A DNA stretch of 55,689 bases. It comes from Actinomycetota bacterium (lineage in GTDB: Bacteria; Actinomycetota; Acidimicrobiia; Acidimicrobiales; Ilumatobacteraceae). A program made the translations under genes and the position numbers. Within the stretch, counting starts at the first letter, position 1; each line of letters starts with the position of its first letter. The stretch is from NCBI GenBank assembly GCA_005787035.1, contig SYCI01000157.1:1-55689 (forward strand), read 5' to 3'. Shown here piece after piece: positions 1 to 55,689 of the stretch. Below the pieces are notes generated by a model. The model was not told where the DNA came from. It made no database searches and saw only the letters and a program-made list of their open reading frames with translations.

Positions 1-176
1 GAACCCGTGCCGCCACATTGAAAGGGTGGTGACCTAGGCCACTAGACGATGGGGGCTAGGTACTTGTCCTGCTGAGAGCGTCGTCAGCCTAGCGGGGTCG
101 GACCGGCCGTCCCACCTGTCCGACCGAGCCCGATCCGGACGGCACGTACGGCGCTCGGCCGGTCGTTGTCACCTCC

Positions 177-1217
177 ATGGACGAGACACGATGGACCCGA
201 CTTCGAGAACTCACCGGATACTCCGGGCGGGTGCTCGGACTCAATTGGTCGCCCGATGGTCGTCTCCTGGCTGGAGCTGCGACAAGCGAGGTCCGGGTGT
301 GGGATACGCACACGGGTGAACCGACGTTCACTCTCCACGGGCATCGAAGTGTCGTGCACGAAGTGGTTTGGTCGCCGACCGGCGAATGGTTGGCGAGTGT
401 GAGCGACGATCGGAGCGACACGACCATCCGAGTGTGGTCGGTGTCGGACGGTCGCATCGTCGGCGAGTTGTCGGGGCACGACGACGTCGTCTGGTCGGTC
501 TTCTGGTCTCCCGATGGGCGACGAATCGCATCGGCGTCGAAGGACGGTTCGTTCCGGGTGTGGAATGTCGCAACCGGTCAGGTCGACTTCACGCGTCGCG
601 CCCATCTCAAGTCGGTGTGGGGTGCGTTCTGGTCACCCGATGGACGCATGCTCGCTACCGCGAGTCACGAACCGATCGTGCGGGTCTGGAGTTCGGATGA
701 TGGAAGGCTGCTCGGAACCTTGCGCGGTCACACCAAAGGTGTGTGGCAGGCGCGGTGGTCACCCGACAGTCGGCGACTCGTCACGGTGAGCAGCGACGGG
801 ACGACGCACCTCTGGCGTATCGACGGTGGACCCCGGCTCGAGCATTGCTTCCGGACAGCAGACCGCTTCGCGAGTGCAGCTTGGTCACCGGACGGAACTC
901 GATTCGCTTGTGGTTCGGGCGAAGGTGACGTCGAAGTACGCGATCCCGCGGGTCGATTGCTCGCGAATTTGGTGGGCCACTCGACTTGGGTCGGCAACCT
1001 TGCGTGGTCGGCTCACGGTCGTTACTTGGCGAGTGGAAGTGACGATCACACGTTGCGGGTTTGGGACTGGACGGATCTCCGGTGCGTCGTGGAGATTCCC
1101 GATCACACGAGTGTGATCACGGGTACCAACCCTTGGTCGCCGGTCGCGAATCTGGTGGCGTCGGGTAAGGACGGCGGGGCAATCGAGATCTGGGGTCCAG
1201 TTGGTCACGGTGTCTGA
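177..1217 (+). CDS. WD40 repeat beta-propeller protein
   Basis: The 346-residue protein is built almost entirely of WD40 units. Eight repeats can be counted, each opening with a WSPDG-like turn and closing with a VW(D/N/S) strand, for example RVWDTHTG and RVWNVATG. I see no signal peptide, membrane segment, kinase or protease domain, so it is probably a cytosolic scaffold that binds partners; the partner is unknown. ATG at 177 is chosen because it directly precedes the first blade. It ends 11 bases before the convergent DUF2017 gene. Upstream, TTGAAA at 19-24 and TAGACG at 43-48 could be a promoter, but this is weak. Family assignment is firm and the role is open. Confidence 0.85.
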   Translation: MDETRWTRLRELTGYSGRVLGLNWSPDGRLLAGAATSEVRVWDTHTGEPTFTLHGHRSVVHEVVWSPTGEWLASVSDDRSDTTIRVWSVSDGRIVGELSGHDDVVWSVFWSPDGRRIASASKDGSFRVWNVATGQVDFTRRAHLKSVWGAFWSPDGRMLATASHEPIVRVWSSDDGRLLGTLRGHTKGVWQARWSPDSRRLVTVSSDGTTHLWRIDGGPRLEHCFRTADRFASAAWSPDGTRFACGSGEGDVEVRDPAGRLLANLVGHSTWVGNLAWSAHGRYLASGSDDHTLRVWDWTDLRCVVEIPDHTSVITGTNPWSPVANLVASGKDGGAIEIWGPVGHGV

Positions 1218-1228
1218 TCAGCGACGAA

Positions 1229-1696
1229 TCAGGCCCGCATGAGGGCCGTGATCGCGCAATCCACCAGCCACGACAGGAATTGGTAGAGCGCCATCTCCGG
1301 GGAATCGGCATCGTCGTCGTCCTCGCCGACGTTCAGGAGCGTGCCGAGGATCAAGCGGACCGCGTTCAGATTCTGGGCGAAGGCGTCGACTTCGGCGCTG
1401 CTGAGCGTGCGCTCTTCATCGTCCTGCAGGATCGCGTCGATGATCTCGATCGAGCCGAGTCGACTGGCCACGAGTTCCTCGCGCATCAGCCGTTGATAGT
1501 CGGCTTCACCTTCGGCATCGTCGGTGTAGGCCGGCGGAAAGAGCCGTTGCATCTTTGCGTCGCCGACCGGCGCCGTGGTCACGAGATCGCGGATCTCACC
1601 CAGAAGTCGCCGGAGTAGGTGGCGTTCGTCGGCATCGAGTTGGAGAACGAATCCGTTTCGCGTGCGCTGTATCGGTTGACGCTGACGGCGGATCAC
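1229..1696 (-). CDS. DUF2017 family protein
   Basis: A 155-residue soluble, largely helical, acidic protein of the DUF2017 family. Its GTG start overlaps the stop of the upstream ClpS gene by two bases (1694-1695), so the two are translationally coupled. ClpS-DUF2017 pairing is a recurring actinobacterial arrangement, which suggests a role near Clp proteolysis, but no biochemical function is established that I can name. No catalytic motif or membrane segment is visible. The sequence has a run of acidic residues near position 125 ([11 protein letters not shown]). Confidence 0.75.
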
Positions 1697-2031
1697 GAAT
1701 CACCACCGCCGGATCCGTCCTTTTGCATCGTGGCCCAGAGCCCGTGTTCGTGGAGTCGAAAGACGTCCATCTCGGCTTTCTCGCGCGCTCCGGCGCTCAC
1801 CACCGCGCGACCTTTGTGATGAACATCGAGCATCAACTCGGTCGCCTTTTCCAGGCTGTAACCGAAGAGTTTCTGCAACACGTAGGTCACGTAACTCATG
1901 AGATTGATCGGGTCGTTCCAGACGAGTACGACCCACGGGTTGTCGGACTGGACATCGGTGTCGGTGTCGGACTCGGGTTTGACGATCGTCGAGGCGGATA
2001 CGGCGACGGGAGTCACGCAATCGACGTCCAC
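1693..2031 (-). CDS. clpS: ATP-dependent Clp protease adaptor ClpS
   Basis: About 112 residues. The C-terminal two thirds carry the ClpS core: [16 protein letters not shown], then [16 protein letters not shown] and VHHKGRAVV. In ClpS this fold binds N-degron substrates and delivers them to the ClpA or ClpC chaperone of the Clp protease. The start is uncertain. GTG at 2031 has an AACAAT element six bases upstream and is preferred; GTG at 2016 would give 107 residues. The open frame runs on upstream, but that part overlaps the divergent ctaB gene and has no ClpS homology. The stop overlaps the start of DUF2017. Confidence 0.85.
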
Positions 2032-2071
2032 GGGATCATTGTTGCGGTTGGTCGGGTGTTTGACACCCCCG

Positions 2072-2077
2072 TACGAT
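2072..2077 (+). promoter_or_regulatory. Candidate -10 element of ctaB, leaderless
   Basis: TACGAT lies 8 bases before the ctaB ATG. TTGGTC at 2048-2053 is 18 bases upstream and could be the -35. Transcription would then begin at or next to the start codon. Confidence 0.4.
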
Positions 2078-2085
2078 CGTCGGTG

Positions 2086-3036
2086 ATGTCCGTCGGTTCC
2101 CGCCCCCTCGTTCCTTCGCGGCTCGCGCCGGGTGGAGTGTCGGCACACGGCCCGAGGCGGGCTCCCACGACGGTGATCGGCGGCTACATCGCCCTCACCA
2201 AACCGCGGATCATCGAACTCCTCCTCATCACCACCATCCCGACCATGGTTCTGGCCGAGAAGGGCTGGCCGAGTTGGGGGCTCGTTGTCGTCACCCTGCT
2301 CGGCGGGACCCTCGCCGCCGGCGGCGCCAATGCCATCAACATGGTGGTCGACCGTGACATCGACCAACTGATGGAGCGCACCAAGGGTCGACCTCTCGTG
2401 ACCGGTCTGATCGATCCTCGGTCGGCTCTGGTCTTCGCGTTGGCCCTGGAAGCGGCCGCTTTCGCTGTGCTCTGGGCCGGGGCCAACCTATTGGCCGCCG
2501 TCCTGGCCCTGTCGGCGACCCTCTTCTACGTCTTCGTGTACACCCTGTGGCTCAAGCGGACGAGCCGTCAGAACATCGTGATCGGGGGTGCGGCGGGGGC
2601 CGTTCCGGTTCTGGTGGGCTGGGCGGCGGTCCAGAATTCACTCGGTTGGGCGCCATTTGTCCTGTTCACGGCCATTTTTCTGTGGACCCCACCCCATTTT
2701 TGGGCCCTGGCCATCAAACACGCCGACGACTACCGGGCCGCCCAGGTCCCGATGCTCCCGACCGTCGTCCCGATGGCCCAGACGGTCCGCCACATGCTCG
2801 GGTACGCCGTGGCGCTGACCGCTTGCTCGCTTGTGCTCGGCCCGGTCGCCGATCTCGGTCCGCTGTACATGATCGTGGCCGGAGTTCTGGGTGTGCTCTT
2901 CGTTCTCGGCACCATCGATCTCGGTCGCCATCCCACCCCGGCTCGATCGATGCGTCTGTTCGGGTTCTCGATCTCGTACGTGACCCTTCTTTTCGGCGCG
3001 TTGGCCGCCGATGTGCTCATTCGACACGGCGTGTGA
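2086..3036 (+). CDS. ctaB: Protoheme IX farnesyltransferase (heme O synthase)
   Basis: The 316-residue polytopic membrane protein belongs to the UbiA superfamily. It farnesylates heme B to heme O, the precursor of the heme A used by aa3-type oxidases. The first Asp-rich loop ([20 protein letters not shown], around residue 85) is the prenyl diphosphate/Mg site, and the motif [20 protein letters not shown] is typical of CtaB/CyoE. ATG at 2086 gives the usual family length; the open frame extends far upstream but lacks homology there. It lies just before the oxidase cluster on the same strand, separated by 147 bases. Confidence 0.93.
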
Positions 3037-3183
3037 CACCCGTTTCCGAGTCCTCGCGAAGGGGTCGGGATTTCGGTCTGAGCAGGGAGAAATGGGTAAT
3101 GTCGGTGGCTGGATTCCCTCCTGCCAACCTCAACCGCGGGCCGTCTCGGCAGCCCGCCGTGCGCGTGAAGCGAGCCACTTCGA

Positions 3184-4797
3184 ATGACATCAATTGACAC
3201 CCACCACGCGGTCGACGGAGCGGCTTCACAGCCCGCCGTTGCCACGTGGCTGACATCGGCGGACCACAAGCACGTGGGTCGTCTCTTCATCGGTTCGGGA
3301 CTCGTCGGTCTGCTCGGTGGACTCGTCCTCGCGGTTCTCGTCGCCGTCGAACGAATCGATGCCGAAGGCTTCCAACTCCTCGATGAGAGCACGGCCTCCC
3401 AAGTGCTCGCCGCCGCCCGTCTCTTGCTCACCTACGGCGCAGTCGTGCCGCTCGTTCTCGGCATGGTCGTCGCCATCGTGCCGCTCCAACTCGGGGCACG
3501 CTCCATCTCCTTCCCGCGCCTCGCCGCCACGGGTTTCTGGTTCTGGCTCACTGGCCTCGGCCTCGCTGTGGCCTCCATCATCGGCAACGGTGGACCCGGT
3601 GGCGGAGAAGCCGAGATGGTCGATCTCTATCTCGCTGCGCTGGTGGTTCTCGCTCTCGGCGGTCTGATGGTCGCCGGATCCGTGGCGACCACTGCCCTCA
3701 CCGCACGGACCCCAGGTATGGGCCTTCTGCGCGCTCCGCTCTTCTCGTGGTCGTCGTTCGTCGGTTCGATCGCGCTCTTGCTGAGCCTGCCGGTCTTCAT
3801 CGGTACGAGCGTGTATCTCTACGTCGACCACCGTTACGCCCGCGCCGGCTTCGGCGGCAACATGGGCGTCAACCACTGGATCGGATGGTCGCTCTCACAG
3901 CCTTTCACCTACGTGCTCGCCATCCCGTTGCTCGGATTCGTTCTCGACGCGATCCCGGTGATGAATCGTTCGCGTCTTCCGCAGCGCGCGGCCGCCAACG
4001 TGGCGATCGGTCTCGTGGCGGTCGGACTCCTGACCGCAACCACGCAGTCGGCCGTCACGCTTCCGTGGGAAGGAGACGGGTTCTTCTCGGGCCTCGGCGA
4101 CAAGATCGCCGATCTCCTTCCGTTCGCTTTGCTGAACCTCGTTCCGCTCCTCGGTCTGCTCGGCGTGCTCGGCGGAGTGGCTCTCACGCTGAAGAGCGCC
4201 AAGCCTCGAGTTGCTTCGCCGCTCGTGTTCGCCGTGCTCGGCCTGCTGACGATCCTTCTCGGTGCAGCGTCGCACGTGGTGTATGCGATCCAGGACGCCG
4301 GACTCGCTGGAACGATCTTCGAAGCCGGCTCGTACGTCGCGGTCACGTTCGGATCTGTCACGTTGGCCTTCGGTGCCATCGCCTACTGGGGACCCAAGAT
4401 CTGGGGTCGCCGGGTGCCCGACAAAGCAGCGCTTCCGCTCGCACTGCTCGCCTTCGTCGCCACGGCCCTCGGTTCGCTTCCGTACATGATCGCCGGTTTC
4501 GCCGATCAGCCGGCGGGCGTGCTCGATGGCTTCTCGTACGGCGGCCCGCAAGAACTCTGGAACGCGCTCACCGCGATCGGGTTCGTGCTGATGCTCCTGG
4601 TGAGCCTCGCTTTCATCGGCCTGGTCGCGAAGTCGTTCACCGCGGGTGAGGCCGCTGGTGACGATCCGTGGGATGGCACGACTCTCGAGTGGGCAACGTC
4701 GTCGCCGCCTCCGGCCGACAACTTCTCCGAGGTGATCGTCGTCGGTTCGGAGTATCCGCTCGCAGACATGAAGAACTCGTCAGGGAAGGTCGGCTGA
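3184..4797 (+). CDS. Subunit I-like oxidase protein lacking all heme and copper ligands
   Basis: A 537-residue protein with about 12 hydrophobic segments that aligns along its length with cytochrome c oxidase subunit I. It keeps the N-terminal TSADHKHVGRLF, the loop LQLGARSISFPRL, the segment AYWGPKIWGRR and the C-terminal DPWDGTTLEWATSSPPP. The six metal-binding histidines are gone. The helix II heme ligand site reads TYGAVV, the GHPEVY site reads SQPFTY, the HH pair is absent, and the HFHY site reads AGSYV. Compare the canonical CtaD at 7860. It overlaps the next gene by one base (TGATG). It cannot be a normal oxidase core; a structural or assembly role is inference. Confidence 0.75.
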   Translation: MTSIDTHHAVDGAASQPAVATWLTSADHKHVGRLFIGSGLVGLLGGLVLAVLVAVERIDAEGFQLLDESTASQVLAAARLLLTYGAVVPLVLGMVVAIVPLQLGARSISFPRLAATGFWFWLTGLGLAVASIIGNGGPGGGEAEMVDLYLAALVVLALGGLMVAGSVATTALTARTPGMGLLRAPLFSWSSFVGSIALLLSLPVFIGTSVYLYVDHRYARAGFGGNMGVNHWIGWSLSQPFTYVLAIPLLGFVLDAIPVMNRSRLPQRAAANVAIGLVAVGLLTATTQSAVTLPWEGDGFFSGLGDKIADLLPFALLNLVPLLGLLGVLGGVALTLKSAKPRVASPLVFAVLGLLTILLGAASHVVYAIQDAGLAGTIFEAGSYVAVTFGSVTLAFGAIAYWGPKIWGRRVPDKAALPLALLAFVATALGSLPYMIAGFADQPAGVLDGFSYGGPQELWNALTAIGFVLMLLVSLAFIGLVAKSFTAGEAAGDDPWDGTTLEWATSSPPPADNFSEVIVVGSEYPLADMKNSSGKVG

Positions 4798-5396
4798 TGC
4801 TCGCATTGCCCCCCACTCCGCAGCCGGCGCCGAGGCGCCAGCTCTTCGTCGGCACTGCGCTCGCTTCGGCGGCCGGCACCATGCTCCTCGGCGGCATGTT
4901 GGCCGTGTGGCTGCAGTTCCGTGCCGACGCCCCGTATCGCGAATCATCGCGTCGTGGTCTGATCAAGGACTGGATGCCCGAGAAGATCGTGGTTCCCGAA
5001 GTCGCCGCCAACATGATGCTGATCGCGTTCTTCGTGGTCTGCATCATGGCCCAGTGGGCGGTGTGGTCGGCCAAGCGTGGCGATCGCACGCACACCGCCA
5101 TGGCGCTCGGCATGTCGGCTCTGATCGGACTCGCGGCGCTCAACTCACAGGTTTTCATCTGGACCCAGATGGGTGTGATCGCCCGCGACGGTGCGTTCCA
5201 CTCGATGTTCTACGCCCTGACCGGAACCTTCATGGCTCTCTTGGTGGCCGGAATCGTCTACACAGCAGTGGCGGCGTTCCGATACCTCGGACGCGGCACT
5301 TCCGACGTGCAGATCGTGTCGGCTCATGCCCTTTATTGGTACTTCCTCACCGCAGCCTTCTCGGCCCTGTGGTTCGTGGTCTACGTGCAGAAGTGA
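4797..5396 (+). CDS. Subunit III-like oxidase protein, divergent
   Basis: A 199-residue protein with five hydrophobic helices and the overall plan of cytochrome c oxidase subunit III. The segment FYALTGTFMALLVAGIV matches the place where the canonical CtaE at 9868 has FYTLTGFHGVHVTVGII, and LYWYFLTAAFSALWFVVY matches LYWHFVDIVWIVIF. The conserved histidines at both places are replaced. Its ATG overlaps the stop of the subunit I-like gene by one base, so the two are co-translated and probably form a complex. It is likely the partner of the ligand-free subunit I-like protein and not a second functional CtaE. Confidence 0.7.
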   Translation: MLALPPTPQPAPRRQLFVGTALASAAGTMLLGGMLAVWLQFRADAPYRESSRRGLIKDWMPEKIVVPEVAANMMLIAFFVVCIMAQWAVWSAKRGDRTHTAMALGMSALIGLAALNSQVFIWTQMGVIARDGAFHSMFYALTGTFMALLVAGIVYTAVAAFRYLGRGTSDVQIVSAHALYWYFLTAAFSALWFVVYVQK

Positions 5397-5409
5397 CGAG
5401 GCGAATCCG

Positions 5410-6552
5410 ATGATCACCACCAGCTCGAAACTCTTCTACGGACTCGGTGCCGGCTCGCTCGTCGCATCGATCGTCTGGTTCATCGCCAACGACGGCGGTT
5501 CGATCGGTTCGGTCGCACTGTTGTTCGCCGCGATGTCGCTCGTCTTCCTGGGCGCCATCGCCTCGTTCACACGTGACGGACACGTGCTGTCCACCGACAC
5601 CGCGTCGCACGCGTCCTCGGGCGCTGCGCAACGTGGGGTACGCAACAGCATTTGGCCACTCGGCACGGCGATCGCCATGGGCTTCGTCGTCGTGGGGCTC
5701 ATCAGTTCGCCCGGGATCTTCAAGGTCGGCATCGGACTCCTCATCGCCATGCTCGGCGAGTGGATGATTCAGAACTGGAGCGAGCGCGGTTCCAGCGACG
5801 CGGCATACAACACCAAGATTCGCGACTACGTCGTTCATCCTCTCGAACTTCCGGTTGGTGGGGCGCTCTTGCTGGCCGTCATCGTGCTGTCGTTCTCTCG
5901 CATCATGTTGTCGCTCTCGCATTCGGCCGGCCCGCTGGTGTTCGCCGTGGCCGGTGCGGTGATCCTCGCTTTCGGCACTCTCGTGGGCTTCCGTCGCTCC
6001 GTCAGCACGCGCGTGATCGGAGCGATTTGCGGCGTGGCTCTCACCGCGCTGGCTGGTGTTGGTGTGGCCACCGCACTCGATGGTGAGCGCCCCGAACTCA
6101 CCAAGGCGGCCGAGGAAGATCACTTTGCCCATCGCCCATGCGGTGAAGAAGAGGAAGAAGCCGACGAGAACGCATCGCAATCCGTGTCGGCCAAGAGCAG
6201 TGTGCAGGCCACGGTGATCCTCGAGGGCGGGATGCTCTACGCCGAGGTCGACGGTTTCGAAGGCGCTCAGCAATCGATCACGCTGCAGCGCTCCAACCCG
6301 AGCACGATCCTCTTCATCAACCGTGATGCCGAACCTCATCGGATGGTCGTGAAGTACGGCAAGGTCGTGGAGGATCTCGGTGGTGGAGTCGAGCGAGAGA
6401 CCGAGCTCGAGGCGTGCACCTCCAAGGTTGAACAGGACGGTCAGCAAGCCGTGACCCTTACGGTGCCGAAGCCTTCCTATGCCAGTGAAGAACCATTCGA
6501 GATCACGGTTCCTGGTGTGGAGGGAACCAAGATCGACCTGGTGGTGCCGTGA
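5410..6552 (+). CDS. CtaF-like membrane protein with periplasmic cupredoxin-like tail
   Basis: A 380-residue protein. The first 130 residues have four helices laid out like actinobacterial oxidase subunit IV (CtaF): two helices, a polar loop, then IWPLGTAIAMGFVVVGLIS and a helix ending GEWMIQNW. Three more helices follow. Then come a highly acidic linker (GEEEEEADE, near residue 240) and a beta-rich domain of about 120 residues containing EPHRMVV and EACTSK. The His and Cys recall a blue-copper site, but no second His or Met ligand is obvious. ATG at 5410 is chosen; the longer open frame lacks homology. The stop overlaps the next open frame. Function unknown. Confidence 0.6.
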   Translation: MITTSSKLFYGLGAGSLVASIVWFIANDGGSIGSVALLFAAMSLVFLGAIASFTRDGHVLSTDTASHASSGAAQRGVRNSIWPLGTAIAMGFVVVGLISSPGIFKVGIGLLIAMLGEWMIQNWSERGSSDAAYNTKIRDYVVHPLELPVGGALLLAVIVLSFSRIMLSLSHSAGPLVFAVAGAVILAFGTLVGFRRSVSTRVIGAICGVALTALAGVGVATALDGERPELTKAAEEDHFAHRPCGEEEEEADENASQSVSAKSSVQATVILEGGMLYAEVDGFEGAQQSITLQRSNPSTILFINRDAEPHRMVVKYGKVVEDLGGGVERETELEACTSKVEQDGQQAVTLTVPKPSYASEEPFEITVPGVEGTKIDLVVP

Positions 6553-6629
6553 GTCACCGTCACCCCTCTGGAGACGATCGAGCTGAGATGCCTACTTTTC
6601 ATTCACCCGACGAACGAGACGGAGTACCG

Positions 6630-7844
6630 ATGAACAAGTCGCCGCGCCGCCGCATCATGGCTGCCGTGGGCCTCATGGCCGGTCTGGTGTTCCTCGCCGG
6701 TTGCGCCAAGGACGCTCCGCAGGACACGTGGCAGCCCGCCGGTCCGAACGCGGAGCAGATCGACAACCTGCAGCAGCCGGTGTTCCTCGTGGCCGGCATC
6801 GTCGGCATCATCGTGTTCCTCGCCGTTGCGTTCGTCGTGATCCGCTATCGCGATCGTGGTCAGTCGATCCCCGAGCAAACCCATGGCAAGCCGGCTCTCG
6901 AGGTCACGCTCACCGTCATTCCGGTGCTCATCCTCATCGGCGTCGCCATTCCGACCGCGGGCACGATCTTCGATCTCGCCAAGACCGACGACACCGAGAT
7001 GGTCATCAACGTCACGGGTCAGCAGTGGTGGTGGGAATACGACTACCCGTCCACCGGAGCCAACGCCGAGTCGTACGGTGTGGTCGATCCGATCGTGACC
7101 TCTGGCCAATTGGTGATTCCCGAGAACACCAAGGTGCTGCTGCGCGTGACGAGCCGCGACGTCATCCACTCGTACTGGATCCCCAAGCTGAACGGAAAGA
7201 AAGACGGCGTCCCCGGCCGAGTGCACCTGCTCCGGCTCGAAGGCTCCAAGCCCGGTATCTATGCCGGACAGTGCACCGAGTTCTGCGGACTCTCGCATGC
7301 CTACATGCGCATGGAAACCGTCGTCCTGAACCGCGCCGACTTCGATGCATGGGTCGCGAATCAATTGAAGCCCTACGAGTCGCCGGCCGAAGGAACGCTG
7401 GCCGCCGAGGGCGAATCGCTCTTCATCCAGCAGTGCAGCCGCTGCCATCAGGTGAACGGACTGACCAATGCCGATGGGGCACCGATCATCGCGGCTCCCG
7501 AGCAATACATGGTCTCCGGAGCAGCACCCAATCTCACTCATCTCATGACCCGCAACACCTTCGCCGGCGCCGCTTGGGATCTCCTGACCCCGGAATGCCG
7601 CGACGACGTTTGGAACGCGAATACCGAGGAATTCGGTGCGAGGTATCTCGCCGGCGTCTCGGCCGAGTGCCTCAATCAGAAGGATCTGCGCGAGTGGTTG
7701 CGCAATGCCCCGGAGAAGAAGCCCATGTACGCCGACCCCACGAAGTTGCAGGCGACCGACGGCAAATACCGAGGAATGCCCGCGCTCGGACTCACCGAAG
7801 ACCAGATCGACGCACTGGTCGCCTACCTACTCGAGCGGAAGTAA
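6630..7844 (+). CDS. ctaC: Cytochrome c oxidase subunit II with fused cytochrome c (caa3 type)
   Basis: A 404-residue lipoprotein with lipobox LAGC (Cys25). Two membrane helices lie at about 50-75 and 85-110, followed by the cupredoxin domain. QQWWWEYDYP is the aromatic electron-entry patch. The CuA site is CTEFCGLSHAYM at 215-226, with an upstream His in DVIHSYW. A cytochrome c domain follows, with CSRCH at 269-273 and a distal Met in GMPALGLT. The heme domain is unusually long, with an insert holding two extra cysteines (TPECRDDVW and SAECLNQKD). The protein takes electrons from cytochrome c into CtaD. ATG at 6630 gives a clean signal peptide; an upstream in-frame ATG at 6588 does not. Confidence 0.93.
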   Translation: MNKSPRRRIMAAVGLMAGLVFLAGCAKDAPQDTWQPAGPNAEQIDNLQQPVFLVAGIVGIIVFLAVAFVVIRYRDRGQSIPEQTHGKPALEVTLTVIPVLILIGVAIPTAGTIFDLAKTDDTEMVINVTGQQWWWEYDYPSTGANAESYGVVDPIVTSGQLVIPENTKVLLRVTSRDVIHSYWIPKLNGKKDGVPGRVHLLRLEGSKPGIYAGQCTEFCGLSHAYMRMETVVLNRADFDAWVANQLKPYESPAEGTLAAEGESLFIQQCSRCHQVNGLTNADGAPIIAAPEQYMVSGAAPNLTHLMTRNTFAGAAWDLLTPECRDDVWNANTEEFGARYLAGVSAECLNQKDLREWLRNAPEKKPMYADPTKLQATDGKYRGMPALGLTEDQIDALVAYLLERK

Positions 7845-7859
7845 GAGGAGAACACCCAG

Positions 7860-9875
7860 ATGGCCATCATCGAACGTCCCTCGGCTGAAATCGCCGTTGC
7901 TGGCGCCGCACCCTCGGGTGTGAAGCCGAGCGAAGCTCTCGGCGTCTTCAAGCGCCCCGCCGCCTCCACGTCTTGGAAGGACTGGTTGGTCACGGTCGAT
8001 CACAAGAAGCTCGGCATCATGTACGGAGTTGCCGCGTTCTTCTTCTTCATCGTCGGTGGAGTGGAAGCGCTCCTCATCCGTCTCCAGTTGGCCGGTCCCG
8101 AGGGCAAGATCCTGAGCGCCGATCAGTACAACCAGATGTTCACGATGCACGCCACCACCATGGTGTTCCTCTTCGTGATGCCCATGGTTTCGGCGTTCGC
8201 CAACTACTTCGTTCCCCTCCAGATCGGAGCGCGCGACGTCGCCTTCCCGAGGATCAACGCGTTCGGATTCTGGTGTTGGCTGTTCGGAGGCATCTTCCTG
8301 AACACGTCGTGGTTCCTCGGCGGCGCGGCTGACGGTGGATGGTTCATGTACGCCCCCAACTCGTCGACATTGTTCTCGCCATCACACGGCATCGACTTCT
8401 GGGTGCTCGGTCTGCAGATCACCGGTATCGCCTCCTTGACCGGTGCGATCAACCTGATCGTGACCGTGCTCAACATGCGGGCGCCGGGTATGAAGCTCAT
8501 GCGCATGCCGATCTTCACCTGGATGACGCTCGTGGTGCAGTTCCTGCTCCTTTTCGCCATGCCGGTCATCACGGTGGCGCTCTTCCTTCTTTCGTTCCAG
8601 CGCTCGTTCGATGCAACGTTCTTCGATGTGGCAGCCGGAGCCGACCCGCTCCTCTGGCAGCACTTGTGCTGGATCTTCGGTCACCCCGAGGTGTACATAC
8701 TCATCCTGCCGTCGTTCGGCATCGTCTCGGAGATCATCCCGGTGTTCTCCAAGAAGCCGCTCTTCGGTTACCCGATCGTGGCCATGTCGGGTGCGGCCAT
8801 CGGATTCGTCGGATGGGGTGTGTGGGCGCACCACATGTTCGCCTCCGGCCTCGGACCGGTGTCGGTGGCTGTCTTCTCGATGGCCACCATGGCCATTGCG
8901 GTTCCGACCGGCGTCAAGATCGTCAACTGGATCATGACCATGTGGGGCGGCAAGCTCAGTTTCACGGTGCCGATGCTCTTCGCCATCGGTCTCGTGGTGC
9001 AGTTCACGATCGGTGGTCTCTCCGGCGTGACCCACTCGGTCGCTCCGAGCGACACTCAGCAGACCGACACCTACTACATCGTGGCGCACTTCCACTACGT
9101 GTTGTTCGGTGGCGCGATCTTCGGTCTCTTCGCCGGTTTCTACTACTGGTGGCCCAAGATCTTCCGCAAGCAGTTGAGTGAGAGCCTCGGAAAGTGGAAC
9201 TTCTGGTTGATGGTCATCGGCATGAACATGACCTTCGGCCCGATGCACATCCTCGGTCTGCAGGGGCAGCCCCGTCGTATGCAGGTCTGGACCGAGGCCC
9301 GCGCCGGAGAGGGATTCTTCAACATCGGATTCTGGAACCGCATCGCGTCGCTCGGCTCGTTCATCTTGGCGGTCGGAGTCCTGCTGTTCATCATCAACAT
9401 CATCTACACGCACAAGTCGAAGAAAGTCGCCATCGCCCCGCTCGACCCGTGGGACGCCCGCTCTCTCGAGTGGATGACCGCCAACCCGCCCGTGGAACAC
9501 AACTTCGATTCCATTCCGACCGTCAACAACCTGGACGAGTTCTTCCACCGGAAGTACGCCGAGGACCCGAACACCCACGAGGTGCGTCAGGTGGCTACCG
9601 CCGAAGAAGTTCTGGCCGAACTCAACGCCCACCCCGACGAGCACATCCACATGCCGTCGCGGTCGTACTGGCCGATCCTCGTGTCGCTGTCGTTGCCGAT
9701 CATCTGTTACGGACTCATCTACAACCGTCTGTTGATGGGTGTCGGCGCGGCCTTCTTGCTGCTCACCATGTTCGGCTGGGCGATGGAGCCCTCCACGGCC
9801 CCCGATGACGATTTCGATCCGCCGGCACCCGGTGAAGGTGGCGGTCACACGAAGGAGCTGGCTCCCCTTGGCTGA
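7860..9875 (+). CDS. ctaD: Cytochrome c oxidase subunit I
   Basis: The catalytic oxidase subunit, which reduces oxygen to water and pumps protons. All ligands are present: heme a His near residue 97 (MHATTM), CuB/Tyr motif GHPEVYILILP, HHMFASG, and heme ligands in AHFHYVLF. The D-channel Asp is seen in ARDVAFPR and the Glu in HPEVY. At 671 residues it is about 100 longer than usual. The extra part follows DPWDARSLEWMTANPP and includes two more hydrophobic helices (ending LLLTMFGWAMEPS) and a polar tail. An AGAGGAG-type ribosome binding site sits about 10 bases before the ATG. The stop overlaps the start of ctaE by 8 bases. Confidence 0.96.
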   Translation: MAIIERPSAEIAVAGAAPSGVKPSEALGVFKRPAASTSWKDWLVTVDHKKLGIMYGVAAFFFFIVGGVEALLIRLQLAGPEGKILSADQYNQMFTMHATTMVFLFVMPMVSAFANYFVPLQIGARDVAFPRINAFGFWCWLFGGIFLNTSWFLGGAADGGWFMYAPNSSTLFSPSHGIDFWVLGLQITGIASLTGAINLIVTVLNMRAPGMKLMRMPIFTWMTLVVQFLLLFAMPVITVALFLLSFQRSFDATFFDVAAGADPLLWQHLCWIFGHPEVYILILPSFGIVSEIIPVFSKKPLFGYPIVAMSGAAIGFVGWGVWAHHMFASGLGPVSVAVFSMATMAIAVPTGVKIVNWIMTMWGGKLSFTVPMLFAIGLVVQFTIGGLSGVTHSVAPSDTQQTDTYYIVAHFHYVLFGGAIFGLFAGFYYWWPKIFRKQLSESLGKWNFWLMVIGMNMTFGPMHILGLQGQPRRMQVWTEARAGEGFFNIGFWNRIASLGSFILAVGVLLFIINIIYTHKSKKVAIAPLDPWDARSLEWMTANPPVEHNFDSIPTVNNLDEFFHRKYAEDPNTHEVRQVATAEEVLAELNAHPDEHIHMPSRSYWPILVSLSLPIICYGLIYNRLLMGVGAAFLLLTMFGWAMEPSTAPDDDFDPPAPGEGGGHTKELAPLG

Positions 9876-10476
9876 CACCGCTCTCGCGCACGGCGCCGAT
9901 CACGGCGCTCCCCACACCACGACCGGCTTGTCGAACAACAAGCTCGGTATGTGGATCTTCCTCGGATCCGAGTGTCTGCTGTTCGGTGGGTTGATCTCCA
10001 CCTACATGCTCTACAAGGGTCGTGTCTCGGCCGGTCCGCAGCCCGATCAGATCTACGACATCCCGTTCACCTCGGTGAGTTCGTTCGTGCTCCTCATGAG
10101 CTCGCTCACCATGGTGCTCGCGGTGTCGGCTGCGCATCGTCGCGACGATCGCAACACGAACTTGTGGCTCACCGTGACGGCGCTCCTCGGTGCGACCTTC
10201 GTGGGTGGCCAGGTGTACGAGTTCACCGCCTTCTACCGCGAAGGCCTGGGCTTCACCACGAGCCTCTTCGGCTCGAGCTTCTACACCCTCACCGGTTTCC
10301 ACGGAGTCCACGTGACCGTCGGCATCATCATGTTGATGGCCCTCGTGGGCATGGTTCGCCGGAACCGCATTCCGGGTAGCAAAGCCGAGACGGTCGAGTT
10401 GATCGGCCTCTACTGGCACTTCGTCGACATCGTGTGGATCGTGATCTTCACCCTCGTCTATCTGATTCCCTCCTGA
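9868..10476 (+). CDS. ctaE: Cytochrome c oxidase subunit III
   Basis: A 202-residue protein with five membrane helices. Conserved features include GMWIFLGSECLLFGG, FYTLTGFHGVHVTVG and LYWHFVDIVWI. Subunit III stabilises subunit I and supports proton uptake. The start is TTG at 9868: no ATG occurs before the conserved N-terminal helix, and AAGGAG at 9852-9857 lies 10 bases upstream inside ctaD. The resulting N-terminus is MADTALAHGADHG. No qcrCAB genes follow, unlike the common actinobacterial ctaE-qcrCAB order. Confidence 0.93.
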   Translation: MADTALAHGADHGAPHTTTGLSNNKLGMWIFLGSECLLFGGLISTYMLYKGRVSAGPQPDQIYDIPFTSVSSFVLLMSSLTMVLAVSAAHRRDDRNTNLWLTVTALLGATFVGGQVYEFTAFYREGLGFTTSLFGSSFYTLTGFHGVHVTVGIIMLMALVGMVRRNRIPGSKAETVELIGLYWHFVDIVWIVIFTLVYLIPS

Positions 10477-10492
10477 CGCCTAAGGACATCTC

Positions 10493-10825
10493 ATGAGCAC
10501 CGTCACCGAACACGCCGGCCACACCGATCACTCGCATGACGAGTCACACGGTGCGTCCGACAAGCAGTACGTGGTCATCGCGCTCATCCTCGCGGCCCTC
10601 ACCGCGATCGAGGTCTCCACGTACTACGTCGACTTCGGCCCGCTCTTCATGCCGACGCTCTTCGTGCTGATGGCCGTGAAGTTCGTGATCGTCGTCTCGT
10701 ACTTCATGCACCTCAAGTTCGACAACAAGCTCTTCAGTTACCTCTTCTATACGGGCCTGATCCTCGCCATTGCCGTGTATTGCGGCGCTCTGGCGACGTT
10801 CAAGTTCTTCTTGCAGAAGGGCTGA
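10493..10825 (+). CDS. Cytochrome c oxidase subunit IV (bacterial COX4 type)
   Basis: A 110-residue protein with a His-rich polar N-terminus (EHAGHTDHSHDESHG) followed by three hydrophobic helices, including VKFVIVVSYFMHLKFD, a signature of the small prokaryotic subunit IV. It sits 16 bases after ctaE and 2 bases before ctaG in the same operon. It is an accessory membrane subunit of the oxidase. Confidence 0.85.
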   Translation: MSTVTEHAGHTDHSHDESHGASDKQYVVIALILAALTAIEVSTYYVDFGPLFMPTLFVLMAVKFVIVVSYFMHLKFDNKLFSYLFYTGLILAIAVYCGALATFKFFLQKG

Positions 10826-10827
10826 TC

Positions 10828-11721
10828 ATGTTGGCGGCCGATCTGGCCGAGCCGTGGCGGTTCCAGGCCCACATCGAGGTCTGGCTGCTCGTGACCTTCC
10901 TCGTGGCGTCGTACGTCTACATGGTGCGCGTCCTCGGACCCCGCGCGGTCGGTCCGGATGGGGTGGTGGTGACGGGCCGCCAGAAGCTCGCGTTCGTGGC
11001 CGGTATCGCCGTGCTGTGGTTCGCATCCGACTGGCCGATGCACGACATCGCCGAGGAATATCTCTACTCGGTACACATGTTCCAGCACATGGCTCTGACG
11101 TACTTCATGCCGCCGCTCGTGGTGCTGGCCACCCCCGAATGGTTCGCCCGAACGCTGGTGGGTAATGGTGGTTTCTACCGGTTCATGAAATTCATGGCCC
11201 ATCCGGTGCGGGCGGCGTTCTTGTTCAACGTCGCGGTGATGGTGAGCCACGTACCCGGTGTGGTCAATGCCTCCGTCTCCAACGGCCCTCTTCACTACGG
11301 CATCCACGTGTTCTTGGTGTCGAGCGCGATCCTGATGTGGTTGCCGGTGTGTGGACCATTCAAGGAATTCCACATCGGCTACATGGGGCAGATGATCTAT
11401 CTGTTCATGAACAGTGTGGTGGCCACGGTTCCAGCCGGCTGGCTCACCTTCGCCGAAGGTGTGGTGTACAAGCACTACAACATCCCGTGGCGGGTGTGGG
11501 GAATCTCGGTCACCGACGACCAACAGATCGCCGGTGCGATCATGAAGATCGGCGGCGCCGCGTTCTTGTGGGCGATCATCATCGTTTTGTTCATCAACAA
11601 GTTCGTGAAGACGTTCCGGGCCGAGAACGAGGGCGGGTACGTGCGCAAACCCCTCACCATGGCCGATGTCGAGAAGGCCTTCGAGGAGAGCGAGCCCATT
11701 CGCGAGTCGGAGCGTCGCTAG
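10828..11721 (+). CDS. ctaG: Cytochrome c oxidase assembly factor CtaG (caa3 type)
   Basis: A 297-residue polytopic membrane protein of the caa3_CtaG family. It has about seven hydrophobic helices, with conserved histidines in WPMHDIAEEYLYSVHMFQHM. Members assist assembly of caa3 oxidase, probably at the copper insertion stage. It is the last oxidase gene of the operon, starting 2 bases after subunit IV. The C-terminal tail (about 50 residues) is charged and cytoplasmic. Confidence 0.88.
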   Translation: MLAADLAEPWRFQAHIEVWLLVTFLVASYVYMVRVLGPRAVGPDGVVVTGRQKLAFVAGIAVLWFASDWPMHDIAEEYLYSVHMFQHMALTYFMPPLVVLATPEWFARTLVGNGGFYRFMKFMAHPVRAAFLFNVAVMVSHVPGVVNASVSNGPLHYGIHVFLVSSAILMWLPVCGPFKEFHIGYMGQMIYLFMNSVVATVPAGWLTFAEGVVYKHYNIPWRVWGISVTDDQQIAGAIMKIGGAAFLWAIIIVLFINKFVKTFRAENEGGYVRKPLTMADVEKAFEESEPIRESERR

Positions 11722-11725
11722 GAAC

Positions 11726-12493
11726 GTGCGCACTCTGTCGCTGGCCGCCGGAGTGATGACCGATATCGGTCCGGCCGACATGGTGTCGGTGTGCGCACGA
11801 GCCGGCTGGCCGGCCTGCGGAATCTGGTTCGATCACAAGACCTGGGACGCAACGACCACGCGTGAGGTTCGGCGTCGTCTCGACGACACCGGGTTGGCGG
11901 TGCTCGACGTGGAACCGATCATCCCGAGTGACGGCCGGGACGATCATGGCGAAGCGCTGATCGATGTCGCTGCCGAACTCGGCGCGAAATTCGTGCTCTT
12001 CGCATCCCGACTGACCGAACTCGAGCAATCGATCGAGCGCTATCGCGAACTGTGTGCTCACGCGTCGTCGTCCGGGGTCGTCATCGCCTGCGAATTCCTG
12101 CCGCTCTTTCCGGTGAAGAACCTGTCGCTCGCGGTAGAGATCGTGGAGCGATCGGGTGCGCGTAACTCGGGTGTCCTCATCGACAACCTGCATCTTGCCC
12201 GCTCGGGATCCACGGTGGCCGATGTGCGTACTCTCGATCCCGTGCTCTTTCCGTACGTACAGATCGCCGATGCCCCAGCCGCGTCTCCCGAGACCGTCGA
12301 AGCCCTCGGCTGGGAGGCGATGAACGGTCGGACGTGCCCCGGGGAGGGCGACCTGCCGATCGCCGAGCTGTTGTCGGCCGTGCCCGACGTGCCGATCTCG
12401 TTCGAGATCCGTTCGTCCAAATTGATCGAGGATTTTCCCGATCCGTTCGAACGCGCCGCTTATGTGTGGGCGCGTTGTCGCTCGCTGGCCTGA
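11726..12493 (+). CDS. Sugar phosphate isomerase/epimerase-like TIM-barrel protein
   Basis: A 255-residue protein of the xylose isomerase-like TIM-barrel superfamily (AP endonuclease 2 family). Metal-ligand-type positions are seen in LDVEPII, CEFLP, LIDNLHLARSG and ISFEIRSS. The substrate is unknown. GTG at 11726 begins 5 bases after ctaG and gives the barrel's first strand immediately (TLSLAAGVM). It is co-directional with the oxidase operon but probably not related in function. It meets the ABC permease gene tail to tail with a 1-base gap. Confidence 0.75.
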   Translation: MRTLSLAAGVMTDIGPADMVSVCARAGWPACGIWFDHKTWDATTTREVRRRLDDTGLAVLDVEPIIPSDGRDDHGEALIDVAAELGAKFVLFASRLTELEQSIERYRELCAHASSSGVVIACEFLPLFPVKNLSLAVEIVERSGARNSGVLIDNLHLARSGSTVADVRTLDPVLFPYVQIADAPAASPETVEALGWEAMNGRTCPGEGDLPIAELLSAVPDVPISFEIRSSKLIEDFPDPFERAAYVWARCRSLA

Positions 12494-12494
12494 G

Positions 12495-13229
12495 TCACTC
12501 CCAGCGGAAGGTCGCCGCCGCCACGAGGGGCATGGCCGCGGCCCAAGCGGCCAGAACGATCCACGAAGTTCCCGGCTGCGTCGCCGCACCCGGGCCGATC
12601 AGCGCATCACGCAGAACATCGGCCAACGCACCCGACGGCAGATACTTCGCCACCGATTCCATGGGCCCGGGCAGGTTCTCGAACGGAATCACCATGCCGC
12701 CGAGCAACAGCAGCGCGATGTACAAGCCGTTCTGCGCGGCGAGGTTGATCTCGGCGCGCAGTCGACCGGCGATCGAAAGTCCGAGCCCACCGAAGGCTGC
12801 CGTTCCGAGTCCGACGGCGCCGAGGGCCAGAAGCCACCGCGCGTCGTCGGCTTGCCAATCGAGGAGAAGCGCAATCGGTACGAGCAGCGCGACTTGGATG
12901 ATCTCCACGATGAGAACGGTGAGGATCTTGGCGGCCAACCATCGGGGACGACCGAGCGGCGTCACACCAAGACGCTTCAGCACCTTGTAACTGCGCTCGA
13001 AGCCGGTGGCGATACCGAGGCTGACCATGGCCGAACTCATGATGGCGAGGGCGATCACTCCCGGAGTGAGGAAGTCCATGTGGTCGTCGAGACCACTCGG
13101 TAGGACTTCAGTGAGTCCGAAGAACACGAAGATCATCACCGGAATCACGATCGTGAGAAGGAGTTGCTCACCGTTGCGCGCGAGGATGCGCACTTCGGCT
13201 CCGAGTTGTGATCGGAAGGGGCCGCTCAC
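12495..13229 (-). CDS. ABC-2 type transporter permease
   Basis: A 244-residue permease with six hydrophobic segments. Conserved ABC-2 features are LTIVIPVMIFVFFGL near the N-terminus and GGMVIPFENLPGPM before the last loops, followed by YLPSGALADVLRDAL. Its GTG start at 13229 overlaps the stop of the ATPase gene (GTGA), so they form one exporter. A longer open frame to 13322 exists, but its first 31 residues are Arg-rich and not permease-like. The exported substrate is unknown. Confidence 0.85.
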   Translation of the reverse strand: MSGPFRSQLGAEVRILARNGEQLLLTIVIPVMIFVFFGLTEVLPSGLDDHMDFLTPGVIALAIMSSAMVSLGIATGFERSYKVLKRLGVTPLGRPRWLAAKILTVLIVEIIQVALLVPIALLLDWQADDARWLLALGAVGLGTAAFGGLGLSIAGRLRAEINLAAQNGLYIALLLLGGMVIPFENLPGPMESVAKYLPSGALADVLRDALIGPGAATQPGTSWIVLAAWAAAMPLVAAATFRWE

Positions 13230-14263
13230 GGTCGATCTCCGGTGAGTTTCTTGAACACGTCTTCGAGGCTGGCCAGACCGGCTCGGAGTTCGATCACGTC
13301 GATTCCGTGTTCGCTCAACCACACGGCGAGAGCCGCCACCAGGCCTTGGGGTGCGTCCTCGATCGTGTAGTGACCCGGCTCGACTTCCACGAGCCAGTCG
13401 GCGATGTTGGCTGGCAGGTCGTCGAGGCGCAGGGGCTTGGTGGTGCGCAGCCGAACCGCCTGTCGGGCCTTGCGGACGTCGTCGAGTGATCCCTCCACCA
13501 GGACGCGACCACGATCGAAGATCACTACGCGGTCGGACACTTTCTCGGCTTCGTCGAGTTCGTGCGTCGCGAGCACCACGCCACAGCCGCGATCGGTGAG
13601 CGAACGGATGATGGCGCGGATCGTGTCGCGCCCGTTCACGTCGACTCCACTCGTGGGTTCGTCGAGAAACACCACATCGGGCCGACCGACGAGCGCGAGG
13701 GCCAGTGAGAGCCTCTGCTTCTCACCGCCCGAGAGTCGTCGCCACGGTGTGCGCTGACGATCGGTCAGGCCGACCATCTCGACGAGTTCCCGCGGATCTT
13801 GGGCACTGGAGTCGGACCGGTGATACAGCCCGCAGAATTGTCGTACGACGTCGATCGGGCGGGCCGACGGGTACACGCCGCCTTCTTGGAGCATCACGCC
13901 CATCCGCGGCCGGAGGTTCCGTCGGTCGGATCGTTCCGATGGATCGAGGCCGAGTACCCGCACCGAACCGGCGGCGCGGTTGCGCAGACCCTCGCAGACC
14001 TCGATGGTGCTCGTCTTACCGGCTCCATTGGGGCCGAGGACGGCGGTCACCTGGCCGGCGCGGGCCGTGAACGACACACCGTCGACCGCTGTGAGTCCGC
14101 GATCACCCCGGCCGTAGCGCACGACGAGTCCGTCGACTTCGACCACGTTCTCGATCGAGCGCGACACGATGCGACTGGCGCGGATCGCTCCGACATCGGG
14201 CGTGGGGGAGTCGGGCGGGGCAACCGGATCCACCTCGTGAACACTAGTGGTGGTCGAATGCAT
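13226..14263 (-). CDS. ABC transporter ATP-binding protein
   Basis: A 345-residue ATPase with Walker A GPNGAGKT, Q-loop MLQEGG, signature LSGGEKQR, Walker B VVFLDEPTSG and H-loop ATHELDEAE. About 40 N-terminal residues precede the nucleotide-binding fold, and the C-terminal 90 residues follow the DrrA-like drug/lipid exporter pattern ending SLEDVFKKLTG. A ribosome binding site GGGAGG lies 6-7 bases before the ATG. It works with the overlapping permease gene downstream. Confidence 0.9.
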   Translation of the reverse strand: MHSTTTSVHEVDPVAPPDSPTPDVGAIRASRIVSRSIENVVEVDGLVVRYGRGDRGLTAVDGVSFTARAGQVTAVLGPNGAGKTSTIEVCEGLRNRAAGSVRVLGLDPSERSDRRNLRPRMGVMLQEGGVYPSARPIDVVRQFCGLYHRSDSSAQDPRELVEMVGLTDRQRTPWRRLSGGEKQRLSLALALVGRPDVVFLDEPTSGVDVNGRDTIRAIIRSLTDRGCGVVLATHELDEAEKVSDRVVIFDRGRVLVEGSLDDVRKARQAVRLRTTKPLRLDDLPANIADWLVEVEPGHYTIEDAPQGLVAALAVWLSEHGIDVIELRAGLASLEDVFKKLTGDRP

Positions 14264-14302
14264 CGGACCTCCCGCAGGTACGACAGGTAGCCTCTGTCAC
14301 CT

Positions 14303-15592
14303 GTGATCGATGTTCGTCTACTTCGTCAGGATGCCGATGCGGTACGCGCGGGTCTCGCCCGTCGTGGCAAGCCCGAACTTCTCGATCAACTCGCCGAGGC
14401 GATCACCCTCGACATCGAAGTGCGCGACATCGGAACTCGGCGTGACGCGATCCGGGCCCGTGTCAACGAACTTTCCAAGCAGGTCGGTGCCGCCCGTCGC
14501 GATGGCAACACTGCGGCTGCCGACGATCTGCAGAAGCAGAGCCGCGAACTCGGTGACGAAGAGCATTCACTCGCTGCTCGCGCCGATGAACTCCAGGAAC
14601 AACTCCGCCAGATCCTCTTGCGGATCCCGAACGTTCCGCACCCGGAGGCGCCCGATGGTGCGAGCGATCACGACAACCCGGTCGTGAAGGGTCCGTTGCA
14701 GATGCCGGCATCGTTCACCGACCAGCAGCGCATTCCCCACTGGGACACCGCGGCCCGGCTCGGCATCCTCGACAGCGAACGGGCGGTCAAGTTGAGTGGC
14801 GCGATGTTCACCATGCCGCGCAAGGCCGGGGCCATGCTCTCGCGGGCCCTGTGCCAGTACGCGCTCGACATGAATGCCGACGCCTACGAAGAAGTACGTC
14901 CGCCGTCGCTCGTGACCACGGCGACCCTCACGGCGACCGGTCAGTTGCCCAAGTTCGCCGACGATGCATACGCGATCGAGCGTGACGACCTGTGGTGCAT
15001 CCCCACGGCTGAGGCTCCGCTCACCTCGCTGTATTCGGGGGAGATCCTCGACGAGGCCGCTTTGCCGGTGCGTCTCATGGCTTACTCGCCGTGTTTCCGA
15101 CGCGAGGCCGGGTCAGCCGGTCGCGACACGCGCGGCATGCTTCGGGCGCACGAATTCGACAAGGTGGAGATTCTGGCCCTGGCCACGCCGGAGCAGGCGG
15201 CCACGATGCTAATCGAACTCCGCGATCGGGCCGAGCGACTGATTGCCGGTCTCGGTCTGCCGTACCGGATCATCGAGATCTGCACCGGCGACATGGGTCA
15301 GAGCCATCATCGGAGTTTCGACATCGAGGTGTATGCGCCGGGTTGTGATTCGTGGCTCGAGGTCTCGTCGGTGAGCTGGTTCAGCGACTATCAGGGTCGC
15401 CGCGCCGACATCCGGTATCGACGGGCCGGCGAGAAGGGGACTCACCTCGTGCACACTCTGAACGGTTCGGCCCTGGCCGTGCCGCGGGTGTGGGCCGCCA
15501 TCGTCGAGAACTTCCATCAACCCGACGGCAGCGTGGTGATCCCCGAAGCGTTGCGTCGGTACATGCGCGGCCTCGAGCGCATCACCGTCTGA
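14303..15592 (+). CDS. serS: Seryl-tRNA synthetase
   Basis: A 429-residue class II synthetase that charges tRNA-Ser, and tRNA-Sec where a selenocysteine system exists. The N-terminal coiled-coil arm spans roughly residues 30-100. Motif 2 is CFRREAGSAGRDTRGMLRAH, and motif 3 contains HTLNGSALAVPRVWAAIVEN. The start is GTG at 14303, with TAGCCT at 14288-14293 nine bases before it, so the transcript is likely leaderless. It is divergent from the ABC ATPase gene with a 39-base gap. Confidence 0.95.
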   Translation: MIDVRLLRQDADAVRAGLARRGKPELLDQLAEAITLDIEVRDIGTRRDAIRARVNELSKQVGAARRDGNTAAADDLQKQSRELGDEEHSLAARADELQEQLRQILLRIPNVPHPEAPDGASDHDNPVVKGPLQMPASFTDQQRIPHWDTAARLGILDSERAVKLSGAMFTMPRKAGAMLSRALCQYALDMNADAYEEVRPPSLVTTATLTATGQLPKFADDAYAIERDDLWCIPTAEAPLTSLYSGEILDEAALPVRLMAYSPCFRREAGSAGRDTRGMLRAHEFDKVEILALATPEQAATMLIELRDRAERLIAGLGLPYRIIEICTGDMGQSHHRSFDIEVYAPGCDSWLEVSSVSWFSDYQGRRADIRYRRAGEKGTHLVHTLNGSALAVPRVWAAIVENFHQPDGSVVIPEALRRYMRGLERITV

Positions 15593-15596
15593 TCCG

Positions 15597-16253
15597 ATGA
15601 GCGACGACCGTCGGCACGACCACGTGCGCGATCGTCGCGTGCAGTACGAGACCGCCGGCCTCGATCTCGAACACCTTGATTCGTCTCCGGTGACCCAGTG
15701 GCACCGTTGGTACAACGAGGCGGTGGAAGCCGACCTGCCCGAACCCAACGCCATGGTCATCGGTACCGTCGATACCGATGGCCTTCCCGATTCAAGAGTG
15801 GTGTTGGTACGCGCGGTCGATGACGGCGGCCTCTGCTTCTACGGCAACTACCAGAGCGCCAAGGGTCAGCAGATCGCGGCGACGCCGATGGCGGCAGCGG
15901 TGTTTCCGTGGCTCGCCCTTCATCGACAGGTGCGGGTGCGCGGCCGGGTGGAGGTGTTGTCGGTTGCCGAGAGCGATGCGTACTTCGCATCGCGACCTCG
16001 TGACAGCCAGCTCGGTGCTTGGGCATCGCCCCAGAGCGAGCCCATCAGCGATCGATCGGTGCTCGACGAAGAATTGGCCGCCGTGGCGGCTCGGTTCCCC
16101 GGGGTGGTGGACCGCCCACCGCATTGGGGTGGTTGGCGGCTCGTTCCGGTGAGCTTCGAGTTCTGGCAGGGGCGTCCGAGCCGGCTCCACGATCGCTTCC
16201 GCTACTCGCGCCAAGCCGACAACTCCTGGACCATCACCCGCCTCGCCCCCTGA
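15597..16253 (+). CDS. pdxH: Pyridoxamine 5'-phosphate oxidase
   Basis: A 218-residue FMN enzyme that oxidises pyridoxine or pyridoxamine phosphate to PLP. Family motifs include SRVVLVRAVDD, FYGNYQSAKGQQI, the long basic-acidic segment around SRPRDSQLGAWAS, and the C-terminal FWQGRPSRLHDRFRY. It starts 4 bases after the serS stop and is probably co-transcribed. The ATG is preceded by the family-typical unstructured N-terminus. Confidence 0.95.
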   Translation: MSDDRRHDHVRDRRVQYETAGLDLEHLDSSPVTQWHRWYNEAVEADLPEPNAMVIGTVDTDGLPDSRVVLVRAVDDGGLCFYGNYQSAKGQQIAATPMAAAVFPWLALHRQVRVRGRVEVLSVAESDAYFASRPRDSQLGAWASPQSEPISDRSVLDEELAAVAARFPGVVDRPPHWGGWRLVPVSFEFWQGRPSRLHDRFRYSRQADNSWTITRLAP

Positions 16254-16260
16254 CTCGTTG

Positions 16261-16307
16261 TTCTGGTGATGATTTTTCACCGTATAGGTGAAGAACCCGC
16301 ACCAGAA
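16261..16307. terminator. Bidirectional terminator-like nested hairpin
   Basis: It lies between convergent pdxH and the PGA-hydrolase-like gene. The outer stem is TTCTGGTG (16261-16268) with CACCAGAA (16300-16307); the inner stem is TTCACC (16276-16281) with GGTGAA (16287-16292). The inner stem overlaps the stop codon of the minus-strand gene. A T-run (16273-16277) is inside the structure, not after it. Confidence 0.5.
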
Positions 16308-16924
16308 ACCCACGTGCCGGCGGCTTCGGCGAGTGCATTCACGAGCGATGCGGTGTGCGGATTGAGATCCGGACCCTCCCAGTCCCACCACATCGGACTC
16401 GTGCCCCGGACGCGCGGTGGTAGTTCGATCTGCACCCCGGCCCCGGGCGGAAGATTGACCGGATTACGCGGATGCAGTCCGCGTAGGTCGGAAGGAATCG
16501 CATCGATGTCGGTGATGACGTCGTAGGCGGGGAGATGTCGGCGCAGATGGCCACCGACGTGTTCGGCAAGATCGCGGTGTCGACCTCCGACCAAGAGAGA
16601 CGCGAAGAAACCCATGCGTCCGAAGCCATGGATGGTGATCACGCTGTGCACGTGTTCGATGAACGAATGCAGATGCTCGGAAACCGACGGACTGACCTCG
16701 ATCGAGGGAATGTGCCGCTCCATACCGACGGGTTGATGCACGCCGTAATAACTCGCCCCGGCTCGTTCGGCGGCCGCCTGGGCCACGATCTCGGTGACTT
16801 CTTCGAGCCCACCACCGTGATAGGCCATGAAACCGATCCGTTGCCCACGGGCGAGTTCGTGCCCGCGCAGCACACAGACTTCTTCCACTTCGGGGTGATC
16901 GAGGAGTTCACGGAATCGCGACAT
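16277..16924 (-). CDS. Poly-gamma-glutamate hydrolase-like zinc protein (DUF867/YjqB family)
   Basis: A 215-residue protein resembling the YjqB/phage PghP family of zinc-dependent poly-gamma-glutamate hydrolases. The metal-binding signature AYHGGGLEEVTEIVAQ lies near residue 34; VITIHGFGRMGFFASLLVGG and HVGGHLRRHL follow. No signal peptide is evident. It starts 2 bases after ccdA and so seems to be the third gene of the tlpA-ccdA operon, an odd partner for redox maturation genes. The substrate is not certain. Confidence 0.7.
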   Translation of the reverse strand: MSRFRELLDHPEVEEVCVLRGHELARGQRIGFMAYHGGGLEEVTEIVAQAAAERAGASYYGVHQPVGMERHIPSIEVSPSVSEHLHSFIEHVHSVITIHGFGRMGFFASLLVGGRHRDLAEHVGGHLRRHLPAYDVITDIDAIPSDLRGLHPRNPVNLPPGAGVQIELPPRVRGTSPMWWDWEGPDLNPHTASLVNALAEAAGTWVSGAGSSPIR

Positions 16925-16926
16925 GA

Positions 16927-17793
16927 TCAGTGAATGCGATTCCGTCGGCGAACAACGGTGCTACCGACGACGGCCGATCCGATCACGACCACGGTGACGA
17001 CGGCGAGGGTCGTACGGTTGCCGTCGATCCAGCGCGACAGATGCTCCTGCCAACCGATCACCCGGCCGGTGAGATCGTCGTCGTACCTCTCTCGGATGTC
17101 GTTGTACCAGTACCACGCGAGATAGAGACCCGACAGGATCATGATGACCGCCGACGCGACTTCGACGTACTTCATCCCGGTGCGCAGAAAGCGAAGTAGC
17201 CCGGAGTTGGCCAGGGCCATCGAGACGGTCAGCGCGGTGACCAACAACGACATGGCGACGCCGTAGAGCGCGATGGCCACGAGTCCGGTGGCGAAGCCAT
17301 CGGTGTCGATGGTGCCGAGCACGGTGGCCGAGAACGGCCCGATCGTGCAGCCGATCGATGCGATCGCGTAGGCCACTCCGAACAAGAACATGGAGACGAA
17401 TGTGCGGTCCTTGGCGCGGTCACCGACATCGAGTTTCGGCGTACTCAACGGAAGCCGGTATCCGAACAGCATGGCGATACCCAGAACGAACAGGGCGAGA
17501 CCGATCACGAGCGCGAGGTACTTCGCGTTCTGATTGAGCCAATCCGTGAACAGTCGGCTGACCGATCCGACCACCACGAAGACGGCCATGAAACCGGCCG
17601 AGAGCGACAGGCTCACACGGATCGCGCGACCGACTCCGATCTCGGTGGGTTCGTCGGACCGACCGCTGGTGCCGAGGTAGTACATGAGATAGGTGGGCAG
17701 CAGCACGAAGCCGCAAGGGTTCACCGCAGCCAGAAGGCCGCCGCCGAAGCTGAGCCAGAGCCGGTCGGCGGTGGAGGCGATGAGTGCGCTCAC
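16927..17793 (-). CDS. ccdA: Cytochrome c biogenesis protein CcdA / DsbD-like
   Basis: A 288-residue membrane protein with six core helices plus a C-terminal helix. The two redox-active cysteines of CcdA are visible in AAVNPCGFVLLPTY and ASIGCTIGPFS. CcdA carries reducing power across the membrane to extracytoplasmic thioredoxin-like proteins. The adjacent tlpA-like gene upstream (3-base gap) is the expected acceptor. The family core is about 220 residues; the extra C-terminus (RWIDGNRTTL onward) adds an external loop and a last helix. Confidence 0.9.
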   Translation of the reverse strand: MSALIASTADRLWLSFGGGLLAAVNPCGFVLLPTYLMYYLGTSGRSDEPTEIGVGRAIRVSLSLSAGFMAVFVVVGSVSRLFTDWLNQNAKYLALVIGLALFVLGIAMLFGYRLPLSTPKLDVGDRAKDRTFVSMFLFGVAYAIASIGCTIGPFSATVLGTIDTDGFATGLVAIALYGVAMSLLVTALTVSMALANSGLLRFLRTGMKYVEVASAVIMILSGLYLAWYWYNDIRERYDDDLTGRVIGWQEHLSRWIDGNRTTLAVVTVVVIGSAVVGSTVVRRRNRIH

Positions 17794-17796
17794 GGG

Positions 17797-18402
17797 CTAC
17801 CCCACGACCGAGGCGAGGGCGGCATCGATCTCGGCCGATGTCATCTCGCCGGCAAACTGCGCCACCACGTTGCCGTCGGTACCGATGATCAGAGTGGAAG
17901 GGAAGGTGGCCACTCCGGCGGCGACCACGAAGGCGGAACTCGGGTCGCGGAACTGCGAATACGTGACACCGAACTCGTCGGTGAATTCGGCGAGCCGCGC
18001 CACGGAATCCTGCGGATTGATGCCGACGAACTCGATGCGGTCGCCGTACTTCTCGTGGGCGGCCTGTAGCGCGGGCATCTCGCGCTTGCAGGGTTGGCAC
18101 GTGGAGAACCAGATGTTCACGAGCACCGGCTTGCCCTTCATGAGGAACTCGAGCGAGCCCACCTTGCCACCGTCGAGGTCCTCGACGAAAGCCATCGGCA
18201 TCGGTTGGCCGGTGAGATCGGTATTCGTTCCGATACCTGGCTCTTGGTATTCGCCTGGCTCGTCGAGCACGACGGTCTCGACGTCGTCGCGTTCGTCCCA
18301 GAGGGTCTTCATGGTGACGCCGGCGGCGATGATCACGGCCGTGGCTCCGAGGAGGACGATCGGTCGCACCACCAGACGGGCGAACAGATTCCTCACGACC
18401 AC
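17797..18402 (-). CDS. Membrane-anchored TlpA/ResA-like thioredoxin
   Basis: A 201-residue protein with an N-terminal membrane anchor (about residues 13-30) and an extracytoplasmic thioredoxin fold. The active site is FSTCQPCKREMPAL near residue 104, and the cis-Pro loop is VATFPSTLII. Such proteins reduce apocytochrome c or CuA cysteines before cofactor insertion, which fits the caa3 oxidase encoded nearby. The start is GTG at 18402, preceded six bases upstream by TAGCCT (18409-18414), so the operon is probably leaderless. Confidence 0.88.
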   Translation of the reverse strand: MVVRNLFARLVVRPIVLLGATAVIIAAGVTMKTLWDERDDVETVVLDEPGEYQEPGIGTNTDLTGQPMPMAFVEDLDGGKVGSLEFLMKGKPVLVNIWFSTCQPCKREMPALQAAHEKYGDRIEFVGINPQDSVARLAEFTDEFGVTYSQFRDPSSAFVVAAGVATFPSTLIIGTDGNVVAQFAGEMTSAEIDAALASVVG

Positions 18403-18470
18403 GTGGTCAGGCTAGTGACGCCTGTGCTGGGCTCGGGGGTCGCTCCTCGTGAACTTGGTTGGGGGCCCAG

Positions 18471-18513
18471 CGGCACTCCGAATCTCGTGGGGGGATCGAG
18501 ACTCGGAGTGCCG
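18471..18513 (-). terminator. Strong hairpin downstream of whiB, no U-run
   Basis: CGGCACTCCGA (18471-18481) pairs perfectly with TCGGAGTGCCG (18503-18513), with a second inner stem TCTCG (18483-18487) and CGAGA (18497-18501). It lies in the 176-base gap between the whiB stop and the divergently numbered tlpA promoter. No T-tract follows on the minus strand, so it could be a terminator or another RNA structure. Confidence 0.45.
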
Positions 18514-18578
18514 CGGGCGTCTCCCGGGAAAGTCGCGGGTTCGTCTGTGCGTCACCCGCAACCGAGAAAGAGAGTGCG

Positions 18579-18947
18579 TCAGGCCACCCGAATGGCGACC
18601 TCGTACTCGCTCTTGTCTTCAACGTTGGCGACCGCGCGAATCGTGCGGTCTTCGTCGATGACGAGGGTCGGACGGGGCAACACGGCCGGACGGCCGCGGG
18701 GCTTCTTGTCCAGAACGACACGGCCGTTCTCGACGAGTTGCCCGCCCCAGACGCCCCATGGTTCGAGGCGTTCGAGAGCACCGCTCAGACACTCGGCCCG
18801 AAGCGAACATCGCTGACAGATCGCCTTGGCGCGGGCGATGTCGACAAGGTCGTCGCTGAAGAAGAGCGGCGTGAGCGTGCCGTGGCCGTCGCCGCAGCGG
18901 GCCGACTTGAGTTCGCTGATGCTCGGGGTGATCTCGATGGTGGTCAT
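18579..18947 (-). CDS. WhiB-family [4Fe-4S] transcription regulator
   Basis: A 122-residue Wbl protein. The four cluster cysteines are C18, C44, C47 and C53 (CQRCSLRAEC), followed by the turn motif WGVWGG at about 64-69 and a basic region KKPRGRPA. Wbl proteins are restricted to Actinobacteria and their phages and usually bind a sigma-A domain as redox-sensing regulators. The C-terminal 40 residues after the basic patch are unlike the standard short Wbl tail. Ribosome binding site AAGGAGAC sits 5 bases before the ATG. The leader contains AACC repeats. Confidence 0.92.
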   Translation of the reverse strand: MTTIEITPSISELKSARCGDGHGTLTPLFFSDDLVDIARAKAICQRCSLRAECLSGALERLEPWGVWGGQLVENGRVVLDKKPRGRPAVLPRPTLVIDEDRTIRAVANVEDKSEYEVAIRVA

Positions 18948-18958
18948 GTGATGTCTCC

Positions 18959-19000
18959 TTGGTTCGTTGGTTTCGGTTGGTATTGGTTGGTTTGGTTAGG
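18959..19000 (-). repeat. AACC/CCAA-rich repeat tract in the whiB leader
   Basis: On the minus strand this 42-base tract is an imperfect series of CCAACC/AACCAA units located between the terminator at 19011 and the whiB ribosome binding site. It is almost free of G, so the RNA would be unstructured. Confidence 0.6.
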
Positions 19001-19039
19001 GAAAACGAAAAGGCCGCCGGGTTCGGATCCCAGCGGCCT
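19001..19039 (-). terminator. Rho-independent terminator or attenuator upstream of whiB
   Basis: On the minus strand AGGCCGCTGGG and CCCGGCGGCCT (19011-19039) form an 11-base stem with one mismatch, followed directly by TTTTCGTTTTC. It is a textbook intrinsic terminator located 64 bases ahead of the whiB start and 29 bases after the stop of a small open frame. Confidence 0.75.
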
Positions 19040-19067
19040 CGGTGCCTTTCTCGACGTGGTGTGTGAC

Positions 19068-19298
19068 CTACGTGAGGAGCTCCCCGAGCCGCTGGGGCGG
19101 GCGCTTGGTGGTGGCAGCGAAGCCGGGCTTCACTGCAAACACGGCAGCCTGGGCGGCGGCGTTATTGGAATACATCGCCGTCATCGCCACGGAGCCGTGA
19201 TGCCACGAGTTGCCACGGCGCGACGAATCACCGGCGAGGCCGGCGGACGACGACAGGGAGCGGGCAATCGATGACATAAGCGGTGCCAAGGAAACCAT
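19068..19298 (-). CDS. Possible small protein upstream of whiB
   Basis: A 76-residue open frame starting with ATG at 19298 (a second in-frame ATG at 19277 would give 69 residues). It is rich in Ser and Ala, with no hydrophobic segment long enough for a membrane helix. Its stop is followed closely by a clear intrinsic terminator, which argues that this strand is transcribed. No convincing ribosome binding site and no family resemblance are seen, so it may instead be an untranslated RNA. Confidence 0.35.
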   Translation of the reverse strand: MVSLAPLMSSIARSLSSSAGLAGDSSRRGNSWHHGSVAMTAMYSNNAAAQAAVFAVKPGFAATTKRPPQRLGELLT

Positions 19299-19322
19299 GC
19301 CGAGTGGCCGACCGCAAACGAA

Positions 19323-20036
19323 TTAATCGATTTCACCCTCTGACGTGGGGTTTTTCCGGCGCTCCGAACGTGATCGCAGATCGTCGTAGCGCTCGGTCCC
19401 CCCGCTCACCCGGTAGCCACGGTCCTCCAGAACGATCCGCAAGCGGGACTCGGCCTGCAGCGCCGCTTCCCGTGAGAAATGCGAGTGCGGGCGGCCGTAA
19501 TCGGGTCGCCAACGCACGAAGTATTTGTGGGCATCGCGACTGAAGAGCGGCCCCCGCTCATTGCGGATGCCCTTCATGTGCTCCCACACCCGCCGGGACA
19601 CCGGCTTCGACGTCATCCCCACGTAGAACCAACCCGGGCAGTCGGGGATGTGCGAGTGGTCGAGCTCGATCACGTACGTACTCCAGATGGTCAGGTCGCC
19701 GTTGACCGTGAAGCCTCGATTCATCAACGAGCGAACGACATTGGCGCGACGTCGATCGGCCGCCGCCTTCGACTTCGATACTCGCTTTTCCATGAGGTCG
19801 TAGCGGATCGGGCCATAGACGCCGGGGTTCTTCTTGCGGGCCAGTTCCCAATGCCGATCGAGGGCCGGACCGGGTTCGATCACCGTCACGGCCACGTGCA
19901 GGTTGGGCAGCGACCGGTGGCGGCGTCGGAGCCGACCGGTGGGTGCATCGTCGTTGAGTTCGACCACGACGATCCAGTGGCGAACGGGTGAATCAGTGGG
20001 CTCTTGTCTCGTGTGTGTACGCATGTGCATGCGCAA
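19323..20036 (-). CDS. GIY-YIG-like nuclease domain protein
   Basis: A 237-residue protein. The central region carries a GIY-YIG-like pattern: STYVIELDHS, then GWFYVGMTSKPVSRRVWEHM, with a later Glu in AALQAESRLRIVLEDRGY. These match the two-strand YVIEL/FYVG core, the Arg and the catalytic Glu. The first 110 residues are basic and of unknown fold; the last 30 are charged. The role could be DNA cleavage or repair, but no mobile element surrounds it. GGGGAG lies about 10 bases before the ATG. The domain call rests on motif reading alone. Confidence 0.55.
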   Translation of the reverse strand: MRMHMRTHTRQEPTDSPVRHWIVVVELNDDAPTGRLRRRHRSLPNLHVAVTVIEPGPALDRHWELARKKNPGVYGPIRYDLMEKRVSKSKAAADRRRANVVRSLMNRGFTVNGDLTIWSTYVIELDHSHIPDCPGWFYVGMTSKPVSRRVWEHMKGIRNERGPLFSRDAHKYFVRWRPDYGRPHSHFSREAALQAESRLRIVLEDRGYRVSGGTERYDDLRSRSERRKNPTSEGEID

Positions 20037-20075
20037 ATTCTCCCCGTCGCCCCACGAAGCAACTCGGGGGACGAG

Positions 20076-21035
20076 TCACGACAAGAGTTCGGAGATCTCG
20101 CTGAGCAGAGGGATACCGACGATCAGATTGAACGGGAAGGTCACACCGATGGCCACGCCGAGACTGAGTCCGAGATCGGCTTCGGGCAAGGCCACACGCA
20201 CGGCCGCCGGCGCCGCGATGTAACTCGCACTCGCGGCCATGATGCCGAGCACCATCGCTCCGCCGGTGGACAGACCACTCACGTGTCCGAGGACGACACC
20301 GATCGAGCCGAAGACCACGGGAAGTGTGACGGCGACGACGATGAGCCGGACACCGGCACGACGCACTTCGGCGAACCGTTCGGCGGCGAGTGATCCGAGA
20401 TCGAGAAGGAAGAGACACAACAGACCGGGGAAGAGATCGATGAAGAACGGTTCGACCTTGGCCACGGCCGTCTCGGCACCGAGCGAACCGATCACGAGTC
20501 CGCCGATGAGCAACAGGATGCTCTTGCCGGTGAGGACTTCGTGGATCGCGTCCTTCATCTTCGACGATGCTGAATGCCGGCTGGCCAACAGGAGTGCGAT
20601 GACGATGCCCGGAATTTCGAGGATCGCCACGAGCGCGGGGAGGAATCCCTCCTCGAGGGTGCCGGCCGAGCGGGCGAAGGTCTCGGCGGCGGTGAAGGTG
20701 ACGGCCGAGACCGATCCGAAGTGCGCCGCCAACGATGCGGCGTTCGCGTGATCGAAGCGCAGGAATCGTCGAGCGACGACGAAGGTGATGAGCGGAGTGA
20801 TCACGCCGAGGGCGAGGGTGGCGAGGATGGGCGCCCACATGTCGGCCAACACGGCCTCGCGAAGTCGTAGTCCGCCTTTGATGCCGATGGCGAGCAAGAG
20901 GTAGGTCGAGAGGACGGTGGCGATCTGCTCGGGGAGGCGAAGGTTGCCGTGTACTCGGATGGCGAGAAAGCCCAGCACAAAGGCCAGAACAGCCGGCGAC
21001 GTGAGGTTGTCCTGAACGAGGTCGGCGAGTGACAT
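20076..21035 (-). CDS. sbtA: Sodium-dependent bicarbonate transporter SbtA family
   Basis: A 319-residue membrane protein with about ten hydrophobic helices in two halves. The pattern LAFVLGFLAIRVHGNLRLPEQI at the start and AASASYIAAPAAVRVALPEA near the end is typical of the Sbt_1 permease family (former DUF897). SbtA takes up bicarbonate with sodium in cyanobacteria; in heterotrophs it may feed carboxylases. No PII-like sbtB lies beside it. The upstream winged-helix gene and palindrome suggest local control. Very short spacing between -10 and ATG implies a leaderless message. Confidence 0.85.
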   Translation of the reverse strand: MSLADLVQDNLTSPAVLAFVLGFLAIRVHGNLRLPEQIATVLSTYLLLAIGIKGGLRLREAVLADMWAPILATLALGVITPLITFVVARRFLRFDHANAASLAAHFGSVSAVTFTAAETFARSAGTLEEGFLPALVAILEIPGIVIALLLASRHSASSKMKDAIHEVLTGKSILLLIGGLVIGSLGAETAVAKVEPFFIDLFPGLLCLFLLDLGSLAAERFAEVRRAGVRLIVVAVTLPVVFGSIGVVLGHVSGLSTGGAMVLGIMAASASYIAAPAAVRVALPEADLGLSLGVAIGVTFPFNLIVGIPLLSEISELLS

Positions 21036-21042
21036 CCCAGGG

Positions 21043-21078
21043 AGATTATGGGCAATTGATTACCGGAAACAAATTGCC
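21043..21078 (-). promoter_or_regulatory. sbtA promoter with overlapping palindromic operator
   Basis: On the minus strand the -35 is TTGTTT (21067-21072) and the -10 is CATAAT (21045-21050), with a 16-base spacer. GGCAATT (21051-21057) and AATTGCC (21072-21078) form a perfect 7-base inverted repeat with half-sites 21 bases apart, two helical turns. The site covers the spacer and the -35, as expected for a dimeric repressor. Confidence 0.6.
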
Positions 21079-21112
21079 GATGAAATTTCCTGCCGAAGTC
21101 GGACTCAGCGGG

Positions 21113-21394
21113 TCAGGACACCGCTTTCAGGAGGTCGTCGACGGTCTTGTGGGACTCGATCGGATGGCGTAGGCGCGCCCGCCGATTGATGGAGTAATGG
21201 TTGCGCCGGCCGACCTTGCGGATCCGGACGATGCCGGCCGCGGCGAGCTCGGCGATGATGCCATTGACCCGCCGTTCGGTGATGCCCACTCGCTCGGCGA
21301 TCTCGCGCACCAGAGCGTCGGCGTCGTCGGCGAGGCACACCAGAACGTGGGCATGATTGCTGAGAAACGTCCAGCGATCTTCCGGCTCGGTCAT
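21113..21394 (-). CDS. Winged helix-turn-helix regulator
   Basis: A 93-residue protein that is essentially one winged-helix domain: HAHVLVCLADDADALVREIA, the recognition region ITERRVNGIIAEL, and the wing IVRIRKVGRRNHYSI. It resembles the ArsR/MarR-like small regulators. The start is ATG at 21394, with TACATT (21401-21406) six bases upstream. It is co-directional with sbtA, ending 77 bases before it, and is the natural candidate to bind the palindrome there. It has no obvious sensor domain or metal-binding cysteine cluster. Confidence 0.75.
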   Translation of the reverse strand: MTEPEDRWTFLSNHAHVLVCLADDADALVREIAERVGITERRVNGIIAELAAAGIVRIRKVGRRNHYSINRRARLRHPIESHKTVDDLLKAVS

Positions 21395-21428
21395 GGAGCG
21401 AATGTAGTGGAGGCCGGCGTTCTCTTGC

Positions 21429-22226
21429 TCAACCGGCGATGTCTCGTCGATCCAGCATCCGAGCGGTCGCGACGAGTCCGAGGGCCAGCCACGAGATGAC
21501 GTAGGCGAAGGTGTCGGCGTGGAATCCCTCGAGGAGAGGGTCGGAGCCGAGGGTCCACTGCATCGGGTTGTACGGGTTGATGCGTTCGAAGATCGCGACG
21601 AGTGGAGCGAGGGAATAGAAGACGAAGAGTGCGATGGTCGACCCCATGGCGACGCCGAGCCCCACACCTCGATGACCCGACGACGTGCCGACCAGCGCGG
21701 CGATCCCGAACGACACCAGGCCGACTTCGAACACCATCAGGCCTGCGTTCACGAAGTGGCCGAGGGGAATGGACATGTCGAGAACTCGGGCTCCGACCGC
21801 GAGGGAGATCACGAACACCCCGGCACACAGCAAGAGGGCGGTCAGTCCGGCGGCGGCTCGTGCGCCAAGGATCGATCGTCGTCGAAGGGGGAGGGCGAAG
21901 AGAATGTCGGCGGTTCCGGCTTCTTCGTCTTCGGCCACGAGCCGAGACCCCCAACTGGCTCCGAGCCCCATGAAGATGAATGGCACCATGAACGACAGCA
22001 GTTCGGTGGAGAGATACCCGGTCTCCGAGGTGTAGTCGGTGATGCGGAAGATGTCCTTCATCACTTCCGGGAACGACTCGGTGGCTTGGCCCCAATCGGA
22101 GGCCGAGTCGCGCACCGTCGGATACACGGCCATCTGGATGGCCACCAGACCGACGATGCCCGTGACCCAACCGAGAAGACCGCGCCGCCGGTCGGCGAGG
22201 GACTTGTGAACGAGCCGAGTGATCAC
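21429..22226 (-). CDS. ABC-2 type transporter permease
   Basis: A 265-residue permease with six hydrophobic segments. The stretch GLGASWGSRLVAEDEEAGT followed by LPLRRRSILGARAAAG is characteristic of ABC-2 permeases of the antibiotic/NatB type. GTG at 22226 starts 1 base after the ATPase gene ends, so they form one exporter. Substrate unknown. Confidence 0.85.
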   Translation of the reverse strand: MITRLVHKSLADRRRGLLGWVTGIVGLVAIQMAVYPTVRDSASDWGQATESFPEVMKDIFRITDYTSETGYLSTELLSFMVPFIFMGLGASWGSRLVAEDEEAGTADILFALPLRRRSILGARAAAGLTALLLCAGVFVISLAVGARVLDMSIPLGHFVNAGLMVFEVGLVSFGIAALVGTSSGHRGVGLGVAMGSTIALFVFYSLAPLVAIFERINPYNPMQWTLGSDPLLEGFHADTFAYVISWLALGLVATARMLDRRDIAG

Positions 22227-22227
22227 G

Positions 22228-23175
22228 TCAATTCCGTGCCGTCACGGCGAGGAAGATTTCGTCGAGCGAGGGTTCGAATGTCTGCACGGTGATGACCCCG
22301 GCTTTGACCGCACAACCGAGAACCGAAGATTCGGGTCCGACCACGGTGCACACGATCGAGCGGCCATCGGCTTCGACCTTGGTGACGCCGGCGCACGATT
22401 CGAACGGAAGGCGGTCGACGTGCTCGGCGAAGTCGAATCGGATGCGACGTTCGATCCGATTCTTGAGTCGATCGAGCCGGTCCTGCAGGACGAGGCGACC
22501 GTGATCGAGGATCACGACATCGGACGCGAGCTGTTCGACCTCACTCATCACGTGCGACGAGAGGAGAACTGCGACACCTCGTTCACATTGTTCGCGGACG
22601 AGGTCTTCGAACACTCGTTGCACGATCGGATCGAGACCGGCCGTGGGCTCGTCGAGGACGAGAACCTTCGGGTGGTGCATGAGGGCCTGAACGACGCCGA
22701 CCTTCTGTTTGTTCCCTTTGGAGAGACTCTTGATCGGTGCCGACAACGGAAGTTGGAGTCGCTCGGAGATTTCACCGATCGACGTAGTGCAATCGGTAGT
22801 ACGCAGATCGGCCAGCAGTCGCAGGTAGGCCTCCACCGTGAGGTTCTCGTAGAGGGCGAGTGTTCCGGGGAGATAGCCGACTTCTCGACGAGCCAGTCCG
22901 CTCGGATCCGCGATGTCGTGACCGAGCACGAGGCCATCGCCACGAGTGATCTTGAGGAGGCCCATGAGTAAGCGCATCACAGTGGTCTTGCCCGAACCAT
23001 TGGGCCCGAGAAATCCCATGATCTGGCCCGGATGCACATCGAACGAGACGTCCTCCACTCCGAGTCGCTTGCCATAGAACTTCGTGAGCCCGCGTACGGA
23101 AATGGACGGCTGGTCGGACGGCACCATGTGGAGAGTAGGAAGTGGAATCGCCTCCGCGTGAGGGACCTTCGTCAT
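22228..23175 (-). CDS. ABC transporter ATP-binding protein
   Basis: A 315-residue ATPase with Walker A GPNGSGKT, Q-loop-region GYLPGTLALYENLTV, a signature reading SLSKGNKQK (a variant of LSGGQ common in this subfamily), Walker B VLVLDEPTAGLD and H-loop SSHVMSEVE. It resembles CcmA/bacitracin-type exporters. ATG at 23175 is chosen; an open frame to 23325 would cross the promoter region and start of the divergent lipoprotein gene. Confidence 0.88.
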   Translation of the reverse strand: MTKVPHAEAIPLPTLHMVPSDQPSISVRGLTKFYGKRLGVEDVSFDVHPGQIMGFLGPNGSGKTTVMRLLMGLLKITRGDGLVLGHDIADPSGLARREVGYLPGTLALYENLTVEAYLRLLADLRTTDCTTSIGEISERLQLPLSAPIKSLSKGNKQKVGVVQALMHHPKVLVLDEPTAGLDPIVQRVFEDLVREQCERGVAVLLSSHVMSEVEQLASDVVILDHGRLVLQDRLDRLKNRIERRIRFDFAEHVDRLPFESCAGVTKVEADGRSIVCTVVGPESSVLGCAVKAGVITVQTFEPSLDEIFLAVTARN

Positions 23176-23248
23176 CGATGGGCTGGATTGGTCCTTCCCC
23201 GAGGCAACGAGAGGTTTGTAATAGGGTCGGGTTCCGAACGGAGGAATC

Positions 23249-23818
23249 ATGAATCGGATGAAGTCGGCGTCGGTGGTGGTTGGAGTTCTGTTGCTCGCCT
23301 CGTGTGGTGGAAGCGATGGAGGCAAGTCGGGCGGCGCGAACGCGGCCGAAGATCCCTACGTGGATGCTCTGATGGCGACGTTCGAACAGGACGAAACGCT
23401 GCCTCTCGACGAAAGTCAGGTTCGTTGCCTCGCCGAGGGCGTGGTGAAGGTGATCGGCGTGGATGGATTCGAGGCGGCGGGGATGTCTCCGGCCGATATC
23501 GAGGGTGGCGCGAGCCTCGACTCCATGGAGACCCTGACCGACGAACAGGCAAACGACTTCTTGAATCTCCTCTTCGACGGTGATTGCTTCGATTTCGAAA
23601 AGCTGCTCACTGATGCCTTCATGGAGCAGGGCGGTGGCGCCATGACCGAAGAGCAAGCTGGCTGCATGGCCGAGCAATTCACCAAGGACGATGCCTTTAA
23701 AGAGCTGTTCGCCGCCGGCCTGAAGGGCGACGACAGCGTGGATCCGACTGCTGCGATGGGCAACATCTTCGACGTGCTGTCGGCCTGCGACATTCCCCTC
23801 GAAGCATTCATGTCGTAG
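23249..23818 (+). CDS. Secreted acidic lipoprotein
   Basis: A 189-residue protein with an N-terminal signal and lipobox LASC (Cys at residue 19), then a Gly/Ser-rich spacer and a strongly acidic helical domain. Cysteines recur in RCLAEGVVK, GDCFDF, AGCMAEQF and SACDIP, suggesting two disulfides. The internal similarity between QVRCLAEGVVKV and QAGCMAEQFTKD hints at a duplicated unit. Good ribosome binding site GGAGGA. No family recognised; function unknown. Confidence 0.75.
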   Translation: MNRMKSASVVVGVLLLASCGGSDGGKSGGANAAEDPYVDALMATFEQDETLPLDESQVRCLAEGVVKVIGVDGFEAAGMSPADIEGGASLDSMETLTDEQANDFLNLLFDGDCFDFEKLLTDAFMEQGGGAMTEEQAGCMAEQFTKDDAFKELFAAGLKGDDSVDPTAAMGNIFDVLSACDIPLEAFMS

Positions 23819-23843
23819 AGCGATCTCGCAAGGCCTCACTTCG

Positions 23844-24335
23844 TTGTACTGCAACTGGCTGACTCCCAAAGCCGAGGTTCGGTTGGTTGGGTCGGGGCGT
23901 GGCTCAGGCTCGTTCGCCATCGAATCGATCGATCGCGATGAGGTGGTGGCGGCTTTCGGTGGCTGGGTCGTCGATCGACGCCATCTCCTACTAGCGAGTG
24001 AAGATCGCCGGGCGCGTTCGATTCAGATCGACGACGATTTGTATCTCATGTCGGGCGACGAGCCCGAGCCGGGTGACATGGTCAACCACTCGTGTGAACC
24101 GAACTGCGGACTCACCGGACAGATCGTGGTGGTTGCTCTCCGGCCGATCGAGGTCGGTGAGCAACTCACATTCGACTACGCGATGTGCGACGGGTACCCA
24201 GAAGTTCTGTTCGATTGTGAGTGCGGTTCGACTTCGTGCCGGGGGCAGGTGACAGGAGACGACTGGCGAATTCCTGAACTCCGGTCGAGATACTGCGGTT
24301 ACTTCTCGCCCTATCTCGAACGACGGATGAACTAA
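23844..24335 (+). CDS. SET-domain protein
   Basis: A 163-residue protein matching the SET methyltransferase fold. The catalytic core motifs are GDMVNHSCEPNCG (around residue 77) and GEQLTFDYAMC; a post-SET-like zinc cluster CECGSTSCRG follows. SET proteins methylate lysines using S-adenosylmethionine. Bacterial members are uncommon and the target here is unknown. The start is unclear: TTG at 23844 is used because no ATG or GTG precedes the domain in frame. It begins 25 bases after the lipoprotein gene. Confidence 0.75.
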   Translation: MYCNWLTPKAEVRLVGSGRGSGSFAIESIDRDEVVAAFGGWVVDRRHLLLASEDRRARSIQIDDDLYLMSGDEPEPGDMVNHSCEPNCGLTGQIVVVALRPIEVGEQLTFDYAMCDGYPEVLFDCECGSTSCRGQVTGDDWRIPELRSRYCGYFSPYLERRMN

Positions 24336-24958
24336 CTCTTTTGGTCGGAGGGCTTGGGCGGGGCGAGTCCTTCGAAAAGGCCCCGATTGATCTCCGACCA
24401 GTCCACCGGGTTCGGCATGAGTTCGGGTGAAAGGTCGGCCACGGCGAGGCCGATGGCGATGCACTGAATCGTGAGGGCCGCGGAGTAGGCATCGATGTCC
24501 TGGCGCACTTGACCGTTTCGTTGCCCTTCCTCGATGATGCCGGTCACGATGCCGAGGAAATCTTTCTGAACCCGCGCAACTTCGACTCCGAGCTGCGGAT
24601 CGTGGAGCGCGTCGGCAAGCACTCGAATCTGGTGTCGACGAGCCGTGACTCGGGCCGGCTCGGTGGGGTCCACGAAGGTTCCGGCGATAGTCGCCAAGGG
24701 GTCGGTTGAACTTCTGACGATCTCACGGACGGTGTCGAGAACCACTCGCATATGGCCGACATATCGCTCGGAGAGCGCAGTGTTGATGAGGTGTTGGCGA
24801 CTGTCGAAGAACCAATACAGCGAGCCGGTGGTGGTGCCGGCCCGATCGACGACATCGTTGACCTTCACCTTCGACTCACCGTGTTCATCGATGAGTTCGA
24901 GGGTCGCTGAGATCAGGCGCTCGCGTGTGGACGGGTCGGGTGAATTTGAGGTGGCCAT
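24332..24958 (-). CDS. TetR-family transcription regulator
   Basis: A 208-residue protein with a TetR DNA-binding N-terminus: RERLISATLELIDEHG, then the helix-turn-helix VNDVVDRAGTTTGSLYWFF. The C-terminal ligand domain is generic. ATG at 24958 is chosen over a longer open frame because it sits just before the domain. It overlaps the end of the SET gene by 4 bases on the opposite strand. No adjacent target operon is obvious. Confidence 0.88.
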   Translation of the reverse strand: MATSNSPDPSTRERLISATLELIDEHGESKVKVNDVVDRAGTTTGSLYWFFDSRQHLINTALSERYVGHMRVVLDTVREIVRSSTDPLATIAGTFVDPTEPARVTARRHQIRVLADALHDPQLGVEVARVQKDFLGIVTGIIEEGQRNGQVRQDIDAYSAALTIQCIAIGLAVADLSPELMPNPVDWSEINRGLFEGLAPPKPSDQKS

Positions 24959-25075
24959 GGCGGATGTTCCACAGACAGTTGTACACGCTGGGGGACCGTT
25001 CATGGACTTTCGATCATCGGCGGCTCAGTGCCTTCACACCCAACGATTCACCGATAGCGGTCGATCAGACTCTCG

Positions 25076-25148
25076 CGCGCTCGAAGGGACTCGAACCCCT
25101 AACCTTTTGATCCGTAGTCAAATGCTCTATCCATTGAGCTACGAGCGC
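25076..25148 (-). tRNA. tRNA-Arg (ACG)
   Basis: Cloverleaf on the minus strand: acceptor GCGCTCG/CGAGCGC, anticodon stem TTTGA/TCAAA with loop CTACGGA, giving anticodon ACG, and T-arm GGGGTTCGAGTCCC. CCA is not encoded. Confidence 0.95.
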
Positions 25149-25196
25149 TAGTGCCCCCAAGTGTAGGGGTGGTTCGGCCCGACGGAAACCTGCAGG

Positions 25197-26306
25197 TCAG
25201 GACGCCGGGCACCACGAACTGGTGCACCACGGGCGCCAACTCCCGGCTCGCTCTCGGGCCACCAGCGCCATGCGGGCATTGGTGGTCGGGTCGAGCAACT
25301 GGGCGGGGTCGGTCACCCCGTAGTTGGCCATCCACTTCTTGTGCGCCGACCAATTGAGTTGGAAGAGTCCGATGCAGCAATAGCTCCGGCTGCCCGGATT
25401 GAAGCGACTCTCGCGCTCCACGACGAACAGCGCGTCGTTCTCGAGGTTGTCGGGCCAGATGTCGCGCACGATCTGCTCCACTTCGGTGCGACTGTACGAA
25501 CGCACCGACGGATTCGTCACGGTGCGCATGTCGCCACTCGACGTGGTGGATCCGTTGCCCGACGACGCGCGCGGTTGAGTCGTGGTCGTGGCTGACGGTC
25601 GCTTGGCGCCCGGCGGCAAGCAGATCACCTGACCCACCTTCAGCGGCGACGACAGAGTCTTGCCGTTCAGTGCGGCCAGTGGCCCGGCCTTCACGCCCGC
25701 ACGCGAAGCGATGCCGTACCACGAATCGCCGTATTGCACCGTGTACTCGAGACCGCATGCCGGCTCACTCGATTCGCTCTGCGCCGAAGCTGTTTGCGCA
25801 GGGGGCATGGTGGCATTGGCGGGCAGACAGATCTCCTGACCCGGGCTCAGCGGAGCCTGAATCGTGGTGTTGTTGGATCCGGCTATGAGGCTCGCCGACA
25901 CACCGGCTTCGGCGGCGATGCCGTACCACGAGTCACCGGATTGAACGATGTACTTCTGGGCGCACACGCGGGCTGCCGGAGCGGCGGTGGTGGTGGGCGG
26001 GAGTGTGGCCGCAGCGGTGATGATCACCGAGAGGGTCGACGACGTGCTCGAGACATCGGTGGAACCATCCATCTGCACGATGGCGGCCGCGCCACCCGTC
26101 TCGGTGCCGGAAATCTTTTCCCCGTCGCCGCGCATGGCCCACACCACGGGCGCGAGCAGAAGTCCGATCACGGCGATGAGAACGAGGCGCCGAGTGAACT
26201 GGTCGGCAGGCGCGGGAGGGATCCGACCGCCCGGGGTCGGACGACGGCGTCCGGGCCGCTGAGGTTCCAGCGGGCCGGGAAGCGAGGACTCCTGATACGT
26301 ACCCAT
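25197..26306 (-). CDS. LysM peptidoglycan-binding protein with lytic transglycosylase-like domain
   Basis: A 369-residue cell-wall protein. A membrane anchor lies at about residues 38-58 after a basic, Pro-rich cytoplasmic segment, followed by a Ser/Thr-rich linker. Two LysM domains carry YIVQSGDSWYGIA and YTVQYGDSWYGIA. The C-terminal 90 residues resemble SLT/lysozyme-like goose-type folds: FVVERESRFNP, CCIGLFQLNW and a late region with ARMALVARERAG. It probably cleaves peptidoglycan glycan strands. Ribosome binding site GGAGAAGG lies before the ATG. Confidence 0.85.
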   Translation of the reverse strand: MGTYQESSLPGPLEPQRPGRRRPTPGGRIPPAPADQFTRRLVLIAVIGLLLAPVVWAMRGDGEKISGTETGGAAAIVQMDGSTDVSSTSSTLSVIITAAATLPPTTTAAPAARVCAQKYIVQSGDSWYGIAAEAGVSASLIAGSNNTTIQAPLSPGQEICLPANATMPPAQTASAQSESSEPACGLEYTVQYGDSWYGIASRAGVKAGPLAALNGKTLSSPLKVGQVICLPPGAKRPSATTTTQPRASSGNGSTTSSGDMRTVTNPSVRSYSRTEVEQIVRDIWPDNLENDALFVVERESRFNPGSRSYCCIGLFQLNWSAHKKWMANYGVTDPAQLLDPTTNARMALVARERAGSWRPWCTSSWCPAS

Positions 26307-26392
26307 ACCTTCTCCACGGCCAAAGGCCGGAGGTCAGTGTGGTCGTGACTGCTCGGAATCGCAACGAAAGCGTTTCTGAGCAGGACTTTCTC

Positions 26393-26486
26393 TGGCGGAG
26401 AGGGTGGGATTTGAACCCACGGACCCCTTTTAGGAGGTCAACGTCTTAGCAGGACGTCCCGTTCAACCTGGCTCCGGCACCTCTCC
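26393..26486 (-). tRNA. tRNA-Ser (GCT)
   Basis: Minus-strand tRNA with acceptor GGAGAGG/CCTCTCC, long class II variable arm, anticodon stem ACGTC/GACGT with loop CTGCTAA (anticodon GCT) and encoded CCA (26393-26395). Confidence 0.95.
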
Positions 26487-26538
26487 CAGGCAGAACGGTG
26501 AGTGTACCGCTACCAAGGTTCGACCCCTGCGGGCCGAT

Positions 26539-26626
26539 TGGCGGAACGGGAGGGATTTGAACCCCCGGGCCCTTTCGAGCCGGCCGCTTTCAAGGCGGCT
26601 GCATTTGTCCGCTCTGCCACCGTTCC
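26539..26626 (-). tRNA. tRNA-Ser (TGA)
   Basis: Minus-strand tRNA with acceptor GGAACGG/CCGTTCC, long variable arm, anticodon stem GCCGC/GCGGC with loop CTTGAAA (anticodon TGA) and encoded CCA (26539-26541). It lies 52 bases from the other tRNA-Ser gene. Confidence 0.95.
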
Positions 26627-26657
26627 GCAGTGGAGGCTAGCGACGGAGCCGAAGGGT

Positions 26658-27548
26658 TCAGGGGGCGATGCGGACTCCGAAGAGCCGCTCGAACTCGGCG
26701 TAGTACGCCGCGTCATCGGCGAGCGCGCCGAGCGCCACCCACTCGTCGTCGGTCGTGCGCGTCCGGGCCTCGAGGAGCTCGGGTCCGCCCCACGACACCG
26801 GATAGCGAAGACGTGGGGCGTCGGTGGTGATGGCTTCGAGCACCACGGCCCCTACTTCGAAGGGGTCGGTCGCATTGGCCATGCCAGCCGCGTAGAACTG
26901 GAAGAGGCGTCGGTAGTGCGCGTCGTAGGCGCCGCTCGAGTTCGGTGCGTCCACATTCTTGGCGAAGATCGCCGACTTGGTGATGCCCGGTTCCACGATC
27001 GCCACCCGGATTCCCCACGGTGCGAGCTCTTGTGCGAGACCCTCCGACATCGCTTCGAGCGCCCACTTCGATGCCACGTAGGGTGCTTGGGCGAGTGCTG
27101 CGAATCGTCCGACCACCGACGACACATTGACGATCGTGCCACTTCGGCGTTCGCGCATCGAAGGCAACACCGCTTGTGCGCAACGCGATGCTCCACACAG
27201 GTTGATGTTCATCACTTCCAGATAAAGCGCGGGTGGACATTCCTCCACCACTGCGTTGCCGCCGACGCCGGCATTGTTCACGAGCACGTCCACCCGACCA
27301 GCGATGCGGAAGATCTCGTCGAAACCACGCGCCACGCTGTCGTCATCGGCCACGTCGATTTCGACCCATTCGAGTCGAACGCCAGCCTCGCTCGCCATGG
27401 CGTCCGCTTTGGTGATCTTGCTCAGACTGCGCACGGTGCCGATCACTCGGAAGCCATTGGCCGCGAGGTGAACGGCGGTGGCCCGACCGATACCGGAGTT
27501 GGCGCCGGTGACCACGGCGACGGGCAGATTGTTGGCAGCGGTGCTCAT
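26658..27548 (-). CDS. Short-chain dehydrogenase/reductase
   Basis: A 296-residue classical SDR. The cofactor motif is TGANSGIG near residue 15, with VLVNNAGVGG, the catalytic Ser in IVNVSSVVGRF and the YxxxK pair in APYVASKWAL. Arg after the first strand (RVIGTVRS) suggests NADP(H). The substrate is unknown. TAGCGT (27555-27560) is six bases before the ATG. Confidence 0.9.
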   Translation of the reverse strand: MSTAANNLPVAVVTGANSGIGRATAVHLAANGFRVIGTVRSLSKITKADAMASEAGVRLEWVEIDVADDDSVARGFDEIFRIAGRVDVLVNNAGVGGNAVVEECPPALYLEVMNINLCGASRCAQAVLPSMRERRSGTIVNVSSVVGRFAALAQAPYVASKWALEAMSEGLAQELAPWGIRVAIVEPGITKSAIFAKNVDAPNSSGAYDAHYRRLFQFYAAGMANATDPFEVGAVVLEAITTDAPRLRYPVSWGGPELLEARTRTTDDEWVALGALADDAAYYAEFERLFGVRIAP

Positions 27549-27583
27549 GCCCGCACGCTAGACCGATGGAGCGGTGGAGCCGA

Positions 27584-28540
27584 TCAGTCGGGCGTGATGG
27601 CGTCGCGCAAGCGGTCGACCCAGTCGTCGGCCTGTTGCCAGCGAGCATCGGCGTGTTCACGCGCCGAATGGGCGTGAGCGCCCGAGGCCGGGTACGAACC
27701 CAGGAACTTCACCCCGCCTTGCTTGGCGTGCAGGGCCCGAAGGGCATCGGCCACGAGTTCGTCGGCGATGTGACCATCGAAGTAGATGATGAAGCAGTAG
27801 TCGCCGAGGCCGCCGTCCTTGGTGGGACGCGAGAAGAGGTTGTTCATGTTGATCCGGCGTGCGGCGAACTCCTGCAGGATCGAAATCAGGCTGCCGGGTT
27901 CGTCGGCGCGCTGATACACCACCACACCCGTGCGGTCGTGACCACTCGGTGCTGGCACCGAGCCGCGGCCGATCATCACGAAGCGGGTCTGATTGCCGTG
28001 GTGGTCCTCGATGTTCTCGGCGAGAACTTCGAGTCCGTAGAGCGCAGCGGCATTGCGCGGTGCGACGGCTGCCTGGTGGCGCGATTTCGCTTCACTGATC
28101 GTCTTGGCGGCATCGGCCGTGGAGTTGGCGGCGCGCACTTCGGCATGGGCAACGTTCTCGCGGAGATAGCGATGGCATTGCGCAGTGGCGACCGGTATGG
28201 AGAGAACCTCGGTGATGTCGGCGAGTTGCACACCGGGCAGGGCGAGCAGACAGTGCTCGATGTCGAGCACGATCTCGCGTTGGATCAGGAGTTCGTAGTC
28301 GAAGGCCAGGGCGTCCTGGGTGAAATTGACCGTTCCCTCGATGGAGTTCTCGATCGGCACCACGCCGACGTCCACCACATCTTCGGCGATCGCATCGAGC
28401 ACATCGGGGACGGTCCGGTAGGCGACGAGTTCGCCCGCGGCGAGATCGGCCTGAGAACGCACCGCCTGCTCGGTGAAGGTGCCGAACGGGCCGAAGAAGC
28501 CCACACGGGGCGGCCGTCCGGAGTCACGAGCGGGGGTCAT
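27584..28540 (-). CDS. pheA: Prephenate dehydratase
   Basis: A 318-residue enzyme that converts prephenate to phenylpyruvate in phenylalanine synthesis. The catalytic domain includes GFFGPFGTFTEQAV, VVPIENSIEGTV and the TRF motif in HHGNQTRFVMIG. The ACT domain has DEPGSLISILQEFAARRINM, the ESRP-like region reading FSRPTK, and DYCFIIYFDGH. It is monofunctional, with no chorismate mutase. ATG at 28540 is preceded by TAGCCT (28548-28553) seven bases away. It is divergent from larB. Confidence 0.93.
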   Translation of the reverse strand: MTPARDSGRPPRVGFFGPFGTFTEQAVRSQADLAAGELVAYRTVPDVLDAIAEDVVDVGVVPIENSIEGTVNFTQDALAFDYELLIQREIVLDIEHCLLALPGVQLADITEVLSIPVATAQCHRYLRENVAHAEVRAANSTADAAKTISEAKSRHQAAVAPRNAAALYGLEVLAENIEDHHGNQTRFVMIGRGSVPAPSGHDRTGVVVYQRADEPGSLISILQEFAARRINMNNLFSRPTKDGGLGDYCFIIYFDGHIADELVADALRALHAKQGGVKFLGSYPASGAHAHSAREHADARWQQADDWVDRLRDAITPD

Positions 28541-28585
28541 GACCTCAAGGCTACGGCGAAGGGTCGGGCGTGTAAGCATGAATAC

Positions 28586-29341
28586 ATGGATGCCGACACC
28601 CTGCGAGCACTGCTCGACGACGTGTCGACCGGTCGCGTGTCACCCGACGATGCCGCGGCCCGCTTGGCTCGCCTTCCGTTCGCTGATGTGGGGGACGCGT
28701 TGGTGGACCATCATCGACACGTTCGGCAGGGCGCACCCGAGGCCGTGTACGCGCCGGGCAAGTCGCCCGAGCAGTGCGTGCGGATCGTGACCGAGTTGCT
28801 CGACCACGGCGATTGTGCCGTTCTGGTGACGCGGGTGAACGAGGATCAGCGCAAGGCGCTCGAGGCCGCGCACGGTGTGGCCGAAACCGCGCACACCTCG
28901 ATGCTGTGGCGCAGCCCCACCGTGTGGTCGCGAGGTCGTGTGCTCGTGGTGTCGGCTGGTACGGCTGATGTGCCGGTGGTGGATGAGGCGGTACTCGCTC
29001 TGCGCGCGCATGGCATCGATCCGGTTCGGATCACCGACGTGGGGGTGGCGGGGCTGCATCGGCTGCTCGCGCGACTCGACGATGTGATGGCGGCCGATGT
29101 CGTGGTGGTGGTGGCCGGTATGGAAGGCGCGCTGGCCAGTGTGATCGGAGGGCTCACGGGCAAGCCGGTGATCGCGGTACCCACGAGCGTGGGTTACGGC
29201 TCTGGGCTCGAAGGAGTCACCGCACTGCTCGCCATGCACGCCACCTGTGCGAGTGGCGTGACGGTGGTCGGTATCGACAATGGTTACGGCGCAGCCTGCG
29301 CGGCGGCTCGAATCGCCCGCACCCAGGGGAGTGGCTCATGA
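28586..29341 (+). CDS. larB: Nickel-pincer cofactor biosynthesis carboxylase LarB
   Basis: A 251-residue protein with a C-terminal PurE/AIR-carboxylase-like domain. Features include AVLVTRVNEDQ, VSAGTADVPVVDEA, DVGVAGLHRLL and VIGGLTGKPVIAVPTSVGYG. LarB carboxylates and hydrolyses nicotinic acid adenine dinucleotide in the first step of the nickel-pincer nucleotide pathway. Its stop overlaps the larC start by four bases (ATGA). larE and the apo-enzyme gene larA are not in this window. Confidence 0.9.
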   Translation: MDADTLRALLDDVSTGRVSPDDAAARLARLPFADVGDALVDHHRHVRQGAPEAVYAPGKSPEQCVRIVTELLDHGDCAVLVTRVNEDQRKALEAAHGVAETAHTSMLWRSPTVWSRGRVLVVSAGTADVPVVDEAVLALRAHGIDPVRITDVGVAGLHRLLARLDDVMAADVVVVVAGMEGALASVIGGLTGKPVIAVPTSVGYGSGLEGVTALLAMHATCASGVTVVGIDNGYGAACAAARIARTQGSGS

Positions 29342-30507
29342 CCCGGGTGGCGTGGTTCAACTGTTCGGTCGGCGTGGCCGGCGACATGTTGCTCGCCGCG
29401 CTCGTGGATGCCGGTGCCGATCCGGTGGCCATCGGCTCGGTGCTCGGTGGTTTGCCCCTCGACGACTACGCCCTCACCTTCGAGTCCACGCAGCGGGCCG
29501 GCGTTCGGAGCACGTGCGCCGTCGTGGCCGTGCACGATCATGACCATCAGCCTCATCATCGTTCGTGGCGCGACATCCGCACGATGCTGGAAGCCGCCGA
29601 TCTTCCCGAACGCGTACGCGTCGACTCCTTGCGGGTGTTCGCCGAGTTGGCGGCGGTGGAGTCGAAGATCCACGGGGTTGATTCCGACACCGTGGAGTTT
29701 CACGAAGTCGGGGCCGTCGACTCGATCGTCGACATCGTGGGCGTGTGCGCGGCCTTGCACGATCTCGGAATCGAGCGCATCGTGGGTAGTCCGGTGGGTA
29801 CCGGTCATGGCACTGTTCGCACCCAACATGGCGTGCTTCCCAATCCGTCGCCGGCCGTGGTGGAGTTGGCCGCATTGCGTCAGGTGCCGCTCGTGGGCCT
29901 CGACGACCATCGCGAGCTCGCCACACCCACGGGCTTGGCGGTGTTGGTGGCGCTGGCCGAGTCGTTCGGCCGGATGCCCGCGCTCGAGGTGTCGGCACGT
30001 GGATTCGGTGCCGGATCCCTCGACGCGGCCGACCGCGCGAACGTGGTGCAAGTGGTGATCGGCAATGCCTCCGACCGTGAGATGTCGACCGGGCAGATCG
30101 CCCGCTTGCTCGAAGCCAACGTCGACGACGTGACCGGCGAAGTGATCGCCCATACGATCGGGGCGCTGCTCGCGGCCGGCGCGTTCGATGCTTGGGCCAC
30201 ACCGATCGTGATGAAGAAGGGTCGACCAGCATTCACCGTGAGTGCGTTGTGCGACCCGGCGATCGAGAGTGCGGTGACCGGGGTTCTCGTACGCGAAACA
30301 GGGACCCTCGGGGTGCGGGGGTCGCTCGTGGAGCGCTGGCCGCAACGCCGAATCGAATCATTGGTGGTGGTGGAGGGTCAGGAGATCCGGGTGAAGATCG
30401 CCGATGGCCGGGTGAAAGTGGAGCACGACGATGCGGCTCGTGCCGCCAGCGCCCTCGGGCTTCCGCTTCGTGAAGTGATCAGTCGGGCCGAGTCGGCCGC
30501 CGGCTGA
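29338..30507 (+). CDS. larC: Nickel insertion protein LarC
   Basis: A 389-residue protein. Motifs typical of LarC are WFNCSVGVAGDMLLAAL at the N-terminus, a His-rich segment (HDHDHQPHH), EFHEVGAVDSIVDIVG, GTVRTQHGVLPNPSPAV, and EANVDDVTGEVIAH with the MKKGRPA loop. LarC inserts nickel into the pincer cofactor in a CTP-dependent reaction. It is here as a single continuous gene, whereas some lactobacilli make it by frameshift. Confidence 0.92.
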   Translation: MTRVAWFNCSVGVAGDMLLAALVDAGADPVAIGSVLGGLPLDDYALTFESTQRAGVRSTCAVVAVHDHDHQPHHRSWRDIRTMLEAADLPERVRVDSLRVFAELAAVESKIHGVDSDTVEFHEVGAVDSIVDIVGVCAALHDLGIERIVGSPVGTGHGTVRTQHGVLPNPSPAVVELAALRQVPLVGLDDHRELATPTGLAVLVALAESFGRMPALEVSARGFGAGSLDAADRANVVQVVIGNASDREMSTGQIARLLEANVDDVTGEVIAHTIGALLAAGAFDAWATPIVMKKGRPAFTVSALCDPAIESAVTGVLVRETGTLGVRGSLVERWPQRRIESLVVVEGQEIRVKIADGRVKVEHDDAARAASALGLPLREVISRAESAAG

Positions 30508-30559
30508 CTCCGACGGACCCTTGTCGAAGAGGGTTGTCCGCCGCTGATACGGTCGGCTC

Positions 30560-30964
30560 ATGGCCAAGACCGGACGTTGCCTCTGCGGAAAAGTGTCGTA
30601 CACACTCGAAGGCGATCCCATCGCCACGGCGGTCTGCCATTGCAGTCACTGCCAACGGCAAGGCGGCAGTGCCTTCTCGGTGAACCTGATCGCCATGTCG
30701 TCGCAGATGACGGTGAATGGTGAACTCGCCGCCTACGAGGAGCGAGGGGAGAAGGGCGACCAGGTGTACGTGCGCCGTCGCTTCTGCTCCACCTGTGGCT
30801 CACCGATCCTGTCGGAGATCGTTCTGAGCGAAGGTGTGATCGCCGTGAAGGCCGGCACCCTCGACGACGTCTCTGATGTGAAGCCGACCGTCGAAGCGTG
30901 GTGCGTGGACCGTCAGCCGTGGGCGATCTTGCCCGGCATGGCCGTGTCGATGGAACGCGAGTAG
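30560..30964 (+). CDS. GFA-family zinc protein
   Basis: A 134-residue member of the Gfa-like family, related to glutathione-dependent formaldehyde-activating enzyme. Zinc-binding cysteines appear as GRCLCGKVSY, CHCSHCQRQGGSAF and RFCSTCGSPI. The substrate of most family members is unproven. TACGGT (30548-30553) lies six bases before the ATG. A decayed partial copy of this gene lies 3 kb downstream at 33728-33868. Confidence 0.88.
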   Translation: MAKTGRCLCGKVSYTLEGDPIATAVCHCSHCQRQGGSAFSVNLIAMSSQMTVNGELAAYEERGEKGDQVYVRRRFCSTCGSPILSEIVLSEGVIAVKAGTLDDVSDVKPTVEAWCVDRQPWAILPGMAVSMERE

Positions 30965-31093
30965 TTCGACGCCCGAATCTCTGCTCACCTGAGTGGTCAG
31001 TGGTGAGCCGTCCTCAAACTGCGACGACTCGCCATGAAGAACTGTCCCGCAGTCGACATCCAAGGTGCGACGAGAAATGCCGAGTCGAAGCCG

Positions 31094-33664
31094 TCACCCG
31101 GCGGGGCACCCCGTTGGTGTCCCCCAAACAGGCTGCTTCGCAGTTTGACCGGCAAATCCAGCGCCGGTATCGAAGTCCGTGGGCGCAGGGTCGATGAATT
31201 CGACGCACCAGCCGGACAAATTTTGGTCGAAAGCCGACGCATCTTTGAACATGTAGGCCATCGATTCTGCGCTGCTGGTGTCCCAGCCGGAGATATCACT
31301 GTTGAAGAGCGTTGCCCGGGTGAACATTTCTTGCATGTTGGTGACGTTGCCGGTTTCCCAAGCCCCAATGTTCTGATTGAAGGATCCTGCATCTCGGAAC
31401 ATCGCGTACATGTTGGTGACGTTGTCAGTGTCCCAAGCCCCGATGTTCTGATTGAAATCGGATGCTCCATCAAACATTTCTTGCATGTTGGTGACGTTGT
31501 CAGTGACCCAAGCCCCGATGTTTTGGTTGAAATCAGATGCTCCATCGAACATCCCACCCATGTCGAGATTCGCAGAAGTGTCCCAACTACCGATGTTTCC
31601 GTTGAAGGCTGATGCACCCTTGAACATGCTGTTCGAATACTGGACTCCGCCCATGTCCCACCCGCCGATGTTCTGATTGAACGCAACTGCATTCTGAAAC
31701 ATGTATCGCGTGTCGTTGACAAGATCAGTTTCCCATCCACTGATGTCCTGATTGAAGCTTGCAGCACCATCGAACATGCCATACATCGTCAGAACTTCGG
31801 AAACATTCCATGCCCCCACCGCTCCATTGAAGTCAAGGGCAGAAGCAAACATGTTGTACATCAGCTCTACGTTCTCAGTATTCCAATCATCGAGGTCCTG
31901 ATTGAAAGAAGCCGCTCCCGCGAACATCCCGGCCATATTCGTGACGTTCCCGGTGTTCCAATCGCCGATGTCCTGATTGAAACTCAGCGCGGTATTGAAC
32001 ATGCTTTCCATATCTATGACACTTTGCGTATTCCAAGCCGAGATGTCCTGGTTGAAAGTTAATGCCCCGCTGAACATGTACGACATGTCGGTGACATCGC
32101 TCGTGTCCCAATTCCCGATGTCGTGATTGAAACTTGTGGCGCCTCCGAAGGTGTGGGCGAGGAGTTGGATCCCTAGCGGAATATCCGCCACATAGGTGAG
32201 ATTCGAGGCGCCGTTGAATGCATACGAAAGATCGGTGAGGCCGAGATCCCCGAAGTTGTTGACGCGGGTGATCAATGAGGCTCCCGTGTACGCCGCGTCC
32301 CCGAATCCGGGCATCCATGGCCCCTCGCTTTCACCACGGCAGATGTTGATCGTGTATTCGTCCGTGCTCGTGTAGGTGTGGTCAAAGGGGGGAACGGAAT
32401 CCGAGTCGAAAGACTCCGACTCTCCATCGCCCCACGACACGACAACGTCGAACGAATCGTGATCATCAGTTGTATGGACGGGCAGGGTGATGGTGCGGTC
32501 GGAGTCTGTTGTTTCGATCACGATATCCATGCATTCCGGGGCTCTCGTTCCGGTGGGTCGCTTGGCTGGTGTTTTCGAAGCTTCGTCCAGCACGGTTTGC
32601 TGAACTCCGGTGGTTGTTCCAACACCAATGAGCACGGTGCTGCCCCGTCGATGGGTGGCCAACCACTGCCTGATCACCGACGGCAGTGAGTCGGGTCCGA
32701 CAAAAAGGATCACGTTGCCCGACGCACCGAGAAGTCCGGCGGTGAGGGAGTCGGTGGGATTCGCGCCCGACATCAACGCGACGGAGGTGAGGCCGTCACC
32801 CAACAGCCTGCTTGCGACAAGCGTCGACGTTTCGAATCGATCCGTGCCGGCGAGCCGTTCGATTGTCGAGTCATTGGTGAGTGCATCCACCTGTGACTCG
32901 ATGAAGGTCGGAAGACTCGAGAGTCCGCCGATGAACACGATGTTCTGTGGCGGAGCCAATTCGAGAAGTCGTTTCGACGATTCCGGAAGAACGTCGGTGC
33001 GGCTGAGCACCAGCAGGGCGCCTTCACCGTGAGCGAGAAAGCCGGCGAGAAGAAGATCAGCTGGTCGATCACCGTTGACCACCAGTGCCGTGTCACCCAG
33101 ATCCACACCATTGGCCGACATCCACTGAACAAGCGCGAGTGACGTCTCGTAACGGTCGGCACCGCCGATCCGCGCGACGGGATTGCCGCCCTCGCCGTTC
33201 CAACCGGCTTGGCGGGCGATCGCTGAAAGAACGTCGTTGCTCACTGCGCCGGATCCACCGATCACCATCACATCGGCTGGTGTCAGCCTCGACTCCTGAA
33301 TCGCGCGAGCGGTGTCGGGATCGAGCGTTCCGGAGGAGGTGACCAGCACTGCCGTCCGACACGTCGTGCCGGTCGGGCAAGTATCGGCGAGCGCCGCGAA
33401 ACCGGCGGCCAGCGAGGCATCGACAACCGATCGATCCGACACGATGACGAGACGGGTGAGGTTCCCGAGGTCGCCTCCGGCAACCCGTCGAGCAATGGCG
33501 ACGGCCACCTGAGCCGGCGTCGAACCGGTCAGACGTTCCGGTGGGGCCGAGGCTTGAGACACTTGGGCCGGCCAACCAACGACCAGCAGCCCAAGGAACA
33601 TCACGATCACAACGGCCAACGACATCGCAGAGCGACGGATCGACGAATGGCGGGACGATGTCAT
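31094..33664 (-). CDS. Secreted BspA-like (DUF285) surface protein with cell-wall-binding repeats
   Basis: An 856-residue protein. An N-terminal signal (helix VIVMFLGLLVVGWPAQVSQA) is followed by three cell-wall-binding-type-2-like repeats (RLTGSTPAQVAVAIA, RIGGADRYETSLALV, RLAGTDRFETSTLVA, about residues 43-350). A PKD-like segment comes next (VVVSWGDGESE, DHTYTSTDEY). The rest is about 13 DUF285/BspA units of 25 residues with consensus FNQDIGxWDTxNVTNMxxMF. Such proteins are exported and often mediate surface contact. The repeat region is AT-richer than its neighbours and has a DNA period of 75 bases, suggesting transfer and repeat shuffling. Confidence 0.85.
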   Translation of the reverse strand: MTSSRHSSIRRSAMSLAVVIVMFLGLLVVGWPAQVSQASAPPERLTGSTPAQVAVAIARRVAGGDLGNLTRLVIVSDRSVVDASLAAGFAALADTCPTGTTCRTAVLVTSSGTLDPDTARAIQESRLTPADVMVIGGSGAVSNDVLSAIARQAGWNGEGGNPVARIGGADRYETSLALVQWMSANGVDLGDTALVVNGDRPADLLLAGFLAHGEGALLVLSRTDVLPESSKRLLELAPPQNIVFIGGLSSLPTFIESQVDALTNDSTIERLAGTDRFETSTLVASRLLGDGLTSVALMSGANPTDSLTAGLLGASGNVILFVGPDSLPSVIRQWLATHRRGSTVLIGVGTTTGVQQTVLDEASKTPAKRPTGTRAPECMDIVIETTDSDRTITLPVHTTDDHDSFDVVVSWGDGESESFDSDSVPPFDHTYTSTDEYTINICRGESEGPWMPGFGDAAYTGASLITRVNNFGDLGLTDLSYAFNGASNLTYVADIPLGIQLLAHTFGGATSFNHDIGNWDTSDVTDMSYMFSGALTFNQDISAWNTQSVIDMESMFNTALSFNQDIGDWNTGNVTNMAGMFAGAASFNQDLDDWNTENVELMYNMFASALDFNGAVGAWNVSEVLTMYGMFDGAASFNQDISGWETDLVNDTRYMFQNAVAFNQNIGGWDMGGVQYSNSMFKGASAFNGNIGSWDTSANLDMGGMFDGASDFNQNIGAWVTDNVTNMQEMFDGASDFNQNIGAWDTDNVTNMYAMFRDAGSFNQNIGAWETGNVTNMQEMFTRATLFNSDISGWDTSSAESMAYMFKDASAFDQNLSGWCVEFIDPAPTDFDTGAGFAGQTAKQPVWGTPTGCPAG
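31215..32215 (-). repeat. 75-bp coding tandem repeats in the BspA-like gene
   Basis: About 13 imperfect units. The block CTGATTGAA (plus strand) recurs at 75-base steps, for example near 31372, 31447, 31672, 31747, 31897, 31972 and 32122. Two central units near 31440-31560 are nearly identical. Confidence 0.85.
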
Positions 33665-33727
33665 GGCCAGTTCTTCACCTCAAAGACAACATTCGATCAC
33701 CCAACCCTACGCGGACTCCGACCCATC

Positions 33728-33868
33728 GGTGTGTTTGCCGCCCCATAGGAATGGGGGGAGAAGGGCGACCAGGTGCACGTGCGCCGTCGTTCCTGCCTCA
33801 CCTGTGGTTCACCGATCCTGCCCGGCATGGTCGTGTCGATGGAACGCGAGTGTTCCCTCGAAGACTGA
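33728..33868 (+). pseudogene. Decayed partial copy of the GFA-family gene
   Basis: Bases 33756-33820 match 30747-30811 of the intact GFA gene with few changes, and 33821-33851 match 30932-30962, so 120 bases (40 codons) are missing in frame. Weaker homology continues upstream to about 33728, where a Glu codon has become TAG (33746-33748). The remnant keeps the GEKGDQV and CGSPIL coding order and ends at TGA 33866-33868. No start codon or 5' part of the gene remains. Confidence 0.8.
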
Positions 33869-33896
33869 AGGCCCTCCGCCGAAGCAGAGGGCCTTC
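33867..33896 (-). terminator. Hairpin after tRNA-Pro / GFA remnant
   Basis: GAAGGCCCTC (33867-33876) and GAGGGCCTTC (33887-33896) form a perfect 10-base stem with a 10-base loop, starting 6 bases past the 3' end of minus-strand tRNA-Pro. No strong T-run follows on either strand. Confidence 0.55.
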
Positions 33897-33902
33897 ACGA
33901 GT

Positions 33903-33980
33903 TGGTCGGGGTGAGAGGATTTGAACCTCCGGCCTCCACGTCCCGAACGTGGCGCGCTAGCCAAACTGCGCTACACCCCG
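33903..33980 (-). tRNA. tRNA-Pro (CGG)
   Basis: Minus-strand cloverleaf with acceptor CGGGGTG/CACCCCG, anticodon stem CCACG/CGTGG with loop TTCGGGA (anticodon CGG), T-arm GGAGGTTCAAATCCT and encoded CCA. Confidence 0.95.
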
Positions 33981-33995
33981 TAGCGAGTGATGAGG

Positions 33996-34436
33996 CTACA
34001 GGGCGGGTTCGGCTTCCGCCTCGGCCGATTCGGCCGGTCCGTCCACCTCGGGCAGACCTTCGCCGTAGCAACCACCACTGGCAATCGCCCGGGCCGCCCG
34101 ACGGAGGCGCAACGAGTCGAGTGGCTTGATGAGCCAACCATCGGCGCCACTGCGGCGAGCCATGTGGATGTCGACCGTTCGGTCGAGCAATACGAGGATC
34201 GGAACGTGTGGCAACGAGTTGCTGCTCTCGTCGAGTCGCAGATCCATCGTCACGGCGATTCCACCCATGGTTCCGATCTGCATGTCGAGCACCACGAGAT
34301 CCGGTGTGCGCTCCTTCACCGATCCGGCCACCAAGCGTCCGTCACGACAGTGAGTAAATGTGGTGTCGGGGCCACCGAGGGCCGCCGTCACTTCGTCGAC
34401 GAGCCAGTCGGCATCGGTTGCGAGGATCACGTGCAC
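33996..34436 (-). CDS. Stand-alone response-regulator receiver protein
   Basis: A 146-residue CheY-like receiver. The phospho-acceptor Asp lies in PDLVVLDMQIG near residue 51, and the conserved Lys in ADGWLIKPLDSL near 105. It has no output domain; the C-terminus is an acidic Ala/Glu tail. GTG at 34436 is chosen because TAGCGT (34444-34449) sits seven bases upstream. No histidine kinase is adjacent. Confidence 0.8.
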   Translation of the reverse strand: MHVILATDADWLVDEVTAALGGPDTTFTHCRDGRLVAGSVKERTPDLVVLDMQIGTMGGIAVTMDLRLDESSNSLPHVPILVLLDRTVDIHMARRSGADGWLIKPLDSLRLRRAARAIASGGCYGEGLPEVDGPAESAEAEAEPAL

Positions 34437-34493
34437 GGCCTCGACGCTACCCCCCGGCCCTCGCCACCGACGAACAGCGCCGGGGGAGAAGAG

Positions 34494-35597
34494 TCAATTC
34501 GTGGCCGCGAGGAGGTCGCGTCCGAGTGATGCGATGGCCTCCATGTCGTGCACGTCGTCGGCCCGCAGGTACAAACGGGCGATCGCCGCGCCCTTGGCGG
34601 CGGACACGAGGGGTGCCACCGCCTTCTCCTCGGCTTCGGCGACCTTGCGTATCTCGGCGACATTACGTAGGAGCACCTCAGCCTTGTGGTCGCCTGCTTC
34701 GGCGGCAGCCTTGCTGTCGCGGCGGGCGGCGGCCGAGGTTCCAGAACCGAATCGCGGCTGCAGGCGATTCACCACCAATCCACTCGCGGCGATCGTCAAC
34801 GTACGGAGTTCGTCGATGAAGAACCGAGCTTCCTCGATGGTGTCGCTCCGCGGTGAGGCCACCACGACGTATCGCGTCCGATCGGAACGAAGCAAACCTT
34901 CAACGGCGATCGCCCGATCGCGAAATCCGCTCTCGATGCCTTCGAACGCCTGGAAGAAGTCGATGGCATCGGCGAGCACGTCGGCACCGATCACCCGTCC
35001 GATCGTGCGCAGGATCGGCTGGGCCGCGATGTTCAGAACTCGCAGTCCACCACGCGCTGGCGCCATGAGCCAGCGATACACACGGTGGTCGAGGAAGTTC
35101 GAGAGTTTCCGCGGTGCGCGCAAGAAGTCGAGTGCTTCACGACTCGGCGGAGTGTCCACCACCACCAGATCGAACCGCTCGTCGTGGTCGAGCGCGTACA
35201 ACTTCTCGGCCGCCATGTACTCCTGACTTCCCGAGAGTCGACTGGCCACGTTCTTGTAGAAGGGGTTGTCGAGAATTCGTTGCGCTTGCTGCGCAGAACG
35301 AGAATGCTCGCGAACCACGTCGTCGAAGGTCTGAGTGGCATCCAGCATCATCGCCCAGAGTTCGCCATCGGCCTGCAACTCGATACGACGAGGATCGTTG
35401 CCGAGTCCATCAGCCAAACCGAGGGCATCGGCCAGGCGGCGCGCCGGATCGATCGTGATCACCACCACCTTGCGCCCGCGTCGAGCCGCTTCGAGTCCGA
35501 GCGCCGCAGCAGTCGTTGTCTTGCCCACTCCGCCCGAACCACAGCAGACGATGATCGACGCGTCGTCCACCAGCGTGGCGAAGCCCGACGCCTTCAC
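34494..35597 (-). CDS. ArsA/Get3-like ATPase (second of a pair)
   Basis: A 367-residue P-loop ATPase of the anion-transporting ATPase family. The deviant Walker A is CGSGGVGKTTTAAAL, switch I DPARRLADALG and switch II VVVDTPPSREALDFL. Its ATG overlaps the stop of the upstream paralogue (ATGA). Tandem ArsA-like genes are a known actinobacterial feature (Rv3679-Rv3680 in M. tuberculosis) and the two probably form one complex. No arsenic resistance genes are near. Confidence 0.88.
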   Translation of the reverse strand: MKASGFATLVDDASIIVCCGSGGVGKTTTAAALGLEAARRGRKVVVITIDPARRLADALGLADGLGNDPRRIELQADGELWAMMLDATQTFDDVVREHSRSAQQAQRILDNPFYKNVASRLSGSQEYMAAEKLYALDHDERFDLVVVDTPPSREALDFLRAPRKLSNFLDHRVYRWLMAPARGGLRVLNIAAQPILRTIGRVIGADVLADAIDFFQAFEGIESGFRDRAIAVEGLLRSDRTRYVVVASPRSDTIEEARFFIDELRTLTIAASGLVVNRLQPRFGSGTSAAARRDSKAAAEAGDHKAEVLLRNVAEIRKVAEAEEKAVAPLVSAAKGAAIARLYLRADDVHDMEAIASLGRDLLAATN

Positions 35598-36559
35598 GAC
35601 GCGCTCCCGATCTGGTCGAGCAAAGCATGGGCCAACGTACGAATCGCTTTGTGATCCACGGAGCCGGAGGTGAGATAGGGGAGTTCGAGGTACCCCTCAT
35701 CACTCGTTGCGTCGATGCGGGCCACCTCGCGTCGGTGCACCGCGCAACGACTCGCGCGATAACGAGCTGCTTCGGCGAGGTCCCCTTCGGCGAGCCCGCC
35801 CGCCGCGACCAACGCCTCCACTTCGTCGGCGTGATCCACTCCGTTCACGACCACCGGTCCGAGAGCCACTCCGATCTCATCGGTCAGAACCGCGGATGTT
35901 TCGAGGAGTTCGTTCACCGGTGTGGTTTCGGGAAGAGTCACCAACACCACGCGGCACTTCTGAGAGTCGCGCATCATGTCGCGGATCTCGATGGCCTGCG
36001 AACGCAGCGGACCACCCCGCACCGTCTCGGCCATGGCTTGCGGTGAGCGGAGAAGACTCAACGCGTGACCGGCCGCGGGTCCGTCGACGATCACGAGATC
36101 ATGTGGCCCATCGGCTCCGGCCAAGCCGACGAGATGCTTGATCTTTCCGAGCACCAACAGATCGTCGATACCCGGCGCAGCCGACGCGACCACGTCCACC
36201 ACACCGGTCGATACGAGACGCTTGGCCAGCCGTGCCAACCCCTGCGTTCCGAGATAGTCCTGAAGTGCTTCGGCCGCCGAGATCGTGCGTAGGTGAATCG
36301 AACCGCGACGGCCCGGTCCGCGCCCGCTCACGATCGTGTCGCCTTCGTACGTGGATCCCGCACCATCGGACGCGCCGAGCAGCCGTGCCAAACCGGGGCG
36401 GCCGTCAATGGTCACAACGAGTACCCGATGTCCGCTGTCGGCTGCGGCAACCGCAAGCGCAGCAGTTACCGTTGTCTTGCCGACACCCCCTTTGCCGGCC
36501 ACCACCAACAAACGGGCGGTGTCGAACAACCGGCTCTTGATCGATGATTTCGGAGGCAC
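35594..36559 (-). CDS. ArsA/Get3-like ATPase (first of a pair)
   Basis: A 321-residue paralogue of the following gene. The Walker A is VVAGKGGVGKTTVTAAL, followed by TIDGRPGLARLLG and VIVDGPAAGHALSLL. GTG at 36559 is preferred over the longer open frame because TAGTCT (36568-36573) lies eight bases upstream and the extra N-terminus looks random. This start is two bases from the start of the divergent nfeD gene, so the two 5' ends overlap or abut. Confidence 0.85.
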   Translation of the reverse strand: MPPKSSIKSRLFDTARLLVVAGKGGVGKTTVTAALAVAAADSGHRVLVVTIDGRPGLARLLGASDGAGSTYEGDTIVSGRGPGRRGSIHLRTISAAEALQDYLGTQGLARLAKRLVSTGVVDVVASAAPGIDDLLVLGKIKHLVGLAGADGPHDLVIVDGPAAGHALSLLRSPQAMAETVRGGPLRSQAIEIRDMMRDSQKCRVVLVTLPETTPVNELLETSAVLTDEIGVALGPVVVNGVDHADEVEALVAAGGLAEGDLAEAARYRASRCAVHRREVARIDATSDEGYLELPYLTSGSVDHKAIRTLAHALLDQIGSAS

Positions 36560-36561
36560 TC

Positions 36562-37944
36562 GTGCGCAGACTAGCGATCCTCTTCTTGTTGCTCGGATCG
36601 CTGCTCGGATTCGCCGATGTGTCATCGGCCTCGCCCCGTCCGGCGTCCACTCCGCCCACCGACACGAATGACGAAAATGTCGATCTCGGGCTCGCACCGG
36701 TCGACGTCCTGCAGATCAGCGGGCTTCTCGATCACATCGTGGCCGACGAAGTCGGTCAGGCGATCGAACGAGCCGAGTCCGGTGACGCGCAAGCCTTGAT
36801 CCTGCAGATCAACTCGAAGGCTTCAGTGATCGGTCGCGACGCCATGAAAGATCTCTACGCCGAGATCCGCGACGCGGGTGTACCGATCGCCATCTGGGTC
36901 GGTCCGTCGGGCGCTCGAGCCACCGGCTTGTTGGCCCAACTTCTCTCGGCGGCCGATGCCACCGGTATGGCGCCCGGTGCGCGCATCGGCAAGACGGGCG
37001 TCCCGTTGTTCGATGACGTGTCGTTCGGCGATGCCACTGACTTCCTGCGCACCGGCACTCTCGGCTTCCAGGACGCACGTCGTCAGGGTGCACTGAAGCT
37101 CGAGATCAGCGACGAAGGCGCGCCGACCATCCGCAACATGGTGTTCGCACTCGACGGGCTCACCCTCGACGGCATCGAACTCGACACCGCCGTCGAAACC
37201 CTCAACGACGACGGCACGGTGTCGAACGACATCACAACCGTTCGTTTCCAGAAACTCGGTCTCGTCGCCCAGATGTTCCACACGGCGGCCAGTCCACCGG
37301 TGGCGTATCTGTTCTTGATCATCGGTCTGGCGCTCTTGGTCTTCGAGTTCTTCACCGCCGGTATCGGCGTAGCCGGTTTGGTGGGAGCGGTCTGCTTGCT
37401 TCTTGGTTTCTACGGACTCGGCGAACTTCCCGATCGTGGTTGGGCGCTCGGACTGATCGTCTTCTCGATGGTCGCCTTCTCCGTCGATGTTCAAGTGGGG
37501 ATACCACGCTTCTGGACCGGTGTGGGCCTCACATCGTTCGTCGTCGGGTCGTGGTTCTTGTTCCCCACGATCGATCAACACAATCTGCGCCCCTCGTGGC
37601 TCACACTTCTCGTCGGCGTGGGCGGCATCGCCCTCACGTTCATCTCCGGTATGCCGAGCATGACCCGTACGCGCTTTGCCACCCCCACGATCGGTCGCGA
37701 GAAGTTGATCGGACAGGTCGGACGTGCAGTCACCGACATCACCCCCGATGGCGCCGTGCAGATCGGCTCGGCACGTTGGAAGGCTCGCACCAACCGCGCC
37801 ACCCCGGTGAAGGCGGGAGAGTCGGCCCGAGTGACCGGTATCGACGGAGTCGTGCTCGAAGTCGAACCCGAAACCGGCGGCGCCCGCGACTACCGCGAAC
37901 GGCGGCCGAAGGCGGCCGATGGAGCCACCACGACCGAATCGTGA
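36562..37944 (+). CDS. NfeD-like membrane protein with degenerate ClpP-like domain
   Basis: A 460-residue protein: signal peptide, a ClpP/SppA-like extracytoplasmic domain (about residues 45-220), four to five helices around 240-370, and a C-terminal OB-fold (GQVGRAVTDITPDGAVQIGSA). In proteolytic NfeD1b the catalytic Ser sits in an ASAG motif; here the region reads GARATGLLAQLLSAADATG, so activity is doubtful. GTG at 36562 follows GGAGG (36552-36556); ATG at 36544 would place that site inside the gene. It overlaps alkB by four bases. Confidence 0.82.
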   Translation: MRRLAILFLLLGSLLGFADVSSASPRPASTPPTDTNDENVDLGLAPVDVLQISGLLDHIVADEVGQAIERAESGDAQALILQINSKASVIGRDAMKDLYAEIRDAGVPIAIWVGPSGARATGLLAQLLSAADATGMAPGARIGKTGVPLFDDVSFGDATDFLRTGTLGFQDARRQGALKLEISDEGAPTIRNMVFALDGLTLDGIELDTAVETLNDDGTVSNDITTVRFQKLGLVAQMFHTAASPPVAYLFLIIGLALLVFEFFTAGIGVAGLVGAVCLLLGFYGLGELPDRGWALGLIVFSMVAFSVDVQVGIPRFWTGVGLTSFVVGSWFLFPTIDQHNLRPSWLTLLVGVGGIALTFISGMPSMTRTRFATPTIGREKLIGQVGRAVTDITPDGAVQIGSARWKARTNRATPVKAGESARVTGIDGVVLEVEPETGGARDYRERRPKAADGATTTES

Positions 37945-38549
37945 AGTTGTTCGGCGACGACACCCCGGTCGAACGGCTACCGCGGGACGGCAGTCTTGTT
38001 TATTGGGAGTGGGCACTCGGCGATTCGTCGGCTGAGGCCGTGATGCAGCAGCTCTTGCGTGACACCGACTGGGAGCAGCGCAGCATCGTGATGTTCGGGC
38101 GAGAGGTTGCCCAGCCCCGACTCAACTCGTGGTACGGCGACGTGCCGTACACCTATTCGGGGATCTCGATGACCCCTCGCCCTTGGACACCACTGCTCAC
38201 GAGTTTGCGCGAGCGTTGTGAAGAACTCACGGGCGCCCGGTTCAACAGCGTGCTCATCAACCTCTATCGCAACGGAGACGACAGCATGGGTTGGCACGCC
38301 GACGACGAGCGCGAACTCGGACCCGAGCCGGCCATCGCTTCGCTGAGCCTCGGAGCCGTACGCCGATTCCGCATGCGCCACCGTGACTCACGTGAGACCG
38401 TCGAGATCGATCCGGCGAATGGTTCGCTCATCTTCATGAGTGGCTTGTCGCAGGCCTGCTGGATGCACGAAGTTCCCAAGACCAAGAAACCGGTCGACGC
38501 GCGGATCAACCTCACGTTCCGCTGGGTTCACCCCGAGTTGCTCACCTGA
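37941..38549 (+). CDS. AlkB-like 2-oxoglutarate/Fe(II) dioxygenase
   Basis: A 202-residue AlkB-family enzyme, expected to repair alkylated nucleobases. The iron ligands are HAD in MGWHADDERELG (residues about 118-120) and the distal His in ACWMHEVPKT; the 2-oxoglutarate-binding Arg pair is in ARINLTFRW. RLNSWYGDVPYTYSG is the ABH2/AlkB-type substrate loop. GTG at 37941 overlaps the nfeD stop (GTGA). The 3' end overlaps the end of selB by 22 bases. Confidence 0.9.
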   Translation: MKLFGDDTPVERLPRDGSLVYWEWALGDSSAEAVMQQLLRDTDWEQRSIVMFGREVAQPRLNSWYGDVPYTYSGISMTPRPWTPLLTSLRERCEELTGARFNSVLINLYRNGDDSMGWHADDERELGPEPAIASLSLGAVRRFRMRHRDSRETVEIDPANGSLIFMSGLSQACWMHEVPKTKKPVDARINLTFRWVHPELLT

Positions 38550-40261
38550 GTTTCGAGTCGGGGCCCGGCGATGCGTACGTCACCGCGTCGTCGCGTGATG
38601 CCGCGGGTATCGAGCTCGGTGGCCAGTGGGACCGCGTGTTTGCGGGTGTTGCCCACGGCTTCACGGAACTGCGACAGGGTGAAGCCTTCCGGGTTGGCGG
38701 CGAGTAGAGCGAGTGCGACTTGCCGAGCCGTCTCGAGCGCCGACACATGGAACCACTCTCCGTCGCGCTCGAAGATAACTCCCTTTTGTTGGAGGCGACG
38801 AAGTTCGGCCACCGTGATCGCGACGGGTGGTTGGGGAGCGCAGCCACCTCGGGCCAACGCGGCGACGGCCGGATGATCGAGCAATGGGTCGGACGTACCT
38901 GCGACCCGCGCGAATCCATCGGTCACGGTCACGTCGGCACAGGTCTCGATCACGATGCGCTCGCGTTCGTCGAGAGTCTCCACTCGGATCCCCTCACTAC
39001 CGGACCGCGCCACGCGACCACGAAGATCGACGCGCATCGTCTCCAGCACCGAGGCGTCGATCACCCAATCTCCGAGGGTCGGTGTTCGCGCCTCTCCGGT
39101 GAGGAGTCGCAACAGATCGGCCCGAACCCAGCCGCGTTCGGCCACCACTCGTTCGACGCTTCGATCGGGTGCGGCCCGCGTCACGGGCACGACGGGCGAG
39201 ACGTCCAGAACCTCACCACCGCCGACGGTTTCGCGCCGACCGCTCTCGCGCAAGATGTAGTGGTCGCCGGGAATCAACGGAACCTCGTAGGGCAGGCGGA
39301 CTCGTACGAAGCCACTTCCTCCCGCTTCGATCCGAGTCGATCCGATCACCCGCACCCGAACGGCAAGTTCGTCGGAGCCGATGTGCAGCGACCACGCGCC
39401 CCGCGAGGTGACGGCGTGTTCGAGTCCGACCACCGTCGTCAATGAAGCGTCGAATTCCTTGGTCAGGTGCCATTCGTCAGTTCGGACGATGGCGACACCG
39501 CGTCGAAGATCGTGATGCTCGACACCGGCCAGATTGAGGGCAACTCGCGAACCCGGCGGAGCCGAATCAACATCGCGTCCATGCGACTGCATCGAACGTA
39601 CGCGTGCCGGGAGCATCATGGGTGTTGCCATCACCCGGTCGCCGACGGCGAGTGAACCATCCGTGAGGGTTCCGGTGACCACGGTGCCCGATCCCTTGGC
39701 CGCGAAGACGCGATCAACGAAGAGCCGTGGTCGCTGATGATCGGGAGGTAACGCTCCCGCGGCGAGCATCTCGTCGATTCGCTCGACGAGGGTGTCGAGT
39801 CCGTCACGAGTGGTACTCGATACGAACACCATCGGCGCGGCTGCGAGGAACGTTCCTTCGAGATGACGACGCATGGTCTCCGACACCTGTTCGCGATCGG
39901 ATGGAGGGCAGAGGTCCGATTTGGTGAGCACCACGAGTCCGTGCTCGATACCGAGCAGGTCGAGTATTCGGAGATGTTCCTCGGTCTGTGGCTTCCAACC
40001 CTCGTGGGCATCGATGACGAGCAGGCTCGATCCCACTGCCCCCACGCCAGCGAGCATGTTGCTGATGAACCGCGTGTGGCCCGGAACGTCGATGAACGAC
40101 ACCACGTTGTGGCCGGGTGTGGTGAAGTGCGCGAAGCCCAGATCGATGGTGAGACCGCGTTCGCGTTCTTCGGCCCAGCGGTCGGGGTCGGTGCCGGTCA
40201 GGGCTCGCACGAGCGACGATTTGCCATGATCGACGTGGCCGGCCGTGGCGATGATGCGCAT
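38528..40261 (-). CDS. selB: Selenocysteine-specific elongation factor SelB
   Basis: A 577-residue translational GTPase that delivers Sec-tRNA to UGA codons marked by a SECIS hairpin. G1 is GHVDHGKSS, G2-region ERERGLTIDLGF, G3 DVPGH and G4 LTKSD. The EF-Tu-like domains are followed by about 230 residues with winged-helix units that bind SECIS RNA (for example TLSQFREAVGNTRKHAV). ATG at 40261 starts 4 bases after the selA stop; the 9 residues upstream are not conserved. Confidence 0.93.
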   Translation of the reverse strand: MRIIATAGHVDHGKSSLVRALTGTDPDRWAEERERGLTIDLGFAHFTTPGHNVVSFIDVPGHTRFISNMLAGVGAVGSSLLVIDAHEGWKPQTEEHLRILDLLGIEHGLVVLTKSDLCPPSDREQVSETMRRHLEGTFLAAAPMVFVSSTTRDGLDTLVERIDEMLAAGALPPDHQRPRLFVDRVFAAKGSGTVVTGTLTDGSLAVGDRVMATPMMLPARVRSMQSHGRDVDSAPPGSRVALNLAGVEHHDLRRGVAIVRTDEWHLTKEFDASLTTVVGLEHAVTSRGAWSLHIGSDELAVRVRVIGSTRIEAGGSGFVRVRLPYEVPLIPGDHYILRESGRRETVGGGEVLDVSPVVPVTRAAPDRSVERVVAERGWVRADLLRLLTGEARTPTLGDWVIDASVLETMRVDLRGRVARSGSEGIRVETLDERERIVIETCADVTVTDGFARVAGTSDPLLDHPAVAALARGGCAPQPPVAITVAELRRLQQKGVIFERDGEWFHVSALETARQVALALLAANPEGFTLSQFREAVGNTRKHAVPLATELDTRGITRRRGDVRIAGPRLETQVSNSG

Positions 40262-40265
40262 GCCG

Positions 40266-41540
40266 TCAGTCGAGCGATCGGAGTGCATCGACGATCACGT
40301 CGTCGTCGTCCGGATCGATCGTACGTAGATCGAGAATCGTCACGTCGTCGCTCACGCGGGCGATCACCGGTGGCGAATGACGACGTAGTCGTTCGGTCCG
40401 GTCGCCGTCGATCGCCACCCCGATCGACGCGATGGTGGCACCCGGTGTACTGCCTGCACCGGGAAGTGACGCGCACTCGACGACGCTGCCCACGCCCGCG
40501 GCGTTCACGACTGCAGTCGCGCGTGTACGCAGTGAGTCGAGACCGGCGGTCGCCATACGCCAGAAAGGAATCGTCGACGCGTCACGTGAGAGATAGCTGA
40601 GCATCGTGTCGTGAAGCGACGCGAGCACGAGCCCGCCCGGACGCAGGGCGCGCATCAGAGGATGGCGTGCGCATTGGGCGACGAGGTCGGCCCGACCGGC
40701 GACGACGCCCGCTTGCGGGCCGCCCAGAAGTTTGTCGGCGCTGAACGTCACGAGATCGGCTCCGGCGGTGAGGGTCTGACGGGCCGCCGGTTCACCGGCG
40801 AGCCAGGCGGGCGGACCGTCGGTGAGCCACGGGAAGTTGGCGTCGATGAGTCCAGAACCGATGTCGGCCACCACCGGTACGCCGAGTTCGGCGAGTTGTT
40901 CGACGGGTGTGGTCTCGACGAAACCTTCCACGCGGTAGTTGGACGGATGAACCTTGAGCACGAGTGCGATGTCGTTGCCGCGTTTGGTGATCGCCTTGCG
41001 ATAGTCGGCCACACGCGTGCGATTGGTCGTACCCACGTCGACGAGACGCGCGCCTGATTGTTCGAGTACTTCCGGAATCCGGAATCCACCACCGATTTCC
41101 ACACTCTCGCCGCGACTCACGGCCACGTCGCGTCCATCGGCGAGGGCGGCGAGCACCAAGAGCACCGCGGCGGCGTTGTTGTTGACCACGATCGCATCCT
41201 CGGCGCCCACGGCCCGCGCGATGAGTCGTCCGATCCCGGTCTGCCGGCTGCCGCGTTGGCCCGAACTGAGATCGAACTCGAGATTCTGAGCGCGCGGAGC
41301 CCGATCGACTCTCACCGGTGATCGGCCGAGGTTGGTGTGCGCGATCACTCCGGTCGCGTTCACAACTGGAACGAGAAGTGCGGCCGCGATCGAATTCGCG
41401 ATGTCGGCGGCCCGACTCGGATCTCCTTCGGCGATCGCCTGGCGGGCCGCATCCACGCACAGCGGATGGGGTAGACCCGATGACGAGATCGAGCGCGCGA
41501 GTGCGTCGACGGAAGGTGGCCGCGCGGTCGGTTCGGACAT
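40266..41540 (-). CDS. selA: L-seryl-tRNA(Sec) selenium transferase
   Basis: A 424-residue PLP enzyme that converts Ser-tRNA(Sec) to Sec-tRNA(Sec). The PLP lysine is in FSADKLLGGPQAG; other SelA hallmarks are NATGVIAHTNLGRSP, GQRGSR and VGTTNRTRVADY. ATG at 41540 is preceded by TAGCGT (41549-41554) eight bases away. selA and selB form an operon. selC (tRNA-Sec), selD and any obvious selenoprotein gene are not visible in this window. Confidence 0.94.
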   Translation of the reverse strand: MSEPTARPPSVDALARSISSSGLPHPLCVDAARQAIAEGDPSRAADIANSIAAALLVPVVNATGVIAHTNLGRSPVRVDRAPRAQNLEFDLSSGQRGSRQTGIGRLIARAVGAEDAIVVNNNAAAVLLVLAALADGRDVAVSRGESVEIGGGFRIPEVLEQSGARLVDVGTTNRTRVADYRKAITKRGNDIALVLKVHPSNYRVEGFVETTPVEQLAELGVPVVADIGSGLIDANFPWLTDGPPAWLAGEPAARQTLTAGADLVTFSADKLLGGPQAGVVAGRADLVAQCARHPLMRALRPGGLVLASLHDTMLSYLSRDASTIPFWRMATAGLDSLRTRATAVVNAAGVGSVVECASLPGAGSTPGATIASIGVAIDGDRTERLRRHSPPVIARVSDDVTILDLRTIDPDDDDVIVDALRSLD

Positions 41541-41598
41541 CGGAAGGGACGCTATCCCTGACGGAACTGCCGTCACGGAGCGTGAGTAGGGTGACCAC

Positions 41599-42051
41599 GT
41601 GATCCTGTTCGTCCTGTTCTTCGTGGTGCCGATCGCCGAGCTCTACGTGATCATCCGCATCGGATCGGAGATCGGTTTCCTCAACACCCTCGGAATCATC
41701 GTCGCCGTGGCCATGGTGGGTAGTTGGCTGGTGCGCCGAGAGGGTTTGCGCACGTGGTCCCGGTTCAACGAATCGCTGGCGTCGGGTCGGATCCCGACCC
41801 GCGAGATCGTGGACGGTGTTCTCATTCTCGGCGCCGGAGCCCTGTTGCTCACGCCGGGCTTCCTCTCCGACATCGTCGGCGTATTGCTTCTGTTCCCGCC
41901 CACGCGCGCGGTTCTGCGCGCCGTGGTCACCAAACGTCTCCGGCCCGGGACCTCGTTCGTTGAATTCGGCGGCTTTCCGGGCGGGCGATCTCCGGGCATG
42001 CGGGGCGACGTGGTCGATGTCGACTCCACTGAACCCAAGGGCGAACTGTGA
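41599..42051 (+). CDS. fxsA: FxsA-family membrane protein
   Basis: A 150-residue protein with three to four hydrophobic helices matching FxsA: FFVVPIAELYVIIRIGSEIG, a second helix ending SWLVRREGL, and ALLLTPGFLSDIVGVLLLFP. FxsA suppresses phage exclusion in E. coli; its role elsewhere is unclear. GTG at 41599 has TAGGGT (41587-41592) six bases upstream. The last 35 residues form a polar tail. It overlaps the Nudix gene by four bases. Confidence 0.85.
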   Translation: MILFVLFFVVPIAELYVIIRIGSEIGFLNTLGIIVAVAMVGSWLVRREGLRTWSRFNESLASGRIPTREIVDGVLILGAGALLLTPGFLSDIVGVLLLFPPTRAVLRAVVTKRLRPGTSFVEFGGFPGGRSPGMRGDVVDVDSTEPKGEL

Positions 42052-42800
42052 GTCAGACGCCGGACTTCGATCCGGCGTCGGTGCGCATCCGTCCGGCGGC
42101 GACCGTCATGCTCGTTCGCCCGGCTGCTTCGACCATCGAAGTCTTCATGATGCGCCGTACCACCAAGGCGGCCTTCGCAGGAGGGATGTACGTGTTTCCG
42201 GGTGGCGCGGTGGACGACGAGGATTCGTCGTACGAAATGGCGTCGATCCGTGAATGCTTCGAAGAAGCCGGAGTGCTGCTCGCCCGTGACGCTGCGGGCC
42301 GAACCGTGCGCTTCGACGAGCCGATGGCCAAGGCACGTTTCGCCGACCATCGTCGACGTGTGCACGCCGGCGACCTGAGCATGACCCGTGTCCTCGCCGA
42401 TGAAGGCTTCGTGGCCCAGACCGAGGAGTTGGTGTGGGTCGCCCACTGGATCACGCCCTTCGGTGAAGTTCGGCGGTTCGACACCCGATTCTTCGTGGTG
42501 GCCATGCCCGACGATCAGGAGCCATTGCACGATCACATCGAGACGGTCGACAGTTTGTGGGTCACGCCGTCCGATGCGCTTCGTCGTGCCCGTGCCGGTG
42601 AACTGTTGATGCTCCCGCCGACGATTGCCAACCTAGAATTCCTCGCCGCCCACGAATCGGTCGATTCGGTGATCGAAGCGGCGCGGAAAGTGGGCGCACC
42701 ACCGCGAATCCTGCCCAAGGTCCGCTGGGCCGACGATGGCCGGATCGATGCGCTGCTCATGCCCGGCGATCCGGGTTACGACGACATCCTCGAACGTTAG
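42048..42800 (+). CDS. Nudix hydrolase
   Basis: A 250-residue Nudix protein. The Nudix helix reads ASIRECFEEAGVLL, with the preceding strand GMYVFPGGAVDDED. The spacing between GG and RE is typical of the NUDT7/CoA-pyrophosphatase-like and related large Nudix members; the substrate cannot be set from sequence. The GTG start overlaps the fxsA stop, so expression is coupled. It converges on mrp with a 4-base gap. Confidence 0.85.
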   Translation: MSQTPDFDPASVRIRPAATVMLVRPAASTIEVFMMRRTTKAAFAGGMYVFPGGAVDDEDSSYEMASIRECFEEAGVLLARDAAGRTVRFDEPMAKARFADHRRRVHAGDLSMTRVLADEGFVAQTEELVWVAHWITPFGEVRRFDTRFFVVAMPDDQEPLHDHIETVDSLWVTPSDALRRARAGELLMLPPTIANLEFLAAHESVDSVIEAARKVGAPPRILPKVRWADDGRIDALLMPGDPGYDDILER

Positions 42801-42804
42801 GGAT

Positions 42805-43989
42805 TTACGCGCGCCGGTTGACCGCCACGTTGGTGACCACTTCCTGGCGCGCCGAGCAGTCGGCCATGCGTACCGGTGGAACTGTTTCGGTCACGATCAG
42901 GTTGGCGACGGCGCGAAACGCCTCGGCCGCTGGCCCCTTCCCCTCGAGCGCAACGGGTTGACCTTCGTCGCCTCCGGTGGCGACCGATGCCTCGATCGGG
43001 ATGCGTCCGAGGAGTGGAGCACCGATCTCGTCGGCGAGTGATTGTCCGCCGCCACTTCCGAAGAGCGGATGACTCTCGCCATGGGCACACACGAACTCAC
43101 TCATGTTTTCGATCACGCCGGCGACACGAAGGTACGAGCGTCGCGCCATGTCGGCGGCACGGATGGCGACTTTCTGTGCGCTGATGGCCGGCGTGGTCAC
43201 GATGATCATGTCGGTGCGCGGGAGCATCCGCGCGAGTCCCATCTGCACGTCTCCGGTTCCGGGCGGCATGTCGATCAGGAGGTAGTCGAGTTCGCCCCAC
43301 GCGACGTCGCGCAGGAACTGCTCGAGAGCCTTGGTGAGCATGAGTCCGCGCCACATGAGCGCGGTTCCTTCGTCGTCGACGAGGAATCCCGTCGACACGA
43401 CTTTCAGGAGCCCGGTTCCGACGGCCCGGGTGTTCGGGCGGATCTTGGGTCGGCCGGTCTCCGGATCGGGGTCGGCCTCGAGTCGCTGGTCGATTCCGAG
43501 CATGCGGGGCACCGAGAAGCCCCAGATGTCGGCATCGAGCACGCCGACGGTGAAACCTTCGTGCGCGATGGCCGCGGCGAGATTCACGGTGACCGAGCTC
43601 TTGCCCACACCGCCCTTGCCCGACGAGATGGCGATCACGCGTGTCGTGGCCGGCACCTCCGTATCGGGCGCGTTCTCGCGAGCGTTCCAACGGGCCTTGG
43701 CCATGGTGGCCGAGCGCTCGTCGCTCGTCATCTCGCCCCATTCGATACGAACATCTCGCACGCCGGGGTGGGTGACCACCCGCGACTCGATGTCCTTTTT
43801 GATCTGGGCGCGCAAAGGACAGCCGCCGATCGTGAGCTTCACGTCGATCACCACGAAACCGTCGGCCGACACCGACCGGACCGAGGCCATGCCGAGGTCC
43901 ACGACGTCGCTGCCGAGTTCGGGGTCGATCACGGCCCGCAAGAGATTCGTGACCTCGTCGGCGGAGGGCGGCGTGAACGGCCGTGACAT
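42805..43989 (-). CDS. mrp: Mrp/NBP35-family Fe-S cluster carrier ATPase
   Basis: A 394-residue protein. The N-terminal 90 residues are a MIP18/DUF59 domain (LRAVIDPELGSDVVDLGM). The P-loop ATPase follows with SSGKGGVGKSSVTVNLA, VLDADIWGFS and IDMPPGTGD. The usual bridging CPHC motif reads CAHG here (EFVCAHGESHPLFG), so only one of the two cysteines is kept. Proteins of this family carry or insert [4Fe-4S] clusters. TACGCT (43996-44001) lies six bases before the ATG. Confidence 0.9.
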   Translation of the reverse strand: MSRPFTPPSADEVTNLLRAVIDPELGSDVVDLGMASVRSVSADGFVVIDVKLTIGGCPLRAQIKKDIESRVVTHPGVRDVRIEWGEMTSDERSATMAKARWNARENAPDTEVPATTRVIAISSGKGGVGKSSVTVNLAAAIAHEGFTVGVLDADIWGFSVPRMLGIDQRLEADPDPETGRPKIRPNTRAVGTGLLKVVSTGFLVDDEGTALMWRGLMLTKALEQFLRDVAWGELDYLLIDMPPGTGDVQMGLARMLPRTDMIIVTTPAISAQKVAIRAADMARRSYLRVAGVIENMSEFVCAHGESHPLFGSGGGQSLADEIGAPLLGRIPIEASVATGGDEGQPVALEGKGPAAEAFRAVANLIVTETVPPVRMADCSARQEVVTNVAVNRRA

Positions 43990-44117
43990 GGGCCAAGCGT
44001 ATCGGTGGGCTCCGCCGTCGGGTCGGGCGGATCATTCCAGTAAAGTCGGGGTACCGGAACGATTCCTCCGGGCGGCGGGCTCGAACCCGTCGAGTACTCG
44101 TCACAGGAGAGCACATC

Positions 44118-44441
44118 GTGATCACCCTCACCGATTCAGCCGCCGTCAAGGTCAAGGAGTTGCTCGAGGCCGAAGGCGCAACCGAACTCGCGTTGCGCGT
44201 CGCCGTGCGCCCCGGTGGATGCAGTGGTTTCTCGTACGAGATGTTCTTCGACGGCGACATCGCGGCCGACGACCAGCAGGCCACGTTCGGTGAAGCCGTG
44301 CGCGTCGTGGTCGACCCGGCCTCGGCCCAGCTTCTCGAAGGCGCCACCCTCGATTACAAGGACGGCCTCAATCAGGCCGGCTTCAACATCACGAATCCGA
44401 ACGCGTCGCGTACCTGCGGTTGCGGTCAGTCGTTCAGCTGA
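44118..44441 (+). CDS. A-type iron-sulfur carrier (IscA/ErpA family)
   Basis: A 107-residue protein with the three conserved cysteines, in RPGGCSGFSYEM and RTCGCGQSFS. A-type carriers deliver Fe-S clusters to apo-proteins. GTG at 44118 follows AGGAGA (44104-44109); the open frame extends upstream to 43983 but overlaps the divergent mrp start. A possible -10 TAAAGT lies at 44040. It is divergent from mrp, a functionally related gene. Confidence 0.92.
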   Translation: MITLTDSAAVKVKELLEAEGATELALRVAVRPGGCSGFSYEMFFDGDIAADDQQATFGEAVRVVVDPASAQLLEGATLDYKDGLNQAGFNITNPNASRTCGCGQSFS

Positions 44442-45324
44442 GCGCTTCGCGCACCTCGTTCACGTCCCAGATCGCGTCGAGACGCTCGACGATCACACCC
44501 TGGGCATCGGTCACGAACAACACCGGCTCGAAGGTGAGCATCGCCGCCTCCACCGCGGGCGCCACCACCGTGGCCGCCCGATCGGCGTACACATCGGCGT
44601 GCACGAAGACGACCGAGTCACCCAACTCCTCGGCCAACGGCACGAGCTGATCGAGCACCGGACCGCACACACCCGTCTGGCAGTGCGCCGGGGTGCCCAC
44701 CAGATAGACGACCGGCTTGCCGATACTCAAGGCGTCGGTGAGGGTCATCGAATGGAACGGGCACGGCTCGGGCGTTCGCGTGCAGACCTCGTCCACACCG
44801 CGCGGGTCGTCGAAGGTCGGGGTGTCGAAGGGCGGTAGTTGCTGACCGACTCGCGCGACCACGAGCGAGTCGGGTTCGAAGGTCTGGAATGCGGCGCCTT
44901 CCTCGGGCCCACCCTTCACGACGAGCGCAAAGGTTCCGACCCGATCGATCACGGTGCGGAACACCCAGAACGGGATGGTGTCGTCACCGAGAGTTCGGCG
45001 ATCGGCGAAGAGATCACGAGCCAGTACCTCATCGGTGTCGAGATCGACGAGATCGGCGATCAATCGGGTCGGACCGGTGTCCACGAGTCCGTCGGCACCG
45101 GCGAGTGAAACGGGCAGACGTTGTTCACCCGGTGTGAGTTCGGTGGGTATCCAGCGTGAAACGAGATCCCAGGTTCCCATGGCCACGTCGGTCGTCGCGG
45201 ACTCGTCGTCACCCGACGACTCGCCGGCGCACGCGGCGAGTAGCGCGGCAAGGGGGATGGCGGCGAGCGATGCGCCACTCATGCGCAACACGTCGCGCCG
45301 GGTGGATCGACGATCGAGGGCCAT
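44434..45324 (-). CDS. Thioredoxin-like lipoprotein with Tat-type signal
   Basis: A 296-residue protein. The N-terminus has RRSTRRDVLRMSGAS, a Tat-like signal, and lipobox LAAC. Residues 60-160 form a beta-rich domain; the C-terminal 130 residues resemble a thioredoxin fold, with the redox pair spaced as AHCQTGVCGPV (CX4C, not CX2C). TAATCT (45331-45336) is six bases before the ATG. The 3' end overlaps the A-type carrier gene by 8 bases. Confidence 0.75.
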   Translation of the reverse strand: MALDRRSTRRDVLRMSGASLAAIPLAALLAACAGESSGDDESATTDVAMGTWDLVSRWIPTELTPGEQRLPVSLAGADGLVDTGPTRLIADLVDLDTDEVLARDLFADRRTLGDDTIPFWVFRTVIDRVGTFALVVKGGPEEGAAFQTFEPDSLVVARVGQQLPPFDTPTFDDPRGVDEVCTRTPEPCPFHSMTLTDALSIGKPVVYLVGTPAHCQTGVCGPVLDQLVPLAEELGDSVVFVHADVYADRAATVVAPAVEAAMLTFEPVLFVTDAQGVIVERLDAIWDVNEVREALS

Positions 45325-45382
45325 GAGGGGAGATTATTGGTCGGTGCTTGTGCCGGCTCGTGTGCACGTGTGACATTGGGGT

Positions 45383-46912
45383 GTGGCCGACGTCGTATTC
45401 GAGTTGAACGGACACGAGGTTGTGGTCCCCGACGGGACGTCGCTTCTCGTGGCCTTGCGCGAAACGTGCGGAATCCGATCGGCCAAGGACGGTTGTGCAC
45501 CGCAGGGGCAATGCGGTTGTTGCACGGTATGGGTCGATGGTGAGGCGCGCGTCGCGTGCGTCACTCCGGTGTCGCGGGTCCGCGGACGATCGGTCACCAC
45601 GCTCGAAGGTGCCGGCGCGGCCGTGGCCGATGCTTGGTCGGAACGTCTGTGCGCAACCGGGGGCAGTCAGTGCGGCTTCTGCACTCCCGGCATCATCATG
45701 CGGCTCGCCGCGCCACGCCGTCAGGGAGGTCTGACGAAAGAATCGGTCGATCAGGCTTTGCTCGCCCATCTGTGCCGTTGCACGGGTTGGCAGACGATCG
45801 TGGAAGCGGCACTCGATCCGGTCGATGTATCGGTGAAGCGCGAGCACGCAACCACGCGGGCAGCCATCGAAGGGCGCACGGTGCAGTCGGTTGCACCCCC
45901 AGTAGCCATGGGCAACGGAGGTTTCGCCGGCGACACGTATCCGACCGATGCAATGGTTGCCGTGCGTTCGGCGGCCGGCACCTGGCACGTCCACGACTCG
46001 TTGGTCGAGGCACGCGCGGCGGCGGGCATCGTGCAGGGTCGACGCTCGACCCTCGGTCTGAACTGGCCGATCGAGGTTCCCGACGAATCGGAATTCGTCC
46101 GAACCTTGCGGACCACGTGGGTCGAGCCCGCCTATCTCGAACCCGATGCCGTGTGGTGCCAACCCGGTGGTCGCGCGGTCGGTCCGCTCGTGAACGGCGG
46201 GGCATTCGGTGGCAAGCGTTCGTCATGGTTGGCCGACGAGGCGCGGCGACTCGCCGACGAAAACGACCGACCGATTCGGATCGCACTGACGCGCGAAGAC
46301 GTGGTGCGACTCGGAGCCAAGCGACCGCCGATGGCCGCGGGTGTGCGGGCCGATGGTTCGGGCATCGTGTGGTTGCGTCGCACGGAGGGCGCGGCCCGAT
46401 TCATCGCCGAACGCTTCCCGACATGGACCCTTCACGAGGTCGACGTGCCGGGCCCGCTGACCTCGCTCGACGTTCGCGGCGCGGTGTGGGCCGAGTTGTC
46501 GGCCCTGATCGCATCGGTGTCTCCTCCCGAGGAGCGGGGCGACCATGTGCAGTCGCCCGAAGGTGCCGATGCCTGGGCGCGCATCGATGATGACGGAGTG
46601 GAGATCACGGTGCGATGTGGTGACGTGCTCGACCACACGGTGCTTCGTTCGTATTGCATCGGTGCCGCGCACATGGCTCTCGGTTGGGTGCGCACCGAGG
46701 GAATAGCCGTCGATGCGATGGGGGAGATCCACGACCTCACGATCCGATCGTTCGGCGTTCTTCGGGCCGTCGACATGCCGCCGGTCGCCGTGCACATCTT
46801 GGACGACAGCCGCCCACCGGTGAACGGAAGCGATGCGGTGTTCGCCGCCGTGGCTGCAGCAGCGTGGCGACGCGATGGATTTCCGAGCCGGTGGCCGGCG
46901 AGCCGTGAGTGA
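45383..46912 (+). CDS. Compact xanthine dehydrogenase-like fusion ([2Fe-2S] and Moco-type domains)
   Basis: A 509-residue protein. Residues 1-155 are a complete small subunit of the xanthine oxidase family: plant-type ferredoxin motif CAPQGQCGCCTVW and helical [2Fe-2S] domain with CGFCTPGI and CRCTGW. Residues 170-509 resemble pieces of the molybdopterin subunit: PLVNGGAFGGKRSS, LTREDVVRLGAKRPP and LRSYCIGAAHMALGWVRTEG. This part is about 330 residues instead of about 750, so long stretches are missing, and the active-site Glu motif was not found. GTG at 45383. Moco binding is doubtful. Confidence 0.75.
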   Translation: MADVVFELNGHEVVVPDGTSLLVALRETCGIRSAKDGCAPQGQCGCCTVWVDGEARVACVTPVSRVRGRSVTTLEGAGAAVADAWSERLCATGGSQCGFCTPGIIMRLAAPRRQGGLTKESVDQALLAHLCRCTGWQTIVEAALDPVDVSVKREHATTRAAIEGRTVQSVAPPVAMGNGGFAGDTYPTDAMVAVRSAAGTWHVHDSLVEARAAAGIVQGRRSTLGLNWPIEVPDESEFVRTLRTTWVEPAYLEPDAVWCQPGGRAVGPLVNGGAFGGKRSSWLADEARRLADENDRPIRIALTREDVVRLGAKRPPMAAGVRADGSGIVWLRRTEGAARFIAERFPTWTLHEVDVPGPLTSLDVRGAVWAELSALIASVSPPEERGDHVQSPEGADAWARIDDDGVEITVRCGDVLDHTVLRSYCIGAAHMALGWVRTEGIAVDAMGEIHDLTIRSFGVLRAVDMPPVAVHILDDSRPPVNGSDAVFAAVAAAAWRRDGFPSRWPASRE

Positions 46913-46942
46913 CGATTGCCGGCCATTGACTAGCGTTGGCCC

Positions 46943-47419
46943 ATGGCCAAGAACTCAGCTCCCAAACCCCTCGGCCCCTACACACCGGTCGTTCGCGCCG
47001 GTGACTGGGTGATCGTTTCCGGACAACTCGGTATCAAGGACGGTTCGCTCGTGCCCGGTGGCGTGGCCGGCCAGACGGCCCAGGCCGTGGTGAACCTGAA
47101 GGAACGGCTCCGCGAAGCCGGCTGCACCATCAACGACGTGTCGAAGACTTTGTGCTTCCTCACCGACATGGACACCTTCGCCACCTTCAACGAGGCCTAC
47201 GTCGCCGGTTTCGGCGGCTCGCGTCCGGCTCGCTCGACGATCGGCGTGGCGGCGCTTCCCTTCGGTGGTGCGGTGGAGATCGAAGCCTGGGCCTTCAAAC
47301 CCCTGGCTGCTCCCAAGAAGGCCACCGCCAAGAAGTCGACGGTGAAGAAGGCCACTGTGAAGAAGGCGGCGCCGAAGAAGGCGGCCAAGAAATCGGCCGC
47401 CGGTCGGCGTCGCAAGTAG
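46943..47419 (+). CDS. RidA/YjgF-family protein with Lys/Ala-rich tail
   Basis: A 158-residue protein. Residues 1-120 are a standard RidA fold, which usually hydrolyses reactive enamine/imine intermediates from PLP enzymes: SGQLGIKDG, NLKERLREAGCTINDV, and the key Arg in SRPARSTIGV. The last 38 residues are a histone-H1-like tail of KKAT/KKAA repeats ending GRRRK. TAGCGT (46931-46936) is six bases before the ATG. A PLP decarboxylase lies downstream. Confidence 0.88.
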   Translation: MAKNSAPKPLGPYTPVVRAGDWVIVSGQLGIKDGSLVPGGVAGQTAQAVVNLKERLREAGCTINDVSKTLCFLTDMDTFATFNEAYVAGFGGSRPARSTIGVAALPFGGAVEIEAWAFKPLAAPKKATAKKSTVKKATVKKAAPKKAAKKSAAGRRRK

Positions 47420-47429
47420 GGTTCCTACC

Positions 47430-47585
47430 GTGCCTGGCGCGATCGTTCTCATCGTGATTCTGCTGGCCTTCCCGGTGGTGGTGGGTCTCAGCACGGCGGC
47501 CATTGCCGCGGTTCTCGGTCACCTTCTGTGGAGGGACGCCGAGGTCCGCCACGAAGGCAGCGAACTCCTCGATCTCAACACCTGA
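47430..47585 (+). CDS. Small single-pass membrane protein
   Basis: A 51-residue open frame starting with GTG at 47430, ending TGA 47583-47585. One long hydrophobic stretch (IVLIVILLAFPVVVGLSTAA onward) is followed by a short charged tail (RDAEVRHEGSELLDLNT). TAGGGT (47417-47422) is seven bases upstream, matching the leaderless pattern of its neighbours. It fills the gap between ridA and the decarboxylase almost exactly. Function unknown. Confidence 0.6.
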   Translation: MPGAIVLIVILLAFPVVVGLSTAAIAAVLGHLLWRDAEVRHEGSELLDLNT

Positions 47586-47624
47586 TCGCCCACGCCGCGT
47601 CGGTTCGGGTGACAGGCTGACACC

Positions 47625-49010
47625 GTGCACCGTCACGACCAAGCCATCGCGCGCCTCGCCGATCATGCGCTCGATTACGCGCTCGAACGAGTACGCATGG
47701 ATCCGGTCCCGCTCGATGCGCCACGACCGTACGACGAACTCATTCGTGCGGCCGGCCAAACGATCACACCCTCCGGAATCGGTGGCGATCGCGCGCTGAA
47801 ACTCTTCACCGAAGTACTCGCGCCAGCGTGCATCTCAGTCGACCATCCGCGTTTCTTGGCCTTCGTCCCCGGTGCACCCACCGAGGCGTCGGTTCTGTTC
47901 GACATGGTGGTCTCGGCGAGCAGTATCTACGCCGGCTCGTGGCTCGAAGCCGCCGGTGCCGTGTTCGCCGAGAATCAGGCGTTGCGTTGGCTCGCCGATC
48001 TGGCCGGGTTCCCCGAATCAGCCGGTGGAGCGTTCGTGAGCGGTGGCACGGCCGGCAATCTTTCGGCATTGATCGCGGCGCGTCATCGTTGGCGCAGCCG
48101 GCATGCCGGTCGATTCGACAAGGTTCGTGGTGTGGTCCTCGCGTCGAAAGGTGCGCATTCGTCGATCGCGCAGGCTACTCACGCCATGGATGTCGATCTC
48201 GTGCACGTCCCGACCGACCATCGTGGTCGCCTCGACGGAGCAGCAGTGCGATCGGTGTTCGATTCGTTGGCCCCGGCCGATCGTGAGCGAGTGTTCGCAG
48301 TGGCGGCCACCGGTGGAACGACCAACGTCGGTGTGGTCGACGACCTCGCCGGCATCGCCGACGTCTGCGCAGACGAAGGAATCTGGTTCCACGTCGATGG
48401 CGCGTACGGTCTCGCTGCTCTGTGTGCACCATCGGTACGCGACCGGTTCGTCGGCATCGAGCGCGCCGACAGTTTCATCGTCGATCCGCACAAGTGGCTC
48501 TTTGGTCCCTTCGACTGTTGTGCGCTCGTGTATCGCAACATCCATGACGGTCGGCGTGCCCACACCCAGAACGCCGAATATCTCGAAGTGCTACGCGGTG
48601 GGGAGGGTGAAGAGGGCCCGTGGCACGAGATGAACCCGGCCGATGTGGCCCATCACTTGTCGCGTCGAGCGCGCGGACTGCCCCTGTGGTTCAGCCTGGC
48701 CACCCACGGAACCGATGCCTACACCGAAGCCATGGAGACCACGCTCACGATCGCTCGCCTGGCGGCAGAGGAGATCGGTCGACGTCGGCATCTCGAGTTG
48801 CTCCTCGAGCCCGATCTCACGGTCCTCGTGTTCCGGCGCATCGGTTGGGGCCCGGACGACTACCGCCGGTGGAGTGACGATCAGTTGTATTCGGGCGAGT
48901 CGTTCGTTGTGCCTTCGTCGTGGAACGGCGAGACTGTGTTGCGGTTCTGCATCGTCAACCCGCGAACCACGTTCGACGACATCGTCGCGATCCTCGACTC
49001 ACTGGACTGA
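47625..49010 (+). CDS. PLP-dependent amino acid decarboxylase (group II)
   Basis: A 461-residue fold-type I PLP enzyme of the aromatic amino acid/glutamate decarboxylase group. The PLP lysine is in FIVDPHKWLFGPFDC, with VSGGTAGNLSAL, ATGGTTNVGVVDD and FHVDGAYG upstream. The substrate cannot be told from sequence. GTG at 47625. It lies 4 bases before the amidohydrolase gene and downstream of RidA, a common guard against PLP-derived enamines. Confidence 0.88.
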   Translation: MHRHDQAIARLADHALDYALERVRMDPVPLDAPRPYDELIRAAGQTITPSGIGGDRALKLFTEVLAPACISVDHPRFLAFVPGAPTEASVLFDMVVSASSIYAGSWLEAAGAVFAENQALRWLADLAGFPESAGGAFVSGGTAGNLSALIAARHRWRSRHAGRFDKVRGVVLASKGAHSSIAQATHAMDVDLVHVPTDHRGRLDGAAVRSVFDSLAPADRERVFAVAATGGTTNVGVVDDLAGIADVCADEGIWFHVDGAYGLAALCAPSVRDRFVGIERADSFIVDPHKWLFGPFDCCALVYRNIHDGRRAHTQNAEYLEVLRGGEGEEGPWHEMNPADVAHHLSRRARGLPLWFSLATHGTDAYTEAMETTLTIARLAAEEIGRRRHLELLLEPDLTVLVFRRIGWGPDDYRRWSDDQLYSGESFVVPSSWNGETVLRFCIVNPRTTFDDIVAILDSLD

Positions 49011-49014
49011 AATC

Positions 49015-50394
49015 ATGTCAATTCCGCAGACCGCCGACTTGTTGATCAAGAACTCCTTGCTCGTCGCGACGATGGACGACCAACGGCGCGAATTGCGAGG
49101 CGGCTGGGTGGCCATCACGGACGGATTCGTGTCGGCGGTGGGGGATTCGGGTCAAGCGGCACCCGAGGCCCGTGACGTGATCGATGCGACCGACTGTCTC
49201 GTGACACCGGGTCTCGTGAACACCCACCATCACATCTACCAGAACCTCACGCGCGCCTATCCGCCGATGACCGACAAACCGTTGTTCGGTTGGTTGCAGT
49301 CGTTGTATCCGTTGTGGCGGGCGATCGACGAGGAATCGGTACACGTCAGTGCCTTCGTCGGCTTGGCCGAACTCGCGCTGTCCGGATGCACGACGAGCAC
49401 CGATCATCTGTACTTGCACCCCAAGGGCGCCGGCGATCTCCTGTCGGCCGAGATCGCGGCCGCGCGCGAACTCGGCGTTCGCTTCCATCCCACGCGGGGT
49501 TCGATGTCGTTGTCGCAGAAGGATGGTGGCCTACCTCCCGACGACGTGGTTGCCGACGACGACGAGATCCTGTCGGCGAGCGAAGCGGCCGTGGCTCGTC
49601 ATCACGATCGTTCGTTCGGTGCGATGACGCGGGTGGCTCTTGCGCCGTGTTCGCCCTTCAGCGTGACCGAGCAACTCATGGTTCGCTCGGCCGAACTCGC
49701 CGAGAAACTCGACGTTCGTCTGCACACCCATTTCGCCGAGAACGCCGAGGACGACGACTTCTCCATCGCCACGTTCGGCTGTCGGCCCATGGAGTACCTC
49801 GAACGTACGGGCTGGTGCACCGATCGCACGTGGGTCGCGCACTGCGTGATGCCGAATCACGACGAAGTCCATCGTCTCGGCGCGGCCGGTATCGGTGTGG
49901 CTCATTGTCCGAGTAGCAACCTCATCCTCGCGTCGGGGATCTCGCCGGTGGTCGCGTTGCGCGCGGCGGGGGCCAAAGTGGGGCTCGGTGTGGACGGTTC
50001 GTCGTCGGCCGATTCGGCATCGTTGTGGCTCGAGGCGCGGCAGGCGATGTTGCTGGCTAAACTCCGCGACGGTGCGGCGGCCGGAACGGCGCGCATGGCG
50101 CTCGAAGTCGCCACTCGCGGTGGAGCCGGGTGTCTGGGTCGTGAAGGTGAGATCGGCCAGATCTCCGTGGGCGCCGTCGGCGACGTCGCCGTGTGGCGCC
50201 ACACTGGTCCGCAATTCGCCGGCGCACTCGCCGATCCGATCGAGGCGTGGTTGCGGTGCGGACCCATCGGTGCCCGTCACACGATCGTGCACGGACGGAG
50301 AGTGGTCGCCGATGGCGAGATCGTCCATCGTGATCTCGACGACATGTTGCGTCGCCACGATCGCGAGAGTCGACGCATCCAAGGTCTCGCGTGA
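49015..50394 (+). CDS. 8-oxoguanine deaminase-like amidohydrolase
   Basis: A 459-residue metallo-dependent hydrolase of the ATZ/TRZ-8-oxoguanine deaminase group. The metal motif is VNTHHHIYQNLTRAYPPM, with RLHTHFAE, HCVMPNHDEV and GLGVDGSSSADS. The segment GSMSLSQKDGGLPPDDVV matches the 8-oxoguanine deaminase type, which converts 8-oxoguanine to urate. Hydroxy-triazine or other purine-like substrates remain possible. ATG at 49015; the stop overlaps the HAD gene. Confidence 0.85.
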   Translation: MSIPQTADLLIKNSLLVATMDDQRRELRGGWVAITDGFVSAVGDSGQAAPEARDVIDATDCLVTPGLVNTHHHIYQNLTRAYPPMTDKPLFGWLQSLYPLWRAIDEESVHVSAFVGLAELALSGCTTSTDHLYLHPKGAGDLLSAEIAAARELGVRFHPTRGSMSLSQKDGGLPPDDVVADDDEILSASEAAVARHHDRSFGAMTRVALAPCSPFSVTEQLMVRSAELAEKLDVRLHTHFAENAEDDDFSIATFGCRPMEYLERTGWCTDRTWVAHCVMPNHDEVHRLGAAGIGVAHCPSSNLILASGISPVVALRAAGAKVGLGVDGSSSADSASLWLEARQAMLLAKLRDGAAAGTARMALEVATRGGAGCLGREGEIGQISVGAVGDVAVWRHTGPQFAGALADPIEAWLRCGPIGARHTIVHGRRVVADGEIVHRDLDDMLRRHDRESRRIQGLA

Positions 50395-51071
50395 CCGAAC
50401 CGCACCAGCTGCCCCGAGCCGTGCTGTGGGACATGGACGGAACGCTCGTCGACACCGAGCCCTACTGGATCGCGGCCGAGTTCGACATCGTCGAGTCGCA
50501 CGGCGGTACGTGGACTCACGAACATGCCAAGGCGCTCGTGGGTGCCGATCTCCTCGACGCCGGTGAGTACATCCGTCGTCACGGGGGAGTTGAGCGTTCT
50601 CCGCACGAGATCGTGGAGATGTTGCTCGATCGCGTGGTGGAGAAGATTCGCGTCGACGTGCCCTGGCGGCCGGGTGCGCGCGAACTCCTGGGTGGAGTAC
50701 GCGAGATCGGCATCGCGACCGCGCTGGTGACGATGTCGTGGAAGCGGTTCTCCGACGAAGTTCTCGCGTGTCTGCCGACCGGGAGTTTCCATGTCTCGGT
50801 CACCGGCGATGAAGTCGAGCGCGGCAAGCCCCATCCGGATCCGTATCTGCTCGCCGCCGATCGTCTCGGGGTGTCGCCAAGTGATTGCGTGGCGATCGAG
50901 GATTCACCCACCGGCACCCGTTCGGCGCTGGCCGCTGGCTGTCGGGTCCTGGGAGTTCCGCACCATGTGGACATCCCGGCATCATTGGCCGACGAGCCGG
51001 GAGCCATCGGTCGGCTCACACTTCGCGATTCACTCGTGGGCTTCGGGCCGCACGATCTCGCCGGTATCTGA
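50391..51071 (+). CDS. HAD-family phosphatase
   Basis: A 226-residue HAD subfamily IA hydrolase. Motif I is DMDGTLVDTEPYW, motif II around LVTMSW, motif III GDEVERGKPHPDPY and motif IV AIEDSPTGTRSA. A helical cap occupies residues 30-95. Likely a sugar- or nucleotide-phosphate phosphatase. GTG at 50391 overlaps the deaminase stop (GTGA). It converges on glnR with a 3-base gap. Confidence 0.9.
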   Translation: MTEPHQLPRAVLWDMDGTLVDTEPYWIAAEFDIVESHGGTWTHEHAKALVGADLLDAGEYIRRHGGVERSPHEIVEMLLDRVVEKIRVDVPWRPGARELLGGVREIGIATALVTMSWKRFSDEVLACLPTGSFHVSVTGDEVERGKPHPDPYLLAADRLGVSPSDCVAIEDSPTGTRSALAAGCRVLGVPHHVDIPASLADEPGAIGRLTLRDSLVGFGPHDLAGI

Positions 51072-51074
51072 GGG

Positions 51075-51755
51075 TCAGTTGCCCCAGCGCGACTGACCGA
51101 AGCGATAACCGACCGACCGAACGGTCTGGATCAGGTTGGCGTGCTCCTCACCCAACTTGGCCCGCAGACGTCGGATGTGCACGTCGACCGTGCGTGCACC
51201 GCCGTAATAGTCGTAGCCCCACACACGCGAGAGCAGGATCTCTCGAGTGAAGACCTTGCCCGGGTTCTGCACGAGAAACTTCAGAAGTTCGTACTCCATG
51301 TAGGTCAGATCGAGCGGTTGACCGCCGACCGACGCCTGATACGTCTCGAGGTTGAGCACGAGTTCGCCGTAGTCGACGAGATCGGGTCGCGGACTCGAAG
51401 CCGTGAACGCGAACAGATGACGCAACCGGGCCTCGAGTTCGCGTGGGTGGAAGGGCAGGAGGCAGAAGTCGTCGAACAACTCGTCGCGAAGCGTGAGCTC
51501 GTCGAGTTGGGCACCAGTCACGAGAAGAAGCAGTGGCACCTGCAGCACGTCCTTCTTGCGAAGAGCGCGGCAGACGGCCCAGGCGTTCTCGATCTCGGCA
51601 TCGGCGCAGACGATCGCCCCCATCCAGCCCTCGGCCGGTTCGGACTTGGCGACTTCGTCGGCGGAAGCGAACGCCTTCCAGCGGTAGCCCGCGAGGTCGA
51701 GCGTGCGCGCCAACTCGGGCGGCGGTGGCTCGGGGAAGACGGCGACGAGATCCAT
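51075..51755 (-). CDS. glnR: GlnR-like orphan OmpR-family regulator
   Basis: A 226-residue regulator. The C-terminal winged-helix domain matches actinobacterial GlnR: PLDLTYMEYELLKFLVQNPG, VWGYDYYGGARTVDVHIRRL and RSVGYRF. The N-terminal receiver-like domain has Cys in place of the phospho-acceptor Asp (AIVCADAE where GlnR has AIVDART), in keeping with GlnR acting without a kinase. It lies 8 bases after the type I glutamine synthetase gene and in one operon with it. ATG at 51755 is chosen. Confidence 0.82.
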   Translation of the reverse strand: MDLVAVFPEPPPPELARTLDLAGYRWKAFASADEVAKSEPAEGWMGAIVCADAEIENAWAVCRALRKKDVLQVPLLLLVTGAQLDELTLRDELFDDFCLLPFHPRELEARLRHLFAFTASSPRPDLVDYGELVLNLETYQASVGGQPLDLTYMEYELLKFLVQNPGKVFTREILLSRVWGYDYYGGARTVDVHIRRLRAKLGEEHANLIQTVRSVGYRFGQSRWGN

Positions 51756-51763
51756 GGGCGACC

Positions 51764-53107
51764 TCAGATCGACCTCAGATACCGATTGAGTTCGAAGGGA
51801 GTGACCTGGGTCTTGTACCCGCGCCACTCGGAGCGCTTGTTGCGCAGGAACCACTCGAAGATGTGTTCGCCGAGGGCCTCGTGCACGAGTGACGAGGATT
51901 CCATCACCCGAAGGGCATCCGACAGAGACTGCGGGAGTTGATCGATACCCAACTTCTGCAACGCATCGTCACCCATCTCGAAGAGGTTGGCGTCGGCTTC
52001 GGCCGGGAGTTCGTAGCCCTGTTCGATGCCGCGCAGTCCGGCGGCGAGGATGACCGAGAACGCGAGATACGGGTTGCACGCCGGATCGGGTGAGCGGTAC
52101 TCGATACGAGTCGCGAGCGGATTCGCGCGCTTGGGAACCGGCACTCGGATGAGACCACTGCGGTTGTTGCGAGCCCACGACACGTGCACGGGAGCTTCGA
52201 ATCCGGGGACGAGTCGCTTGTACGAGTTGACGGTCTGGTTGGTGATCGCGGTGATCTCACTCGCGTGGAAGAGCAGACCGGCCATGAACTTCTTGGCGGT
52301 GTCGGAGAGGTTGTACGAGTCGTCGGCGGAGTAGAAGGCATTGCCGTCGTTGTCGAAGAGCGACAAGTGAAGGTGCATGCCACTGCCTTGGACCCCTTCG
52401 AGGGGCTTGGGCATGAACGTCGCGTGCACACCCTGAGCGGCCGCGACTTCCTTCACCACGAGACGGAACGTCATCACGCTGTCGGCCATGGTGAGCGCAT
52501 CGGTGTGCCGGAGGTCGATCTCGTGTTGCGACGGAGCGTCCTCGTGGAACGAGTACTCGACCGGAATGCTCATGGTCTCGAGTGTGCGGATGGTCTCCTT
52601 GCGCAACGTTCCGGTCACGTCGGTGGTCGTGAGATCGAAGAACGACGCCTCGTCGAGCGGGCGCGGCGGTTGACCGTGTTCGGGCGGCGCGAAGTAGAAG
52701 AACTCGATGTCGGGCGCGATCAGGAAGTCGAGGCCGAGTTTCTGGGCGCGCTGCAAGTTGCGGCGCAACACCTGCCGCGGATCGCCACCGAAGGGCGAAC
52801 CGTCGAGATTGTGGATGTCGCAGAAGACGCGTGCCTCGGGTGCCTTGGTGTCGGCCCACGGGAGCATCACGAACGTGTTGGCGTCGGGTACGGCGAGCAC
52901 ATCGCTCTCTTGCACACGCGAGAAACCATCGATCGACGAGCCGTCGAAGGTCATGCCGTCCTCGAGGGCGTTCTCGAGTTCGGCCGGCGAGATGGCGAAG
53001 CTCTTGAGATTGCCGAGGACGTCGGTGAACCACAGGCGAATGAGGCGCACTCCGCGTTCTTCCACGGTCCGCAACACGTAATCACGCTGCTGATCGAGCA
53101 TGTTCAT
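51764..53107 (-). CDS. glnA: Glutamine synthetase type I (alpha-like, no adenylylation Tyr)
   Basis: A 447-residue GSI that makes glutamine from glutamate, ammonia and ATP. Features include DGSSIDGFSRVQESD, APDIEFFYF, HEDAPSQHEIDLRHTDALT and VPGFEAPVHVSWARNNRS. The position of the adenylylation Tyr of GSI-beta (NLYDLP) reads NLFEMG, so it is probably not controlled by GlnE. The length also fits GSI-alpha. CAGAAT six bases before the ATG may be the -10. Confidence 0.92.
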   Translation of the reverse strand: MNMLDQQRDYVLRTVEERGVRLIRLWFTDVLGNLKSFAISPAELENALEDGMTFDGSSIDGFSRVQESDVLAVPDANTFVMLPWADTKAPEARVFCDIHNLDGSPFGGDPRQVLRRNLQRAQKLGLDFLIAPDIEFFYFAPPEHGQPPRPLDEASFFDLTTTDVTGTLRKETIRTLETMSIPVEYSFHEDAPSQHEIDLRHTDALTMADSVMTFRLVVKEVAAAQGVHATFMPKPLEGVQGSGMHLHLSLFDNDGNAFYSADDSYNLSDTAKKFMAGLLFHASEITAITNQTVNSYKRLVPGFEAPVHVSWARNNRSGLIRVPVPKRANPLATRIEYRSPDPACNPYLAFSVILAAGLRGIEQGYELPAEADANLFEMGDDALQKLGIDQLPQSLSDALRVMESSSLVHEALGEHIFEWFLRNKRSEWRGYKTQVTPFELNRYLRSI

Positions 53108-53161
53108 CGGTCCATTCTGCCGGTGAGATCGGCCTTACCGACCCGTTGGGCCGGAAATGCA

Positions 53162-53189
53162 AACGGGGCCGGGTTGCCCCGGCCCCGTT
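53162..53189 (-). terminator. Intrinsic terminator of glnII
   Basis: AACGGGGCCGGG (53162-53173) and CCCGGCCCCGTT (53178-53189) form a perfect 12-base stem with a 4-base loop, followed on the minus strand by TTTGCATTT. It lies 16 bases after the glnII stop and before glnA, separating the two transcripts. Confidence 0.85.
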
Positions 53190-53205
53190 CACTGAGTGCG
53201 GTGGA

Positions 53206-54213
53206 TCAGGCTCCGCAGACCGTCTCGATCAGGAGGCGGGTCACGGTGTACGGATCCATGTTGGCGTTCGGACGACGGTCCTCGGCGTAGCCCTTGCCGG
53301 TCTTCTCGACCTGCCACGGGATACGGATGGACGCGCCACGGTTCGAAACGCCGTAGCTGAACTTGTTCCACGGGGCCGTCTCGTGCTTGCCGGTGAGGCG
53401 GCTCTCAATGTCGTGGCCGTAGTTCGTGACGTGCTCCATGACCTTCTTGCCGATGGCGTTGCAGGCGGCCGTGATGGCCTTCATGTCCTTGTCGTTGCGC
53501 ATCGCCTTGGTCGAGAAGTTTGTGTGCGCACCGGCACCGTTCCAGTCGCCCTTCTGCGGCTTGGCGGCGAGCGAGATCACCACGTCGTAATCCTCCGCGA
53601 TGCGGTGGAGCAACCAGCGGGCGACGGTGAGGTGATCGCTCACGGTCAGAGCGTCGGCGGCACCGATCTGGAACTCCCACTGACCGGGCATCACTTCGGC
53701 ATTGGTTCCTTCGATGAGGAGACCGGCATCGAGACATGCCTGGGTGTGCTCTTCGATGATGTCGCGACCGACGACGCGTCCGGCGCCGACGCCGCAGTAG
53801 TACGGGCCCTGCGGTTCGGGGAAGCCGTCCTTCGGGAAGCCGAGGGGCGAGCCGTCGAGTCGAAGCATGGTGTATTCCTGCTCGATGCCGAAGATCATTT
53901 CGTCGGCCGCGTACTTCTTGGCCGCCTTCGCGCACGCCGCACGGGTGTTGGTCGGGTGCGGCTTGGCTGTCTGGGCGAGCATGACTTCGCAAAGCACGAG
54001 GATGTTGCTGCCGCCACGGATCGGGTCCGGACAGGTGAAGACCGGATGCAGTGCGCAGTCCGACTTGTCGCCGGGCGCCTGATTGGTCGACGAACCGTCG
54101 AAGCCCCAGATCGGCGGCTCGGTCACCGAGTCGTCGAGGATCTTCGTCTTCGAGCGGAGCAACGGCGTGGGTTCGGTGCCGTCGACCCAGATGTATTCGG
54201 CTTGGTAGGCCAT
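53206..54213 (-). CDS. glnII: Glutamine synthetase type II (eukaryote-like)
   Basis: A 335-residue GSII. Typical motifs are AEYIWVDGT, WGFDGSSTNQAPGDKSDC, FGIEQEYTM, AEVMPGQWEFQIG, GDWNGAGAHTNFST and SNRGASIRIP. GSII enzymes in Actinobacteria are usually under GlnR control and induced by low nitrogen. ATG at 54213 follows a strong GGAGG site; the open frame extends upstream without homology. A two-repeat GlnR-like site lies about 100 bases upstream. Confidence 0.95.
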   Translation of the reverse strand: MAYQAEYIWVDGTEPTPLLRSKTKILDDSVTEPPIWGFDGSSTNQAPGDKSDCALHPVFTCPDPIRGGSNILVLCEVMLAQTAKPHPTNTRAACAKAAKKYAADEMIFGIEQEYTMLRLDGSPLGFPKDGFPEPQGPYYCGVGAGRVVGRDIIEEHTQACLDAGLLIEGTNAEVMPGQWEFQIGAADALTVSDHLTVARWLLHRIAEDYDVVISLAAKPQKGDWNGAGAHTNFSTKAMRNDKDMKAITAACNAIGKKVMEHVTNYGHDIESRLTGKHETAPWNKFSYGVSNRGASIRIPWQVEKTGKGYAEDRRPNANMDPYTVTRLLIETVCGA

Positions 54214-54313
54214 GGTGGGGGTCCTCCAGGTAGTGGTTGAGTCCGGCAATCTTGTCCGCTCGGACGGGGGCATGAGAAATGTCGCAGGAAGGGATTTCCC
54301 GACCGTTGCCCTT

Positions 54314-54332
54314 GTGTGAACGCTGTGTGAAC
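54314..54332 (-). promoter_or_regulatory. Candidate GlnR box upstream of glnII
   Basis: On the minus strand GTTCACAC occurs twice (54325-54332 and 54314-54321) as direct repeats 11 bases apart. OmpR-type GlnR binds two direct half-sites of 11 bases with GTNAC/GAAAC-like cores. The surrounding 211-base intergenic region between glnII and nadE holds no other gene. Confidence 0.5.
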
Positions 54333-54424
54333 CGTCCGCCCTCGGTGATCGTTCGTCGCTCGGGTGCGTCGGTGCAGGTGGGGCCGACATTCCGTCTCGG
54401 GGTCGGGCGTTAGCCTGCCCGATC

Positions 54425-55689
54425 GTGGCAACTCTGCGGATCGGCTTGGCTCAGATCAATCCGACCGTTGGTGATCTCGTGGGAAATCGGCAGATCATCG
54501 GCGCGCTCTATGCCGAAGCCGAGTCGGCGGGTTGCGACATCGTGGCGTTCAGCGAACTGGCCATCACGGGTTATCCGCCCGAGGATCTCGTTCTGAAACC
54601 CGGGTTCGTGCGCGACAACCGAGCCGTACTCGACGATCTCGCGCGCGCCACCGGATCGTGCGTCGCCGTGATCGGTTTCGTCGATCACGGCACCGGACTC
54701 GATCCGGCCTCCGGACGTCCCGCCATTCACAACGCCGCTGCGGTGTGCGCGGGCGGGGGAGTTCGCGGCGTGTACCACAAGCGACTCCTCCCGAATTACG
54801 ACGTCTTCGACGAGGAGCGCACGTTCGTTCCGGGAAGTGGACCGCATCATCTCTACGAGATCGGCGGCGTCAAGGTTGCGGTGTCGATCTGCGAAGACGT
54901 GTGGCGGGCCGACGGCCCCGTGTCCGAACAGGCCAAGGGCGGCGCGCAGGTGAACATCAACATCAACGGTTCGCCCTACCACCGTGGCAAGGTCGTGGAT
55001 CGTGAACGCATGCTCTCCGAACGAGCGCGCTCGGGTGGCTGTGCGATCGTCTACGTGAATCAGGTCGGCGGACAGGACGAACTCGTCTTCGACGGCGCGT
55101 CGATGGTGTTCGGCGGCAACGGACATCTCGTGACGCGATTGACGCAGTTCACCGATGGCCTGACGGTGGTCGACATCGATGTGCCCGACGCCAAGCCGGC
55201 GTTCCAGCCACTACCGGTCACCTCGATCTCGGCCAGCCCGCGTTCGAGCGGCGATCGTCGGGTGCCGCCGATGAATCCCGTGAAGGACGACCTCGACGAG
55301 TTGTACGAGGCGTTGGTGCTCGGGACGCGCGATTACGTGCGCAAGAACCGCTTCACCGATGTGGTGATCGGCCTGTCGGGCGGCATCGATTCCTCGCTCG
55401 TGGCCTGTGTGGCCGTCGAAGCCCTCGGTCGCGAACACGTCCATGGCGTCTCGATGCCGTCGCGGTACTCGTCAGCAGGTTCCAAGGACGATGCGCGGGC
55501 CCTGGCCGACGCGCTCGGAATCGACATGCAGACGATCTCGATCGAACCGGCCTTCGCGGCCTACCTCGCGATGCTCGAGCCGAGTTTCGACGGCCGTCCG
55601 CCCGATCTCACCGAGGAGAACCTGCAGAGTCGGTGTCGCGGGCAGATCCTGATGGCGTTGTCGAACAAGTTCGGCTGGATGGTGCTCAC
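54425..55689 (+). CDS. nadE: Glutamine-dependent NAD+ synthetase (partial, runs off the window)
   Basis: The first 421 residues are present. The N-terminal nitrilase-fold glutaminase domain has Glu in FSELAITGYPPEDL, Lys in YHKRLLPNYDVFDE and the nucleophile in AVSICEDVW. The synthetase domain begins near residue 300 with the PP-loop IGLSGGIDSSLVA. The enzyme amidates nicotinic acid adenine dinucleotide using glutamine. GTG at 54425 has TAGCCT (54411-54416) eight bases upstream. The gene continues past 55689. Confidence 0.95.
   Translation, partial: MATLRIGLAQINPTVGDLVGNRQIIGALYAEAESAGCDIVAFSELAITGYPPEDLVLKPGFVRDNRAVLDDLARATGSCVAVIGFVDHGTGLDPASGRPAIHNAAAVCAGGGVRGVYHKRLLPNYDVFDEERTFVPGSGPHHLYEIGGVKVAVSICEDVWRADGPVSEQAKGGAQVNININGSPYHRGKVVDRERMLSERARSGGCAIVYVNQVGGQDELVFDGASMVFGGNGHLVTRLTQFTDGLTVVDIDVPDAKPAFQPLPVTSISASPRSSGDRRVPPMNPVKDDLDELYEALVLGTRDYVRKNRFTDVVIGLSGGIDSSLVACVAVEALGREHVHGVSMPSRYSSAGSKDDARALADALGIDMQTISIEPAFAAYLAMLEPSFDGRPPDLTEENLQSRCRGQILMALSNKFGWMVL

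Follow-up and report, generated by a model that had tools for sequence, protein, structure and literature searches.

A subunit I homolog without heme and copper ligands leads a three-gene module beside the caa3 oxidase operon of Acidimicrobiales

The window, the whole 55,689-nt stretch to which coordinates refer unless another locus is named, carries on its forward strand the gene order ctaB, I'-III'-IV' and then the caa3 operon ctaC-D-E-F-G. The first gene (2119–3036, start codon approximate) encodes a UbiA-family prenyltransferase (PF01040, E = 1.6e-64) and is read, from this similarity, as ctaB. It precedes I' on the same strand, and the initial annotation, which placed I' at the head of the oxidase cluster, was incorrect on this point. 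I' (3184–4797) is a subunit I homolog without heme and copper ligands, as judged from its PF00115 match, the ligand read-out and a structure model. It overlaps by one base (TGATG) with III' (4797–5396), as had been reported, and III' is a degenerate subunit III homolog in which the canonical CtaE motifs are replaced. IV' (5410–6552) is a membrane protein that, from a sub-cut-off profile match and its orthologs, has weak similarity to subunit IV (CtaF) and ends in a β-domain (6202–6543), which is cupredoxin-like in the strands of a low-confidence model. The active caa3 oxidase follows, with ctaC for subunit II with a cytochrome c domain (6549–7844; PF00116, E = 2.9e-23; PF00034, E = 1.7e-10; start candidates GTG at 6549 or ATG at 6627), ctaD for a canonical subunit I (7860–9875; TIGR02891, E = 8e-205, above the cut-off), ctaE for subunit III (9925–10476, start approximate; PF00510, E = 7.5e-19), ctaF for subunit IV (10493–10825; PF03626, E = 4.7e-12), and ctaG for the caa3 assembly factor (10822–11721; PF09678, E = 8.2e-41). 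The CtaD of the window has a C-terminal extension with a weak, sub-cut-off PF12270 match (residues 586–645, E = 2.9e-5), and this subunit IV-like extension coexists with the separate downstream ctaF.

The I' frame starts with ATG and encodes 537 residues with zero internal stops, and the gene is thus undamaged, as first described. The protein passed the cut-off of PF00115 (COX1) with 113.9 bits against 34.8 (E = 1.1e-32, residues 31–466), and stayed below the NCBIfam CtaD cut-offs (188 bits against 670.75 for TIGR02891, 168 against 880 for NF050116). It is 27% identical to the CtaD of the same operon over 549 columns, and the motif DDPWDGTTLEWATSSPPP is present at its C-terminus as noted before. 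The alignment of COX1 homologs placed A78 and V385 at the positions of the low-spin heme His residues, S383 at that of the heme a3 His, Q239 at that of a CuB His, and Q288 and S289 at those of the CuB His pair. His is therefore found at none of the six ligand positions in I', whereas the window CtaD at 7860 has it at all six. The proposal that every metal-binding His is replaced was borne out by the alignment with CtaD families, in which conserved His residues were not found at the ligand positions of I'. One detail changed: TYGAVV had been paired with MHATTM, but AARLLL stands opposite and TYGAVV lies ~6 residues downstream, while the loss of the ligand holds.

An AF2 model of I', built from a 21-row alignment, contained 12 long helices (pLDDT 77.8, pTM 0.85), and its top Foldseek match was the mycobacterial bc1:aa3 subunit I (9gy6_F, E = 1.3e-23, TMq 0.84). 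The COX1 fold is thus predicted to be kept by I', and the description as a full-length subunit I homolog, with its 12 predicted helices, agrees with these data. Compared with the actinobacterial aa3 CtaD of mycobacterial and corynebacterial bcc-aa3 (9gy6_F, 7q21_D, 6hwh), I' is alike in predicted fold, length, the 12 helices, cytoplasmic motifs and PF00115 membership, but differs in having no ligands for heme a, heme a3 or CuB and no D- and K-channel residues. Across 66 I' sequences (at least 480 aa, near-duplicates removed, so that truncated entries, L081 and L149 among them, are excluded), the channel residues D107, N114 and K328 were retained in 0% and E241 in 5%. Judged by its sequence, I' has the COX1 fold but falls short of an oxygen reductase on each catalytic criterion examined.

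To locate what has been retained, 163 positions conserved to at least 90% in 30 sister aa3 CtaDs were scored over the 66 I' sequences. The N-terminus of CtaD lies inside, and the membrane sides of I' were assigned from the model helices with its N-terminus likewise taken as inside. On average, retention was 63% for the 40 positions in cytoplasmic loops and termini, 34% for the 107 helix positions and 25% for the 16 positions in outer loops, and a difference by side of this size was reached in 0 of 10,000 permutations. Helices 7 and 8 showed the lowest values (18% and 16%). I' is, on this pattern of conservation, a protein whose cytoplasmic platform is retained and whose metal-holding core is lost, and the retained cytoplasmic motifs may just mirror the needs of folding. 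The core has been rebuilt, with Gln frequent at two former CuB positions (41 and 49 of the 66 sequences), which would suit a separate transporter or ion channel, with a pathway through the vacated oxidase fold for protons or some other ion, a lipid or a quinone. Such a role is improbable, since the gene stays with caa3 and the residues of the known D and K channels have been lost. A canonical proton channel is disfavoured by the same loss of channel residues. Among the non-catalytic roles listed in the initial annotation, a scaffold or complex partner is thus retained as the best reading, and a canonical ion channel is not.

The two genes downstream of I' resemble the remaining subunits of the same enzyme. 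III' matched the actinobacterial aa3 CtaE model NF050119 with E = 3.8e-9 (37 bits, cut-off 190) and PF00510 with E = 0.0016 (18.8 bits, cut-off 23.8); the PF00510 cut-off was passed by III' of the early-branching loci L071 (53.3 bits) and L076 (31.2 bits) and missed by that of L080 (19.8 bits). IV' matched PF12270, the actinobacterial subunit IV family, with E = 0.0029 (18.1 bits, cut-off 26.9). The tie of IV' to this family is indirect, because the N-terminus of early IV' matches a canonical subunit IV (L126) at 1.3e-4, which itself matches PF12270 at 7.9e-8. Foldseek placed the C-terminal β-domain of the window IV' with cupredoxins (E = 3e-4) on a poor model (pLDDT 55.2, pTM 0.35), which was used for this match alone, and a motif scan detected no C..H..M blue-copper motif in this tail. 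The order I'-III'-IV' mirrors the D-E-F order of the aa3 operon. From these similarities, the three genes look like one module, a shadow of the D, E and F subunits of an aa3 oxidase. The initial annotation considered one gene; its ligand loss stands, whereas the unit is a three-subunit module whose early members have some ligands.

Selection was estimated by the Nei–Gojobori method in 28 pairs from eight loci, all of them from close relatives of the window; medians omit pairs with dS of at least 1.5 or undefined (5 to 7 of 28 per gene). The dN/dS of I' was 0.031–0.089 in five close pairs, with a median of 0.208 and a maximum of 0.262 (21 of 28 pairs). The medians of III' and IV' were 0.200 (22 pairs) and 0.241 (21 pairs), and those of the caa3 genes were 0.126 for ctaC (21 pairs), 0.094 for ctaD (23 pairs), 0.064 for ctaE (22 pairs), and 0.179 each for ctaF and ctaG (21 pairs each). 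The constraint on I' is weaker than that on CtaD (0.208 against 0.094), yet by this measure I' is clearly under purifying selection. A pseudogene or frameshift reading was rejected, with dN/dS not exceeding 0.262 in the usable pairs, an intact frame and intact orthologs. The loss of ligands and channels is also what a decaying, functionless copy would present, but such a copy is very improbable in view of the intact frames in 66 relatives of at least 480 aa, the low dN/dS, the conserved synteny and the predicted stable fold. The ortholog search suggested by the initial annotation yielded these 66 distinct relatives, and the dN/dS check gave values well below 1. The proposed selection for a non-catalytic role accords with the many syntenic orthologs, the low dN/dS, the absent ligands and the fold that is predicted to be kept.

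The 66 distinct I' sequences formed one clade with a support of 1.0 in a 189-sequence tree from which the ligand columns had been omitted. The number of His residues at the six positions was none in 44, one in 14, two in six and three in two; no sequence had the full catalytic set, and none of the 66 combines the His of heme a3 with the three of CuB. Both low-spin heme His residues were kept in four sequences. Three of these are early branches: L071 has lost the a3 His, whereas L076 and L080 keep it and have Arg and Ala-Gly at CuB sites. The fourth, L041, lies within the main clade. Even the early members are without the Asp and Asn of the D channel and the Lys of the K channel. The blue-copper motif is intact in IV' of L071, L076 and L080 (Cupredoxin_1, E = 1.6e-11 to 3.9e-9), and these are the only three of 97 loci scanned in which the motif was found, some of the loci being cut at the end or repeating a genome. 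In the window lineage the β-domain is retained without the copper motif, and many other clades are without the domain. Since the early members hold heme a ligands and the blue-copper motif on IV', the loss of cofactors was stepwise. As reconstructed from these sequences, loss began with the channels and CuB and ended with heme a, and some losses occurred more than once, since L071 is without the a3 His still present in L076 and L080. In the early members the module probably carried electrons too, from the blue copper on IV' to the heme a of I'; this use would have been lost later while the scaffold stayed. The low-spin His pair of L071, L076, L080 and L041, together with the blue-copper motif in the first three, also bears on the proposal that the module remains an electron carrier, with a cofactor bound in some new manner. 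This is quite improbable, as no His remains at the six sites in 44 of 66 sequences and the window IV' is without the C..H..M motif.

A profile from 11 orthologs was searched against 296 genomes of the class, and loci with the module or caa3 were retrieved for 62 Acidimicrobiales genomes; draft and metagenome assemblies make up most of the survey. Of the 62 genomes, 60 show I', and the contig ends before the I' site in the other two (G095, G229). The full set of ctaB, I', III', IV', ctaC, ctaD and ctaE was present in 51 of 62, and contig ends cut 10 of the remaining 11. In the sole uncut exception among the 62 (G157, locus L163), ctaB was not seen within 2.4 kb upstream. Wherever the contig was long enough, the module genes accompany caa3 in the genomes surveyed from the order. 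When 43 further genomes were tested with CtaD, all eight order members with a caa3-type match proved to be already among the 62, and the remainder had other CtaD types only or no match (G161); in this test, second COX1 copies in order genomes without caa3 were read for ligands only in part. Neither I' nor III' was found in any of 15 caa3 operons read outside the order, of which 13 are informative, as the contig ends at ctaC in L098 and L103. In a search of 396 genomes of the phylum, I' matches above 260 bits were confined to the order. Six lower-scoring matches were read as candidates for I' outside the order and rejected, all being canonical. This search, run at E = 1e-70, also misses diverged I' within the order (G079, G087), and diverged copies could likewise exist elsewhere.

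Of 68 loci, 59 have a start codon that fits ATGA or TGATG coupling between I' and III', and 27 of 61 have one between IV' and ctaC; short loci are omitted from these counts, and a few genomes enter them twice. In the earliest-branching member (L071, 6360–10583, minus strand), IV' and ctaC are separated by genes that resemble, by eye, a metal ABC transporter, and by others. A thioredoxin-like gene occupies this place in L076 (5639–6229, plus strand; Pfam match) and L080 (~7055–7801, minus strand; similarity by eye), and possibly serves the assembly of the CtaC copper site.

The main rival to a role of the module as a partner of caa3 is that I'-III'-IV' acts as a transient membrane chaperone for nascent CtaC or CtaD during heme A and copper insertion and is absent from the finished enzyme. 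The position of the module after ctaB in an operon that ends with ctaG would fit this proposal, as would the thioredoxin-like gene of L076 and L080 and the copper motif on early IV', and a review states that gene duplication can yield biosynthesis factors (PMC9145763). However, a set of subunits I, III and IV is large for a chaperone, the window lineage is without the copper motif, and the block is absent from same-class caa3 operons outside the order (the 13 of 15 whose upstream region is visible). We therefore regard an assembly platform as unlikely.

In the 189-sequence tree, I' grouped with 30 aa3-type CtaDs (node support 0.93), away from the neighbouring CtaD, and a reduced IQ-TREE run with 43 sequences placed L087, L085, L010 and L126 as the nearest canonical sequences. 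A recent duplication of the neighbouring CtaD is not favoured by this grouping, though an AU test on the 43 sequences did not reject a grouping of I' with caa3 (p = 0.195). As far as the trees indicate, an actinobacterial aa3 oxidase is a more probable source of the module than the neighbouring CtaD; this is a preference rather than a result, because the AU test does not reject a caa3 origin. In three loci (L087, 7144–8343, minus strand; L126, 362–1432, plus strand; L010, 6798–7952, plus strand), the aa3-type CtaC has a C-terminally fused blue-copper cupredoxin with intact ligands in place of a cytochrome c domain. These cupredoxin-CtaC oxidases are like the I' module in subunit I sequence and in their cupredoxin, which matches the early IV' tails, but their subunit I has all six His residues and their cupredoxin is on CtaC, not on subunit IV. 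The comparison suggests that the ancestor was a cupredoxin-aa3 oxidase, from which CtaC was lost while the cupredoxin was kept on IV'.

A second family without ligands came from the same class outside the order. In L102 (8093–10237, minus strand), a 715-residue protein encoded upstream of ctaC combines an intact cupredoxin with a ligandless CcoN-like domain and a membrane part of the IV' type. Used as a query at a threshold of 1e-15, this protein had matches in 79 of the 296 genomes of the class, a few via the cupredoxin alone. The CcoN His residues, located by canonical motifs from alignments, were absent in the 19 further loci read from the 79 matched genomes (L212–L230), and in L216 and L217 TGA stops lie inside the matched CcoN-like stretch. 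In five neighbourhoods (L231, L232, L233, L237, L245), FixO and cytochrome c domains are either part of the CcoN-like protein or encoded after it; the family scan left out the fetched loci L236, L239–L244 and L246. A cytochrome b stands close to the CcoN-like gene in G022, G239, G117 and G007, and a Rieske protein in G022. In G006, complex I and cytochrome c assembly genes stood there instead, and in the neighbourhood of G259 neither cytochrome b nor these genes were seen. The CcoN-like proteins resemble I' in being heme-copper oxidase subunit I homologs without metal ligands, with a setting near cytochrome b genes or, in L102, near caa3; they differ in their similarity to the C family (cbb3) and in the FixO and cytochrome c domains fused to or following them in the five neighbourhoods other than L102. 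By homology and gene neighbourhood, this looks like an independent loss of ligands in another oxidase family with a partly similar genomic setting.

Taken together, we lean towards the reading that the I'-III'-IV' module descends from a heme-copper oxidase, has been retired from catalysis and persists, free of cofactors, as a structural partner of caa3 and perhaps also of complex III. This reading is based on the position of the module upstream of ctaC throughout the order (I' in 60 of 62), the purifying selection and possible junction coupling, the predicted retention of the fold with stepwise ligand loss in one clade, the cytoplasmic face as the best retained part (63% against 34% and 25%), and the second ligandless family near complex III genes or caa3. 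Against it stand the higher dN/dS of I' than of CtaD, the IV'-ctaC coupling that is possible in less than half of the loci, the genes that intervene in L071, and the absence of ctaB within 2.4 kb in G157. I', III' and IV' would assemble into one membrane complex, which would bind the active caa3, and perhaps complex III, at ~1:1 and stabilise or position caa3. CydB of cytochrome bd, a member of a protein family unrelated to I', offers an analogy for this role. According to a study on C. glutamicum cytochrome bd, CydB is a structural subunit without cofactors that is paired with the catalytic subunit (PMC9846854), and the module may act on caa3 as the cofactor-free CydB does on CydA.

A partnership with an actinobacterial bcc complex or alternative complex III found no simple link, as QcrC (NF050122) and NrfD (PF03916) gave no match at 1e-5 in the own-genus genomes G000 (77.5% complete), G071, G275 and G281. 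A b6-type cytochrome b occurs in all four of these genomes, and the copy in G000 and G071 lies beside a ferredoxin-like ORF.

No description of a ligandless subunit I was found in a full-text literature search with most subscription papers outside its scope, which is weak evidence of absence. Subunit I is usually defined by its hemes and CuB, and here a family sheds both in visible steps under selection. With the I' family, one can study what the scaffold contributes by itself; the family also forms a natural series from a redox complex to a structural one. Annotation pipelines may label I' proteins as cytochrome c oxidase subunit I, and we would expect oxidases to be overcounted in Acidimicrobiia as a result. 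More tentatively, and with some doubt, we propose that cofactor-free heme-copper oxidase subunits form a recurrent class of respiratory scaffold. In Acidimicrobiales, subunits I, III and IV of an aa3 oxidase would have become the inert half of a super-assembly with caa3. In other Acidimicrobiia, the CcoN of a cbb3 oxidase would have been emptied independently, to serve as a membrane anchor for cytochrome c or cupredoxin carriers placed between complex III and caa3.
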